A stretch of 64,000 nt of DNA, from the NCBI GenBank assembly GCA_963920635.1, contig OY987301.1, forward strand, positions 10,012,501 to 10,076,500, written 5' to 3'. The number at the start of each line of letters is the position of its first letter. The stretch's first letter is position 1. Source of the DNA: Pseudeuparius sepicola (taxonomy: Eukaryota; Arthropoda; Insecta; Coleoptera; Anthribidae). Below, in pieces: positions 1-64,000 of the stretch. The notes beneath the pieces are model-generated. The model was not told the origin of the DNA and ran no database searches. It saw only the letters and a program-made list of their open reading frames with translations. The position numbers and the translations under genes were made by a program.

Positions 1-3000
1 ATAATATTTTATAAATTGAATAGGTATAACATTTCAAAAATTATATGCCATTATATCGTAACAAAGTTTTTCTATCAACAAGTATTGTCTTTATATGATG
101 ATATCTTCTGTTCTAATTACTCTGTATTTGTATTACTTAATGTAATAACTTTTTAATTATTCTGTATTTTATAAGTTAACAACAGAGAATGAAATCTACG
201 TACAATATTTTAGATGGTGTGAAGAAACTTGTGTTAATAAAGTCGGGGACAAGAATTTCCTTGCAACGTGTTAAGTTTCTACTGTGGTAATATGCACAAA
301 GGACAGCAGTTCGAGGGACTCGCACGTTTCCTACTGAGGCAGTGATGTCAAGGTAATGAGACAGCGTTCCGGGAATTCTCGCTATTTACAGAAGATATTG
401 TTTGAATTTATTTTCATTCCACAGAACTAATTTGGAGGCTTTGGTATGGAGTTAAAATAGAAATTTATTTGTTTCTGTTGTTTTTTGTTATTGTACCTGA
501 TCTTGTCTATCTTATCTTAATCTTTGTTATAATCATGCTTTAGAAAGTGGGCACACATTTATAAAAATGAGATCATTCTTTCTCCGCTCCATATTATTAT
601 GTACCTACCTAGGTATACAAAAATGACTTAGTAAGCAATATCATCAAAGGCAATAATAAAAAGAAAATTAACTATGCTTGAAAAAAATATTTTCAATTTT
701 TCGAAAAAAAAAATCATTCTTGATAAAAAAGTCTGCTTGTTCTTAAAATAAGATAGTCATGAAAAATGTTAAGATTACTTATACTGGGTGACCAGAAAAT
801 TGAAGAAACGTTAATTAGCATAAGAGTAAACTATCTCTATTTGTAGAGATATTGAAAAAAGTGTAAAAAAAACTGTATAAATAAAAGTTACTCAGAGCAG
901 GAAACTGTGTATGATGAAAAAATGTTACTCTTAAGCTAATTAACTTAGGTTAATTAACTTTTCCCATGCCAATCTTATTTTAAGAACAAGCAGACTTTTT
1001 TTATGAAGAATAACTTTTTTCGAAAAAAAAATACAAGTATAGTCCATCCCTGGACACACTGTATATATATTAAAGGCCTCCTGAAACATATTTACCTTAT
1101 AAAATGTGCTTAATCTTGCCTATCTTGTTATTGTATAGAACAAAAATGTATGATTGATTAGTCTTTCCGCTAGATGTTATTGTTACCTTTCTGGAGCTTG
1201 TAAATTTCGAAAAAATCATAGGCGATTTCTATTACAAATTGGCCCAATTACTATAAATCATACAAACAATTTATTTTAAACAATTACGTACGGAATGAAA
1301 GAAACCAGAAAGGAACGACGAGAGAAATAAGTATGAAAATGAAAATATTTGCGAGCTTCGTTCTATCTTGATGTCGGCACGAGAAGGTTAGAACATGCCA
1401 ATTTGAGACATATGAGTGAATTTCAGCAGAAAAATTAAAAATAGGATGGAAAACCTACCGATTATAATTATTGAGGGAGAACTCATTTCTATAATAATCC
1501 AAGAAAAAGTGTCAAGTAATGGCTTAAACAATATTTAAAATTCTGATATAAAAATGTATAAACTTAGTGACGACAATAAAAGCTTTTCCGCCTTCTTCAA
1601 CAACACTTGTTGAATAATTCCTGAATACTTATATTATGTGCTTCAGGGTCCTTAAAAAAAGTGATTACTTGTATAATACCTAGCAGTGACCTAAGTATTA
1701 AATAATTCATAACTAGATCCAATAAAATTAGATGGTATAAGCGGAAAGTTGGGGACATAAACTTCGCCTGCAGTAATATGAATCTTGGCCAATTTTCCTC
1801 CAGCCATTTATGAGCAAATCGCATTTCCCAAGATAAACGAATCACCCTGTACAATATTTCTTGCGTTTGTATAGTAAGAATGTAATACGTAAATTTCGAC
1901 TGTGCTTTAACTGTGACCACACTGTTACTTTGAAGTTTGTATTTATTTATGTCAACAAACAATAACTGATAGCCTACTTAGATTTTAACTAATTCACGTC
2001 CTACCGAGGTGAATTTGAACTCATTCCTGTATCTCGTTAGCTGTTCTTATAACTGGGTGATATCTCGAGGACGCGATGTTAATTTTTTTTGTTTTTACCA
2101 TCGTAATTAGAAAGTCCGCACAAACAATTACAATTATTATTCTTTCCCAAACCATGAAACCAACCTATGTTTAAAAATAAGAATAACATTTAATTTGGTA
2201 GGTACCAGGTACCTATACCTGCAGCAGCTTGTATCTTATAGATTTTTCCAAATTCATATAAACCTACCCTTATTTAGGCGGTAGGTAAGTACTTTAACTA
2301 AAGAGACATATTAATATGTTCCTTCAGTTTCTTTCCTTTTAAAAACAAAGCGTTTTCATTTTGATTACACAGGAAGTAATAAGCGTGGGGCACATATTTT
2401 TGTTTTATATGTATTGACAATAACATCGGGATCTGAGATGTAAAAATAGTTTTCCCAGAACCAGCTGCGACTTTTATTTGCTTTTTTACTAGCATACTTG
2501 AACTTTTTAGAATTCACTCACTCTGTAATGTACTTTTTCTCACATACAGTGGGTCGTAACTCGATCAAATCGTTTATTTTTCTCGGCCTTGAAGTACCCA
2601 TAGATATCACAGTCTAAGTACGTATTGTTTAAGTTTTCAGAAATGTAATATATAATAATTTAATAATTAGATAATATAATGGTAATTATTATGTAAAGGG
2701 AAATTGACAAAATAAAGTAAAAAAAAACGAAAAAAGCACATAGCTTACAGACAGCGATTTCATTATCTATCTAGGTTTACTTTATCAAAGATTACCATGT
2801 CTCTTCCTATCTATTCTTAGATATTATCTAATTAAAAAAATTTGTAGGTATTTTATTTTTCTAATCTGCTTGTGTGACATAAATTTCTGATCGTGTTTCT
2901 TTAAAAGATTTATATTCCAATATTCTATAATTTGGCTCGTTTTCGTTTTACACAATCTATTTTAAACGATTATAATGTAAACAATTGGAATTGTAGGAAG

Positions 3001-3450
3001 ATCTGTTTTCATTGAAAATGCTTCAAAAATACGTCGCAATAATAAAATATCGTGGGTGAAGAATGAAGGCAGTTGTATAAATGCGGAAACGGCTAAATAA
3101 GTAAAGTTCCTTTTCTTCTCAACCTAGGAAAGAAAAGTTAATAATACCTAATTATTAAAACTGTATAAGTAATGTTGATTAGATCTTTTTATGACACAAC
3201 AGTGGAACAGTGTAAAGAGTCAAGATGCTAACAGGAAAATAAAACATAGAATACTTTCTTACCAGACATCAGAGAAGACTCTTGAATAAAACATAAACAG
3301 TGATGTTATAAACTAGAAATAAACTACCACTTCCTACCACTAAGGACAGAAAAAAGATAAAAAAAATGTACGCTAGCAAGTAGCAACATGACAGGCTGGC
3401 ATATTATAATTATAAATATACAATATCTGAAGATATAAAGGGATATAATA
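1..3450. other. Gene-free AT-rich stretch
   Basis: I see no supported coding exon here. The short open frames are AT-rich and have no recognisable motif. The stretch is typical of insect intergenic DNA, with many short TACCTA/TAGGTA runs. Apart from the foldback element at 670-1043 I recognise no structured feature. Confidence 0.6.
670..1043. repeat. Foldback (inverted-repeat) element, about 370 bp
   Basis: The left arm (about 670-760) reappears in reverse complement at about 965-1043; both contain AGTCTGCTTGTTCTTAAAAT or its complement. A second inner pair (GTTAATTAGC near 812 and its complement near 935) continues the symmetry. No coding capacity. It is probably a non-autonomous DNA element of MITE type; the superfamily is unknown and I see no clear target-site duplication. 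Confidence 0.65.
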
Positions 3451-4649
3451 TACAGGGTGTTTCATCTTAAGTGCGAACACCCCCGTAAAATTTGTATTCT
3501 CCATCCGATTTTAGCAATGTTTTTTTCTAAAAATAGGCCACAAAAAACTCTACGTTGGCGCAAAATTTCAGGTCTTAACGTCAATTTTCCAGGCCTACTA
3601 CAATTTTTTTTTCTAGTAAAAAATGACGAAAACCATTTAACGATTTTTTTATATATAAAATCTGACACCACAGCGTTAATCAGAACAACCTAAAACCCCC
3701 GTATACCAAATTTGAACAAAACATATACAGGGAGTTCCATTCTGCAGGCTGTGAAAATTGAGTAAAATAGTAATTTTAAACTCATCTGGCGAGTCAAGTG
3801 TGCCATGGAATTACTTCGAAACAGTTGTTGTTAGTTGGATGATGAACAGGACTACTCACAGTGTCGATGTGCAAAGATCCAATAAAAAATATACAAGGTG
3901 TTCTTCTCTGTAGCAACTCGAAATGCTGAATTTTTTAAACTTTATACAGGTAAAAAATCGAGTATATCAAAACCACCCCAGACATTACAAACGAACTAAG
4001 TCTAAAAAATACAGAAGCCTGCCAGTCAGTAAGTCCATATGAGTTAAGGTGGCACACCAGGAAACGCACAGAAAATAGTGACTTTATTGATAAAGGTCCA
4101 ACAATTTGAATTGTTTTTATTTGTTGGTTGGATGATGTAAAGAAATAAATTGCTTTTGTATTTATTAATAATAAAAATTCAGCATTTTAACATAGCCCAG
4201 AGAAAAAGACCCCGTACATTTTTATATTGAATCTTTGCATTCCAACACTTTGAGTAGTCCTGTTGACCATTCATCTGTTTTGACGGGATTCCATGGCACA
4301 CTTGACTCTCCAGATGCCTTTAAAATTCCTATTTTGCTCAACTTTGACAACACAGGCAGTATGGAACTCCATGTATACTTTTTGTTCAAAGTTGGTATAC
4401 GGGGGTTTTTGGGTTGTTCTAATTAACGCTGTGGTGTCAGATTTTAAATAAAAAAAATCGCTAAATGGTTTTCGTCATTTTTTACTAGAAAAAAAATTGT
4501 AGTAGGCCTTGAAAATTGACATTAAGACCTGAAATTTTGCACCAACGTAGAGTTTTTTGTGGCCTATTTTTGGAAAAAAACGCGGCTAAAATGGGACGGA
4601 GAATACAAATTTTACGGGGGTGTTCGCACTTAAGATGAAACACCCTGTA
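3451..4649. repeat. Long foldback element with TACAGGGTGT ends, 1.2 kb
   Basis: It starts TACAGGGTGTTTCATCTTAA and ends with the reverse complement. The symmetry continues for several hundred bases per arm (3451-3850 against 4250-4649) with scattered mismatches. The open frames in the arms (for example 3457-3693 and its mirror) are made by the repeat and are not genes. Flanks are TA-rich, so a TA or TATA target duplication is possible but cannot be separated from the flanking sequence. Confidence 0.8.
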
Positions 4650-5973
4650 TGTGTGATAATATTACATACATTCGCGGAAAATCAAATTGATATTTATTTT
4701 CAGACAATATGCACCACCTATTGTAAATGTTAATTTACTAAGGGAGTTAGCACTTACTTGAAGTGTCGTTTGGTATTTAGAAGTAGGCAAGTAAATTAAT
4801 TTTTGTTTTAACTGTTAAAATTGAAGTGATTACAATGAAACATTTCAATAGACTTTTATATATAAAACAAACAGGGTGTACCCCTTTTAAACCGCCAAAC
4901 TCTAACCATCGGTAGAATCTCAAAAAACAATCGTCTGTCAAAATTTAGGATACGATTATTTTGATGCTGATAAACTGAATTAGACGTTCAAGTTAACGTG
5001 ACTAATTTAAATTTGTGTTGTAATATCTTCTATTGCGAGATAGAAAGCGCTAAATATGACAAAAAAACGGCCAATTTTGTCTGATCCCAACTCGGATAGG
5101 AATACGGTGTGGTATTAGTAATACCATCGCTTAGTTAATCCTTAAGCTATGGTAATACTAAGGAAGCAAATACGTATAAAAATAGCTTATAAAATATTAT
5201 TATTAGGAAATGAAGTGGCGGGAGGTAGTGGGGTGAAACCCGTGCAAATGAGATCTTAGATTTGAAAGTTGGGTCTAGCCGCAAATGGCAATGAATCATA
5301 AATAATAGTAATTGCCACCCCTAGCACAAGCATGTGGTTGCTTCTGGAGTGCCTACTCCTTGTTTGGGATATTGTGAGGGTGAGAAATTATTATTATTAG
5401 TGGCAATGTTATAAATTTATAAATACCCCTCTTATACTTATTGTGGCTATAATAGTCTTCTGTTTGTCTTTGTTTTGTTATCTAGATCCGAGTGTCTATG
5501 ACCTGTCGTGCCTAAAGGCTCTTTTGCGAGACCTATTTGCTCGGCGATGTGTATATTATAATAATTACTTCCTATATTATTTTTCTAGTTTTTTCATTAA
5601 AAGTGGATACTATTAAAACGAACCCCATATTTATTGCCATCACATGAGGTTAGCTTTCTGGTTCTGACTACAACGGGAAGTCAGGCAGGCAGGTGAGGGT
5701 AAAGTGTGTAAACAATCGGTTTTGATATATCCGAGCGATATCATTGTTTGCACGAGGTCGAAGCGAGGGATAAACGATTATCGGGCACAATTATCTAATT
5801 CTAATAATTAATATGAAACAGAAGCACTTCTGAAGACCTTAATTAACAAACGCACTTTTGTAGCATGACTATCTTCTTGTGTAACTACAATGTGTTGCTA
5901 CTCCAGTTAAAATCCTAATGTTCTCAATCGTAGAGATGTTAATTAAATAGGGAATACCTAACAACCACATACA
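4650..5973. other. Gene-free stretch
   Basis: No exon, RNA gene or clear element was recognised, apart from the dispersed repeat at 5283-5390. A lone CAGGGTGTACC terminus-like sequence near 4871 suggests a further decayed foldback end. Confidence 0.5.
5283..5390 (+). repeat. Dispersed repeat, copy 1
   Basis: The segment around AATAATAGTAATTGCC, followed about 50 bases later by a TACTCC...TTTGG...ATTGT...AGGGTGAGAA pattern, recurs in the same orientation at about 56790-56885. The copies differ by substitutions and by a shorter middle in the second. Nature unknown; too short to assign. Confidence 0.5.
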
Positions 5974-6485
5974 TACAGGGTGGTCTAACTGTTAGGGGCA
6001 AAACTTTAGGAATCCACGGAAAAAGTCAAAATAAGTAGATTTTTCATACAAACATAATGTATCGAAATCCTAACCTTTTTTCTTTATACAGGGCGTCTAA
6101 GTTCGATTTTTTTAAGTCAGTTAAAGAAAAATGCCGGAGAGGGGGGGGTTAACCATAATATTTTTTTTTATAAAAAAAATGTTCCGCCACTGGAAAAGTA
6201 ATCTTTTTTGTTTTCACTAAAAGAAAAACTATACTCTACTTTTTTTCAATAATGTAAGTATCTATCGCATTTGAAAAATTCATTTTTTGCATTTTAATTT
6301 TTTTAGCAGAATAAAATCAAAGTAGGTCTGAAATTCTGCACCAATTTATAGTATTTAAGTGTGTCTAGTCTAGACTATAGCAAATATGTTTGCCTTAGCT
6401 CTTTGTTGTTTATATGAAATCTACCTATTTTTACGTCTCCTATAGATTCCTGAAGTTGTGCCCCTAGAAGTTAGACCATCCTGTA
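5974..6485. repeat. Foldback element with TACAGGGTGG ends, 0.5 kb
   Basis: The left end TACAGGGTGGTCTAACT and the right end AGTTAGACCATCCTGTA are inverted copies. The inner arms, including the GGGGCA and GGAATC segments, are also mirrored. It abuts the next foldback element with only about five bases between them. No coding capacity. Confidence 0.75.
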
Positions 6486-6490
6486 AGTAT

Positions 6491-8010
6491 ACACTGTGTC
6501 CCGGATAAGAATGAACAGCATGGGGAAATTGCAAACGGTGAGAGATAGAGCAACGGTTAAATGGGGAAAAAGTTGCGCAATTTTGAGGTCAATAAAATGG
6601 CAAAAACAGATTTCTAATATTTTTTTTCGTTTTTGAGTTATTTTGAAAAAAGTAAAATTTTGCATTTTCGATTTTATTTTTTCTGAAGTTGTTATCTTAG
6701 ATAGAAAAGAAAGAAGGACACTTTCGTATGGCACTTTTTAACGGGCTTTAAAATGGCGTTTTTAAATTTGTTGTACAACGTTTCGTTTTTGAGAAACCAT
6801 CTTCAACTTTATTTTTTTAAATACGGACCTGGATTTTTTTGCAGATTTTGAAAGCACTAATCATTGAAAATACCATGATGTATGACACATAAAATTTTTA
6901 AAATGTTTTGAGACAACTATAATGAAAATTCCTTTTTTCCATTCATTTTTTTCTAATGCGGCCCTGTATTTAATAATAAGAAGTCTAAATATTAGTCAGT
7001 TGTCAACAATTTAACTTACAACTTATCTTTCAATTGGAGAACTAAAAAAAGGACGGCAAAGACTAATAACAGTCACATACGATAATAAAAAATTAATAAA
7101 AATCTTCCACCTAGAAGGCTTTGAAACAACGGAACCAACCCCTTGTCATTTGTCAACTCCCACTGTATAATTTAGTTAACAATTTGTATCATTAGAAGTG
7201 GAGGGTGCTTTTTCAAATGACGACAAATTTAACATGTCAGCATGTTATATCTTGTCACAGAAATAGTGTAGAGGCCGAACGAATGTATTGTTGCAATTAA
7301 TAAATGGCAAAAGTTATTGGTTTCGTTGGCTTAAAGCTTTCTTCTCACAATTAGAAAAAGCGAAGAATTTACTCCAAAACACAATGCGACACTGTTTGCT
7401 ATACAAAAACAGAGCAAAACACTTACCAGACAGGGCCGTATTTAAAAATATTAAGTTTTCGAAGTCAAAATAAACTGCAAGTTAAATTATTGTTGTCAAT
7501 ACTGATTAATATTTAGACTTCTTATTATTAAATACAGGGCCGGAATAGACAAAAATGAATGGAAAAAAAGGAATTTTCAGTATAATTGTCTCAAAACATT
7601 TTAAAAATAATTCGTGTCATACATCATGGTATTGGCAATGAAAAGTGCTTTCAAAATCTGCAAAAAAATCCAGGTCCGTATTTAAAAAATAAAGTTGAAG
7701 ATGGTTTCTCAAAAACGAAACGTTGTAGAACAAATCTAAAAACGCCATCTTAAAGCCCGTTAAAAAGTGCCATAAGAAAGTGTTTTTCTTTTTTTCTATC
7801 TGTCATAACAACTTCAGAAAAAAATAAAATCGAAAACGCAAAATTTTACTTTTTTCTAAATAACTCAAAAACGAAAAAAGATATTAGAAATCTGTTTGTG
7901 CCATTTTATTGACCTAAAATATGCGCAACTTTTTCCCCATTTAACCGTTGCCGTATCTCTCACCGTTTGCAATATCCCCATGCTGTTCATTCTTATCCGG
8001 GACACAGTGT
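6491..8010. repeat. Foldback element with ACACTGTGTCCCGG ends, copy 1 (1.5 kb)
   Basis: The ends are ACACTGTGTCCCGGATAAG and its reverse complement at 7992-8010. Each arm runs about 550 bp with few mismatches and encloses an AT-rich centre. The same element, diverged and shorter, is at 49853-51093. The minus-strand frame 6471-6734 is arm sequence, not a gene. The terminus resembles Tc1/mariner-type MITE ends, but no transposase is present. Confidence 0.8.
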
Positions 8011-9360
8011 GACTATAGAATAGAGATATTGACTAAGAATGCGTTTCTATCACTCTTGTGTATATTTTTTATCTTTGATCGTTTTCGACTGAAATGTATT
8101 GTCGCTGTTCTGTTGCAATATAGGTAAGAATATAAAAACAAAAGCATTTCCTAATGCTAGATGATATCGTTTCACAAAAAGATTTTATTCAAAAATAATA
8201 ATTTCGACACCAGATATATGTTAAAATATTTTGGGCCTTTTTTAAAAGGCTTCAAATCAGAAAGCACAAGCCTTATAAGACAAAAGGATTTCGAATCATC
8301 AGCCCAAAAGGGCTTGAAGCCTTCCAAGCTGCAAACTTATATTATCAACGAAAAGTCATATCATACTAATATGTTAAGGTGGCTTTTTACACATATACCT
8401 ATACTAACCGCTTGCAAGAACAAGAACAATGTACCTATCTAAAATGTATTATCGTTGACTGATATATTATTAAAGACTGCTCACGGCTGTCACGTCTGAC
8501 ACATATATTTGGCTCACCATGCGCTTTCCGGAGATAAAATACAATGCAGAATATATTGTTAGACATCAGAGCCATCTGTTTTCCAGGACATAAAGCTATA
8601 GCCGTGAGAAGTGTTTATAAATACGTCAGTCAACGGTATTATTCTTCCTCTCAAATATAAAATTACCAGAAAATTTAGGTATAAACTGTTTTTGCAAGCG
8701 ATACTTCAGATGATTTTTTTGTCAAAATATGCACAGTTTCTAATGTTGTGTTTGAGGTGCATTTTTTTTTTTGAAAAACGGAATAATTTAAAAAATAAAC
8801 ACCAATACCACACTTGGGTTGGTAATTCAATGTCATATATGTGAAAAGGCTACCTCACTCCAAGATCGGTGAATTAAGAATGTTAGATAAATACTTCGTA
8901 GAGGGAGAGTCTTTCTCAATAAGAGGCAACCTTCTTACTTTATGGAGTTAGTGTCATTGTCAATAATAGTAATAATAACAAACAGTCCATGGTATCGAAA
9001 TATTGTATAGAATGAGTCAGAGAAAACCGCAATTTTTATTTTTCTTATACTATAATATCTTTTTATTTTTCATCGTTTTTTTCATTCTGTACTCCTTGAT
9101 AAAATTATACCCAAAAGGCATTTTACCCATTTTAGCAGTTAGCAGTTATTCTACTTCAAACTATTAAAACTAAATTGTACACAACAAACTATAATTTGTC
9201 CAAAGAAAAAAATATTCCGAGGAATTAAACAAAATATCTTAATCCACTTAATCTAACAAGAAAGGTTTTTTTCTACGACCTCTTTTGAAAATAGAGTTTT
9301 GGACCTTCTCCATCCTATCCGAAAATATGTATTTCCCTCTCTATGGAGGGAAGTACTTTC

Positions 9361-9424
9361 TACGACAGCAGGGAGGAAAATACTTTCCTCCCTAGTGGAA
9401 AGTATTTTCCTCCCTGCTGTCGTA
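9361..9424. repeat. Perfect 27-bp hairpin
   Basis: Arm 9361-9387 is the exact reverse complement of 9398-9424, with a 10-base loop. The arms carry GGGAGGAAAATACTTTC. The purine/pyrimidine-rich GGGAGGAAA motif also occurs around the hairpin (CTCCATCC, GGAGGGAAG), so this may be the centre of a small decayed palindromic element. Confidence 0.8.
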
Positions 9425-11043
9425 AAAGCTGTTTCGATATACGCAAACCAAATTTTGGCATTTTTAACCTGCACGCATGGTTTTGTTTGTCGATTTTTAT
9501 TGAGTAACAAGTAATTTGGATTTTAATCATCAAATAAACCGCGGGAGGGAATGATACGCACTTTATTCCTTCCTAGTAACATAAATAGTTATTTTTTACT
9601 ACTAACCTGAGAAATCACCATTATTTACCTCATTCCTCTAATGAGAAGTAATATTTCTCTGCCTAGGTAAATAATGATAATAAAAAAATACCTAGGTAAA
9701 TAATGAAACATTTTCTATGTGACATTTAAAAATTAGTGTCATTTTATCAGCTTGACAACTGATGAACTTCCAGGCTGCTTGATATTTTGAAGTATTTGGA
9801 AAAGGCGAGAATTGACTAAAATATGGCAATATTTCAATGTTAGTAGTAAAAAAAATTCTATATACACTTCGGTTGAGAAGGCCATTATTTACCGAGCATT
9901 TTTATATCCTGAGGCGCGAAGCTTCTCAACCTAGGTGTATAATATACTATTCAGGGTCTATCAAACGTGGACGAAACCAATCAATTAATATCATAAGTAA
10001 GTGTAAGTATTTGTGCCGCGACACTGCACTGACAAGTTTCAATAACAGTTTTAATTTAATTTCAAGTATATGCCTCGTACATATTCTAAACTATCTTACC
10101 TTTTTCTTGCAAGAGCAAACATTTCCCAAGGCTCAACTGCTCAACTCAGTCTACCCGCCTTCTCATCAATTAGCCGCATTTGTGCACCACCAACTTGAAT
10201 CTAATTTTCCTGGTAATGTGTAAACTTTTCCTGAAATTTCTTGCCACAAACACCGAAAACATGCATATACTGTTCGCAAGGAACAACGGACGTCACAGCG
10301 CAACTATAATATTATTTCTTTTTTTTTTGTCCAGGCATCGTAAACTGTTTATCCGATATGTGTTTGTAACGGTTCACAGAACAGTTGCGAGCGCACTGAG
10401 GGAAATCGGAAATTGAACTGAGGTGATGAGCGCGGACGCCAGTTTTATCTTCGATAGGTAGGAATAGATAGATTTTGGTGTGCACCATATAACTTATTAT
10501 GTCTTGACGGTATAGATACCTCCAACTGAATTGCGTTACCTACTCCTCATATCATAACCATGCTGATTATTGCCAAGGGCCATAAGGACGCGGCCAGAGA
10601 TTTGTAAGGGGCGAGATTTTTAGAGTTATCTCCACATGAAGTCCCCGACCTCACCGTTACTTTTTCGCCCCCTGAAATTTTCAATTTCTTTAATCTGGAT
10701 AGTTATAATAGGTACAGGGAGCCAAGGATGAAGTTGACAATATATTTTACTTAGGTATATTATTGATTCTAAGACGAAAAGTTATTCTTTATAAAAAAAT
10801 TATACTTGTTGAGAAAATAAGACTACCATAATAATACAAATCTTTAGGTCAGATGTATAGGGTGTTAATAAATGAACATAGCATAAATTATTAACTTAGG
10901 TTTGTGGAGTTATAGTGGGTATTACTATAAATTTATAAAGAATATAATAAAGAATATTTCAATTTAATACTTAAATTTTTTTCCAATTAGAACTTATTTG
11001 CCGATCCCGAAGTGTTTGACTTACTGAACTGATCTTATAGGAT

Positions 11044-11185
11044 TTGAATCGAAACGTCCACTTTAATAATTTGGTAGTGCCAAAGTGTTGTCATTAAATT
11101 ATTCGGCAGTAATTTTAACGTAGCAAATGCTTTAATGACAACACTTTGGCACTACCAAATTATTAAAGTGGACGTTTCGATTCAA
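11044..11185. repeat. Perfect 55-bp hairpin with 32-base loop
   Basis: Arm 11044-11098 and arm 11131-11185 are exact reverse complements over all 55 positions as read by eye, separated by 11099-11130. No target duplication or element ends are evident. A transcript would form a perfect 55-bp duplex. It may be a very young MITE or palindromic insertion, or a hairpin-RNA source; the sequence alone does not decide. Confidence 0.85.
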
Positions 11186-12848
11186 TTTACAAGAAAATTA
11201 CTACAATACTACGTGTTTCCTTAAACATACAAAAAAGGAGTAACTTTTTTGCCTCCAACACTCTTTGCTTGTTTTTTATTCCTTCAAGGGAAAATAATAA
11301 CTCATTCACAGAAATTTTTTACCGATATAGATTTTGTTTTTTATTTTGTAATAAAAGCATAAATAAAATAAAAAATGGTATACTCGTATTCCGTTTTTCA
11401 CGAGCTTTTCAACGAGCCCACACAAGCCGTATGTTCTCATTTGAAAAAAAAAGGAGGGGTGGCTTCCACCTAAAGGGTTGAAGGAAATTTTTTTTATATT
11501 GCTAAAAAATGGGGAATAGCGAAAGAAAATTGACCTGTTTTTGCGTTTTGTAAGGAAAAAACTAGAAAAAAGATATGATTTTTTTTTCCAGACTTTCGCC
11601 CAACCCTGTATTTAATACACACTATATAGGGAGTACCCCAGAAGCAACTGAATGCTTGTGCTATATAAATAATTATAAATTCTCAGACAATTCTCTAAAT
11701 TTATAAATTGAACTGCCCGTGTACAAAATTATAATTTTATTATTATACCTGTTATTTGTGCGCCACTGCGCAAGAACTTCACTTCATTGTGTTGTAAGCT
11801 TGGTTGCATACTTTGGAAATCAGGGGCATCGCAAGGTTAGCTGTCTATAGATTTTGGGGCATCGTAGTTTTAGTCCAGGGTCTACTACAGACAAAGCTTG
11901 GTTGGATTAGGACGCGTTTCGGCGTACCTAAAAAGTTAACTGTCAAGGTAAAGGGAGGGTGACATGCGCGTTTCATTCGACGTGTAGCGTAGCGTGCGTT
12001 TGGTCGTTTCCGGAGTGAAAGAATTTTGCAAAATGCCAGCCTCATCCTGTATGATTTGGACTTGCCTGAATAAGAATCGTAGACCCGGAGTTAACTATTT
12101 CATGTGTATGTGTAGCCATTATATACCTTTTACTTGCCGCATCAGCTGTATTGTTGCTTTCTCTCACTCAAATGCATATTGTGCAAAACATCTGTTTCTA
12201 TAGCGTTGGACGAAATACTAAAGTTATTTATCTAAAAACTTTATTAAAAGCTCTAAGTAGATACTCATATTAACCATTAGCATTTTATTTGTAAATAATT
12301 TGAAAATGTTTGTAGGGTAAAAACTTCTTAGCACCGTCCTGCATTTCGCATAGTACACATGTCACATATCCTTTGCTTTGACAGATAACTCTGGGGAGTG
12401 GGGACGCACACCGCAAAGGCAGTTTTTTCTCTCGGCCATCTGTTTCTGTAGTTTCACAAAACATCAAATTTAGGTTGGCGTCTTCTGCAACTTAACCTTA
12501 CTTCTGGCTGTCACTGTCACTTAACTTTTCTGTCATAATGTTTTTGTTGTGGATATAAATAAGGGTGCGAAAAAAACTATTTTGGTCATTCCCGTGATCT
12601 ATTCTTGAATCCTGGCCGGTATTTATTTAGTCAAGGTTCTTGTTAACATTGTTTTTTTCCATTCTTCTTGAAAAACTTGCAATCTTGCTTGTTATTAATA
12701 TGCTCCCGGACATAATAATGAAATGTAATAAAACTGTTTATTAAGCCGGAACACGGCGACAAGAGTGTTCTTGGACTTAATTAGGTGGGTATTTATATAC
12801 TTTCTCTGATATTTTTGGTATTTAAAAAGGTCCCGACAACTTTTAGAA

Positions 12849-14719
12849 ATGGCACACTCTTCGGTGGGTCCCGCTGGGAAACGAAAAGAAATCTACAAGT
12901 ACGTGGCGCCATGGCCGCTCTACAGTATGAACTGGTCGGTGCGACCAGACAAAAGATTCAGACTTGCTTTGGGAAGTTTCGTCGAAGAATATAACAATAA
13001 AGTTCAGATAGTATCGCTCGATGAGGACAGCAGTGAATTTTCGGCCAAAAGCACATTTGATCATCCTTATCCGACCACCAAAATTATGTGGATACCTGAC
13101 AGCAAGGGGATATTTCCAGATTTGCTTGCTACTAGGTAAGACTGTTGGTTTTATTTGCTTTGGAGAAGAACAGGCCTGGCATTCTGAGCCAATTTTGCAT
13201 GTAAAAAAATCTTGAAAATAATCTGGGTAAAAAATTTTTTTAAATACTTTTTCTGAATGTGTAGAAAAGTACAAAAGTATTGCGCTGCCAACATTGACAT
13301 AGAAATAGGCCATATTTATGTTGTTCAATGATCATTACTAAACTACCTAAATTAAAATACCTAGGTATATCTCAACTATTGCGAATACTAAGAATTTTTA
13401 ATTTGTTTTTGTTCCAAAATTAAAGTTTTAAAGTTGCTGTCTCTACCATGATTTTTTGCGGAAAGTGTCAGCATTCAAAGTATTTGAAGGTTCATCTTGC
13501 CTATAATCGGGTTACTTTGATAATTTTTTATTTTGGAAAATGACGAATGTCCGAATGTCTAAAATGAAAGTAAGCTTATAAAATGAGATTATAGAAATAC
13601 CATAAGTACTAAGAATAGTTCTTAGTACTTATGATATGATATAGGTAGTTACTATTTTGATAATTTTTACAATAAATAGTTGGGTTGAGCTGAGATTTTT
13701 AAGATGGGGACATTGTATATCTAGGTAATGCATGTTTTGAAAACCACAAATTGTTGGAAATCAACGTCTTTTTATAAGCAAACAGCTTACGTTTTTTGAG
13801 TGGTATGCAATGTCTTATTAACTAGTCATTATCAAATCAAAGTTCTTTTATAAGCAAATATATTAAGTTTTTGGAGTGGTACATAATATCATAACTTGTT
13901 ATTATCAATTGGAACAAAAAATTCTAACGTAAATACTTATTTCGCCCATTTTTTTCTAGCGGCGATTACCTAAGAGTGTGGAGAGCCGGCGAACCCGACA
14001 CTAGACTCGAATGCGTGCTCAACAACAACAAGAACTCCGACTTTTGCGCCCCCTTAACCAGTTTCGACTGGAATGAGGTCGACCCGAACCTAGTCGGCAC
14101 CTCTTCCATCGACACCACCTGCACGATATGGGGCCTCGAGACCGGCCAGCTGATCGGCCGCGGAAACCTCGTTTCCGGCCACGTCAAAACTCAACTCATC
14201 GCCCACGACAAGGAAGTGTACGACATCGCCTTTTCCCGCGCGGGCGGCGGTCGCGACATGTTCGCTTCTGTCGGAGCCGACGGTTCGGTCCGAATGTTCG
14301 ACTTGCGCCATTTGGAACATTCCACCATCATCTACGAGGATCCCGCGCATACGCCTTTGTTGAGGCTCGCCTGGAACAAGCAGGATCCGAATTATTTGGC
14401 CACCATCGCGATGGACGCCTGCGAAGTTATCATTTTGGACGTGAGGGTACCTTGTACGCCCGTGGCCAGGCTAAATAACCATCGGGCCTGCGTGAACGGC
14501 ATCGCCTGGGCCCCACATTCGAGTTGCCATATATGTACGGCGGGTGACGACCACCAAGCGCTCATATGGGACATCCAACAAATGCCGAGGGCGATAGAAG
14601 ATCCGATATTGGCGTACACTGCCGCAGAAGGCGAAGTGAATCAGATACAGTGGGGTGCCACGCAGCCAGACTGGATCGCGATATGCTATAACAAGTCGCT
14701 CGAAATTTTGAGGGTGTAG
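12849..14719 (+). CDS. DCAF7: DCAF7 / WDR68, WD40-repeat adaptor protein (two exons)
   Basis: Join 12849-13135 with 13960-14719. The donor is ACTAG|GTAAG and the acceptor TTTCTAG|CGGC, with phase restored to read SGDYLRVW. The product is 348 residues, close to the family size of about 342. It is a WD40 beta-propeller: it opens [20 protein letters not shown], carries blades such as [20 protein letters not shown] and [16 protein letters not shown], and ends SLEILRV as in animal DCAF7. In this family the protein is a conserved scaffold that binds DYRK1/HIPK kinases and acts as a substrate receptor of DDB1-CUL4 ubiquitin ligases, in cytoplasm and nucleus. The 824-bp intron is AT-rich and exon 2 is strongly GC- and CpG-rich against its surroundings. 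Start chosen because the N-terminus matches the family. An AATAAA lies 130 bases after the stop. Confidence 0.95.
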
Positions 14720-14848
14720 AGTTTTATGGGAGGGAGCAAATGACCTAGAGACTTTAAATATAGAGAAGTAATAGTAGAAAAATGAGTGATCTACAGGGGT
14801 CTGGGAATTGCATGTACATATCTCACCGTAAGCGGCGGCAATTTTCGT

Positions 14849-14854
14849 AATAAA
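14849..14854 (+). terminator. Putative poly(A) signal of DCAF7
   Basis: AATAAA lies 130 bases past the DCAF7 stop codon and is the first canonical hexamer downstream. The cleavage site was not determined. Confidence 0.5.
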
Positions 14855-14928
14855 ATTTTTGGTATAGAGGGCTCTCTGGCGAGATGGAGACCTCCCAAAG
14901 GGAGATTTGCAATGACAGTGATAACTTT

Positions 14929-15540
14929 TTTTTCTTGAAATCGGCATTAAAATGTCCCAAAATCGTCATTAAAAGCACAGAAATCGTACAATAATGTAGC
15001 CCATTATTGCACGATTTTTTCAATAAGTAGGCCTTGGCGAGATGTAAACATCAAACGTCAGACGCGGAAAAATCGCCCGTCAAATGTGACCAAATATTCA
15101 AAACCCGGCCGATAAAGGCTCATTTAACTTTTCGTACACATTGCGAAATTGTTTCCTATAGAAGCGCAATCCTTCAGTATACATATTTTAGTAAATTTGA
15201 AAATCAATAGATTTGTTGTGTAGGCTGCACAAGAAGCAGCAGTTTGGTTTTTCTGTCAGAAGGTGCCGTACGTCATTATACTTGTCCTAGGTAGAGCGAT
15301 CGGTGAAGTCAAGCAACGCCCCGCGTAGTCGGTTCGTGGACGGGTGATCCCTTATTATTACTTTCTTGCCTAATAAAACTTTTTTTTCCGATTTCAAAAA
15401 AAATATAATATGTACCTCGGCACTGAAGTTCTTTTTATGACTCATGTGGTTTATTTGCCTCGGCCAGAGGCCTCAGCAACTAAACTCCACACGAGTCATA
15501 AAAAGTTGAACTTCAGTGCCTTGGTACATAAATAACTATT
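14929..15540 (+). repeat. Interspersed repeat, copy 1 (about 610 bp)
   Basis: Closely matches 62401-63390 in the same orientation, where the match is interrupted by an insertion. Both contain TTTCTTGAAATCG at the left and a palindromic right part: TACCTCGGCACTGAAGTTC near 15413, a CCTCGGCCAGAGGCCTC core, and the complement CTTCAGTGCCTTGGTA near 15521. No coding capacity. It begins just past the DCAF7 3' end. Class unknown; probably a non-autonomous DNA element. Confidence 0.75.
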
Positions 15541-15939
15541 ATTTACTAATTTTAATCATTTTGGATAAATTTGAAGGCAAAAGTTGTTTCAATACGATTT
15601 ATTAACTTGTAGGTAGTTTTTAATTTTTAGCGGATATAAAGCGAATCAATTCAATTCATTTTTGTGCCTGGTATCATGAACATGGTAATCCAAGTTTTTG
15701 TTATAAGCATAGTAATTACTTTTAATGCATAGCAGGCATTGGAGAATGCATATGCAGGGTACGGTCAAAACACTAAGGGCAGTAAGCTGACCCCTACAGG
15801 GATCACCATATAGTATACCTGTCATCCTTGCGCAGAAAAGATTTTTGACCTATTCGCCTGAGATGCCAAAAAGCTTCCCACTCTAAACAATAATGAATTA
15901 AGACTAATCACAGGTATCTTTAACTGAACACAGTCCCTT

Positions 15940-16575
15940 AAGATATTGTCTTAAAAAATGGGCAAAACAGATAATGGACTATGTAGATTTGGCAAAAAAG
16001 GGAGTTCGACTTAAAGCACTTCGAAAAGGTTGCTCCAAGTTCAAACGAAATTGGCAAAAAAGGTGCCAAATGAAGGGAAGAGATATGTGCACTCCAGTCA
16101 CTCTTAAGAATGGTTTCTAGTTTCTATTGCAACCAGACACAAACCATTGTTGGAACTAAAAAAAAAAAACGAATGCAGTGCATATTCCAAACCCAGCTGA
16201 TCAACACAAAGTTAATAGAAGAGCGCAAAATTTGAAAACAAACACAAAACTGTCAGGGGTGCTGTCAAATGCTGAAGATTGTGGAACCAAGCTGTTGAAA
16301 GAGGGATCAATACACAATACAAGTAGAAAAATTGTAGGAGCTGCAACAAAAAATATGGCCAGTAATTAGAGAAAACATTAAAGATACATTTTTTAACGAA
16401 GATGAAACAGGGTAATTTTACAAGATTATACCTGACAAGACGTTGGCATTCAAAGGACACTTCTGCGGGTGGGAAGTTATCCAAAGAAAGAATTGCCTTC
16501 TCCTTCATTGCTTGAATTCATATAATTGTTATAAATCTACTGGGGCTACTACCTAAGACAATTTTTCCTGGATAC
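15940..16575 (+). pseudogene. Decayed pogo/Tigger (CENP-B-like) transposase fragment
   Basis: Reading + strand frames around 16389-16500 gives FFNEDETG, then a stop, then DKTLAFKG and, after a frameshift, GGKLSKERIAFSFIA. These match the catalytic DDE region of pogo/Tigger and Jerky-type transposases, where the family pattern is NADETG...P..TLA.KG...GGK.SKER. The region upstream (16000-16370) is basic and Lys-rich but is too damaged to assign a helix-turn-helix domain. Several stops and frameshifts make it non-functional. Exact ends are unknown. Confidence 0.65.
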
Positions 16576-16579
16576 CCTA

Positions 16580-18270
16580 GAATGGGACCTTTTCTATAGG
16601 TTGTGGATTTTCACTATTTCTATTCTTTATTGGAGCGTATATATATCGTTCGGTTTTCTTAAATCGGATAGTTATTACTTCACAACTGTCAAAATATAGC
16701 ATCCATAAACAAATGGTGCACCATTTAAAATACACCTCAATGGAAAATCCTATAGTTATATGAATTGTGCTAATATACACGTAATTCCCCGACACCCTAT
16801 ATTTATAAGGTGGATAGTTTTCAAAAATTGCAGTTTGTTTTTTCTGCAGTTTCATTTTGGGTGTTTCAAAACTATTATTATTGCCCAGCATTAAAATACA
16901 CAGTCCACATATTTATAGCGTAGGTACCTATATATAGAGAGAATATAGTTATCCTCATCATTTAATTTGCCTGTAATAAACCGAGATATTGTGAGATGTC
17001 ATCTTGTCACTAAATTGCAGTATAGTCCATTCACATTCACTCGGTAGGCAAACATAGTGGATGCTTATGTTAATTAATGATCGCTTATATTTTACTCGAT
17101 AAAGAAGAGTGCAGATGAAAATTCGAGAGATAAAGTGGCCAATGTGTGACAGTATACAGAAAGAAGTGTAATGAAAATTAAAAATCACGATATGGCGATA
17201 TGGCATTTGGCAAACGTTTTGCAATATTGTGATCAAATATTATATCTCTAGATTTCAATGGAATGCCAACAAAAATAAAAGATAAAATGTTCCACATTTT
17301 TTTGTCCCACAAACTGTTTACCTACTCTCGTTTTTGTGTTTTTTTTTAACTCAAATGGCCATGGCAAAATTTCGAGGTTTGATTTGACACTCGGGAAATT
17401 GATATTTTTATTTCATGAAACTTCCTGTTTCAAGGTAGTATTGCTTTGTGACACAAACTATTTTTATTTCATGAAACTTCCTGTTTCAAGGTAGTATTGC
17501 TTTGTGACACAAACTATACAATACCTAAGACAAGGGTTTAAGCACACGTTACTTATAAAATCTCCAATAAAAGACAGGCAAGCCAATTGATAAAAACATC
17601 AACGTGCTTAGATTTATTGATTTATATAATAATATACTTTTTTCATAGTTTTTAAAATAAATTGTACATGAATAATAAATTATTATAATATATTGTAGCT
17701 ATATATAGATTTAAATATCTCGTTTCATTTCAGAAAAACCTTTAAAAGCCACTTGCAAATTTTTTCTTATTGACCCAAATTGTGACTCGTTCACATATTT
17801 TATTCTGAGGTCCGTCCGTTGAGGTTAGGTAGTGTTTTCCCACTTTTCCTTAGAAAAGTGTCTTTTTTGGAGCTTTCACCTCAAAATGTGTTATTAAGGA
17901 ACCTTGTTCATCACGAAAAAATAACATTATGACATGAAAGCTACAGAAAGAAATTTTGCAAGTCTACTCAGTTTTTCACTCTGAATAAGTTTCCTTAATA
18001 ACATTTTGTCGTAAAAAAATCACTTATAGGGCTTCTTGAAAATTCGCTATTTTAAAAAATCATAAGAGGAGCAGGCCATGAAATAATTACCCAATCCAAA
18101 TACCACCGCCTATGAGATACTCTCCCTTGGGACTACCAATAAAAAATATAGACCATTATTTGTCTTCCTTGATCTTCATATATTTCCGAGATGTTCAGTA
18201 TGAAATTGGGACACACTGTAGGTACATATTTGTAAAGAAAGTTCTCAACCGATTTGTAAAAGTGCAATTT
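16580..18270. other. Gene-free stretch
   Basis: No exon recognised. It contains the 56-bp tandem duplication at 17403-17514. The minus-strand frames near 16577 and 16958 have no recognisable domain. Confidence 0.45.
17403..17514. repeat. 56-bp tandem duplication
   Basis: Two head-to-tail copies of a 56-base unit (17403-17458 and 17459-17514) appear identical by eye. This is a simple recent duplication with no coding content. Confidence 0.85.
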
Positions 18271-18279
18271 GCTAATGAA

Positions 18280-18575
18280 TTTTTTGTTCGGATTTCCAGA
18301 GACTTGCGAAGCCCTTTTCGAGATTTTAATTTCTATAAAATTGCTGTCGCGGAAGTTGTCACACTGCACTCTGCCAATTTTTAATCTTCGAAACTCTCAA
18401 GTCTCGGTCCAGAAAAATTGAACAAGGTAAACTGTGGGCTGCATTTGGCAATGGAATCACTGAGAATTAGGTACTACTGGTATATTGATTCAACCTGCGA
18501 TTGTGAATCTTTCTAAAGAGTTTGTTGGATAAGATATGAGTTCTTGAAGAAGTCAGTGCAGATTTCATCATTGAT
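18280..18575 (+). pseudogene. Partial genomic copy of MARS2 exon 7 with its splice acceptor
   Basis: From about 18298 the sequence follows MARS2 exon 7 (34773 onward): ACTTGCGAAGCCC, TTTTAATTTCTATAAA, CTGCATTTGGCAATGGAA and GAGTTTGTTGGATAAGATATG all recur in order. The match also includes the end of the preceding MARS2 intron (GGATTTCCAG), so this arose from genomic DNA and not from spliced mRNA. A one-base deletion just after the start shifts the frame, and further stops follow. It covers roughly the first two thirds of that exon and lies about 16.5 kb upstream of the real gene in the same orientation. Confidence 0.85.
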
Positions 18576-18579
18576 CATG

Positions 18580-19410
18580 AGACCGTTATACCATAAGGAT
18601 CTTGGCATCAAGTTTCTTGATTCCAGCTAATTTTAAATGCCCCGACAGTAGGTACCTTTCCAACTTTTCTGTCTTCAATGCACAGATCTTGAACTATGAT
18701 AACAGGTGTACTCTTCAGTTTTGACGAATGAATGAATTTGAATGAACGAAATAATTTATTTGTATCAGATACAAATACAGAGTTCAGAACTACACTAAGT
18801 TATAAGTGAGCTATACATACCTAATATATAAGAAAGCCCTATAGGTACCTACCTTAATAATTAACAGATATAATAATACAGAATATTATATTATTACACT
18901 TTAGCCCATAAAGAAACAATACTGATTTGATATAAATATAGGTCTGTGACTTATACAAGTTTTTTTTGGACGTGGGTGACTAATACCTATACAAAACTTA
19001 CAAATCAATTATGATTATGCAAACAATATCCTCACAATGTAAAATTATACCCTTATTAAACCTATAATAACCCAAATACTACAACTGCGTCAGACGTTGA
19101 CTGAAGTTGGTAGACAAGGTGGATTCTTGAGTAATAAATACTCTGTTTTCGGACTTGCATTGTCTTTATTTGTTTGAAAATACACGACGTTTCGCACAGT
19201 GGTTATCTCTGACCGTTCTTAAGTGTAATGCTCATTAATGCTCAAGTATAGCTCAGTAGGTATAGCTCAGTGATATGAATTTATGTGATGAGCCATGAGC
19301 TTATTATCAGTCTTTTTATTGTGTATTCAACTTGAGCATTCCACCTAAGGTGGCAATCTATGTTTTTTATGTACACTTATACCTAGATATTTGACAGATT
19401 TTTGTGATTT
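18580..19410. other. Gene-free stretch left of the bacterial-type island
   Basis: No exon recognised. Around 19180-19230, read on the minus strand, is TTAAGA, about 20 bases, then GAAACGTCG, which resembles ends of Penelope-like elements; the CUGANGA box is altered, so it is weak. A short TTTATTTGTATCAGATACAAATA palindrome-like segment lies near 18757. Confidence 0.4.
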
Positions 19411-19414
19411 TATT

Positions 19415-19779
19415 TATCGGGTAATAAAGTAAGAAAAAAAGAATAGTTCTGAAGTTCCCTAATGCATTTACAGAAGTACCAATTAGCTGTACACATTGAA
19501 AATGCAGAGAAAAATAAGACAATTTACCTATTTGAATCTAGTTGGAAGAAAGCGTGTATTATAATCGAGGTAGGTAGGTATTAGAAAAATATTAATGAAT
19601 TACATACAAGATAAGCCGGCATTGAGCACTCAATATCACCTCATAAATTAGGACATTTTCTTTTTAGATGGATCAAGAAAAAAGGCGTAGATGAAGCATT
19701 AATTCAACATTATTCTGGTCACGACAGTCGTCAACCACTTAAAATATATTCAAAGTTATCACTCCTAGACTGTGTATGA
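19415..19779 (+). pseudogene. Bacterial-type tyrosine recombinase (phage integrase), C-terminal remnant
   Basis: The clearest part, 19624-19779, is an open 51-codon end of a XerC/D-type integrase: [14 protein letters not shown], then [20 protein letters not shown]. The family's HxLRH, GH and catalytic IY boxes are all recognisable, but the conserved Arg of HKLRH is Gly here. Upstream pieces in other frames fit the same fold: RIVLKFPNAF near 19440, then LAVHIENAEKNKTIYLFESS near 19480-19545, then KILMNYIQ near 19590. At least two frameshifts and a stop separate them, so the gene is dead. This class belongs to bacterial and phage genomes, not insect nuclear genes. It sits directly beside an IS6-type transposase remnant. 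Confidence 0.85.
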
Positions 19780-19784
19780 AAAAA

Positions 19785-20188
19785 AGATTAAAGCTGGATT
19801 TATTTATTATTTATTTAACGTAAGCATAGAGATATAAGCAAGCAGCGATAGACTTTTTCCGTAAAGCCTTTAAAGAGAATTGCCTTCCTGAGCCGTGATT
19901 TGACAAAAGCGGTAACAACACTGCTGCCTTTCACTACTTGAACGATAAAACGCGGAAATATTATAAAATGAAAATGCTACAGGTAAAATATCTAAATAAC
20001 ATAGTTGAACAGGATTATATAGATTTATCAAAAAACGTATCAATATGCTTGGCTTTAAAAGCTTTAACTCTGCTGCAATTACGATTTCAGGTATAAAAAA
20101 TTATACGTATCATTCAAAAAGACAAATAATTCCTACCAATAACAATCTTCCCACTTTTGAGAATTTTAAAACACTCATGGCCGCATAA
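19785..20188 (+). pseudogene. Bacterial IS6-family transposase remnant
   Basis: Translated in shifting + frames: FFRKAFKENCLPEP, a stop, then FDKSGNNTAAFHYLN, then QVKYLNNIVEQD. After a frameshift comes RFIKKRINMLGFKSFNSAA, and it ends ENFKTLMAA at the stop 20186-20188. This order (DKSG containing one catalytic Asp, KYLNN.VEQD containing the catalytic Glu, then GFKS) is the signature of IS6/IS26-family DDE transposases, including those common in Rickettsiales and related symbionts. One stop and one or more frameshifts inactivate it. The N-terminal zinc-finger part is absent. It ends 98 bases from the convergent end of the large reading frame at 20287. Confidence 0.85.
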
Positions 20189-20286
20189 CGCCCTTTCGCT
20201 ACTCTAAAATAACCTGAAATTATAGCTGCGGCAGAACCTTCTGGAAAAGTGTATCAACAATAATCAACATGCCCATTCAAAGTACA

Positions 20287-23200
20287 TTATGCTGCATAAT
20301 CCATTCCTTCACCTAAACTTGACATACTGTTATCATTTGATGAATATCCAGTTGCTACATCTGAATATGATGACATTTTATCATCATCTGAAGAAGAATT
20401 TGGAGTGGAGCAATCTGAATCTATCAAGCCAGACATTTTAGCAATAGCAAAGCCTACTTTATAATCAGAATTGTTACTCATATCATTCCACACAATTACA
20501 TCTATTATGTTTTCATCACATTCGCATTCTTCCTTAATTCGTTGATATTCCTGTACTAGGTCTGCAAAATCCATATCTGTTAAGTCTTCCTTACTATCAA
20601 GGATTTCATCCACTATATCACAGGTCAATTTATGATCACTATCATACAATTCTGTTATTTGATTAAAAATATCTTGAAGATCTTGACTATCATCAAAGCG
20701 ATCTATGACATCAATTACTCTATCTGAACCTAAAAACTTGATTTTTTCAAGATCCCAAGAAATTATTTCTACTAAATTCACCCCATGCGTTTTATTCAAA
20801 TTATAACGTTCTTCGTCATATTCACTGGAAAATAGAACAGCTATTTTTCTTAATTCATCAGACCATGTATCAGCTTTTATAAGATATTCTAAGTTAGTAT
20901 CATCTTCATCTGTAGTATTAGGTTGATAATCATATCCTCTGTCCTTAGTATATATTGCTGCACTGGTTACAACAGCCCCGGCATCTTTATATGCTTTTCT
21001 GATATTATGTAATTCCTGTGGTAATTTTTCTTTTACCATTATATTAGCTTTGAGTATATAATATAGCTTATTCAAGTCATTAAGATCTGTTGCAATAATT
21101 CTAAGTGTACCATAAGGGTTCATATCTGCACCAACTTGCTCATTTTTTGCTCCACTACTTACTAATAGCAACACTGGTACTTCTGTAATAAATAATCGAA
21201 TAGCTTCACTAATTTTTTCACTTGTAGCACTAGTGTAATCCAACACCATCACTGCTTCGGAATTCAGGTTATCTTTAATCTTTTTAGGATCCATTTTATA
21301 ATAAGGACCCTTAGCGGCACAGTGATTTAAATCGAAATATTTTACTACCCCTGATGGTACACTCAGATTTAAATTTCTTAATTGATAAATGTCTTGTACA
21401 AAATATTTCACCACATCATCTGTCTCGTAATACATATATTTCATATCAATTTTTTGTCTGCCCGCTTGGTATATTGATAAAAAGTGAGCTAAATTGATTG
21501 CTCTCATTCCGGTAGCTGCTGTTATCTTCCTAGAGTAAAAACTAGTGCCTTCAACACTAACTTCACAATCACTAGAGCTTCCATATCCATCTTCAGATTG
21601 TTGACCGCTGCTATTTCTTATAAATTCTAAATTTGCCTTCTCAATTATATGATTCAAACCCTTTATCTTCTGGCTGTTAATAACATAAGATAAATTTTCT
21701 TCAAAAACTGATGAAATATTTTTTATAATGCCCCAAAATTCGTTATCATCTTTAATAGCTTGATTTTCCTCGACCCGGAATTCAAATTGCCTATCGTTGT
21801 CATCATTGGTATCATTTACAGTTACTTTAATTGTATAAGTTATTTTTTTTAGTATCTCTCTTAAAGGTTTGGCAAAGTCTTTCGTATTATCTAAAGTATA
21901 TAGTAACTGTTCATGAGCATAATCAGCTAGTAAGTCAATGTACTTATTGTATCTTGTAATTTGATAAGAAACCTTTCTTCCACTTGAATCTCCCACTTTA
22001 CAAAGCACATTAAATAGACTCTCATCTTCTTCCCAATAATCAACCATTGAATGTCGTTTTTTAGTAGACTTCTTTTCATTATAATACGTAACTCCAGTGT
22101 TATGACAATCAATCTCCTCTTGACTAAGACCTAACTTTAATGTTGTTTTTGTTTTATTTTTATTAAGCAATGGTACTAAAAATTTAGTATTAAGTAATTC
22201 TAGACCTTTTGCTAGAACTGTAGCATAATATTTTGGTACAATCCCAATACTTATTCTAAAACTCTTTGCAGTTTCTGATACACTTGGAATATTATGACCA
22301 AAGCTTGCTCTATTAACTAATTCAATTGGGACATTGGAATTGTAAGCGACACTGTTCGTTATAGCAATGAAATATGCTATCACTATCTTATACAAACTAT
22401 TTTGTTCTTTTGTTGTTTTAAATGATAATTTAGCAAACTCTTTTATTTGCACCATAATGCATGGATAATCGTTTTCAAAATATACATCTATTTTACTGTC
22501 AGATATTTCGAGTGCTAAAAATTCTTTGACAACAGTACTACAAATATATGTTTTATACTGAAGCAACTGATCATATAACAAAGTATTATTATTTTTATTA
22601 ATTTCTTTAGGAATTAATGGATTTGTATAAAATATATTTTTATATTCATCATGCACCCATGGACTTTTAATACAACCAGTTTTCGATGGTGGAATGGTTT
22701 CTTTATTTTCACTACCTGATTTGTTTATATTACTATTTTTATATGTTTTACCAGACTTTTCCAATTTGGCAATTCTATCACAGTTACCACCTAGAGATGT
22801 TGACCGAAAATATGTCGCCCAATAATCTGGATCTGACATAGCAAATGCACTAGTTTCTTTAAACCTCACTTTATATTCACATCTTGGGAAAAATATTTTA
22901 TTATTGTCATGAAAAGATACATAATTATTTTGTATTTTAACTATTTTTTTGTCACCATAAACCTCTTGTAAGTCTTTTACAAGTTTGGCAGTATCATTTC
23001 TATCTAGAGAATCATAATACTCTACTCTTGCTACAGTATTGTTTTCAAATTTAACTACAACACCAACCCAATGTCCATCGTCATTCTTCCCAGTTAAATA
23101 AGGAGTTAGTAAAGTCCTATTTGAATATCGTACATTATTTGTTTTTTCATCATTGAGAAATTTAATTAGTTTATTTTCTTTTTCAGCAATGGGAGCAGAT

Positions 23201-23490
23201 ATAAAAACATTATTCCATTCTCTCAGACGCTCTTGATCTAGCCTAATACTCAATGTTCTACTAATATCTTTATCTATATATTTATATTTAGAACCTGGAA
23301 CAGTGTAAGTTTCGGTCTGATAACTTTCACATATCCTCCTGCTCGCGTTCACCTCGCTGTGGCTGCAGTGTCCGATTCTCTCTGCTGGTCTTGTCAGGTT
23401 TATGGGGGGTACGATAATCTCTGAAATCTGTAAGATATACCTATGTAAAATTATATACAAATACCAAATATAATATGCAAGTATATACAT
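20287..23490 (-). CDS. Large intronless protein of bacterial-symbiont type (1067 codons), probable horizontal transfer
   Basis: I do not recognise a named orthologue. The 3.2-kb frame has no intron and lies 98 bp from dead bacterial IS6 and integrase genes. Visible parts: an Ulp1/C48-peptidase-like stretch at about residues 70-190 (YIDKDI at 71, GHWVGVVVKF at 139, VEYYDSLD at 156). The Q...CG box expected after it is not visible, so protease activity is doubtful. A second module at about 657-800 has TGMRAI, then VLDYTSAT, then SSGAKNEQVGAD, loosely like the phosphate loop, Asp and SxxK lysine of PLP-dependent Cys/Met-metabolism folds; this is inference. The C-terminal 200 residues are acidic and Ser/Asp-rich. 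No signal peptide is convincing: the hydrophobic residues 1-22 read like translated AT-rich flank, and the true start or a 5' exon is uncertain. Large multidomain proteins with Ulp1-like domains are typical of Wolbachia, Rickettsia and Cardinium effectors. Function unknown. Confidence 0.75.
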   Translation of the reverse strand: MYILAYYIWYLYIILHRYILQISEIIVPPINLTRPAERIGHCSHSEVNASRRICESYQTETYTVPGSKYKYIDKDISRTLSIRLDQERLREWNNVFISAPIAEKENKLIKFLNDEKTNNVRYSNRTLLTPYLTGKNDDGHWVGVVVKFENNTVARVEYYDSLDRNDTAKLVKDLQEVYGDKKIVKIQNNYVSFHDNNKIFFPRCEYKVRFKETSAFAMSDPDYWATYFRSTSLGGNCDRIAKLEKSGKTYKNSNINKSGSENKETIPPSKTGCIKSPWVHDEYKNIFYTNPLIPKEINKNNNTLLYDQLLQYKTYICSTVVKEFLALEISDSKIDVYFENDYPCIMVQIKEFAKLSFKTTKEQNSLYKIVIAYFIAITNSVAYNSNVPIELVNRASFGHNIPSVSETAKSFRISIGIVPKYYATVLAKGLELLNTKFLVPLLNKNKTKTTLKLGLSQEEIDCHNTGVTYYNEKKSTKKRHSMVDYWEEDESLFNVLCKVGDSSGRKVSYQITRYNKYIDLLADYAHEQLLYTLDNTKDFAKPLREILKKITYTIKVTVNDTNDDNDRQFEFRVEENQAIKDDNEFWGIIKNISSVFEENLSYVINSQKIKGLNHIIEKANLEFIRNSSGQQSEDGYGSSSDCEVSVEGTSFYSRKITAATGMRAINLAHFLSIYQAGRQKIDMKYMYYETDDVVKYFVQDIYQLRNLNLSVPSGVVKYFDLNHCAAKGPYYKMDPKKIKDNLNSEAVMVLDYTSATSEKISEAIRLFITEVPVLLLVSSGAKNEQVGADMNPYGTLRIIATDLNDLNKLYYILKANIMVKEKLPQELHNIRKAYKDAGAVVTSAAIYTKDRGYDYQPNTTDEDDTNLEYLIKADTWSDELRKIAVLFSSEYDEERYNLNKTHGVNLVEIISWDLEKIKFLGSDRVIDVIDRFDDSQDLQDIFNQITELYDSDHKLTCDIVDEILDSKEDLTDMDFADLVQEYQRIKEECECDENIIDVIVWNDMSNNSDYKVGFAIAKMSGLIDSDCSTPNSSSDDDKMSSYSDVATGYSSNDNSMSSLGEGMDYAA

Positions 23491-23787
23491 ACACTTGTTG
23501 GTATCTCATGAAGGCCATAAGGCAACGGCTGTTTGTACAACCCGTTGCTTCCGACACTCAAATCGGGAATCTTAAATGTTATCATCAGAAATTTTGTATT
23601 ATCTGAAAGTAAAATTTCCATGTGTTTTAGTGGGAAAATTATTTTTTACAGTTAGAAAAAATAAAGAAATAAAAAGTAATTTGTTGACGACCTGCAGGAA
23701 ATACTGACCGTTTGAGTATTGAAATGGATGATATTGCCAAGATGTGTGCAATGTCAACATTGTAGAATTTTGCGAAATATAATTTAA

Positions 23788-24580
23788 TACAGAATGATTT
23801 TTTTAGGACTACCACCGCGATTTTCTTGCTTATTTTGAAACCTAAGGAACAAAAATGTGTCAATTTTGGACAGCTAAGTGGTGCTGTAAAAGCAATCGGC
23901 ATCCAACTTGCCGCGCAATATAAAAAAAATCAAATTAAGCAAAACTATTAATAGTCGTGGAATGATTATTGAAAACTTTTATATTAAAAATTGATGGCGC
24001 TGGAGAAGCTTTATCCATCCAGGTGCTCAGATAGTTTCAGCAAATTACACAGGGTTTTAGGCTCTCTTGAGGGCATGGACATTTTTGTCTATCTGAAGTT
24101 TTTTTAGCACAGCGCCAAAAGTTGGGCATGGAGGCCCATTTCTTTTTTAACGTCTCCTGGCTTCCCAAAATTGCCATATTTTTTCTTACGTATTTTCTGT
24201 GCGGCCTAAAGTAAAAGTAAAGAGAAAATCGCTTAATAAGAAATAAACAAAAAAATTCATAGCCTCAAGAAAGCCGAAGACCCTGTGTAATTTTTTCAAC
24301 TATCTGAGTACCCAGTTGCATAAAGCTTCTTAGTGCCATCAATTTTCAATATAAAAGTTTTCCTCTATCTCTTAAAGTACTCATGCTACGGCAATTAATT
24401 GTTTTGCTCAATTTGAGTTTTTTTTATATTGCGCGACAAGTTGGCTATGGATGCCGATTTCTTTTGCAGCACCACTTAGCTGTCCAAAATTGCCACATTT
24501 TTGTTTCTTACGTTTTTTTGTTGGGCCAAAAATAAGCGAGAAAATCACGGCGGTATCAGTTCTAAAAAATCATCCTGTAT
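23788..24580. repeat. Foldback element with TACAGAATGATT ends, 0.8 kb
   Basis: The left arm (23788-24110) is mirrored at about 24250-24580. Paired landmarks are TATTGCGCG..AAGTTG with its complement, CACCACTTAGCTGTCC with its complement, and CACAGGGTTTT with GACCCTGTGT. Arm identity is about 80-90% by eye. No coding capacity. Confidence 0.75.
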
Positions 24581-24896
24581 ACGTCTTGCAGTTAAAATAA
24601 AAATCGTTACAATTATTTTTAGAAAGCATTACAAACAACAACAATAATACGATTTAACCCTACATACCCTCTTTCCTCTTTGTGATTAGCGATTACTTTT
24701 TTAATATAAAATAAAAAAAATGCATTTTAAAACTTAAACTTGCTACTTGTTCCATCTGTGTAATTTGCACCTACCCTGTATAAGTAATAAGTTATTGCAC
24801 ATACAATATTATTTTTTATTGTTTATATAATATTTAATTTGCACAAACAGATAGGTATGGATAATAGGTATAGATTCTCTAATCATCCACTTTATA

Positions 24897-25300
24897 TACA
24901 TTGTGTTTCACTTTGAGCCTTGTTGAGTGAAGGAATGATTCACTCAACGCTTTGAGTCAAGACAATTCCATATATTATATTGTTCGAAATATTCGCCGGT
25001 GTTCAAAAACTTTTTTCCAGCCTAAAGTACTCGAAGCGCTGTACGGAGGGTTTTGAGCTATGGCCAATTCGATGGCACTATCCATTTTATTCTTAAAAAA
25101 GATGCCTATAATACGGTTATGTGATTGTTGGGTGTCGCCTTTTAATAACAGTAGTCCATGAAATAGCACAATTTCAAAAAAATTTAGCACATAACGTAGA
25201 GGTCTTCGAGTACTATAGAGTGAAAAAAAGTTTTTTGAAAATCGGTCCATCTTTCGAAAAATACGGAATTGTCTCGACTCAAAGTGAAACACACCGTATA
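24897..25300. repeat. Short foldback element, 0.4 kb
   Basis: TGTGTTTCACTTTGAG near 24902 and its complement CTCAAAGTGAAACACA near 25278 are the ends; GAGTCAAGACAATTCC pairs with GGAATTGTCTCGACTC inside. No coding capacity. Confidence 0.65.
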
Positions 25301-25436
25301 TAGAAATTGTTTTATAAAGTATTTCGGAAATTTCACTTGATAATAATACCTACCCATATGTACAATATATTAAGATTTTGCTTGGAAATAATTTTACATT
25401 TTTCATTTTTGTGCATAGCAGAATTTAACAGTGTTC

Positions 25437-25536
25437 AAGATTTTAACTTAATTAGACTTCTTAGAATTTTAACTTTCTTAGACTTCAAGATTTTAACTTA
25501 ATTAGACTTCTTAGAATTTTAACTTTCTTAGACTTC
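25437..25536. repeat. 50-bp tandem duplication
   Basis: Two apparently identical 50-base units, 25437-25486 and 25487-25536, each containing AACTTAATTAGACTTCTTAG. Each unit is itself made of two related AGACTTC-ending halves. Confidence 0.85.
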
Positions 25537-26582
25537 GGAAAATAGAAACTTTCCTTTTTAAACAAGAATTTACTAAATCATGCCTTGAATTTTGAATAAA
25601 GGATCTTTATTCAAAGACATCATGTGATTGTACTTTTACCATTGATTAAGGTATTCGGATCCTTATTCAATACTTTTACTTTAGACTCACCAAGGAGTTT
25701 TGCCCAAGAGATATTTAGTCTTATATCATTACTCTTTTCGTCCAAAAAAGCCTTCACAGGAAAATTGCTGACCATTGTTGTTGGATCGTTAATCTAAAAA
25801 TAATTTTGATTAATAGTTCTGCAAGGTAGAATAATATACTTCTCAATAAAATAAATTTCATTACCTACATTTTGTTATTTTGTACATTTTTGGGACTACA
25901 AAATTCCACGGTTTTTGCTTTTGCGATATAAGTGAATTTATTTTGCTAACAAATCTTATTTTTTATACGTTTTTTAATCCCGTACATAAAAATTTATACA
26001 GACTGTTCCTATATAGGTATATTATGGCAGCAATAGCAATATATATTAATAAAGATAAATGAATCTATTTATATACCCCTGCGATTAATAATCGATCTTT
26101 AAAAACGCGAAAGGGCCAAATTTTCAATCGCAAAACAATACCGTGATATTTATATTTATCGCTTTATAGGATATATTATCGAATCTTCGAGTATTTGATC
26201 TGTACCTAATAAATGGCGAAAAAAACTACTGCTATCTGCCAACTAAGGAATTATTTTGGATTTGGTCCTACAAAATTCAAATATTCGTAATTGTGATGAT
26301 TGTATTTTGATTTATTTTGTTGGTGTTTATGTTTCTGGTAGGTTTTATAAATTTAAAATAATTTTTATAAGAATCACAGAATGCTTTTCCTCTTTATGAT
26401 TTTGATCAGGTATTTATGAAACAAATTCTACATTTCTATTCGCATTTAGAAACAAACCACGCCCACATCTAGACTCTCGGATTATTATTTGTTATATGTC
26501 CTATCAAAAAGATTAGCTTTCATATTACGGATATCAAATTGTACATAATAGCACAGAATAAATAGCTTTGCAACAGAAGCCT

Positions 26583-26783
26583 CCTTACGGACATGTGTCA
26601 AAAATAAGCGAGTCTCCATTTCAACTTACAGAAAGACAGACGATATTTTAAGCATAAATTTGGTTCTAATGCAATCTCTTTGCTGTGTAGATTATAGTAA
26701 AATCAAATAAAATGCACATTATTCATGTATTTAGGAGAGATTTCGCTAAAAAGCGAGTCTCCTTTTGACACATGTCGTTAAGG
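26583..26783. repeat. Small inverted repeat pair, 200 bp
   Basis: CCTTACGGACATGTGTCAAAA at the left is mirrored by TTTTGACACATGTCGTTAAGG at the right with two mismatches. AAGCGAGTCTCC is also present twice in direct orientation inside. Probably a miniature element. Confidence 0.6.
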
Positions 26784-27685
26784 AATGGTCTGTATTACTC
26801 GTTAGTCTGTGATAATAGGTAGGTACCTCAGTGTTCCTGCATCAACTTTTCCTTTATTTGAGTAAACTTAAAATTTAAAAACACAAATGAATTTTTGATG
26901 TAAACTTCAAGCATTCGGTATAATCCGGAAAATATTAGAATTCGAATAAAAACTAAAATATTTGGCACTTTAAAGTGGAAAAATATATTTAGCTAAATAT
27001 AGGATCGATAATAATGTACTATGTATATAGAATAAATACAAATTATTCTGCACTTATTGAAACGAATCGAATTAAACTGAATTATAGCTAGCGCTATTAT
27101 AAGTAGAAAGTAAGGTAATATAGTAACGGATATTTTCACAGATTCCCTTAGCACCTAAACTAACTTTTGTAGGTACTAATAAAACTTCTGAATTCAGCCA
27201 TTTAGATACCTACTTAATATTGTAATTGAAATTTCACCAAGCCATATTATTTATATATGATTATTTCCCACATAATAAGGTAGCTCCTTTCTTAAAAATA
27301 CAACAAATCATATATATATGCCTTTGCTAGCGATAAATTCCCTTGGGAAATATAATATCCAAAGAGGAATTTCCCAATAACATGTGATTTTATCACTTTA
27401 TTGCTTAGCAACCGCAGATCTGCTCTGCTCAATACAAACGCCGACTTGTTAAAAATTGTCAGTTCTAAATTATGCAGCTGAAAATTATTTTGCGGTATTA
27501 CTAGACATTGTATACCTATATAAATTAATTTATGTAATTTATACATTGCCAATAGACCTCTGTTTAAATTTACCTTTAATTATCAAAATAGGCCATTAAG
27601 AGGGTCCAAAAATCTAGCATTATAAATAAAATAAATAAAAATCAAAAACTGGACCGAAAATAAAATGCATCCTACTTACAAATAT

Positions 27686-27850
27686 ACAGGGTGATTCAGT
27701 TTTAATCTGCAACACTTCAACAGGTGATAGAAAGCCAAAAAATAACCACACTTTCTTCTATAAACTATATCATTTTAAGGCCTTATAAAAAAGTTACAGG
27801 GTGTTAAAGTTGCAAGAAATATGTGGAATTTATTGAATATTTTACAAACG
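27686..27850 (+). repeat. Dispersed repeat with CAGGGTGATTC end, copy 1
   Basis: ACACTTCAACAGGTGATAGAAA, then ATAAACTATATC, then GTTACAGGGTGTTAAAGTTG recur in the same order and strand at about 43480-43620. The copies share about 80-85% of bases over about 150 bp. Only one end of the element is recognisable at each site. Confidence 0.7.
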
Positions 27851-28158
27851 GCGGTACGGTTTAAAATAAGACAAACAAATTCACGTGACAAAACAGATAC
27901 AATTAAATACCTTCGTTAATATAAAACCCATTATTGCATTCAAATCAAAGTTAGAAACGAAAATAACGAAATTAAAAAAATAAGTCAGTTCAAACAGTTT
28001 GGAAACTTTTTAAAAAAAATCCCTTATACCTATCGAATTCTGTCTGATTGAAGTACCTATAGATAACTTATTCATAGCAGTGAGACATTTCCTCCGTGTT
28101 TCGATTTTAGTTATTAATTTATTAGATCAATTATCGGTTTCAATTTATGGTTGGGTAT

Positions 28159-28204
28159 TACCACAGACATATATAGCTTAGCGAAGCTATATATGTCTGT
28201 GGTA
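28159..28204. repeat. Perfect 21-bp hairpin
   Basis: Arm 28159-28179 (TACCACAGACATATATAGC...) is the exact complement of 28184-28204, with a 4-base loop. Adjacent bases extend the symmetry imperfectly. Confidence 0.8.
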
Positions 28205-28592
28205 TTACCTACTTTTTCGGACAGCTCCCCAATATTTTTGATTTAATTTATTAAAATCGCTTCTAAGAATGCCGACATAGTTAGGCCATATGAATTATCA
28301 ATATTTAGATTAGGTATCATACACTATAGCTTCGAATTTATATAGGTATACCTACCTAGTAAATTCTTTTTCAGACACGCCTGTGATGTTTCAACGCCTG
28401 TGATGTTTCACTTCAAACATTGAGTAAAGGAATAATCTCAATGCTTCAAACGAGACTTCAAATTATTGATATTGTTTCTAAGAATCGACTCAAGGCTTCG
28501 GCAAAGTCTAGAGAATACTATAAGTCGGCGTTTCCCCCCGTCATCGGAGTACGGCGATCGATATCTTATTTGATAAGAAAATAAGCTTATAG

Positions 28593-29427
28593 ACCGGGAG
28601 ATAGTGACAGATTTTTGGACGTGATTTTACTCAGTATGCCTTGCAAAGGGCATTATGTGGCACATATTCTCACAATAATAAGGTATGAATCAGAGAGTCA
28701 TCCTGGGTTCTTCATGTGAAAAACTGGGTTTTCAATTATTCGAAAAATATGCGTTTTGATATGATTTTATACAGGCTGCCATGTGTTTTATAATGAAGTT
28801 CAAATAGAAAATTCCTCGGCATACCGTTAGGGTGGGTCCAAAGGGCTATTATTGCCACGTGATCTTGTATTTTAATAATTAATTTTTCGACGTTTCTAAA
28901 CAGGCTGCCAATGAGAAGTATGCAAGTTCTTATTATGAAACTTCTGAAGAAAAGATGGCATACCGTTTGCGCATATCCAAGTACACTTAACATCGAATAA
29001 ATCGTTTAAATTATTAAATAACATTCAATTTAAACAGTACTTGGACAAGCGTACAAGGTATGCCATCCTTTTTTCAGCATTTTCATAACAAGCACTTGCA
29101 TACTTCTCCTTGGCAGCCTGTTCAGAAACTAATTATTAAAATACAAGTTCACGTGACAATAGCCCTTTGAACCCACGCTAACGGTATGCCTATGGTTTTC
29201 CGAGGATTTTTCTATTTTGAACTTCATTATAAAACACATGGCAGCCTGAGTAAAATCATATCAAAACGCATATTTTTTGAATAATTGAAAACTCAGTTTT
29301 TCATATGAAGAACCCAGGATGACTCTCTGGTTCATACCTTATTATTGTGAGAATATGTGCCACATAATGCCCTTTGCAAGGCATACTGAGTAAAATCACG
29401 TCCAAAAATCTGTCACTATCTCCCGGT
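28593..29427. repeat. Foldback element, 0.83 kb, inside a wider inverted repeat
   Basis: ACCGGGAGATAGTGACAG at the left and CTGTCACTATCTCCCGGT at the right are exact mirrors. The arms stay similar for about 400 bases each (TGCCTTGCAAAGGGCATTAT and its mirror). A separate outer pair (AGTCTAGAGAATACTATAAG at 28507 and its mirror near 29520) brackets it, so two elements may be nested. The minus-strand frames at 28736 and 29301 are arm sequence. Confidence 0.75.
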
Positions 29428-29579
29428 ACGTCCATTATGTAGCTGAGAGCGGTTCGAGGCTGATTTACGACCAGTCGCAAAAATTGTTGTTTTCTCCGAG
29501 AGAACAAAGAAGTGAGCTGACTTATACTATTCTCTAGACTTTGGCTTCGGTTCGAAAATATTTCTAAGAATTTATTTGT

Positions 29580-30467
29580 AACGTTCTCACGTTATTATTG
29601 TCTACCCATTTACAGACAAAGGATTTGGGTTTCTCATCAAATAAGTACTCCCAAATTTCGTCAAATTGCCAAGTTATACGAGTATACCTATGCATTCGAC
29701 AAAGATATTCCTACCTACTTAACCAAAAAACCAAATAAAATTTTATTCATGAACGATTCACACTAATTTGTACAAGTATTTAATAAACACCCTGTACATT
29801 CGAAATTTTTATGCAGTAGACAGTAGATCAATATCAATCAATCAATGAATAATCGTTATTTCTGTGACGTGCATACCTAATCAAATCAATGAAGATTTAC
29901 CCATATAAAAACCAGAGAACATTTCACTGATAAAAACCCACTGACCCGAGCAGCTTTACAAAACAGATTAAATTAAATATTAAATAAAATACCTATGCAG
30001 ACCATATATTATTATTATAATGTTATTAGGACATTCGACGACTTGAAAGGAAAGGGGCGAGAGAGGCAAAGGGGGGGGGGGGAAGGCCCGCAATATAAGT
30101 TGGTAGCATTTACACGTGAAGTGGCGATTTAGTAACTCCCTAAAAAGATAACGATTCCAGCCATAGGCGCACACAGACGTTTTTGGCATGTACTTTGTTT
30201 ATGGTGTATATTTTTTATGTTGTTTTGACTGTTTTCGGCTATTTCTTCATTTTAATGTTTGTGCAATGAAATTACGGAACTTTGTAGAGTATGTTGGTGC
30301 ATCGCATTTTGGTTTTATGTTTGTGTTTTTACTTTGTTTTCGGTTTTCAGTACCAGCGTTGTCCCTTTTGATACGCCATTGGCATCAAGCTGAAGGCCAG
30401 CTGGTGAGAGCGGCACCGTCGCGCGATGTTGCCGGTGCAATAGAACTGCCGTTGGTTTTGTTCGTTT
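29580..30467. other. Gene-free stretch
   Basis: No exon could be supported. It includes a homopolymeric G run near 30070 and a lone CACCCTGTA terminus near 29789. The + frame at 30188-30571 is Phe/Cys-rich, lacks a recognisable domain and runs into the MITE. Confidence 0.4.
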
Positions 30468-31097
30468 TAAGGCCGGTCCACACGCAACGATGTATCGTAC
30501 GATTTGCATGGGCAAGTAAATCGTTACAGATAAATCGTTGCGTGTGGACAGCAGATTTGCACAAAATTTAGAACTGTGCAAAATTGGACGTCGGAGTTGA
30601 AAGTCTGAGCCGAAAGCATAGATTTGGGAGATTTGCGCATGCAAATCGTAACGTGTGTACGCTTGTCCGAGATTTGTACAGTTTTTAGGTGCGACGGTAG
30701 CTGACTCCTACTTTACTCCGGAAATTATTAAATTAATTAAAACTAAAACAATAACTGATTTATTTTAAATTTGTTAAAAAATATGTCGACCATTTCGCAT
30801 AATTTTATAATAGAATTCAATGATAAAATAAACTTCGTTTCAATAACCATGCTTTACACCATCTAGTTCTATTTAAACGTTTCCTGATTTCTCTTTAATT
30901 TCCTTTTAACATTTAAACAAAACTTCAAAATACTTCAAAAACATTTTCTCCATGATTATTGTATCAAGGGAAAATTGCAGCTTTACTACGATAAGTTGTT
31001 ATAATGTGGACGCACTGAATTTGTAACGATTTGTCTGTAACGATTTACTTGCGCATGCAAATCGTACGATACATCGTTGCGTGTGGACCGGCCTTTA
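30468..31097. mobile_element. MITE with TAAGGCCGGTCCACACGC ends, 0.63 kb
   Basis: The left end TAAGGCCGGTCCACACGCAA and the right end, its complement with a one-base difference (31078-31097), continue as arms of about 90 bases: GTATCGTACGATTTGCAT and AAGTAAATCGTTACAGA are both mirrored near 31035-31075. It is non-coding and superfamily unassigned. It ends about 100 bp before the MARS2 start codon, so it forms the immediate upstream region of that gene. Confidence 0.8.
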
Positions 31098-31197
31098 GAG
31101 TGGGAGAATGTCCTAACCACACATGTCCTAACCTTCCTATAAACTAACCTTATTTATGTTTTCAATCTTTAATCCATATAAAATAAAAAAAATTTAT

Positions 31198-34100
31198 ATG
31201 CTTTCTGTGTCGGTCTTGTTGAGGAGGTTAGGTAGTGTTGCTAAAATGTCAAAAACTTTAATTTTTGTACGGAATCTTAGCACTCGCAAGAAAATAAGCT
31301 ACTTGACGACCCCTATATACTATGTAAATGCTAGTAAGTAATTTTCTTTATTCCGTTTTTCTTATTTATTTATTCTGCAACCAACAAATGATTTTTACAT
31401 TAACACGTTATTTACTGACTTAACTTAACCCTTCTGTGTTCTGCTGTTCTGTGCAACTTCATGGCGTATTATATTAGCAACAGTTGTTATGGAAGAAAGT
31501 TTTGAGTCACTTTTATACAGTGTCCCAAAATACAATCCTTTTCAGATCCACACATTGGTCATCTTTACACATCGCTGATTGCCGACGCAGCGCAAAGATG
31601 GTATAAAATAAAATTCAAGCAGCAAACCAAAGTTTCTACAGGCACCGACGAGCACGGCACAAAAATTCAACAAGCTGCCGAGATTAATAAAACGTCATTA
31701 CCGCAATATTGTTCCGATATTTCAACTCGATATAAAAATTTAGCTGATCATTTTAACGTGGGATACACAGATTTTATTAGAACTAGCGACGAAAAGCACA
31801 AAAAATGCGTCCAAAGCTTTTGGGTGAGTTGGGGTTTCACTGGCGCCGTCGCCAGAATTTGAAAACTTTCCATTTTAGAAAAAACTTGATGCAAATGGTC
31901 ACATTTATTCGTCCAAATACGAAGGGTGGTACTGCGTGTCAGACGAAGCATTTCTAGCTGAACCACAGCTTAAAGAAATTGTTCGACCTAACGGTGAAAA
32001 AGTATTAGTGTCTGCAGAAAGTGGACATCCTGTCGAATGGACTGATGAACCTAATTATATGTTTAAATTAAGCGCGTTTTTAGAAGATTTAAAATACTGG
32101 CTTAGAAATAATGGTGAGTAATAGTTATGGTTTTGAGCACTACTTATGACTATTCCATTAACATAAACATTAATACTATAATAGGCACTTGAAAATATTA
32201 AACACATTAAAATCGGTAGGATATATTGTATTTTGGTCTTAAAAAGTTAATGTTCGTTTTTTTTTTAACTTTATAACATAATCATTATACAGCTATACTG
32301 GGCGGGTAAAGAGTATGGAAAGTTGCTTTTATACAGGGTGTTCCACTTAAGGACCTACAACTACAAAAAAAATTATAGGCCGGTTTTGAAAAAAAATGTT
32401 AAATAGGTCTTTCAGAAAGGTATCGGAGGCACATACTACTATTTTAAAAATCTAAGTAAAGGCCTACCGCGACTTGGAGTTTGGGTGGAAAACTCAAAAA
32501 GTTCTATTATTGGCGATTTTTTGGCAAAAACCGATAATAAATTATTCTTGTTCAGCGTCCCAGTTTTTTGAGATTAGAATACAGTTCAAATAAATTAAAA
32601 TTGAATTTTGAAAAATCCCAATAAAATTTCTAAGACAATGCAAATATATGTACCAATAAAATCACAATTATTGTTTTCTACTACCTACGGAATAAGATCT
32701 CAATTTTTTTTACATTTATATGGGTTTGAGATCGTGTTGAATGAGAATTATTATTCGTCATCGACAAAACTTCAGGTCTCTGTAGGCTTTGGTTTATATT
32801 TTTAAAAGATCTATAGCACGTTCTTCCGGTAAGTAGGTACCTATTTTGCAAGATCTTTTTAACAAAAAAAAAAAAGATTTTGAAAATCCGCCTATAAATA
32901 AAAATTTTATGGGGTCGATAGACTTTAATAGTCTTACTATTTACCTTTTGCTTTTATGTCCTCGATGTTATCCAAGCTAGTTATTTACTTTCTTACTTCA
33001 TGTATACACCAATAAAAGTACAAGTACCTACGCTAACACGCAGTTTGGTTTAAAAAACGCATATAATCCAAATTATAGTGAGAATTAAATATCAGAGTCT
33101 TTCACATCCGTAAGATATTTGTACAAATTTCTTTTACAGGTACATTTATTTACCTATATACTTAACTTATGATTTATTTTTCACCGCGCTTTACAGAAAA
33201 TGTGGTACAACCAAAGAAATTCCAAAAAATCCTCCTGGATCTAATTTCCGACGACTCCATTCCCGATGTCTCGATATCCAGACCTTCCTCAAGGGTACAC
33301 TGGGGCATTCGTGTTCCTGGAGACGACTCGCAATCCATCTACGTATGGCTCGACGCTTTAGTTAATTATTTAACCGTCGCTGGATACCCAGATGAACAAC
33401 AATTTAAAGATGTCTGGCCTCCAGATGTTCAAGTAATCGGGAAGGATATCCTAAAGTGAGTTAATGTGTCCAGATTTCAGAAAGATATTATAAATTTATT
33501 GTAAGGTTTCATGGAGTCTACTGGCCTGCCTTCTTGATGGCAGCAGGGTTAGAACCACCTAGGGGACTCCTTTGCCATTCCCATTGGACGGTTGATGGGG
33601 AAAAGATGTCTAAATCTAAAAATAATGTCGTGTGCCCTTTTGACCGCAGCCAAATTTATACTTCCGATGGTCTGAGGTATTTTTTGTTAAGAGAGGGAGT
33701 TGCTCATAGTGACGGAAGTAAGTATTTTCAGAGCTTTATTCCTTGGTTACAACCGAAGTATCCCAACCTGCATAATGGGCCTTGTTCACTCAATCGAATT
33801 TCGATATTTCTTACTACTAGAATGAAATTAATCACATAACTCTTTAATAAAATCCCCCTCAGCATCTTTCTCGTCAATACAAATTTTAAACTGGGGGTTA
33901 ATTTTCTTCTTCTTCAGTCTTCACAAATCTCAAATAGAAACATATCGATATTGCCGTAAATCGTGTCAACGTCGCAAAACAGTAGCCAATCAGCTTTTTG
34001 GGCCCCTGACGTCACGGGCCCAAGAAATTTGAATTTCAAAAACATTTTTAGGGCATTTCCCGGTCGAAAAAAATCGGGAAAAAATATTTTCGTGTTTTAT

Positions 34101-35164
34101 TTACTATTAAGATTCATAATCAAAAATAAAAAAAAAGTGTGAAACAGGCCCATTTATTTTTCATTTTGACTCTTCAAAAGAATGACCCCGAAAAGATTAT
34201 AATTAGAATCCTTTTGGCCTTGATTGTGCTACCTATCTGTGTTAATAGCAGTCTGTATATTAATGTTCCTGATAGTGTTTCCGACAGCCCTTAGTTAAGA
34301 AGGTCTCAGAAGTGGCTTGCAGGTAACATCTATTTAACCACTATATCTTAGAGGACGTAAATCGATGGGTCAGTTTACTGTTTGATGTCCTAGATAGCAA
34401 ATAAAATTGACAAATAAATTGAACTATAAATTTCACATGTTATATGTAGAAAGGTCGTGTTTTTATAGTGTTTAAAATAAATAAGTATGTTTTCTAGATT
34501 ATAGTGACACAAAAGTGATAAGGATTTTAAATTCTGAATTGGCTGATACAATGGGAAACCTTTTGAGTCGTTGTTGTGGGGCATCTTTAAATCCGAATCA
34601 AATATTTCCAGCAATTGACGATATGGTTACTTTTGAAGAAGTTGCGTCATTGGATGTAACAAAAAAGCTTTTAGAAAACTTGGAGCATCTTCCAGGTAAG
34701 ATAAATCAAAACACTCCGAAGGCAGAGCGACACACTATTTTTGTGAGGGTGCATTTTTGTTTGGATTTCCAGATACTTGCGAAGCCCATTTTCGAGATTT
34801 TAATTTCTATAAAGTTGCTGATGCGGTAGTTGCCACTTTGCACTCCGCGAATTTATTTTTCGAAACTCTCAAGCCATGGGAATTGAAGAAGAATCCGGAT
34901 AAACTAAACAAGCTAAACTGTGTGCTGCATTTGGCAATGGAAACCCTGAGAATTACTGGTATATTGATGCAACCTATGATTCCGAATCTTTGTAAGAGTT
35001 TGTTGGATAAGATATGCGTTCCTGAAGAAGACAGGTATTTTGAAAATGCCAAGTTTTCTTCGAGAAATGGTGATTTCAAAACAAGGAAACTTAGTGAGGA
35101 TAAAACTGTGTTATTTAAGAGGATAATTTTGGAAGAAAAAAGGAAAAGTGTGAAAAAATCATAA
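31198..35164 (+). CDS. MARS2: Mitochondrial methionyl-tRNA synthetase (seven exons)
   Basis: Exons 31198-31333, 31546-31823, 31879-32113, 33197-33455, 33506-33717, 34498-34695, 34773-35164; all introns are GT-AG and phases join cleanly to 569 residues (family about 590). It charges mitochondrial tRNA-Met with methionine for organelle translation. The class I HIGH box is present ([11 protein letters not shown], exons 1/2), then [10 protein letters not shown], and the KMSKS loop is intact ([11 protein letters not shown], exon 5). The C-terminal exons are the helical anticodon-binding domain. The N-terminus is basic and Ser/Arg/Leu-rich, fitting a mitochondrial presequence. An in-frame ATG exists at 31156, but 31198 gives the more typical presequence; 31246 is a third option. 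A duplicate of exon 7 lies near 18.3 kb. AATAAA follows the stop by 20 bases. Confidence 0.95.
32324..33170 (+). other. MARS2 intron 3 with lone CAGGGTGT terminus
   Basis: Intron sequence with no exon evidence. At 32332 a TATACAGGGTGTTCCACTTAAGG end resembles the foldback ends elsewhere, but no mirror end was found before exon 4, so it is probably a truncated copy. Confidence 0.5.
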
Positions 35165-35184
35165 TAGGAAATAGATACATTTTT

Positions 35185-35190
35185 AATAAA
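35185..35190 (+). terminator. Putative poly(A) signal of MARS2
   Basis: AATAAA lies 20 bases after the MARS2 stop codon and implies a very short 3' UTR. Confidence 0.55.
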
Positions 35191-35545
35191 TTGTTATTTT
35201 TATTCCTACAAGAAAAAAATACTTCCCAAATTTCAAGGCAAATTAGATACCTAAGCCAGGCTTTTTTACATTAGGACCTAAAGCCATTCTCATCCAAGTT
35301 TTAAATATATTTTCAAACAAATTTAGGGGTGATTTCCAAACTTCGTTCAGTAGAGAAAAAAGCATACCTACCTACCTGCTGAATGGTTTTTAAAATGGCA
35401 GATTCATTGCAGATTTACATAAATAAAAAAATTATATTTATCATAAAGTTGACCTATTTTAGTCTAGCTTTATATTGGCCACAAATATAATTATTACAGG
35501 AAGTCGTGAAGAGCGCTATAGAATCCTAGTCATAATATTATTGAC

Positions 35546-36571
35546 CAGGGCCGTAGCTAGAGGTTTTCCATGGGGGGGGGGGGTTTGGTTTAAGGTTAAC
35601 TTTTTGAGCATTATCCTCAAACATACAGGGTGAGTTTTTTTCGATGACCATTATGGGGATCTCGGAAACTAGCAGAGCTAGAACAAAGGTTAAATGGAGA
35701 AAGAATTGCGGTTTTGCGACAAATTCATTTTTAAAAACATGCAATATTTGCATAAATAATAATGGTGGATTGTTTGAACACCTTTTTTATTTTAAAAGGC
35801 GACCTTTTAAAATAATATCTAATAATTTGAATTTGAGTTTTTTAATTTTTGTTTTATTTTGTTACATTTTGTTATCAGCTAAAAATAAAATATTTGAAAG
35901 TTTGAAGAATGTCTTATTATTTTTAAAAAAATCAGAAAATTAGCCAGCTCTTTTATTTTTTATAATAACTATGCCAAGTATTACATCTTTGGAAAGCTCA
36001 AAAAATTGCCGCTTTGATAAGGCGACACCCAACTATGATTTACGTTTAAAAAACACAAGTTTATGTCATATATCTCAAAAATCATAAACAACATAAAAAA
36101 TTGGATCAGATTATCTTATTAAGCCCAAAATTAGCTACAATTTTTGTCTCTACAGTTTTTTTTGTATAATCAGAAATAACGGAGCTACAGAGATCTGATG
36201 AAATAGCAAAAAATCACTCTTTTCAAAATATCTAGTGAGCCCATGAACTTTTTTAAAAATCCAAAAGGGTCATTACATTGAGCATTCAAAATCGCAATTC
36301 TTTCCCCATTTAACCTTTGTTCTAGCTTTGCTAGTTTCCGAGATCCTCTTAGTGGTAATCGAAAAAAACTCACCCTGTATATTGCCAAACGCAAACGCTT
36401 GACCTTTATTGGCATGTTACATGTTATTACAATCATCCAAGCAGTACAATCGGCCAGCACGATTATTTATTTTTCCATTTTGGCGGGCGCCGGGCGCGTT
36501 AATTAATTTTATATATTACACCATCATGGGGGATTTGAACCCCCTAAACCCCCCCCTTATATACGGCCCTG
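35546..36571. mobile_element. hAT-type non-autonomous element carrying a nested insertion
   Basis: Begins CAGGGCCGTAGCTAG and ends TATACGGCCCTG (imperfect inverted ends), flanked by an exact 8-bp duplication TTATTGAC at 35538-35545 and 36572-36579. An 8-bp duplication is the hallmark of hAT elements. Next to each end is a poly-G/poly-C run, as in the hAT copy at 37048. The middle is taken up by a separate foldback element (35624-36379), leaving about 270 bp of hAT sequence. No transposase remains. Confidence 0.85.
35624..36379. repeat. Foldback element with TACAGGGTGAG ends nested in the hAT copy
   Basis: TACAGGGTGAGTTTTTTTCG at the left is mirrored exactly at the right (36360-36379). The arms share GGATCTCGGAAACTAGC and AACAAAGGTTAAATGG with their mirrors near 36290-36345. 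It is inserted inside the hAT copy, so it is the younger of the two. Confidence 0.8.
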
Positions 36572-37047
36572 TTATTGACAAAACGAAATCACAGGATTTT
36601 GAGGTTTGGCGTTGATATATGGCATAAATTTGCTTTCTAGTAAGTAATCATTGGTTTCCCATTTGCAAATGGAGAACGCAAGAGAATTAGGGATCCATAA
36701 TTTTGTATCATTTGTGCACTATCGCGTATTTTCTCACTAAATTACTAGTTGGTGGTATAATAATTTATTTCTTAATTTTAGATAGTGTCAGTGCTAGTAA
36801 GTTTTTTTTTAAGCAAAAGTTATTTACAACTACCAGTTAACAAGATACCATTAAAACCGCTTTTTATAGGTGTAGGTATATTTTCGTGTGAATAATTTTA
36901 TTATTTTAGGAATCACTGTCCCAGAGATGTGTTTCAAAAAGTTTGCACCACATGCTTGGCTGTTTCGACATTTCTTTGGCCACATTTGAAGGTATCTTTG
37001 CACTCTCTTTTGACGCATTTATTCATTATTGAATAGGTACACGGTAC

Positions 37048-37935
37048 CACGGGCGTAGCCAGGATTTAGTTTTGGGGGGGGGGTTAGTTTGAGAAGTAAA
37101 TAAAACAATAAAAATATACTTATATGAAATTTAATATCTATATATCCATCCGAAAAACTACGACATATATTTATAAAGTTCTTAACTTTAAATGAAATGG
37201 ATAAATTAATTTCGTTCCTCTGCGCTAAATCTAAAACCACAGAAAATAGTATATTTTCTGTGTCTAAAACCATTAAAGAAGAAATCTTCGGCTTTTTCTT
37301 TTAAATATATCTACTACTTCATCTGCATGAATTTCTGTTCCATAGTGAATGTTCATTAGAGCCAAACCATTAAGTCTGTTTTCACTTGTAGTGTTTCGTA
37401 AATAGTTTTTCAGTCTCCTTAGGCTCGAGAAAGACCTCTCTGGGGTAGCAGTGGATACAGGAATGGTAGCCAAGATTTGTAGTAATGTGTAAATATTAGG
37501 ATAAAGGTTTTTATCGCACATATCTAGGCATTCCAAACTAGATTTCGGGGTAGGCAGTCTTCTTATCAGCATGCAAGGTAGCTGAAGCTTTGATAGCTAA
37601 ATCCAAATTTTTTTCTTTATTAGAAACCCCTTGACCTTGACTACACCATTTTTTCCAGTAGTCCATACCTTTAGGTTTACCACCCTCCCTTTTTTTCCCC
37701 TCCATTTTTCGACAGTAATAATGATTCACGTCTCTATCCTTAACAAGGATATATAATATTAGGTAATATTATCTATCCTTACCACCCTTCCTTTTTTTTC
37801 CCTCCATTTTTCGACAGTAATAATGATTCACGTCTCTATCCTTAACAAGGATAGATAATATTAGGTAATATTTTGCTTATTTCGGGGGGGGGGGGGGTTT
37901 GAACCCCCGAAACCCCCCCCTTGGCTACGCCCGTG
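37048..37935. mobile_element. Internally deleted hAT transposon with 8-bp target duplication
   Basis: Ends are CACGGGCGTAGCCAGG (left) and the inverse of CACGGGCGTAGCCAAG (right), followed inward by G/C homopolymer runs. The flanks are an exact 8-bp duplication CACGGTAC at 37040-37047 and 37936-37943. It encodes only the C-terminal part of a transposase on the minus strand. Inside, a segment of about 100 bp (CCTCCATTTTTCGACAG through AATATTAGGTAATAT) is tandemly duplicated at about 37690-37870. Confidence 0.9.
37273..37729 (-). pseudogene. hAT transposase C-terminal fragment (dimerisation domain)
   Basis: The frame at 37273-37572 reads ILATIPVSTATPERSFSSLR, then RLKNYLRNTTSENRLNGLAL and MNIH. 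This is the hAT C-terminal dimerisation motif of the ZMYM1/TTF-type transposases (family pattern PVST...ERSFS.L...K...R..M...R.N.L..L). A second overlapping frame (37538-37729) carries more of the same protein after a frameshift. The DDE catalytic part is missing, so it is inactive. It lies within the element 37048-37935. Confidence 0.85.
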
Positions 37936-38297
37936 CACGGTACACCTATTTGTTATTTCTCTGAGGGTACACCTCATTTAAAAAGTGCATCTTTAAGATC
38001 CAAACTATATCTATGACAATGATTCAAAAATGGAAAATACTTGGCTACACTTTTCATTTTCTAAAACTGTCAAAATTATTCAATTTGCATGTTTAATACC
38101 TACATAGTTGGATATAATTGAAAATATTAAAATCATCTTAAAATCTTTTCCACTGAACAGGTTAAGATGGCTCATGTGATAGGAAAAGATAACGCAACAT
38201 AGGTCTTAAAGATTTTAGATCCATTTTATAAGTTATAAAGTATTTTTGGTCTGCAGTTTTATCCGAGTAGGTAACCGACACCTTATTTTTCTTGCCT

Positions 38298-38783
38298 TTA
38301 TTTGACAACATCTAAACATTGAGAACACCGCACAACCACCTGACTCCCATTAGTAGTCAACCTCAAATCGCACTTTCTACACTGCCTGTCCGGACTCCGC
38401 TGCGTGTTGCTAGTATACAAAACTGCGTCGTCTGGAATCGGTTGACTGAACTCCGGACACGGATCTTTGTAATCGGCATCCCCATTATCCCCCTCCCCGA
38501 GAAGGCATTTCTGCAACCTGTCGTCCAATTGGGTCGGCTTGGCCGTGGTGCAGTTATAATCGTCTGGCGCGTCCGATGCGACCTCTTCAGATTGGACTGA
38601 CGGAGGGGGCGGTGGGCCAGTGGGCTCTGACGCGATTCTGGGGCAGCTAGCTACCTGCGGGTCTTGCTGGGATTGCTGAGGTTGCCCGGTTTGCTGGCAT
38701 ACTTTTCGTCGTCTACATCTGGCGCTCGCTTCAGTTAACATGCAAAAAAGGAGGGCCCACAAAAGAAGTAATTTCATCCGCAT
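38298..38783 (-). CDS. Small secreted cysteine-containing protein, unknown family
   Basis: A single-exon frame of 161 residues. It begins with a clear signal peptide (MRMKLLLLWALLFCMLTEAS) that should cleave after the small residues, leaving a mature chain starting RCRRRKVC. The middle is Pro/Gln/Ser-rich with low complexity (TGPPPPPS), and the end has paired cysteines (CRKCDLRL, then VVRCSQC). Eight cysteines lie in the mature part, and possible N-glycosylation sites are NCT and NGS. I do not recognise the family. The stop codon overlaps an AATAAA hexamer, so the 3' UTR would be very short. Its first 34 codons and upstream region are repeated in tandem (see 38682-40269). An alternative Met is two codons in. 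Uncertain whether a 5' exon exists: TTTCCAG precedes the ATG directly. Confidence 0.65.
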   Translation of the reverse strand: MRMKLLLLWALLFCMLTEASARCRRRKVCQQTGQPQQSQQDPQVASCPRIASEPTGPPPPPSVQSEEVASDAPDDYNCTTAKPTQLDDRLQKCLLGEGDNGDADYKDPCPEFSQPIPDDAVLYTSNTQRSPDRQCRKCDLRLTTNGSQVVVRCSQCLDVVK

Positions 38784-40269
38784 ACTGGAAATTTTGAAAA
38801 TACCATGTCAAAGAGACGTACCGACATAACCTAGTAAAATAATGCCAAAATCAGTTCGCAGTTTTCAGATTTTTATTTACTACTTTGGCCAATATATTAC
38901 TAGAGGGAGCCACTATGTATCAAAAGGTCTGTCCTGAGACCTGAGTCTTGCCCGGTTTGCTGGCATACTTTTCGTCGTCTACATCTGGCGCTCGCTTCAG
39001 TTAACATGCAAAAAAGGAGGGCCCACAAAAGAAGTAATTTCATCCGCATACTGGAAATTTTGAAAATACCATGTCAAAGAGACGTACCGACATAACCTAG
39101 TAAAATAATGCCAAAATCAGTTCGCAGTTTTCAGATTTTTATTTACTACTTTGGCCAATATATTACTAGAGGGAGCCACTATGTATCAAAAGGTCTGTCC
39201 TGAGACCTGAGTCTTGCCCGGTTTGCTGGCATACTTTTCGTCGTCTACATCTGGCGCTCGCTTCAGTTAACATGCAAAAAAGGAGGGCCCACAAAAGAAG
39301 TAATTTCATCCGCATACTGGAAATTTTGAAAATACCATGTCAAAGAGACGTACCGACATAACCTAGTAAAATAATGCCAAAATCAGTTCGCAGTTTTCAG
39401 ATTTTTATTTACTACTTTGGCCAATATATTACTAGAGGGAGCCACTATGTATCAAAAGGTCTGTCCTGAGACCTGAGTCTTGCCCGGTTTGCTGGCATAC
39501 TTTTCGTCGTCTACATCTGGCGCTCGCTTCAGTTAACATGCAAAAAAGGAGGGCCCACAAAAGAAGTAATTTCATCCGCATACTGGAAATTTTGAAAATA
39601 CCATGTCAAAGAGACGTACCGACATAACCTAGTAAAATAATGCCAAAATCAGTTCGCAGTTTTCAGATTTTTATTTACTACTTTGGCCAATATATTACTA
39701 GAGGGAGCCACTATGTATCAAAAGGTCTGTCCTGAGACCTGAGTCTTGCCCGGTTTGCTGGCATACTTTTCGTCGTCTACATCTGGCGCTCGCTTCAGTT
39801 AACATGCAAAAAAGGAGGGCCCACAAAAGAAGTAATTTCATCCGCATACTGGAAATTTTGAAAATACCATGTCAAAGAGACGTTCCGACATAACCTAGTA
39901 AAATAATGCCAAAATCAGTTCGCAGTTTTCAGATTTTTATTTACTACTTTGGCCAATATATTACTAGAGGGAGCCACTATGTATCAAAAGGTCTGTCCTG
40001 AGACCTGAGTCTTGCCCGGTTTGCTGGCATACTTTTCGTCGTCTACATCTGGCGCTCGCTTCAGTTAACATGCAAAAAAGGAGGGCCCACAAAAGAAGTA
40101 ATTTCATCCGCATACTGGAAATTTTGAAAATACCATGTCAAAGAGACGTACCGACATAACCTAGTAAAATAATGCCAAAATCAGTTCGCAGTTTTCAGAT
40201 TTTTATTTACTACTTTGGCCAATATATTACTAGAGGGAGCCACTATGTATCAAAAGGTCTGTCCTGAGA
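38682..40269 (-). repeat. Six-copy tandem array (266-bp period) of promoter plus signal-peptide region
   Basis: Units start at 38682, 38948, 39214, 39480, 39746 and 40012 (plus-strand coordinates); the period is exactly 266 at each step. Each holds 258 bp of gene-derived sequence plus an 8-base joint CCTGAGTC; the last copy ends at 40269 without the joint. Each contains the first 34 codons of the gene at 38298-38783, its start codon and about 150 bp upstream. Copies are nearly identical; the one difference I see is GACGTTCCG in place of GACGTACCG in copy five (near 39880). The array lies on the 5' side of the complete gene, so the gene now has six successive putative promoters. Confidence 0.95.
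38900..40113 (-). pseudogene. Five truncated 49-codon copies of the secreted protein's start
   Basis: In each extra repeat unit the reading frame starts at the same ATG, keeps the full signal peptide and the RCRRRKVCQQTGQ start of the mature chain, crosses the joint and reads a short new tail (DSGLRTDLL...) to a TAG. Positions on the minus strand: 38900-39049, 39166-39315, 39432-39581, 39698-39847 and 39964-40113. All five seem intact and identical. They may be by-products of the duplication or may make a secreted peptide of about 28 residues; sequence alone cannot say. Confidence 0.6.
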
Positions 40270-41669
40270 TAAAATTTAGTATGATGATGCAAAGAATACA
40301 AAAGTCTGTAATAATAGTGTTGCGACCTGGACTATAGGCGTAGAATTCGGTTTAATTCCCCTTATTATTTGTCGGCAAAAATTGTTAATGCTTAAAAAAA
40401 TTGAAAACCAAATAGGTATCTCGAACACTAATATGAACTTATCATGATATAATATCTTTTCATTGTGTCATGTGAACTTATGGAGTTTTGACAAGAGTCC
40501 CGTAAATGTTTACGACGAACAATTTTTTTTTGAGGTATATTAATTTTTTTACGTATTGTAGGTTTTTTTGGAAAACAGACTGCATAACAAGCAAAATGAA
40601 CACCATTCAAGAGATCACAGTAATTTATTTTTTTTGCATCTATTTACAGTCACTATTCTGTACATACAGTGAGGGTATAAAACACTTATTTGTACAATAG
40701 GTAAATAAAAGAGAAATTCGAAACAATTAGAGCTTATAGGGTTTTCGTTTATTTACAATAATATAAATTACGACATAAAACATTTTGTCTTTTATGTTAC
40801 AAGATATGTTATAGACTAGATGATATAGATCGACTTTTTTTCAACATTTCCTTATATTTAATAATTTTAATTTTATATTTAAAGATGCTTCATGAACCCT
40901 GTATCTTAAGTCTATTGGAAATACTGAATTAGAAATTATATAATAGACCCAAAAAAAGTTGAAAAAGTAGAGGTAAAGTACAGGAAAAAGTTTTTAGTTA
41001 ACAAATTGAAAGTTTTAATTATTGAAATTCAACATTATACCGTGATTAAATACTATAATCACTGATTATACTCCAATAGTCACGCCGTGGTTTATATTAG
41101 TATTTACTAAGTACCCAAGTAGCATATTTCCTGGTTTTATTTTCCACCCACGAGTACCTAGCAGACGATATGAAATTCACTTGTTAAAAACGGAAGCAAA
41201 AATACTAAAGACGCGTTAAAAACGTTTTGACGGTAAATCTTATGATATTTCTTCATTTTGTATATCGGATGTTTAGGGAACTCGGACTGAATACCGAAAG
41301 CGGCTCATATGCCATGGCACGCATTTAGGAAGGAAGTGTAATATGGCCTCTTACCCAAATTGAGTTTGTCCAGAGGGGAACGCAAATACGGGCGAATTTC
41401 GTTTGAAGAATATCGGATCGCAAGAGGCGAGGTCTGCAGGCCTTTCTGTTTATCTTTTTTTCGCGCCGTTTATTGTAGAATTTTCCCTGGAGTGCTGAGA
41501 TTGCAAAGGGATGATATTGCTACTTGGGGGCGATTTAAGAAACGGCGCTCTGTAAAAAAGGAAGTAAATTATTTGATAATTTTTTTATTGGTGTCTGCAA
41601 TTTACCTCGCAAGAAACTTATCTAAAAATCAAAATATTCTTATTATGTCTAATCCACACAAAGCAACTA
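40270..41669. other. Gene-free stretch
   Basis: No exon or element recognised. The + frame 41360-41842 starts in unique sequence and runs into the left arm of the next foldback element, so it is not accepted as a gene. Confidence 0.45.
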
Positions 41670-43026
41670 TACAGGGTGTCTCACCACGAACTGCATCGAT
41701 CGATATCTCAAAAAGTAAACATAGATTATTTTTGAAAATTTGGCAGCTGACCAATGTCGATGAGTACTATTCATCTAAAATATTTTCAAAATGGTGGCAT
41801 TTCCGGTTATACCGGAAGTCGATGACAACTTCGGTATTTTAAATGGAACACCCTATATTTTATTGCATTTTTGGATTCTACGGAAAATTCTAGGTACATT
41901 TTATTTATCATGTCCTATACCTAAATTCAACCGGTTTTGAGATATTTGCCATTTTAGAGAAAAAATTATGGAGACCCGTACTTAATTGACAGTTTCTTCA
42001 TAACAACTACCTATTTCGTAACGCGCTCTTGGCATTTTGTAGTCAAAGACTTGGTGCAGAGAAATACCATAAAGAAAGTTTCCGATTTTGTACAGGGTGC
42101 TCACAAAACATTATTCAAATATTAATTCAAAAAATGCCAAAAACTCAAAATTTTCAAACAGAAACCCTCATTTTTTTTGTTGTAACCGTATTCAGCACAA
42201 AAAATTAGGGCAAGTTTGTGTTTGGTTCCCTATACCTAAATGTTATCATTTTTGATTTATTTACAAAAAACTAATTTTCCACTTTTTTTAAGTTTGATAA
42301 ATCTAGTTGGCCACGGCTGATTATACGATTGTCTGAGAATGAAGAAAATGTCATTTAGTTTAAAATTATTGTAAACAATGCACGGTTAAATTACACAAAA
42401 GACTATTTAAATTTATTTATTACTTAAATTTAAATAATTAATTAAATCGAAAATGATAACATTTAGGTGTAGGGAAGCAAACACAAACTTGCCCTAATTT
42501 TTTGTGCTAAATACGGCTGCTATAAAAAAATGGGAGTTTCCATTTGAGTTTTTGGCATTTTTTGAATTAATATTTGAATAATTTTTTGTGAGCACCCTGT
42601 ACAAGATCGGAATCTTTCTTTATGGTATTTCTCTGCGCCCATCCTTTGACTACAAAATGCCAAGAGCGCGTTACGAAATAAGTAGCCATTATGAAGAAAC
42701 TGTCAATTAAGTACGGGTCTGCATCTGTAATTTTTTCTGTAAAATGGCAAATATCTCAAATACGGTTGAATTTAGGTATAGAACATGACACACGAAATGT
42801 ACCTAGAATTTTCCGTAAAATCCAAAAATGCAATAAAATATAGGGTGTTCTATTTAAAATAACGGAGTTGTCATCGACTTCCGGTATAACCGGAAGTGCC
42901 GCCATTTTGAAAATATTTTAGGTAAATAGTACTCATTGGCATTGGTCAGCTGCCAAATTTTCAAAAAAATTCTATGTTAACTTTTTGAGATATCGATCGA
43001 TGCAGTTCGTGGTGAGACACCCTGTA
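41670..43026. repeat. Long foldback element with TACAGGGTGTCTC ends, 1.36 kb
   Basis: TACAGGGTGTCTCACCACGA at the left and its exact complement at the right; GATCGATATCTCAAAAAGT is also mirrored. The arms remain alignable to the centre (CATTTAGGTATAGGG and its mirror; CTTGCCCTAATTTTTTGTG and its mirror), so nearly the whole element is a palindrome. No coding capacity. Confidence 0.85.
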
Positions 43027-43475
43027 TATAGGTAATAAGTTGACAAAAGCGAGATAAGAGGATTTTAAAGTTGAAGCCCAGCTAAAATATTTTTTACGAC
43101 TTTTTGTTTCAGTTTTCGGATAATAACTATAATAATAGAACGGATTGTAACTTTTTCTGCTTGTGTGGATCCCATTTTAAGACAAAATCACAAATGACTT
43201 TTAAAATTGAGTAAGAGAATATTCATTTTTATATTCCTTTGCTCAGTGATGTAACTTACATACTTCCTATTCCGAGGAATTACATTTTGAAACTGTAACA
43301 AAATGTTTTCTTGTAAAAAATCACAGCTAAGTATGAAATACGATACCTAATGAGATTTTGAAATTTTTTGAACTTAAATTATATAATATGTAATACTTAT
43401 ATGTGTACTTCACATATACACTGTGTTTCCCTTTTCATGAGTAGAATCTCGTATTTCAGGAAAAATATGTATACA

Positions 43476-43790
43476 TCAGGATGATTCTTGGACACTTCAA
43501 CAGGTGATAGAAAACCAAAAAGTAACCGCACCTTCTTGTATAAACTATATCTTTTAATTCCTTACAAAAAAGTTACAGGGTGTTAAAGTTGTAAAAAATA
43601 TGTGGACTTTATTGAATATTTACCAAACTAGTTGAGATATTTAAGTCATATTTGGTACACGTTCTAACAACGTCATCGGTTAGCATAAAACCTGTTAATA
43701 TCAAACATCTTTAACAAGCAGTGGCGGAGAAGTGGGTAATTATAGTAAAATATTGTTTTTAGAAAAAAAAAATGAATCACCTTGTATATA
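43476..43790 (+). repeat. Dispersed repeat related to 27686-27850, copy 2
   Basis: Starts near CATCAGGATGATTC and follows the same order of blocks as copy 1 (CACTTCAACAGGTGATAGAAA, TAAACTATATC, GTTACAGGGTGTTAAAGTTG). It ends near 43790 at AATGAATCACCTTGTATA, an inverse of its start, so this copy may be complete (about 310 bp). Confidence 0.65.
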
Positions 43791-43854
43791 AAAATAAAAT
43801 GTATTCAATTTCTTATGTAAATTTTAATTGTAAACGAAAACGTCCAACGTCCTC

Positions 43855-43963
43855 AGTAGGAATGCTATGAGAGTTCTAAGCCAAACCTGTTGAGACTTGA
43901 TTGGCCTGGTACTCTCATAGGGGGGTTGGCGGTTTGGCTTAGAACTCTCATAGCATTCCTACT
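43855..43963. repeat. Perfect 33-bp hairpin with 43-base loop
   Basis: Arm 43855-43887 (AGTAGGAATGCTATGAGAGT...) is the exact complement of 43931-43963. The loop contains a further ACTCTCATAG copy of part of the right arm. Confidence 0.85.
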
Positions 43964-45230
43964 GTCCTCTTCACATTTTTTATGTGTCATGGTTTCATGG
44001 CAAATTTGATTTTTTGTACTACTACTTTAAATAAAGCAACTTTTTCCAATAAACTTACTTATTTAAGGCTATACATTTGAAGATACAGGGTCTAAAACAT
44101 TTAAAGAATATGAAATTAGTGTTATGCTCTGTATTTTGAAAAGAAAAACCTTGAATGGGTAAGTTTATTGGGAAAAGTTACTGTTTTTAAAGTAAGAAAC
44201 ACATTTTTCTACTTTGAGTCTTACTTATGGACAGAATTTTTAAGTTAATTTTTCAGAAATACAATTAATTAAAAGCTGTCATATTTTGCTATATTCTCTG
44301 CTGTTTTATTTGTTAAAAATTGCTTGATAATATCTCGCAAGGTCAATGGAATATTTTATATTATAATATATTAGTCAAATAGGCACAAGAGGGTCATGAT
44401 GATACTGGAATACGAATCTACAATTAAAATAACATAATTTTTCGCTAATTTTCCACACAGGGCCATATGCCAATGAGCAATATCGATGTTGATTCAGTCA
44501 AAACAATCAATAATCAGTTTTTTCTTGACATACGAGGATGTACTCATGAGAAGTCAATCACAGATGAAAAGCTAAAAACTAATGATTACTAATGATTAGG
44601 TAAGTATATACCTACAAGTAGGTACTTATAAATTTCTTCTTTTATATTTACAATAATAGTAATTCTGTTTGTAAAAAATTAAAATAATTCTTTGGTAATA
44701 CAATGACCAGATTCTTATTTACAGTTTCTTTGTCATAGATATTTACATTCAGTCGCTTTTAGTTACTTCCATACTATTGACTACCGCTATATTAGAAAAA
44801 ATAGTTATTGCTAAAGATGTCAGCACTTATCTATAGACATGACGATCTTATTATTTACAAAACGGTAAGCAGTCAGTCTGACAAAATATTAAACCTAAAC
44901 GCTTAATTATTATTACTGGAAAGGAAACCAGTTATGCACAATGTTAACATATCATAGCTAAATCAAAGTAAATGGGTAAGTACCTACTTCTCATTGAGAT
45001 CTGGGCGTTATTTCTAGATAAATTTGGCAAAATAGGTACCTAGGTATTGTGGAATAAAATCGATTTAGTTTATTATAACATGCGTATTCGTCAGGTTTCT
45101 ACTATAAAATGATATGTTCGATAACTGATTTTTCAATAAGATATCATGAAAAACAGGTCTGAGGTCTGAGAAATTTGACATTTAAAACAATTTCTTGTGA
45201 GCTGAAGTAGATTTCGAAAAACTGAAAATA
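43964..45230. other. Gene-free stretch
   Basis: No exon recognised. Around 44030-44175 an inverted pair (AGCAACTTTTTCCAATAAACTTAC with its complement) marks another small decayed foldback. Confidence 0.45.
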
Positions 45231-46890
45231 TATAGGGTGTTTCCATTAAACATAATATGTTTGAGTTAAAATTTGTTTCGTGACCCAAAAATTTCTTTTT
45301 TGCATGGTATCCAGTTGGGATTAGAATTTATTATATTACCTCTTGACTGGTTTTACAGTACCAATATATCAAAAAAACTCATTTGCCCGATCAGTTTTGC
45401 TTGTTATCTATTTAAATCCTGTCTATTGTTGCCATTTAATGTTGACAGATATCTTGAACCCTGAAGATGGCTGTATATCAGCCGAAACGTTGGTGAAGAG
45501 ATAATATAATTTTCGGTTTACCCCAACTATCTTGCAAAAAAAATATGTTTGTCCTGAGGTGCCCCGTATATTCACAGTATCTATATAGGCCAGGGAAATT
45601 ACGGTAAAAAATAACGAAACCTAGACAAAATTCATAACCGCATTTTTATAATGCCATCACAAAATATTGGTAATAAATAAACGCCAGAATTGTTTTTTAT
45701 ACAAAATAAACATACGCGTGTGGGCGTTTTTTAGAAAAATACATTTTCTTGTTGTACTAAAGACGGCATAAATATTAACTGCGAATTTTAAGCTGCATTT
45801 ATTAGTAAGTAAGGTATATAAAGTTGAGATTGATAAATTAAACAGATTACGTTTGCGCAAGTATCCGAATGATGTAAAAATGACATTTTGCGTAATATTT
45901 TTTTGGGCAAAAATATTAACTGCGTTTTTATAATTTATAATTACCTTAAAAATCAAGTATTAACAGTTTGTTCTGAAATTAAATATATTGTTTCGTCGGA
46001 AATCGCATTTTAAAGAAATTTGAAGTTGTCTTTGAGAGCAAAATTATTAACTGGCTGATTTTTGTTAAACTCTGTAAGTGGAAGTCTTGTTAAATTTTTT
46101 GAAATTAAACAAAAATTGGTAACGAAAGTATTTTGAAATGACAAATGCAGTTGACCAACAAGCGCCGTAAATAAATGTTTAATTTCGCTATAGTTTTGTG
46201 ATTTAATATAGTTATATTGTAAAAAGTTAAACAAAAAAAAACAGTTAATATTTTTGCTTTCCTCAATAAATGACAAGTGACAGTTGACCTATATGCGCCG
46301 TCAATAAATGTTTAATTTCGTTATATATGATTCAATATAGTTATATTGTAAAAAGTTAAAAAAAAAACAGTTAGTATTTTTGCCTAGTCTGTACCAATGA
46401 GAAGTGACAGCTGACGTACATGCGGCTCAGATAAATGTTTAATTTTGTATAAGTTAAATTATATTTGTAAAAGGGAATGATCATCTGCAATAAAAACGTA
46501 GTTAATATTTTTGCTTTTGCCGAAATAGAAAATTATCCGATTTTTATCCCTCTTTGTCGATCTAAGTTACTTCCATATTCTTAAAATGTTTAATTTCTTA
46601 ATATTGTTAGCAAGGGAAGTTTTTTTACCTAAAGAGTCTAAAAAAATCCAGTTAACATTTTTGCTCGAAATTTCTAACGAAAAATAGGGGCCTTTTGAGT
46701 AATTTTTGGTTTCTACCAACGTATTTACTTATAACTTTGATATGGTAAAACAAAATTGCAGTTAATATTTTTTTCTAGGTCAAATTCTATTTTCCCTGGC
46801 CTAATAGGTCAAAGGAAACTTTGTGATACGCTAAAACTTTTGTTTGAAAAAAGAGTTAAGGGGAGGGATTGTTCGTTGGGACACCCTGTA
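45231..46890. repeat. Putative composite element with TATAGGGTGT / ACACCCTGTA ends
   Basis: Short inverted ends, TATAGGGTGTTTCC and GGGACACCCTGTA, bracket 1.66 kb. Inside are a Penelope-like signature (45461-45490) and three degenerate tandem copies, about 125-140 bp apart, of a block with GCGCCGT..ATAAATGTTTAATTTCG and CAGTTAATATTTTTGC (about 46136, 46270, 46400). No supported gene. The ends are short, so the outer limits are tentative. Confidence 0.45.
45461..45490 (+). ncRNA. Hammerhead-ribozyme-like core (Penelope-type)
   Basis: CTGAAGA (45461-45467) fits the CUGANGA box. It is followed by TGGCTG-TATAT-CAGCC, a perfect 5-bp stem II hairpin, and then GAAACGTTGG with the GAAA box at 45484. 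This order is the conserved core of type I hammerheads known from Penelope-like retroelements. The cleavage site and stems I/III could not be verified, so activity is uncertain. No reverse transcriptase is present nearby. Confidence 0.5.
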
Positions 46891-47900
46891 TAATAATATT
46901 TTATTAGGTAGGTATCTTCTTTGGTGACAATTTGTTTAAAATATATACCTAATATATTTATGGAAAATGTAAGTAATGCCTAACTTTTCATTAAAAAACA
47001 AGCGCATTCGACTGAGTGGCCCCATGTCATTCTCTGCCAGCTGTTAGAAAAGGACGTGAGCCAGTTCTTCCCGAAATCGACATTGAAATAAGAATGAACT
47101 GCCCTGCCCCTTTTCAGGTCTTCCCTCGGGAAGATAAAAATTTCATACAGGCACGTGGCACGGGTTCAAATATTGGACGTCGCCTTCCGCAGAGATTTTC
47201 TAGTTTTAAAGTGTCCCGAAACTTTAAAAGACAGGCGACCCTAATACACGTGTCGCTGCCCGCATCCCAAATAAACCATATATTTTTAGCTAAGCTAGAA
47301 CAAAAATTCCGATGGCACCAGAAATTCCTCCTCGGTTTCCCCTTATAGTTAACACCTCATTTAGCCCCATAAATGCTCATTTTTCTCCCCCAATAATCGC
47401 GGCATCGAGCTCCATTCAAAATGGGATCTTTATGATATTGAAAAACAGTAAATTTTATATATGACTCTCGGAGTCGGTCGCCGGTTTACGGTGATATTTA
47501 TTTTCCCGTCGAACGTGTATAATGAGACTTGGAAGCTAGAGGCGTAAAAACGATAACTTTATCTTCGTTGCGTTGGCTGCTTCTTGTATTTACATGCAGA
47601 ATACTAGAACAGTCAGAGTCAAGATTGATTTTTGCCCTGTTAAAACGAGAAAATAAATAAGATTGATCGCTCTCCATTTGGTTATTTGGCACTTATTTCC
47701 GGGACATCCTATATAGCCCGGATAAGTTATCTCCAGTGGCACAAAACATTTTTTTACTGAATTAATTCGTCTCCCAGAGTGAAACATCAAATTAATTTTA
47801 TTAATTAATTCGATTAATTTTTTTTTCTGTAAAAGCCCTCCCGTACAGAGAGGGAAGACTAAAGACTTGATTGTATCACGTGTGAGGTAATAAAGCTCCT
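46891..47900. other. Gene-free stretch left of the THAP exon
   Basis: No exon could be supported. Less AT-rich than its neighbours in 47016-47350, where a + frame of 110 codons has no recognisable domain. Confidence 0.4.
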
Positions 47901-48053
47901 TTCTGAATGACATTACTGACCTTAGGCAAGGAAAGAGAGAGGACACCGCGCTTGCCTGATTTGCCATTTTATATGTGGCAAACAAAGCGAGTACGTTGTG
48001 AGTTAATTTCGAGAATTTGTGAATTAAAAGTAACAGTGATTACACCTCTTACG

Positions 48054-48124
48054 ATGGTGTATTGTTCGGAGTTTGGTTGCAAAAGCAGAAGTGAAAAGCA
48101 AGAGCCCGGGATTTCGTTTCACAG
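48054..48124 (+). CDS. THAP zinc-finger first exon (partial gene or element remnant)
   Basis: ATG at 48054 opens MVYCSEFGCKSRSEKQEPGI, then SFHR, and the coding part ends at 48124 with a good donor (CACAG|GTAAAT). The start MVYC..xGC followed by GISFHR is the typical N-terminus of THAP-type C2CH zinc fingers: the first two zinc-binding Cys are C-x4-C. The remaining Cys/His and the AVPTIF-type end would be in later exons, which I could not find in the next several kb. It could be a host THAP gene with a distant exon 2, or a remnant of a P-like transposon, since those transposases begin with a THAP domain. Imperfect inverted repeats near 47925 and 48610 favour the latter. Confidence 0.6.
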
Positions 48125-48129
48125 GTAAA

Positions 48130-49100
48130 TATTTAACAAGCTACCTTTGAAAGATGCCCTAAAACCTTATTTTTTCTCAATATAACTTCTTCAAATTCCT
48201 TCTACCTTTTAGTATGATAAAGTGAATTGTTTAGTTTGTAAATAGGACCAATTTAATTATTTTTTAACATCGTTTTTATTGAAAATTTCTTAATTGATTA
48301 TGATATTTTATAAAATATGGGCTGGTTTCCATGGGCGTGTATTATTTGTTTTATTTTGATTGATTCGAAATTGCCACAAATAAATATATTTCAGCACTTG
48401 ATACTAGCTTTACATTTGGGAAATTATCTACAAATAAATACCAATAGGTACTTCAAATTACATGTAAGTTAAAATTACCTAGCTTTTCATTTTTAACCTT
48501 TTTGTGAGATTGGCTAAGAACGCTTTTCATGCTACGCCACTGGCCTGTTGTGCGATGTGCCAGTCGGTAACACTGCCGCGGGCGCTGTTAAGCGTCCACT
48601 CTCTTTCCTTGTGTAAGTCACTGACGCGCAAACTAACTTAACTAACTAGACGCGCAAACTGACCTGGAAGACCATAGACTTATAAGCTCATAAGTCTATG
48701 TGGAAGACAGACGAACAGTGTGTAGTATGAACTGAGTACTTCAGACTTAAATGTGCGGTTTTCCCTTTGTGTGCGTGGGGCCCTTAACACTGAACACTTC
48801 ATTTGGCTCCATAAAAGGTCTACTTCAGGCCAATAATCGGTTTAAAGGTTCAATAAAAAATGGGATATTTATGATATTGAAAACAGTAAATTCTATTTAC
48901 GACCCCCACGTCGGTCTATAGTATAAGAGGTTCGGGAGCCGAGCCATAAAAACGATAACGTTATCCTCGTTACGCTGCTGTGCTTTTTCATGTATACTAA
49001 GTAGGTGGTTGTGGCAAGATCGGAGCAAAAATCTCATTACCATCAAGAGAGGGTTGTCAGGGAAATTGTTTGGTTAATTTTAACATAAGAAGATATAGGT
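48130..49100. other. Gene-free stretch right of the THAP exon
   Basis: No second THAP exon was found. A short palindrome (CATAGACTTATAAGCTCATAAGTCTATG, two mismatched centre bases) is at about 48672. The segments near 47395 and 48840 share AATGGGAT.TTTATGATATTGAAAA.CAGTAAATT, as does 49555, so a short repeat recurs about three times. Confidence 0.45.
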
Positions 49101-49108
49101 AGGTATCT

Positions 49109-49205
49109 ACCAATGACGTCAGAACGTATAGACAGATTTGTTTTGGTAAACGCCTGACGCCCAGACTAATCACAGTCTAACCGCTCCGTTAAAGAGGCAA
49201 ATATA
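49109..49205 (+). repeat. Left-end fragment of the CCAATGACGTCA MITE
   Basis: Matches 51901-51995 (CCAATGACGTCAGAAC..TAGACAG.TTTGTTTTG.TAAACG..TGACGCCCAG) and then diverges after CTCC.TTAAA. Only the left end is present at this site. Confidence 0.7.
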
Positions 49206-49685
49206 ATTTCGGGTGGTGCAGTGGCCCCTGAAAACGCTCTGCCTAGGAGGTTTAACACTTTAGATTTTCAAGATATTAAGCTTTTTTGTTCTAAAGAGTA
49301 ATTTTGTCTTGTGAAGTTTACAAAGCTTATTTAAATCTTTGAATAAAGAATAAAATAAACTTGACGGAATCTCTTCAGCGCTGTCTCAAAATTCGTTCTG
49401 AAAAAACTGACCTACCGGACATTTTGTGAAATATCGATATCCACTAAAATCTCCAATCCTTTGTCATTTTCCTTTTATAGTTGGCACTTCATTTTGCTCG
49501 ATAAAAGGCTCTTCTCCTTTCCCAATATCCACGGCTTCAAGTTTCACACAAAATGCGATATTTACGATATTGAAAATAGGAAATTTTATTTACGAAGTTA
49601 CCTAGTTTTCAGTGAAATTATTTTGTGAACGGTGGAGACCTACATGATATAGGTACAGAGTGTAACTTTGATTAATAGACAAGAC

Positions 49686-51535
49686 AAAATTTTAGACCGT
49701 CAGATATTGACAGATTTAGGTGTCCCATTTTCGCATACAAGCCTCGAAGAGGGTTGAAAAGTACATCGATGCTGAGTAGAATGAAGGGAAATTTACGAGT
49801 GGCCCCTGGGAATAACATATGGAAAATTCAATTTTCTTATTATACAATGTGTCCCGGATAAGAATGAACAGCATGGGGATCTTGCAAAGGGTGAGAGATA
49901 GAGCAGCGGTTAAATGGGGAAAAAGTTGCGCAATTTTGAGGTCAATAAAATGGTACAAACAGATTTCTAATATTTTTTTCGTTTTTGAGTTATTTTGAAA
50001 AAAAGTGAAATTTTGCGTTTCCGATTTTATTTTTTTCTGAAATTGTTATCACAGATAAGAAAAAAAGAAAAACTTTCTTATGGCACCTTTTAACGGGCTA
50101 TAAGATGGAGTTTTCAGATTTGTTCTAGAACATTTCGTTTTTGAGAAACCATCTTCAACTTAATTTTTTTAAATACTGGCCTGGATTTTTTTTGCAGATT
50201 TTGAAAGCACTTTTTATTGCAAATAACAAGATGTATGACATTCCTTTTTCTTTTCATTCATTTTTTTCTATTGCGGCCCTGTATTTAATAATACGAAGTC
50301 TAAATATTAATCAGTATTGTCAACAATTTAACTTACAACGTATGTTTCAATCGGAGAACCAAAACAAGGATGGCAAAGACTAATAACCGTCACATATGAT
50401 AATAAAAAATAAATAAAAATTCTCCACCTAGGAGGCTTTGAAACAACAAAGCCAACCCCTTGTCGTTTGTCATAACTCCCCCTGTATCATTTAGTTAACA
50501 ATTTGTATTATTAGAAACACAATGCGACACTGTTTGCTGTACAACACTCGAGGAAAGCACTAACCAGACAGGGCCGTATTTAAAAATAGTTTTCGAAGTA
50601 AAAATAAACTGTAAGTAAAATTGTTGACAATACTCTGATTAAAATTTAGACTTCTTGTTATTAAATACAGAGTCGCAACAGAAAAAAATGAATGGAAAAA
50701 AGGAATTTTCAGTATAACTGTCTCAAAACATTTTAAAAATATTTCGTGTCATACATCATGGTAAAAAAATATAGTTGAAGATGGTTTCTCAAAAACGAAA
50801 TGTTGTAGAACAAATCTAAAAAAGGCATCTTGAAGCCCGTTAAAAAGTGCCACAAGTGAGTGTTTTTCTTTTTTTCTATCTGTAATAACAAGTTCAAAAA
50901 ATAAAAAATAAAATCGAAACGCAAAATTTAACTTTTTTCAAAATAACTCAAAAGCGAAAAAAGGTATTATAATCTGTTTGTACCATTTTATTGACCTCAA
51001 AATTGCGCAACTTTTTCCTCATTTAACCGTTGTTCTATCTCTCACCGTTTGCAAGATCCCCATGCTGTTCATTCTTATCCGGGATACATTGTATAATATA
51101 TAATTATAATATGTTAATTATGTATAATATGCTTTTGGATGTTTTTCGGGCTAGTGACGATATATATTTTCATACTTTGGATGGGCTTGTGTGAAAAAAT
51201 CGGTCAATAGATTTTTCCTTACAAGATTACGCCCATATTTCAACCTTTTAGCCACCTGCAACACTTAAGCCTTTCGTTTTTAAAAGTAAAGTTCTATTAA
51301 TTAATCATTTAGTGAACACGGCTTGCGTGAAAATATGGTCAACAGACACCCTTTATTTCTGTTAAGGAAAATTCGAATTTTCCGTGTGTTATCCATAGGG
51401 GCCACTCGTAAATTTCCCTTCATTCTACTCAACATCGATATGATTTTCAACCTTCTTCGAGGCTTGTATGCGGAAATGGGGTACCTAAATCTGTCACTAT
51501 CTGACGGTCTATTTAAAAGAAAAGCATTATTAAAC
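49686..51535. repeat. Outer inverted repeat around the foldback copy
   Basis: The left segment 49690-49823 (CATACAAGCCTCGAAGA, AATGAAGGGAAATTTACGAG, GTGGCCCCT) is mirrored at 51400-51525. The outer element therefore existed first and the foldback copy inserted into its middle. Confidence 0.75.
49853..51093. repeat. Foldback element with TACAATGTGTCCCGG ends, copy 2 (1.24 kb)
   Basis: Same family as 6491-8010: GTCCCGGATAAGAATGAACA at the left and its complement at the right, with the same inner blocks (AAAGTTGCGCAATTTTGAGG, CGTTTTTGAGTTATTTTGAA). It is shorter because of deletions in the centre and right arm. It sits inside a wider inverted repeat (about 49690-51520). Confidence 0.85.
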
Positions 51536-51589
51536 TTTATGGTAAAACCACAGTATATAAAAGGTCATATTTACCAATACAAGAAAATA

Positions 51590-51905
51590 ATTATTGATTA
51601 TTGTCACCAAAGATTTTGAAAACGAGTTGTAGCTGCACCTCAAAAGAAATTGCCTTGCTTCTTAAAATTTGTAGAAATAAGAAATTGTCACCACGGCATG
51701 ATACATTCCGACGATTTAGGAGTTGAACCGGATGTTTACTGAATACACCTCAAAAATAATTTCGTCAAAAACTTGAATGGACCAAAGTGGTTGCCAAGAG
51801 CACCAGACGATCTATTTTGCCTCCGACCTTCAAGAGTCAAAAGGTTCAGACATCTAGTTTGAAATGTTTTAAACGAACAATCTCCATTTTAGTACTTTCA
51901 CACCA
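51590..51905 (+). repeat. Local segmental duplication, copy 1
   Basis: About 300 bp (CACCAAAGATTTTGAAAA, GTTGTAGCTGCACCTCAAAA, GGAGTTGAACCGGATGTTTA, TGGTTGCCAAGAGCACCAGA, CTCCGACCTTCAA) reappears at 53525-53806 in the same orientation. The second copy lacks an internal stretch of about 25 bases, among other indels. No intact gene is visible in either copy. Confidence 0.8.
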
Positions 51906-52337
51906 ATGACGTCAGAACCTGTAGACAGGTTTGTTTTGATAAACGTTTGACGCCCAGAACTAATCACAGTCTAAGCGCTCCATTAAATCATTCCGAAAAT
52001 GTCGCGAGATTGTTAGAAATTGACCCTTTTTGTCGAGCCGTAGCGAACTTATTTCGACTGTGGGCTCGGAGGCTGGCGTCGTTAGACCATCCCCCGAGTC
52101 TTCAGGTGAGGTTCCGACGCTTAAGCGCCCCCAAACAAGAAAAAACATGCGATATCTAAATGTGATTCTGGAGGAACTATAACCGGGAATCACCGGGTGC
52201 ATAGTTGGTTGATGGTTGACTTTCTGTCTTTGTTTGTAGCATGTTTTTGGAGTAGTATGGATATATTTAATCTTGGAGTCAAAATAAAGGGCATTTTAAC
52301 AATGGGGCACCACGTCTATAGGTTTTGACGTCATTGG
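51903..52337. mobile_element. MITE with CCAATGACGTCA ends, 435 bp
   Basis: CCAATGACGTCAGAACCTGTAGAC at the left and the complement of CCAATGACGTCAAAACCTAT at the right. The internal sequence is non-coding and GC-richer than the surroundings. The 51947-52159 frame lies inside it and is not a gene. Confidence 0.75.
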
Positions 52338-52339
52338 GG

Positions 52340-53524
52340 AACAGCATTATACTTTCCAAAGTGAGGCCTATTCTTTTCTCATTCTAATGGTATCAGTGAT
52401 GCCAAGAATGCCATTTTATTGGAGAATCTATGAATATAACAGATACTTTGATTGTTACTAAAAATTAATAATGGCTTCCATGATTTCTAAAAATTAGACT
52501 TGACAATGTTGTGTCTACAAGTGCAGAATATGGCAACTGTCAAATGAAACAAATTTATTTTATAGTTGAAATTGATTTCTAGCAATTATTTCCACGAATT
52601 TAAGTAATAAGTATGGTAAGTCAGTGCCGATTTTGCTTATTTAAGAATTTGTCGCTATTGCACCTTGTTCCCAGGTTCCTCAATCCATTTGTAATATGTA
52701 TATTTGAACTTTCTTCCCTTGTTGAATGTATCTACCCGAAGAACATTCACAGATTTCGGGATGGACTATAAGATTAGGTCTAGTAGTTCTAATCATGTAG
52801 TTTTTCTCGGTGTTCAATATAAAATGTTTGTAATTTCTCTCCCAAGGTACCTCACAAACTTAAAATAAACTTGTAGTCATAGATAAAAACTCTTAAATAA
52901 GACCTGACTGAAGCTACTTGCTTATAATTTAAAATTTACGAAATAAGATTTTTGTTTTAAACTACCTACTTATATGTAATGCCCACGTAATGGGAATTGT
53001 AGGATTACTAAAGGTGATACAGGAAAAATCTGGTTGCAATTATTGGGGCGGCCGCATTACCTTTAATTGACACATCTGAATATCTGGAAGTTAGAAAACT
53101 TAAAAATTGTGAATTGTGTTGAGAAATATTTTGCCTCCTTTAAAATCTATGGCACTGGCAAGTCACATGAAACCTGAAGGCAGTTGGACACTGACATATA
53201 ACATAACCTTGTACCAGCCCCCTTGTGGTCTCCTTGGAGTCGGCAGAAAACAAACTTCCCCTCAAGGCTTCACTTTTCCTATGTGATAGACTGTGACGTG
53301 CTGGGTCGCCTTATTTTAAAGAGTCCCTGAGAAAAATAGACTTAAAAAAGGATCTGTGGAAACTAAAGGGAAGGATTGAGTAATTGTTTCTATAGCCTGT
53401 GGCCGCGTAACTTCCCCTAAGGTTCATGTGGTAAAAATGTGGAATGTATTAGGAAAATAGAATTGTGAAGTTATTGAATAAGTGGGAAGGGAGGCAGTTT
53501 TATTCTGTAGCGTTGCATATAAAA
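52340..53524. other. Gene-free stretch
   Basis: No exon or element recognised on either strand. Confidence 0.45.
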
Positions 53525-53806
53525 TTTACCAAAGGAATAATTATTGTCACCAAAGATTTTGAAAAAGAGTTGTAGCTGCACCTCAAAAGAAATTGCCTTG
53601 CTTCTTAAAATTTGTAGAAATAAGAAATTGTCACCAAGGAGTTGAACCGGATGTTTAATGGACACACCTCAAAAACTTGAGGATGAATGGACCAAGGTGG
53701 TTGCCAAGAGCACCAGAAGATCTATTTGCCTCCGACCTTCAACAGTCAAAATGTTTAGATCGAAAAGTTTTAAATGAACAATATCCATTTTACTTATTTC
53801 ACACGA
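53525..53806 (+). repeat. Local segmental duplication, copy 2
   Basis: Second copy of the segment at 51590-51905, with small deletions. It ends about 125 bp before the Dop1R1 stop codon, so it may form part of that gene's 3' UTR on the opposite strand. Confidence 0.8.
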
Positions 53807-53930
53807 ACCCACAACCTCGCACCAGCCACTATTCTTACAACCAAGCAAAGTCTAGAGAACTAGACTTTGCACTTTGCAACCAAGCGCCGACCCGCTAGAC
53901 CATCGTGTCCTGCATGTAGTCGCGGTCTTG

Positions 53931-56900
53931 TCAAATGGCGCTGATGTCCTCGCCCAGGATGTCGTTCGCGGAGTTCACCCTCGTCTGCCTCACCGAGTCG
54001 CAGCTGAAGTGCTCGCTGGAGTACTCGCCGAACGATCCGTTCCGCCTGGCCACCACCAGCGTCTTGGTGCCGTAGTCCGTCACGTACTTGTCGTTGGTGT
54101 TGAGCGCCACCGACTGGTAGCCGCACTTGCACCAGGCCGGGTAGTGGGCGGTGAGGATGCGCTTGAACGCCTCCCTGAACTCGGTGTTGAAGATCGAGTA
54201 GATGATGGGGTTGAAGGCGGAGTTCGAGTAGCCCAGCCAGGTGAGGATCTTGAAGGTGATGTCGGGGATGCACGTCTTGCAGAAGGCGGCGACGATGTTG
54301 ATGCAGAAGAACGGCACCCAGCAGATGAGGAACACGCCCATGATGATGCCGACGGTGATGGCGGCCTTGTGGTCGCTCACCTGGAACAGAAACATATTGG
54401 GCTTGTTTATGGAACCCCTAGTTAGCCAATGTATGATCTGGACCAACACTGTATTAGCTGACCTGTGCATAGCGCTGTTTCAAGCGGTCGCCACTGGCGC
54501 CACATGACGAAACAAATTTACCCGGTGGTTTAATGCTAAAACACCATTGTTGCAGAATCCTTTATAAAATAAAAACATGCAAATATGTCTGTTACAACGA
54601 ATTTAATGTTCAAAATAAAATAAAATATTTGTTTGTTATGTCCCTCTAATTTGACAAGTTCGCATGGCATCTTTCCATATATTTTCTTGAGAAAAGCGAG
54701 TCTAAAAAGCAAGCAAGAGTATTTGGTACCTTTTGGTACTTTTTAGTTGTAGTGTAAGTAAGCATAAAACGCATTAGATTTTTCAGTTTCTTCTTTATAT
54801 GGAGGACTATTGGTTCGCTTTGGAGCTGTGAACAAAATTTTCTATTTTCATTTTTGCATACGTTACAAAATACTCTTCCAAAATAATATCTAGAATTTTC
54901 GCTTCTTCAGCTGGTTGATCAGATCAACCATTAATTCCAAAATAGTGGTTAATCTTCTGCAATTCACCTAATGGTCTGTGCAGTGTGCATACTTCTAAAT
55001 ACTGGACGCAAAGACAATTCGTTACCGTAAAAAGAAGGCAAATTGTAATAAAGCTGGATATTTAAAATTTGGGACATTTTAAACGTCAGTAACTGACATA
55101 CCTACCAATAATCACAACATACCCCCTATAACCTATAATAAGTCGCCACTTTTTTCGTCGAGTGGCGCCACCCCAGTCCGTAAATAATAATGAAATATGA
55201 CGTCATGCTCGGGTCTTTAATATAGTGTCGGTCCAGGTGTGACAGAATCATAAGGATACGAGAGCATTGGATACAACCAAAAGATGGCGCTAAAAATTAA
55301 AGTAGCCCAGTCATTACCTACTAATTTTCTTCTCTTAAAATCTACAAAAAAAAACAGCTGGACAACTTTAATTTTTGCGAAATCTGTCCTCTGTATCTAC
55401 TGTATTTCTGTCATGTCCCTATATCAGTGTCATCCATTGTTAACTAGATTATCGATAAACAAGGATATTAGTACCTAACTAAAAATAACTGAATTTGTAT
55501 TTTTTGAATTAATTATTTGACTTAATCTAGGTTGAATAGCGTCTCAGGCCACCTATAGGAAAACGAAAGTAAAGATTAGAGCGCAACAAAATTTACAACT
55601 TTTGACAAACGACGCTCTGCGTCGCTAGATATATTTTTGTCATATTTCGGTGGCGCTATTCTAAGTAACTTTTGTCTTGAATGTTTTGTTGGTTTTTTCG
55701 TTTACAAATTTACGGGCAACAATATACAAAAAAAATAAAGAAATTCATTCCCATTTCTATTATATATAATGACGTTAAGCAAACAATATAATATACTAAC
55801 AACTCCTTATCATAGGATATTTAACAAATGAAATAAATAACATATTTATAATAAAACGCATTATTTAAAATGTTGTTTGCATTTTTTAACATGTTTCCAA
55901 TTATTGTCAAACAAACTTCTCCATTTTTTGTTTGAAAGTATTAGTCCAATAAAGATGTGCTCGGCTTATAGGGGTCGCAAAAAAAATACAAACAGGATGA
56001 TTTTTTTCAGGTTTGCTTGGGGACTGCCTCCTGAGTGTCCAACCAAAAGATCACACTCGAACTCCTGGTACGAATTGAGGGTGGTTTCCTAAACGATATG
56101 GGTGGTTTCCCAAACATTTTTTCAGATCAAAATGACTGTAGAGAATCAAAGTATGAACAACTTTTCCTTTTGTACCTCTAATACAGAACGAGTTACAGCG
56201 TATTACTTATATGACAAAAATTCTGCACATTGCAGGGGTGGGCTTTTCCAATAAAATGACCTTAATAAAAGTTTCAACTTTTTCTTCTAAACTTTTTTGT
56301 GTCTCCAATACTTAATGATTTACAGGGCATTGTATTTTAAATACATTTTTGTCATATATCTAATGCCCTGTAAATCATGAAATATTGAAGACACAAAAAA
56401 ATTTATAAGAAAATGTTGACCAGAAGTTCATCCTCGAAAACTTCTATTAAGGTCTTTTTTTGTAGAAAAATGTTTATAAGACTACCCCCTGTAGCGTGAT
56501 GAATTTTTGTCATAGTAAGTAATACGCTGTAACTCGTTACGTATTAGAGATACAAAGTTATTCATACTTTGATCCCTTACAACTTTTATTAGAGTCATTT
56601 TGCTCTAAAAAATGTTTAGGAAACCACCCATATTGTTTAGGAAACCACCCTATAACTCAATTCGTACCACGAGTTCGAGTGTGATCTTTTAGTTGGATAC
56701 TCAGGAGGCAGTCACCATTCTACCAAGCAATTCTGAAAAAATCATCCTGTTTGGATTTTTTTTGCAAAATTGACACCTCTATTGGACTATAAATGGCAAA
56801 TGGCAACGAAGACAAAATAATAGTAATTGCCCCCCTCCCCCCCTGGGGTACTCCTAGTTTGGAGTATTGTAAGGGTGAGAATTATATTGACATATTCCTT

Positions 56901-59900
56901 GAAGGATTTTTTAATTTACCATAAGAAATAGTCTAGTGGCGAAAAATCGGAAGACTTATGAAGCGACCTGTAGAAAATGTAAGGAATCAAATGAATTACA
57001 GTAAAAGTATTCCTTTTATTATGCTTTAGGATTATATCTTATAGTACTATTTGAGCCAATCCATCTATTTCTAAATTTATGATGTCTCATTATGATACCA
57101 CTTCATTTGCATAAAGTGAGGATACATATTTTCCAACAAATTTGGTAAATATTCTATTAAAAAAGTTAAATATACTTCACTCAAAAAAGTGCCTTCAAAA
57201 AAATGCCGACCAATCATTAACCTCTATGGGGTGAACTTTATGAAGATTTTCATTGCCCAACTAATGGTTATTTATTCTATTTGGGATGTGATTATTTGCG
57301 AACCTACTTTAGTCAGTCCATAAAATATGAAATTTAATCTTTTTTTTACAATAATAGGCTGCAACTGCTGTAAGTAATGTAGCTTGAAGTTGTGATATTT
57401 ATTTGTTTATTTGTCGCCCTCCTCCTTATTGTTTTTTTCTTTTCTAACGTTAAATGCATCTACATGATTTCTTAATGAATGTTCTAAACATTGGAACATT
57501 CTGTAGCTAGGTGCATATTGTTCCGGATATCGTTGTCGATAAATATTGCAGGCCAGCCTAGAATTTTTTCTGGCGTCCCCTTAAATAAATAACACGCCCG
57601 CTTTGCAACAGGTGTTTTATAAACCTTTATCAAAAACGCGAGCATCGAACCGCTTTAATTAACGAAAACAGTTCTTGTAAATGCCCCACGACCAAAACCA
57701 ATACCAGCACAAACAGCGACGACGCAATTATTGTTTCCAAAACACAGGGGGTAATCCTGTTTTGCCAACGATAATTGAATCAGATTGTATTCGGCGCGGC
57801 GGCATCGAAAAGCCACGCTATTTTGCTCGTTATTGCTCCTCTTATTTGCCGTTGCCGCTCCGATTGTGCCGGGCCATAGAATAATATTAGGTCCGTGTTC
57901 CGCTGTAATGACTTCGATCGCCAGTGAAAACTAACAAAGGGCGGAACAGAATAACAAATTGGTGGTGCGGCTAGAAAACGTATTTTATGACGGTCAACTT
58001 TTTTTAATGGTAAATATCTATAAATCCATCGGTGTACCTACTGTAAATGCTAAACTTTGAATAAAGAACCTCAGGAAGGAGCCAATTTGGGCTTAATGCT
58101 CGACGGGGTCAGTCTCTGCATATGAATTTTAAATTTCCAATTATGAAGAAGTAGGTACCTACACAAACGTCTATGCCACTTTGGTGCGTGGCCTCAAAAG
58201 TTAATTTAAATTGCAAAATTACTTACGGATAGATTATTATCCTCAAACATTTTAGTTTTGGAGGTCAGACAAGTGCCACAAGCCGCACAGCTAAGCATAA
58301 TGCCTCGAAAATGTATCTAAATACAAAATACTGATACCTGACTGTGTCAGATATCAAAATATTGTGTCAAAAGTTGGACACTACTCAGGGCCATTCTCTT
58401 CTCACGTATTTTATAATACACATAGAGATTTAAACCCTTCCTGGGATTCTTTAAAAAATATTATGCAAACCATAGAGAGAGTGCCATTAAAAAAAACTTG
58501 CACCGAATTGACAGGAAAATTATTTGCAACTTCCGTGTGTTCACAGTTTTTTTCTAGGCTAGAAAATGAAAAAATCAGGGGTGTGCATTTTCGCGTGATG
58601 ACCCTGGACCTTGGACTGAGATTTTCTGTACCGCTATCTAAACTTACATGGTAAGGTGAACTGTGATGGTTGTGGAGATGAATATGAAGAGCTTTATTCT
58701 TCTGCTTCATGCTCTTCTTCTTGCCCGCACCATCCGGAAGATCTATTGGCCTCGTTACTGCCCTTATGTTTTTCACGTGTTTTTGGGCGTAACAGTACAA
58801 CCTACAGTAAATACCTGAAAAGAAAATGGCAGTTAGATAAAGACATATTTGCCTCAACGACTAGACAATCACTATAGCGCCTTGTTTATTTTTCGGCCTT
58901 GTCCTCGCAGTGGCGGATCTACAGGGGGGGGCTATAGCCCTACCGTAAGGTAGGCACTTAAAAAATATGTTTGGCAATTAGAGATGGTGTGGAACTACGT
59001 TTTCTTGGAACAGGTACAACCTGTTCCAGTTCCAGGCAATACCTCTTCTTAAAAAACCTGTTCCAGTTCCAATATTATTAACTTCTAGTCTTCTAAGGCC
59101 GTGGTCCGAATCGCGCTGTCAGTGCTTACAGCGCTCAGATCGTTTACAACAGGTACCTACGATTTGATTCACTCGCTGACAACTCATTTCGGACCGGTTG
59201 TAAATGCGCTGACAGGAACATGCCATTTTGAGGATATTTGGACGTGAAGGTCGCAAAGTAACTATTATTATTGAATATTGAATCATTGATAAATATTGCT
59301 TCCGTTTCTAAAGAGGGTACGCTAAATAGTTTTTATAGTACAAATTTAAAAATTTGGTGAACGCAATGGGCTTGGGACAGGGCCCGGCACAGAACACGCG
59401 GGTCCACCGCCTCCACAGATCGACAGTTCACGTTCACAGTTGTTATATTCTATTACTATGAGTAGGGCGGAACTGGAACAGCGGAACGGAACTGAACGAA
59501 ACTAAGAATATTTATGTATTAATAGTATTGTATTTTAATGAATAAAATGAATAAAAAATGTGTTTCCTATTTTATTACAAAATTTCGGAAACAGAAGCCC
59601 CTCTCTTGACTCCAGCCTAGATCCGCCACTGTGTCCTCGTAATTAAAATTAAAGGAGTGAATAAAACCCCTCAGAAGTTAAGCTTTCATAAATATTTCAT
59701 AACTCCCGGACACAAACCAGTTAATCGGGGCGTTGTCAACCATTCTCTTGCTATGCAAAACAACTATTATGAAGGCAGATTTTGCAGAAAATTCAATTTC
59801 GGTTCGTTAGTAGGTAAAATTTCCCGTAGTATTAATGAACTCATTATTCTAAAGAGTCCATTGAAATTTGGAGGCGATAATGAGGGATCTAAACTTGGCG

Positions 59901-61327
59901 GGCTTGACACAAAGCTAACGCTTATACTTACTAATTAAATCGAGTGCTTTCGGCTTGGATGGAATTATTGTCATTTTCAATTTCGATTTTTAAGCATGAA
60001 TTATGAATTTTGCCACAAAAATTTGTTAACAAAATTTCTTATGGAATTCACAAAGGTCACTAAGACCACCAACAGGATTTCTATACTTCTTATAGTAAAT
60101 TCAATTATTCCAAGATGCAGTTGAATGCAAACAATGATACGCACGTCATCGGCCAGTGCTAGAGTTGCTGTTGGTTAATCTGCTCGAACAAAATGCGGAA
60201 AGGGGCAAACAATATATCTTAATTTGTGTTTTAAAAATTTTATACCTACCTGCGCATAGACTAGAGTTCCTGGATTGTTAGATTTAAGACAATACTGTCA
60301 TTTTTAACAGAAAAAATAATTTTTCAAATCATATCAATTTTGTCGATGAAAAATAATTTAGGATCAATTCTATGGGCGTAAATGTTGGTAGGTACTACAG
60401 GAAAATATTATTTTCATTTAATCTAATCTAACCACCCACATGAGGTAAAACGAGTAACATATCTGCATACATAGTAGGTACTACAGGAAAATATTATTTT
60501 CATTTAATCTAATCTAACCACCCACATGAGGTAAAATATAGACAAACGGGTTTGTCTATGAAGTAAAACGAGTAACAATGTCCAACAGTTTTTCACATGA
60601 GCTTCCTATTCACGACTTTCTCATTTTTACAAGCTAAGGACAAATTAGATATGAAACAAAGAAATCTTTACCCCTCCATATCATGGAAACCGTTCACTTT
60701 ACCATAATTCTGTATATAACAATTCTTGTTCGGAATTTAATGTATATCATTTGCGTATAGGATGATGTTTGCGTTAAACCTCATAGTTTACTAGATATTC
60801 ACGCAAAACTGTGAAAAATAAGAATTTCCTGCCCTTTTCACCCCCTCCCCCCGAAACCCGACGCTGGTGGTGGTGTAACTTTTTAGTACTAACTCTTAGG
60901 AGGGTATGGAATTATTTCGCGCTAGAAAGAACTTTTTTTTTGGATGTTTGGGTTTTGGCCCAGTTTTACTGTACTATTAGATATATCTTTAGGTTTTTTT
61001 TTGCGAAATAGAATCATCATAGATTCATCAACCCTAACCACCAGCAAACCATAATAAATACATGATTTTTCCTAAAATGAAATATAACACCTACCTATCA
61101 TGACTATGCACGGCACGTAGAATGATATACAACTCGACACGACAGCGTACGTTGGAGTGAGATCCAGTGCACAAGTGGGATAGTTCTGTCCGCCCGAGTT
61201 GTACACCAAGGGCTGAGGTGGTCGGTGCAGTCCCAAAGAAATCGGTACGAAGGATATGAGGGCTGCCAGCAACCAGATTGTCGCTATCGTCGCTAGCGCC
61301 ACCCTTCGTGTCACCCATCGTCCATAC
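53931..61327 (-). CDS. Dop1R1: D1-like dopamine receptor 1, 3' exons only (partial; 5' end outside window)
   Basis: Three coding exons on the minus strand: 61327-61095, 58814-58648, 54380-53931. Each splice site is GT-AG and the joints read IVMIG/IYCRLYCYAQKHVK and SSPYH/VSDHKAA in frame. It is a class A GPCR that couples dopamine to Gs/cAMP in the insect nervous system. The first exon here gives the end of loop 2 (RYGRWVTRR), TM4, the disulfide-loop Cys (YPTCALDLTPTYAVVSS) and TM5 with its Ser residues. The second is the third cytoplasmic loop. The third has TM6 (FLICWVPFF), TM7 (WLGYSNSAFNPIIYSIF, the NPxxY motif) and the C-tail ending ISAI. Sequence and exon joints match the insect DopR/Dop1R1 group (Drosophila ends similarly), not DAMB or octopamine receptors. 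TM1-TM3 and the DRY-type box must lie beyond 64000. Introns are 4.3 and 2.3 kb. Confidence 0.93.
54600..55970 (-). other. Dop1R1 intron, left part
   Basis: Intronic sequence with no exon evidence on either strand. AT-rich, without recognised elements other than scattered short repeats. Confidence 0.4.
55977..56765. repeat. Foldback element in a Dop1R1 intron, 0.79 kb
   Basis: GCAAAAAAAATACAAACAGG at the left is mirrored by CCTGTTTGGATTTTTTTTGC at the right. The arms share TCCTGAGT, GATCACACTCGAACTC, GGGTGGTTTCCTAAAC and CTCTAATAC..AACGAGTTACAGCGTATTAC with their mirrors. No coding capacity. Confidence 0.85.
56790..56885 (+). repeat. Dispersed repeat, copy 2 (matches 5283-5390)
   Basis: Same order of blocks as copy 1: GGCAA.GAA, AATAATAGTAATTGCC, then a TACTCC...TTTGG..TATTGT.AGGGTGAGAA end. 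It lies immediately after the foldback element. Confidence 0.5.
56890..58300 (-). other. Dop1R1 intron, right part
   Basis: No further exon recognised. The + frame 57681-57884 is GC-richer than its surroundings but has no family resemblance. Confidence 0.4.
58908..59631. mobile_element. hAT-type MITE with CAGTGGCGGATCTA ends, 0.72 kb
   Basis: Ends are CAGTGGCGGATCTA and its inverse TAGATCCGCCACTG, flanked by an exact 8-bp duplication TGTCCTCG (58900-58907 and 59632-59639). A poly-G run follows the left end, as in the two other hAT copies in this window. It is non-coding and lies in a Dop1R1 intron, 86 bp upstream of the exon that encodes loop 3. Confidence 0.9.
59640..60380. other. Dop1R1 intron
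   Basis: No exon recognised. The + frame 59657-59938 (93 codons) has no family resemblance. Confidence 0.4.
60388..60555. repeat. 86-bp tandem duplication
   Basis: Unit 1 at 60388-60473 and the start of unit 2 at 60474-60537 are apparently identical (GTAGGTACTACAGGAAAATA...ACATGAGGTAAAA). A shorter AAAACGAGTAAC piece of the unit repeats again after 60560. Confidence 0.85.
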
Positions 61328-62400
61328 CTGCAAGACAATAGTAAACACGGCTTAATTTCAAATTTACTAGGTCTCTAACTTAGAAGTTCCGTATACTAAA
61401 CTTCTCCAAAAGGCATATGGGTCATTTCTGTTTTGGTATTTAGAACATCTTCTAAGAACATTGGACAAGCAATCCTTGGTTCATGACTTGGTAAACATTA
61501 TTTTCTATGAATATGAAATCACCGCAAGCTATTGAATATTTGCCTGTAGATGGAAAAATCGTTTTAACATTTCATCTATTTATTCAGTGCGATTTCTTGC
61601 TTTATTTTTAAGGAAATATCAAGGGACTCGTTAAGCGTTTTATAGAGGCGTCGTCGACTGCAGCAGCAATTTACGTCCAAATAGGAAATACTTACTGAAA
61701 ATACCCCGTGGAGGCTTGAAACCCCTGAATAACATTTTCACCTGCTTACATACAGTGGCAAATTTCGTACCCGCAAAAACCAATTTCCGGCGGAGTAATT
61801 TTATCAGAACAACTCTACCTAAAAGCAGTTTTATGAATGCGGGAATGAACCGTTAGGATTGTTTCATTTGTGTCCGCAGAAATGGGTTAATTTACGACAC
61901 CACGAGGCGAGGACGAAAAATGCATTTTTCATGCATAAAACATTCGCCTTTATTATCTGGAGAAGGATTGTTTTAATGAATATTTAAATTACTTAAAGCT
62001 ATTCTACAACCGTATTAAAGCACCTGGCTCTGGAGACACATTAGCATTTTTGCTCTGCACTTTCGTTCTTGTAGTTTCTGCTGAGATTAATTTGCAATAA
62101 AAAAAAATTTCTGCTAACTGAGCCAAATGTTCCAGTTGTTAGTTATTAAGTGGGTGATTGTAAAACATTTTTCTCAATGATCACTTTATAAACTGGCTTT
62201 AGAATAAACATAAATAGGAATGATAGGAATGATATGAAAAAATAAAAATAAAAATATCAATATGTCCTCAGTAACAAGAGTGGTGTGCAGAAAACATTTG
62301 AGAGATCTTCTATTTCCTCATTGATTATTAATTGTAGTACATGTACAGGCTAATTCATTTATCATGTCCTCTTCGTTTTTTCGTAAACGGCTGTATAGAT
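61328..62400. other. Gene-free stretch (upstream Dop1R1 intron)
   Basis: No TM1-TM3 exon of Dop1R1 was found here or in the remaining 1.6 kb, so the intron continues past the window. No elements recognised before 62401. Confidence 0.45.
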
Positions 62401-63390
62401 TTTTTCTTGAAATCGACAGTGAAGTGTCCCAAAATCGCCATTAAAAGCTCAGAAATCGGCACTGAAGTAACCCATTATTGTACGATTTTTTCAATAAGTA
62501 GGCCTTGACGAGATGTAAACATCAAACGTCAGACGCAGAGCCATCGTCCGTCAAAAGTGACCAAATATTCAAAACCCGGCCAATAAAGGCCCATTTAACT
62601 ATTCGTAAACATTGCGAAATTATTACCTAGAGCAGCGCAATCTATCAGTATACATATTTTAGTAGGTTTGAATATCAATCGATCATCAATAGATTTATTA
62701 TGGAGGCTGCACAACAAGCAGCAGTTTGGTTTTTCTGTTCGAAGCCGCCGTGTCTTTGTCACACTTGACCTAAAGTCTATCCAAGTTACAGTGGCAGTAG
62801 ATATAAACAAAGTCACATGACGGCATTGCGATCGATTACCAGGGTCTAACTAATATGAGATTCCCAGTGGCTTGTAATTCTGAACTAATTCTTTAAGAAG
62901 TTCTAAAAATTGTGTTTTTACCTTTCATGGATCATTATAAATTTCCTTAAATTAAGTAGCAAAATAAATTTACAGAATATACCGCTCGCGATCCGATCTA
63001 ATATGCAGGAAACTCGACTGAGGGAAGAGCCGGCCCTGCATTCTGCTCGCCGCGTAAACACTTGACATTTTATGACGGCCAGACCAATAAGAAAATAGGT
63101 CACGTGGTGGCCAATGTTTTGATCCACAGCCTCTGTAACTTGGATAAACTTTAGGTATTATAGAGCGATCATCAATGTCAAGCAACGCCACGCGTAGTCG
63201 GTTCCCTTATTATTTGCTTGCCTAATAAAACTTTTTTTTCCGATTTCAAAAACATATAATATGTACCTCGGCACTGAAGTTCTTTTTATGACTCATGTGG
63301 TTTATTTGCCTCGGCCAGAGGCCTCGGCAACTAAATTCCACATGAGTCATAAAAAGTTGAACTTAGTGCCTTGGTACATAAATAACTATT
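62401..63390 (+). repeat. Interspersed repeat, copy 2, split by an insertion
   Basis: Same element as 14929-15540: the left part matches at 62401-62765 and the right part at about 63160-63390. Between them lies a separate inserted element (62769-63155). The palindromic right end (TACCTCGGCACTGAAGTTC and its mirror) is preserved. Confidence 0.8.
62769..63155. mobile_element. Inserted element with CCTAAAGTCTATCCAAG ends, 387 bp
   Basis: CCTAAAGTCTATCCAAGTTACAG at the left and its near-exact inverse at the right (CTGTAACTTGGATAAACTTTAGG). It splits the repeat copy at 62401-63390. Its right 180 bases recur in inverse orientation at 63821-64000. No coding capacity. Confidence 0.85.
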
Positions 63391-63820
63391 TTCTGAAAAA
63401 TGTATTTTATTCGTAGCCATACATACTTTTAAAAAACTTAAAAATCTAAAATCTAAATTATAATATACTTTTATTAATCACAGACCAATTCTATTAATTT
63501 TCTTTTAGCCAGTGGTTTTATTATGTCAGTTGCATTTTAAAAATTACACTCTGAATCGATATTCTGAACCCGAGAAAGCAAAATTCAACAAGATTCGACT
63601 TACACATACATATATAGATACATACATACCATCAGGGCAAGTTACGATAGGGACATAATATCTAATTCTTCTCATTTTTAGGTTAGGTATAATTCCTTTT
63701 TTCAAGCCTCTTTATTTGGTTGCATAATTCTAAAGCTTATTAACATAGACAAAGCTGCACATGACTGTCAGAACCATTTTGTCGCCATTATACCATTTTG
63801 CATGAAATTCAGTACAAAAA
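63391..63820. other. Gene-free stretch
   Basis: No exon or element recognised; AT-rich. Confidence 0.4.
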
Positions 63821-64000
63821 CTAAAGTCTATCCAAGTTACAGAGGCAGTGGATCAAAACATTGGCCACCACGTGACCTATTCTCTTATTGGTCTGGCCGT
63901 CATAAAATGTCAAGTGTTTACGCGGCGAGCAGAATGCAGGGCCGGCTCTTCCCTCAGTCGAGTTTCCAGCATATTTTAGATCGGATCGCGAGCAGTATAT
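63821..64000 (+). mobile_element. Second CTAAAGTCTATCCAAG element, cut by window end
   Basis: This is the reverse complement of the right part of the element at 62769-63155 (TTGGCCACCACGTGACCTAT, TTGGTCTGGCCGTCATAAAA, CAGGGCCGGCTCTTCCCTCA). It starts at the same terminus and runs to the last base, so the other end is outside. Confidence 0.85.

Follow-up and report, generated by a model that had tools for sequence, protein, structure and literature searches.

We found about 4 kb of bacterial-type DNA inside a chromosome of the beetle Pseudeuparius sepicola, where its right end is joined in frame to an exon of a duplicated host gene. Both the chromosomal insertion and the in-frame junction are well supported by the assembly. 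Considering all the evidence together, we think it probable that the island and the host exon form a hybrid host-bacterial gene. The 64-kb stretch analysed here (the window, C4:10012501-10076500) contains no N and belongs to a 68.5-Mb contig of a 769-Mb assembly in 16 contigs. The features discussed below are collected in the table.

Features of the window around the bacterial-type island (positions in the window; C4 coordinates refer to the contig)
Feature	Position	Strand	Remarks
Second dispersed host repeat, left of island	17835-18224		At least 114 matches in own genome, including the window's own
Dispersed host repeat	19096-19228		At least 60 matches in own genome, including the window's own; host DNA extends at least to here
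Tyrosine recombinase (integrase) remnant	19474-19776	+	Decayed; PF00589; plasmid relatives
IS6/IS240-type transposase remnant	19845-20125	+	Decayed; PF13610; plasmid relatives
Large ORF	20287-23490	-	1067 codons, uninterrupted; stop codon 20287-20289
Conserved core (ORF residues 203-845)	20956-22884	-	Predicted in part to have PLP fold-type-I structure; G661, D751, S779, K782, R797
N-terminal bacterial-type part (ORF residues 67-205)	22876-23292	-	C48/Ulp1-like peptidase match, partial and below the cut-off, at residues 129-168
Host block	23293-26963	-	Colinear piecewise with second copy, C4:10006095-10010052
Host exon C (ORF residues 25-65 plus split codons)	23295-23420	-	Paralogue C4:10006097-10006231, same splice acceptor
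Host exon B	23495-23602	-	Same gene copy as exon C; splice sites by eye in both copies
Host exon A	25691-25793	-	Splice-like ends by eye; no Pfam match

As the original prediction had proposed from the letters of the window, a large open frame lies beside broken mobile genes. With the window's base composition, 1000 open codons would arise by chance with a probability of ~3e-33. The frame had been taken as a single bacterial gene; this holds for residues ~67-1067 (~1001 codons), but host sequence, intronic and exonic, makes up the first ~66 codons, residues 1-24 corresponding to the intron before exon C and residues 25-65 to exon C itself. The ORF is present once in the genome, and its only other match at a limit of E 0.001 is a short one to residues 9-69 at C4:10006086-10006274. 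The left edge of the island lies within 19229-19474 and the right edge at ~23292. Its bacterial origin and its place in the host chromosome, both claimed earlier, are supported by the bacterial relatives of the protein family, by host DNA on either side and by the length of the contig. The exact breakpoint, where the bacterial DNA starts, is our estimate, because residues 18-204 had no relative among 197 candidates at E 1.

To the right of the island, the host block aligned with a second copy ~30 kb away at 75-88% identity per piece. Exons A, B and C of this block, whose borders were picked by eye, are open stretches on the minus strand; their ends resemble splice sites, and their junctions are consistently in phase 1. 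Exon A has what we take to be an FN3-like look; the three exons joined had no match in Pfam and a best E of 0.22 in PDB. Net length differences between the two copies were 15, 21 and 9 bases in exons A, B and C, that is, whole codons, and exon C mismatches per codon position were 2, 3 and 7 (of 47 each). In the nucleotide alignment, 5 of 8 exon gaps were divisible by three (4/4 in A and C, 1/4 in B), against 7/47 in non-coding sequence. The dN and dS values between the copies were 0.134 and 0.396 (NG86, 103 codons). Exon C belongs to the host DNA, has a paralogue and shows some signs of coding. However, substitutions were not fewer in the exons (45/310 bases) than in the alignable non-coding sequence (116/1177), a comparison that argues against strong constraint on exons A-C. 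On the left side, the host repeats were rejected as proof that the duplication extends there, since they are dispersed, and a search for an empty-site match to the left flank found none, its score of 20 being reached by 193 of 200 shuffles.

The right edge of the island falls at, or a few bases from, the splice donor of exon C in one copy of the duplicated gene. The exon end reads CAG/GTGAGA in the paralogue and CAG/GTTCTA in the window, matching 8 and 5, respectively, of the 9 positions of the donor consensus. Past this point the window's frame stays free of stops into the bacterial-type protein, on the same strand and in frame, an outcome with a chance of 1 in 3 for the frame. No Met occurs between residues 1 and 218, and Met 218 lies within the conserved core; a full bacterial-type domain that begins at an ATG would therefore need the host part or an intronic ATG. 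As a sign of domestication, the in-frame host exon carries more weight than the contrast between the decayed remnants and the open frame.

In the sequence of events that we propose, bacterial-type DNA would have broken into one copy of the duplicated host gene at or near the splice donor of exon C. Since that donor now departs from the consensus, pre-mRNA started at the host promoter would remain unspliced after exon C and read on to the stop at 20287. The predicted product carries a host N-terminus (exons A, B and C plus any upstream exons) followed by a bacterial-type protein of ~1000 residues. In the host copy at ~10.006 Mb the donor is still close to the consensus, so that one of the two duplicates may have been available for capture.

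The mobile-gene remnants proved to be interrupted, as had been claimed, by stops in both and by a frame change in the IS6-type remnant. Two pieces of the integrase remnant (19474-19572 and 19615-19776) lie in the same frame, separated by two stops; the second matched PF00589 (E = 6.5e-6, 26.5 bits; cut-off, 27.1) and the first had no Pfam match. The IS6-type remnant runs from 19845 to 19895, continues after a stop from 19899 to 20039 and then from 20009 to 20125 in a different frame. Its pieces matched PF13610 below the cut-off (E = 3.4e-4 and 0.075), the first piece (17 aa) being too short to be included in the Pfam scan. Bacterial matches that had been anticipated for the 19.4-20.2 kb remnants were found on plasmids, in 89 records for the integrase and 426 for the IS6-type remnant. 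Among the matches listed, 19 of 20 plasmid records for the former carried an integrase annotation and 11 of 20 for the latter an IS6 transposase annotation. Two details needed correction: the first integrase box, given as HxLRH, is HKLGH, with Gly in place of the usual Arg, and the last recognisable IS6 piece ends ~160 bp from the ORF rather than 98 bp.

No family was found for the large protein when the ORF or its alignment was compared with Pfam, NCBIfam, PHROGs and PDB sequences. Residues 129-168 gave a partial match to PF02902 (E = 0.0018, 18.6 bits; cut-off, 20.7) that covers profile positions 88-121 of 217 and leaves 34 residues before the conserved core, too little for a complete Peptidase C48 catalytic domain. 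Residues 70-205 had only chance-level matches in tblastn (best E 5) and one PDB match at E 0.85. The model of the core (668 residues; pLDDT 87.4, pTM 0.91) gave a best Foldseek E of 1.0e-5, with TM scores of 0.22 by query and 0.35 by target, and with a second aligner all 50 among the matches listed were aminotransferases or other PLP enzymes. About 200-250 of the 668 modelled residues appear to adopt PLP fold type I, and the large gene probably has this vitamin-B6-enzyme fold. The structure alignment (A4) included 40 of the 62 proteins. D751 is present in 73 of 73 rows, K782 in 72 and G661 in 72-73. From sequence motifs rather than residue-level superposition, we presume that K782 and D751 correspond to K258 and D222 of AAT, the Schiff-base lysine and its partner aspartate. 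The modelled core resembles a PLP-dependent enzyme and seems to retain candidate key residues. It differs from fold-type-I enzymes such as aspartate aminotransferase, BesB and CndF in having no sequence match in PDB or the Pfam PLP families, and only about one-third of the model aligned with them, at the low target-length TM given above. The text of PMC11696984 contains none of the words pyridoxal, PLP, aminotransferase or transaminase.

The first protein search found 24 relatives and the profile search 61, each having scored the ~8000 candidates with most words in common. Named sources are the bee Lasioglossum baleicum, the lanternfly Lycorma delicatula, the beetle Hypothenemus hampei, Ixodes pacificus, I. 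hexagonus, I. persulcatus, Hydra vulgaris and the bacterium Corallococcus exercitus. Judging from the source names and from contigs mostly of 10-180 Mb, the animal copies appear to be chromosomal. A GTDB scan with the first alignment gave 36 pattern matches and no relative; a second scan, with an alignment rooted on bacterial members, again gave 36 pattern matches, five of which were relatives (gammaproteobacterial, Coxiella-type, Tatlockia, Amoebophilus and Pseudoduganella records). With a limit of E 1e-5, and the centre genome included, a family member was present in 13/143 genomes of the order of the Tatlockia record, 1/36 for the Coxiella-type record, 4/36 for the gammaproteobacterial record and 2/194 for the Amoebophilus record; in two phylum samples the centre genome alone matched (1/398 and 1/395). 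This is a rare family that has bacterial members and no Pfam model. No relative of the large protein was found among plasmids, phages and viral contigs, and none of the titles and abstract openings of published papers in the literature listings named the family in animals. Some relatives join the core to an OTU part (P0016, P0052) or to ankyrin repeats (P0037), and C48/RickCE-like matches were sub-threshold. In this respect they are like multi-domain effectors of intracellular bacteria, which have OTU, C48-like or ankyrin parts. Their architecture, with the lifestyle of the bacteria, suggests that the family may be effector-like.

Two trees were built, of 64 and 73 rows, with SH-aLRT support. 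The partial cores P0048, P0050, P0060 and L006 were left out of the first; the second also omitted the long-branched L007, and its new bacterial matches were L025-L033 and L036 only. The window paired with P0001 with a support of 98 in both trees, within a five-row clade made up of the window and rows named Lasioglossum, Lycorma (two) and Hypothenemus (99 in the first tree and 98 in the second). In the first tree, five Ixodes rows and two other rows formed one clade (100), and two Hydra rows fell at two further places. In the second tree, all animal rows lay within a 37-row clade without a named bacterium (support 71). The interval has the relationships of one of non-metazoan origin, with bacterial rows deeper in the family and animal rows nearest to it.

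Of 67 conserved columns, the window protein departs from just one, through a D-to-S change also present in P0001 and P0004. Compared with P0001, it differs at 1/55 of the most conserved columns and 84/229 of the least conserved. Changes confined to the window lineage numbered 0/60, 3/69, 7/65, 3/83 and 6/67 from the most to the least conserved class; the total of 19/344 makes a weak contrast with the 0/60 of the most conserved class. Past constraint on the protein is clear from these alignments. It acted along these branches, in whichever host, and the time concerned may be entirely bacterial. Third-position GC amounts to 0.196 in the large frame but to 0.72 and 0.92 in two host exons, which suggests that the frame has kept a foreign composition and may have arrived recently. 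The gene is either young in this host or selected, and its third-position GC leans to young.

Decay of the neighbours had been set against the open frame as a sign of selection. The contrast itself is real, but it is weak evidence for selection because the decay may predate the transfer, having already occurred in the donor. Moreover, a recent frame may stay open by chance: in 1002 codons, 1.7 disabling changes are expected at 1% neutral divergence without indels (probability of none, 0.19) and 4.4 with 0.1 indel per substitution (0.013). At 0.5% divergence the expectations are 0.8 without indels (0.44) and 2.2 with them (0.11), and at 5% they reach 8.3-21.8. An open frame is also expected, then, if the arrival dates from less than roughly 0.5-1% neutral divergence. 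These figures, the unadapted third positions and a conservation that may be bacterial all agree with symbiont DNA that entered the nucleus recently and has no function there, with mobile genes broken beforehand, too little time for decay and an in-frame junction due to luck. We regard this explanation as possible but somewhat doubtful: the junction sits close to a splice donor, its strand is that of the gene and the frame is kept, and a random breakpoint would seldom combine all three. Two tree lengths also speak against it, 0.13 changes per column for the window's end branch and 0.3 from the window to its nearest relative, although neither need represent time in the host.

The foreign third-position GC would likewise be expected if reads from a resident symbiont had been joined to a host contig. 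Such an artefact is highly improbable, given a foreign stretch of only ~4 kb with host DNA on either side, a window without N, a single genome copy, and the absence of the gene from plasmids and from the GTDB contigs scanned with the first alignment. Passage of the gene from animal to animal on a virus or mobile element, instead of a fresh transfer from bacteria in each case, could account for the nearest relatives being in insects of different orders, for the well-supported five-row insect clade and for the lack of a named bacterium in the 37-row clade. We consider it unlikely, as the integrase and IS6 remnants have bacterial relatives, the deeper family members are bacterial, and viral contigs and phages yielded no relative.

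A hybrid gene of this kind would have published counterparts. Arthropod HGT-chimeras, in which a horizontally acquired interval and a metazoan interval share one reading frame, were described by Kapoor et al. 2026 (PMC13389597), and for 56 of 104 cases, HGT or metazoan parts counted, a non-chimeric relative of one part is present in the same genome. The locus described here is a further candidate HGT-chimera; as a working hybrid gene it is a good candidate, not a proven one. Like the published cases, it has an acquired interval in frame with a putative metazoan interval, and one of the two parts has a relative elsewhere in the genome that is not chimeric. It differs in being known from DNA alone, in its short host part and in its bacterial part, which is large and belongs to a family without a name. 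The main text of PMC13389597 makes no mention of Lycorma, Lasioglossum, Hypothenemus or Legionell-. In oskar, too, eukaryotic and prokaryotic sequences are fused in an insect gene (Blondel et al. 2020, PMC7250577); the role of oskar is known and the gene has been found in >100 insect sequences, whereas the junction here looks young.

We tentatively suggest a wider reading, in which animals have captured an effector-like family of intracellular bacteria with a PLP fold on several occasions (in this species and in assemblies named for three insects, three Ixodes species and Hydra), and the family here forms the C-terminal part of an expressed hybrid gene made where a duplicated host gene has a splice donor. 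If this is true, a bacterial gene would have obtained its promoter, start codon and splice signals at a single stroke, through the splice donor of a spare gene copy. It would also point to a bacterial family, probably of an enzyme acting inside animal cells, that animals have acquired repeatedly.

The inverted repeat in the window is a palindromic element of the host, with a second occurrence on the same contig at ~10002300. The WD40 exon, which we take to be DCAF7-like, and the rhodopsin-type receptor exon are also of the host. A Pfam scan of the Cys-rich open frame returned nothing above the cut-off; the start of this frame, judged by eye, resembles a signal peptide.

Host elements and an open frame in the window
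Feature	Position	Strand	Detail
Inverted repeat	28593-29427		862 aligned, 86%
WD40 exon	13976-14719	plus	third-position GC 0.72
Rhodopsin-type receptor exon	53931-54470	minus	third-position GC 0.92
Cys-rich open frame	38298-38783	minus	161 aa

In the family alignment, the candidate PLP lysine (K782) is replaced by Glu in P0016 alone (1 of 73 rows). Lycorma delicatula has two family members, P0002 and P0003. Because their cores are nearly identical and each is listed with a 182-Mb contig, the captured gene seems to have been duplicated in this species.
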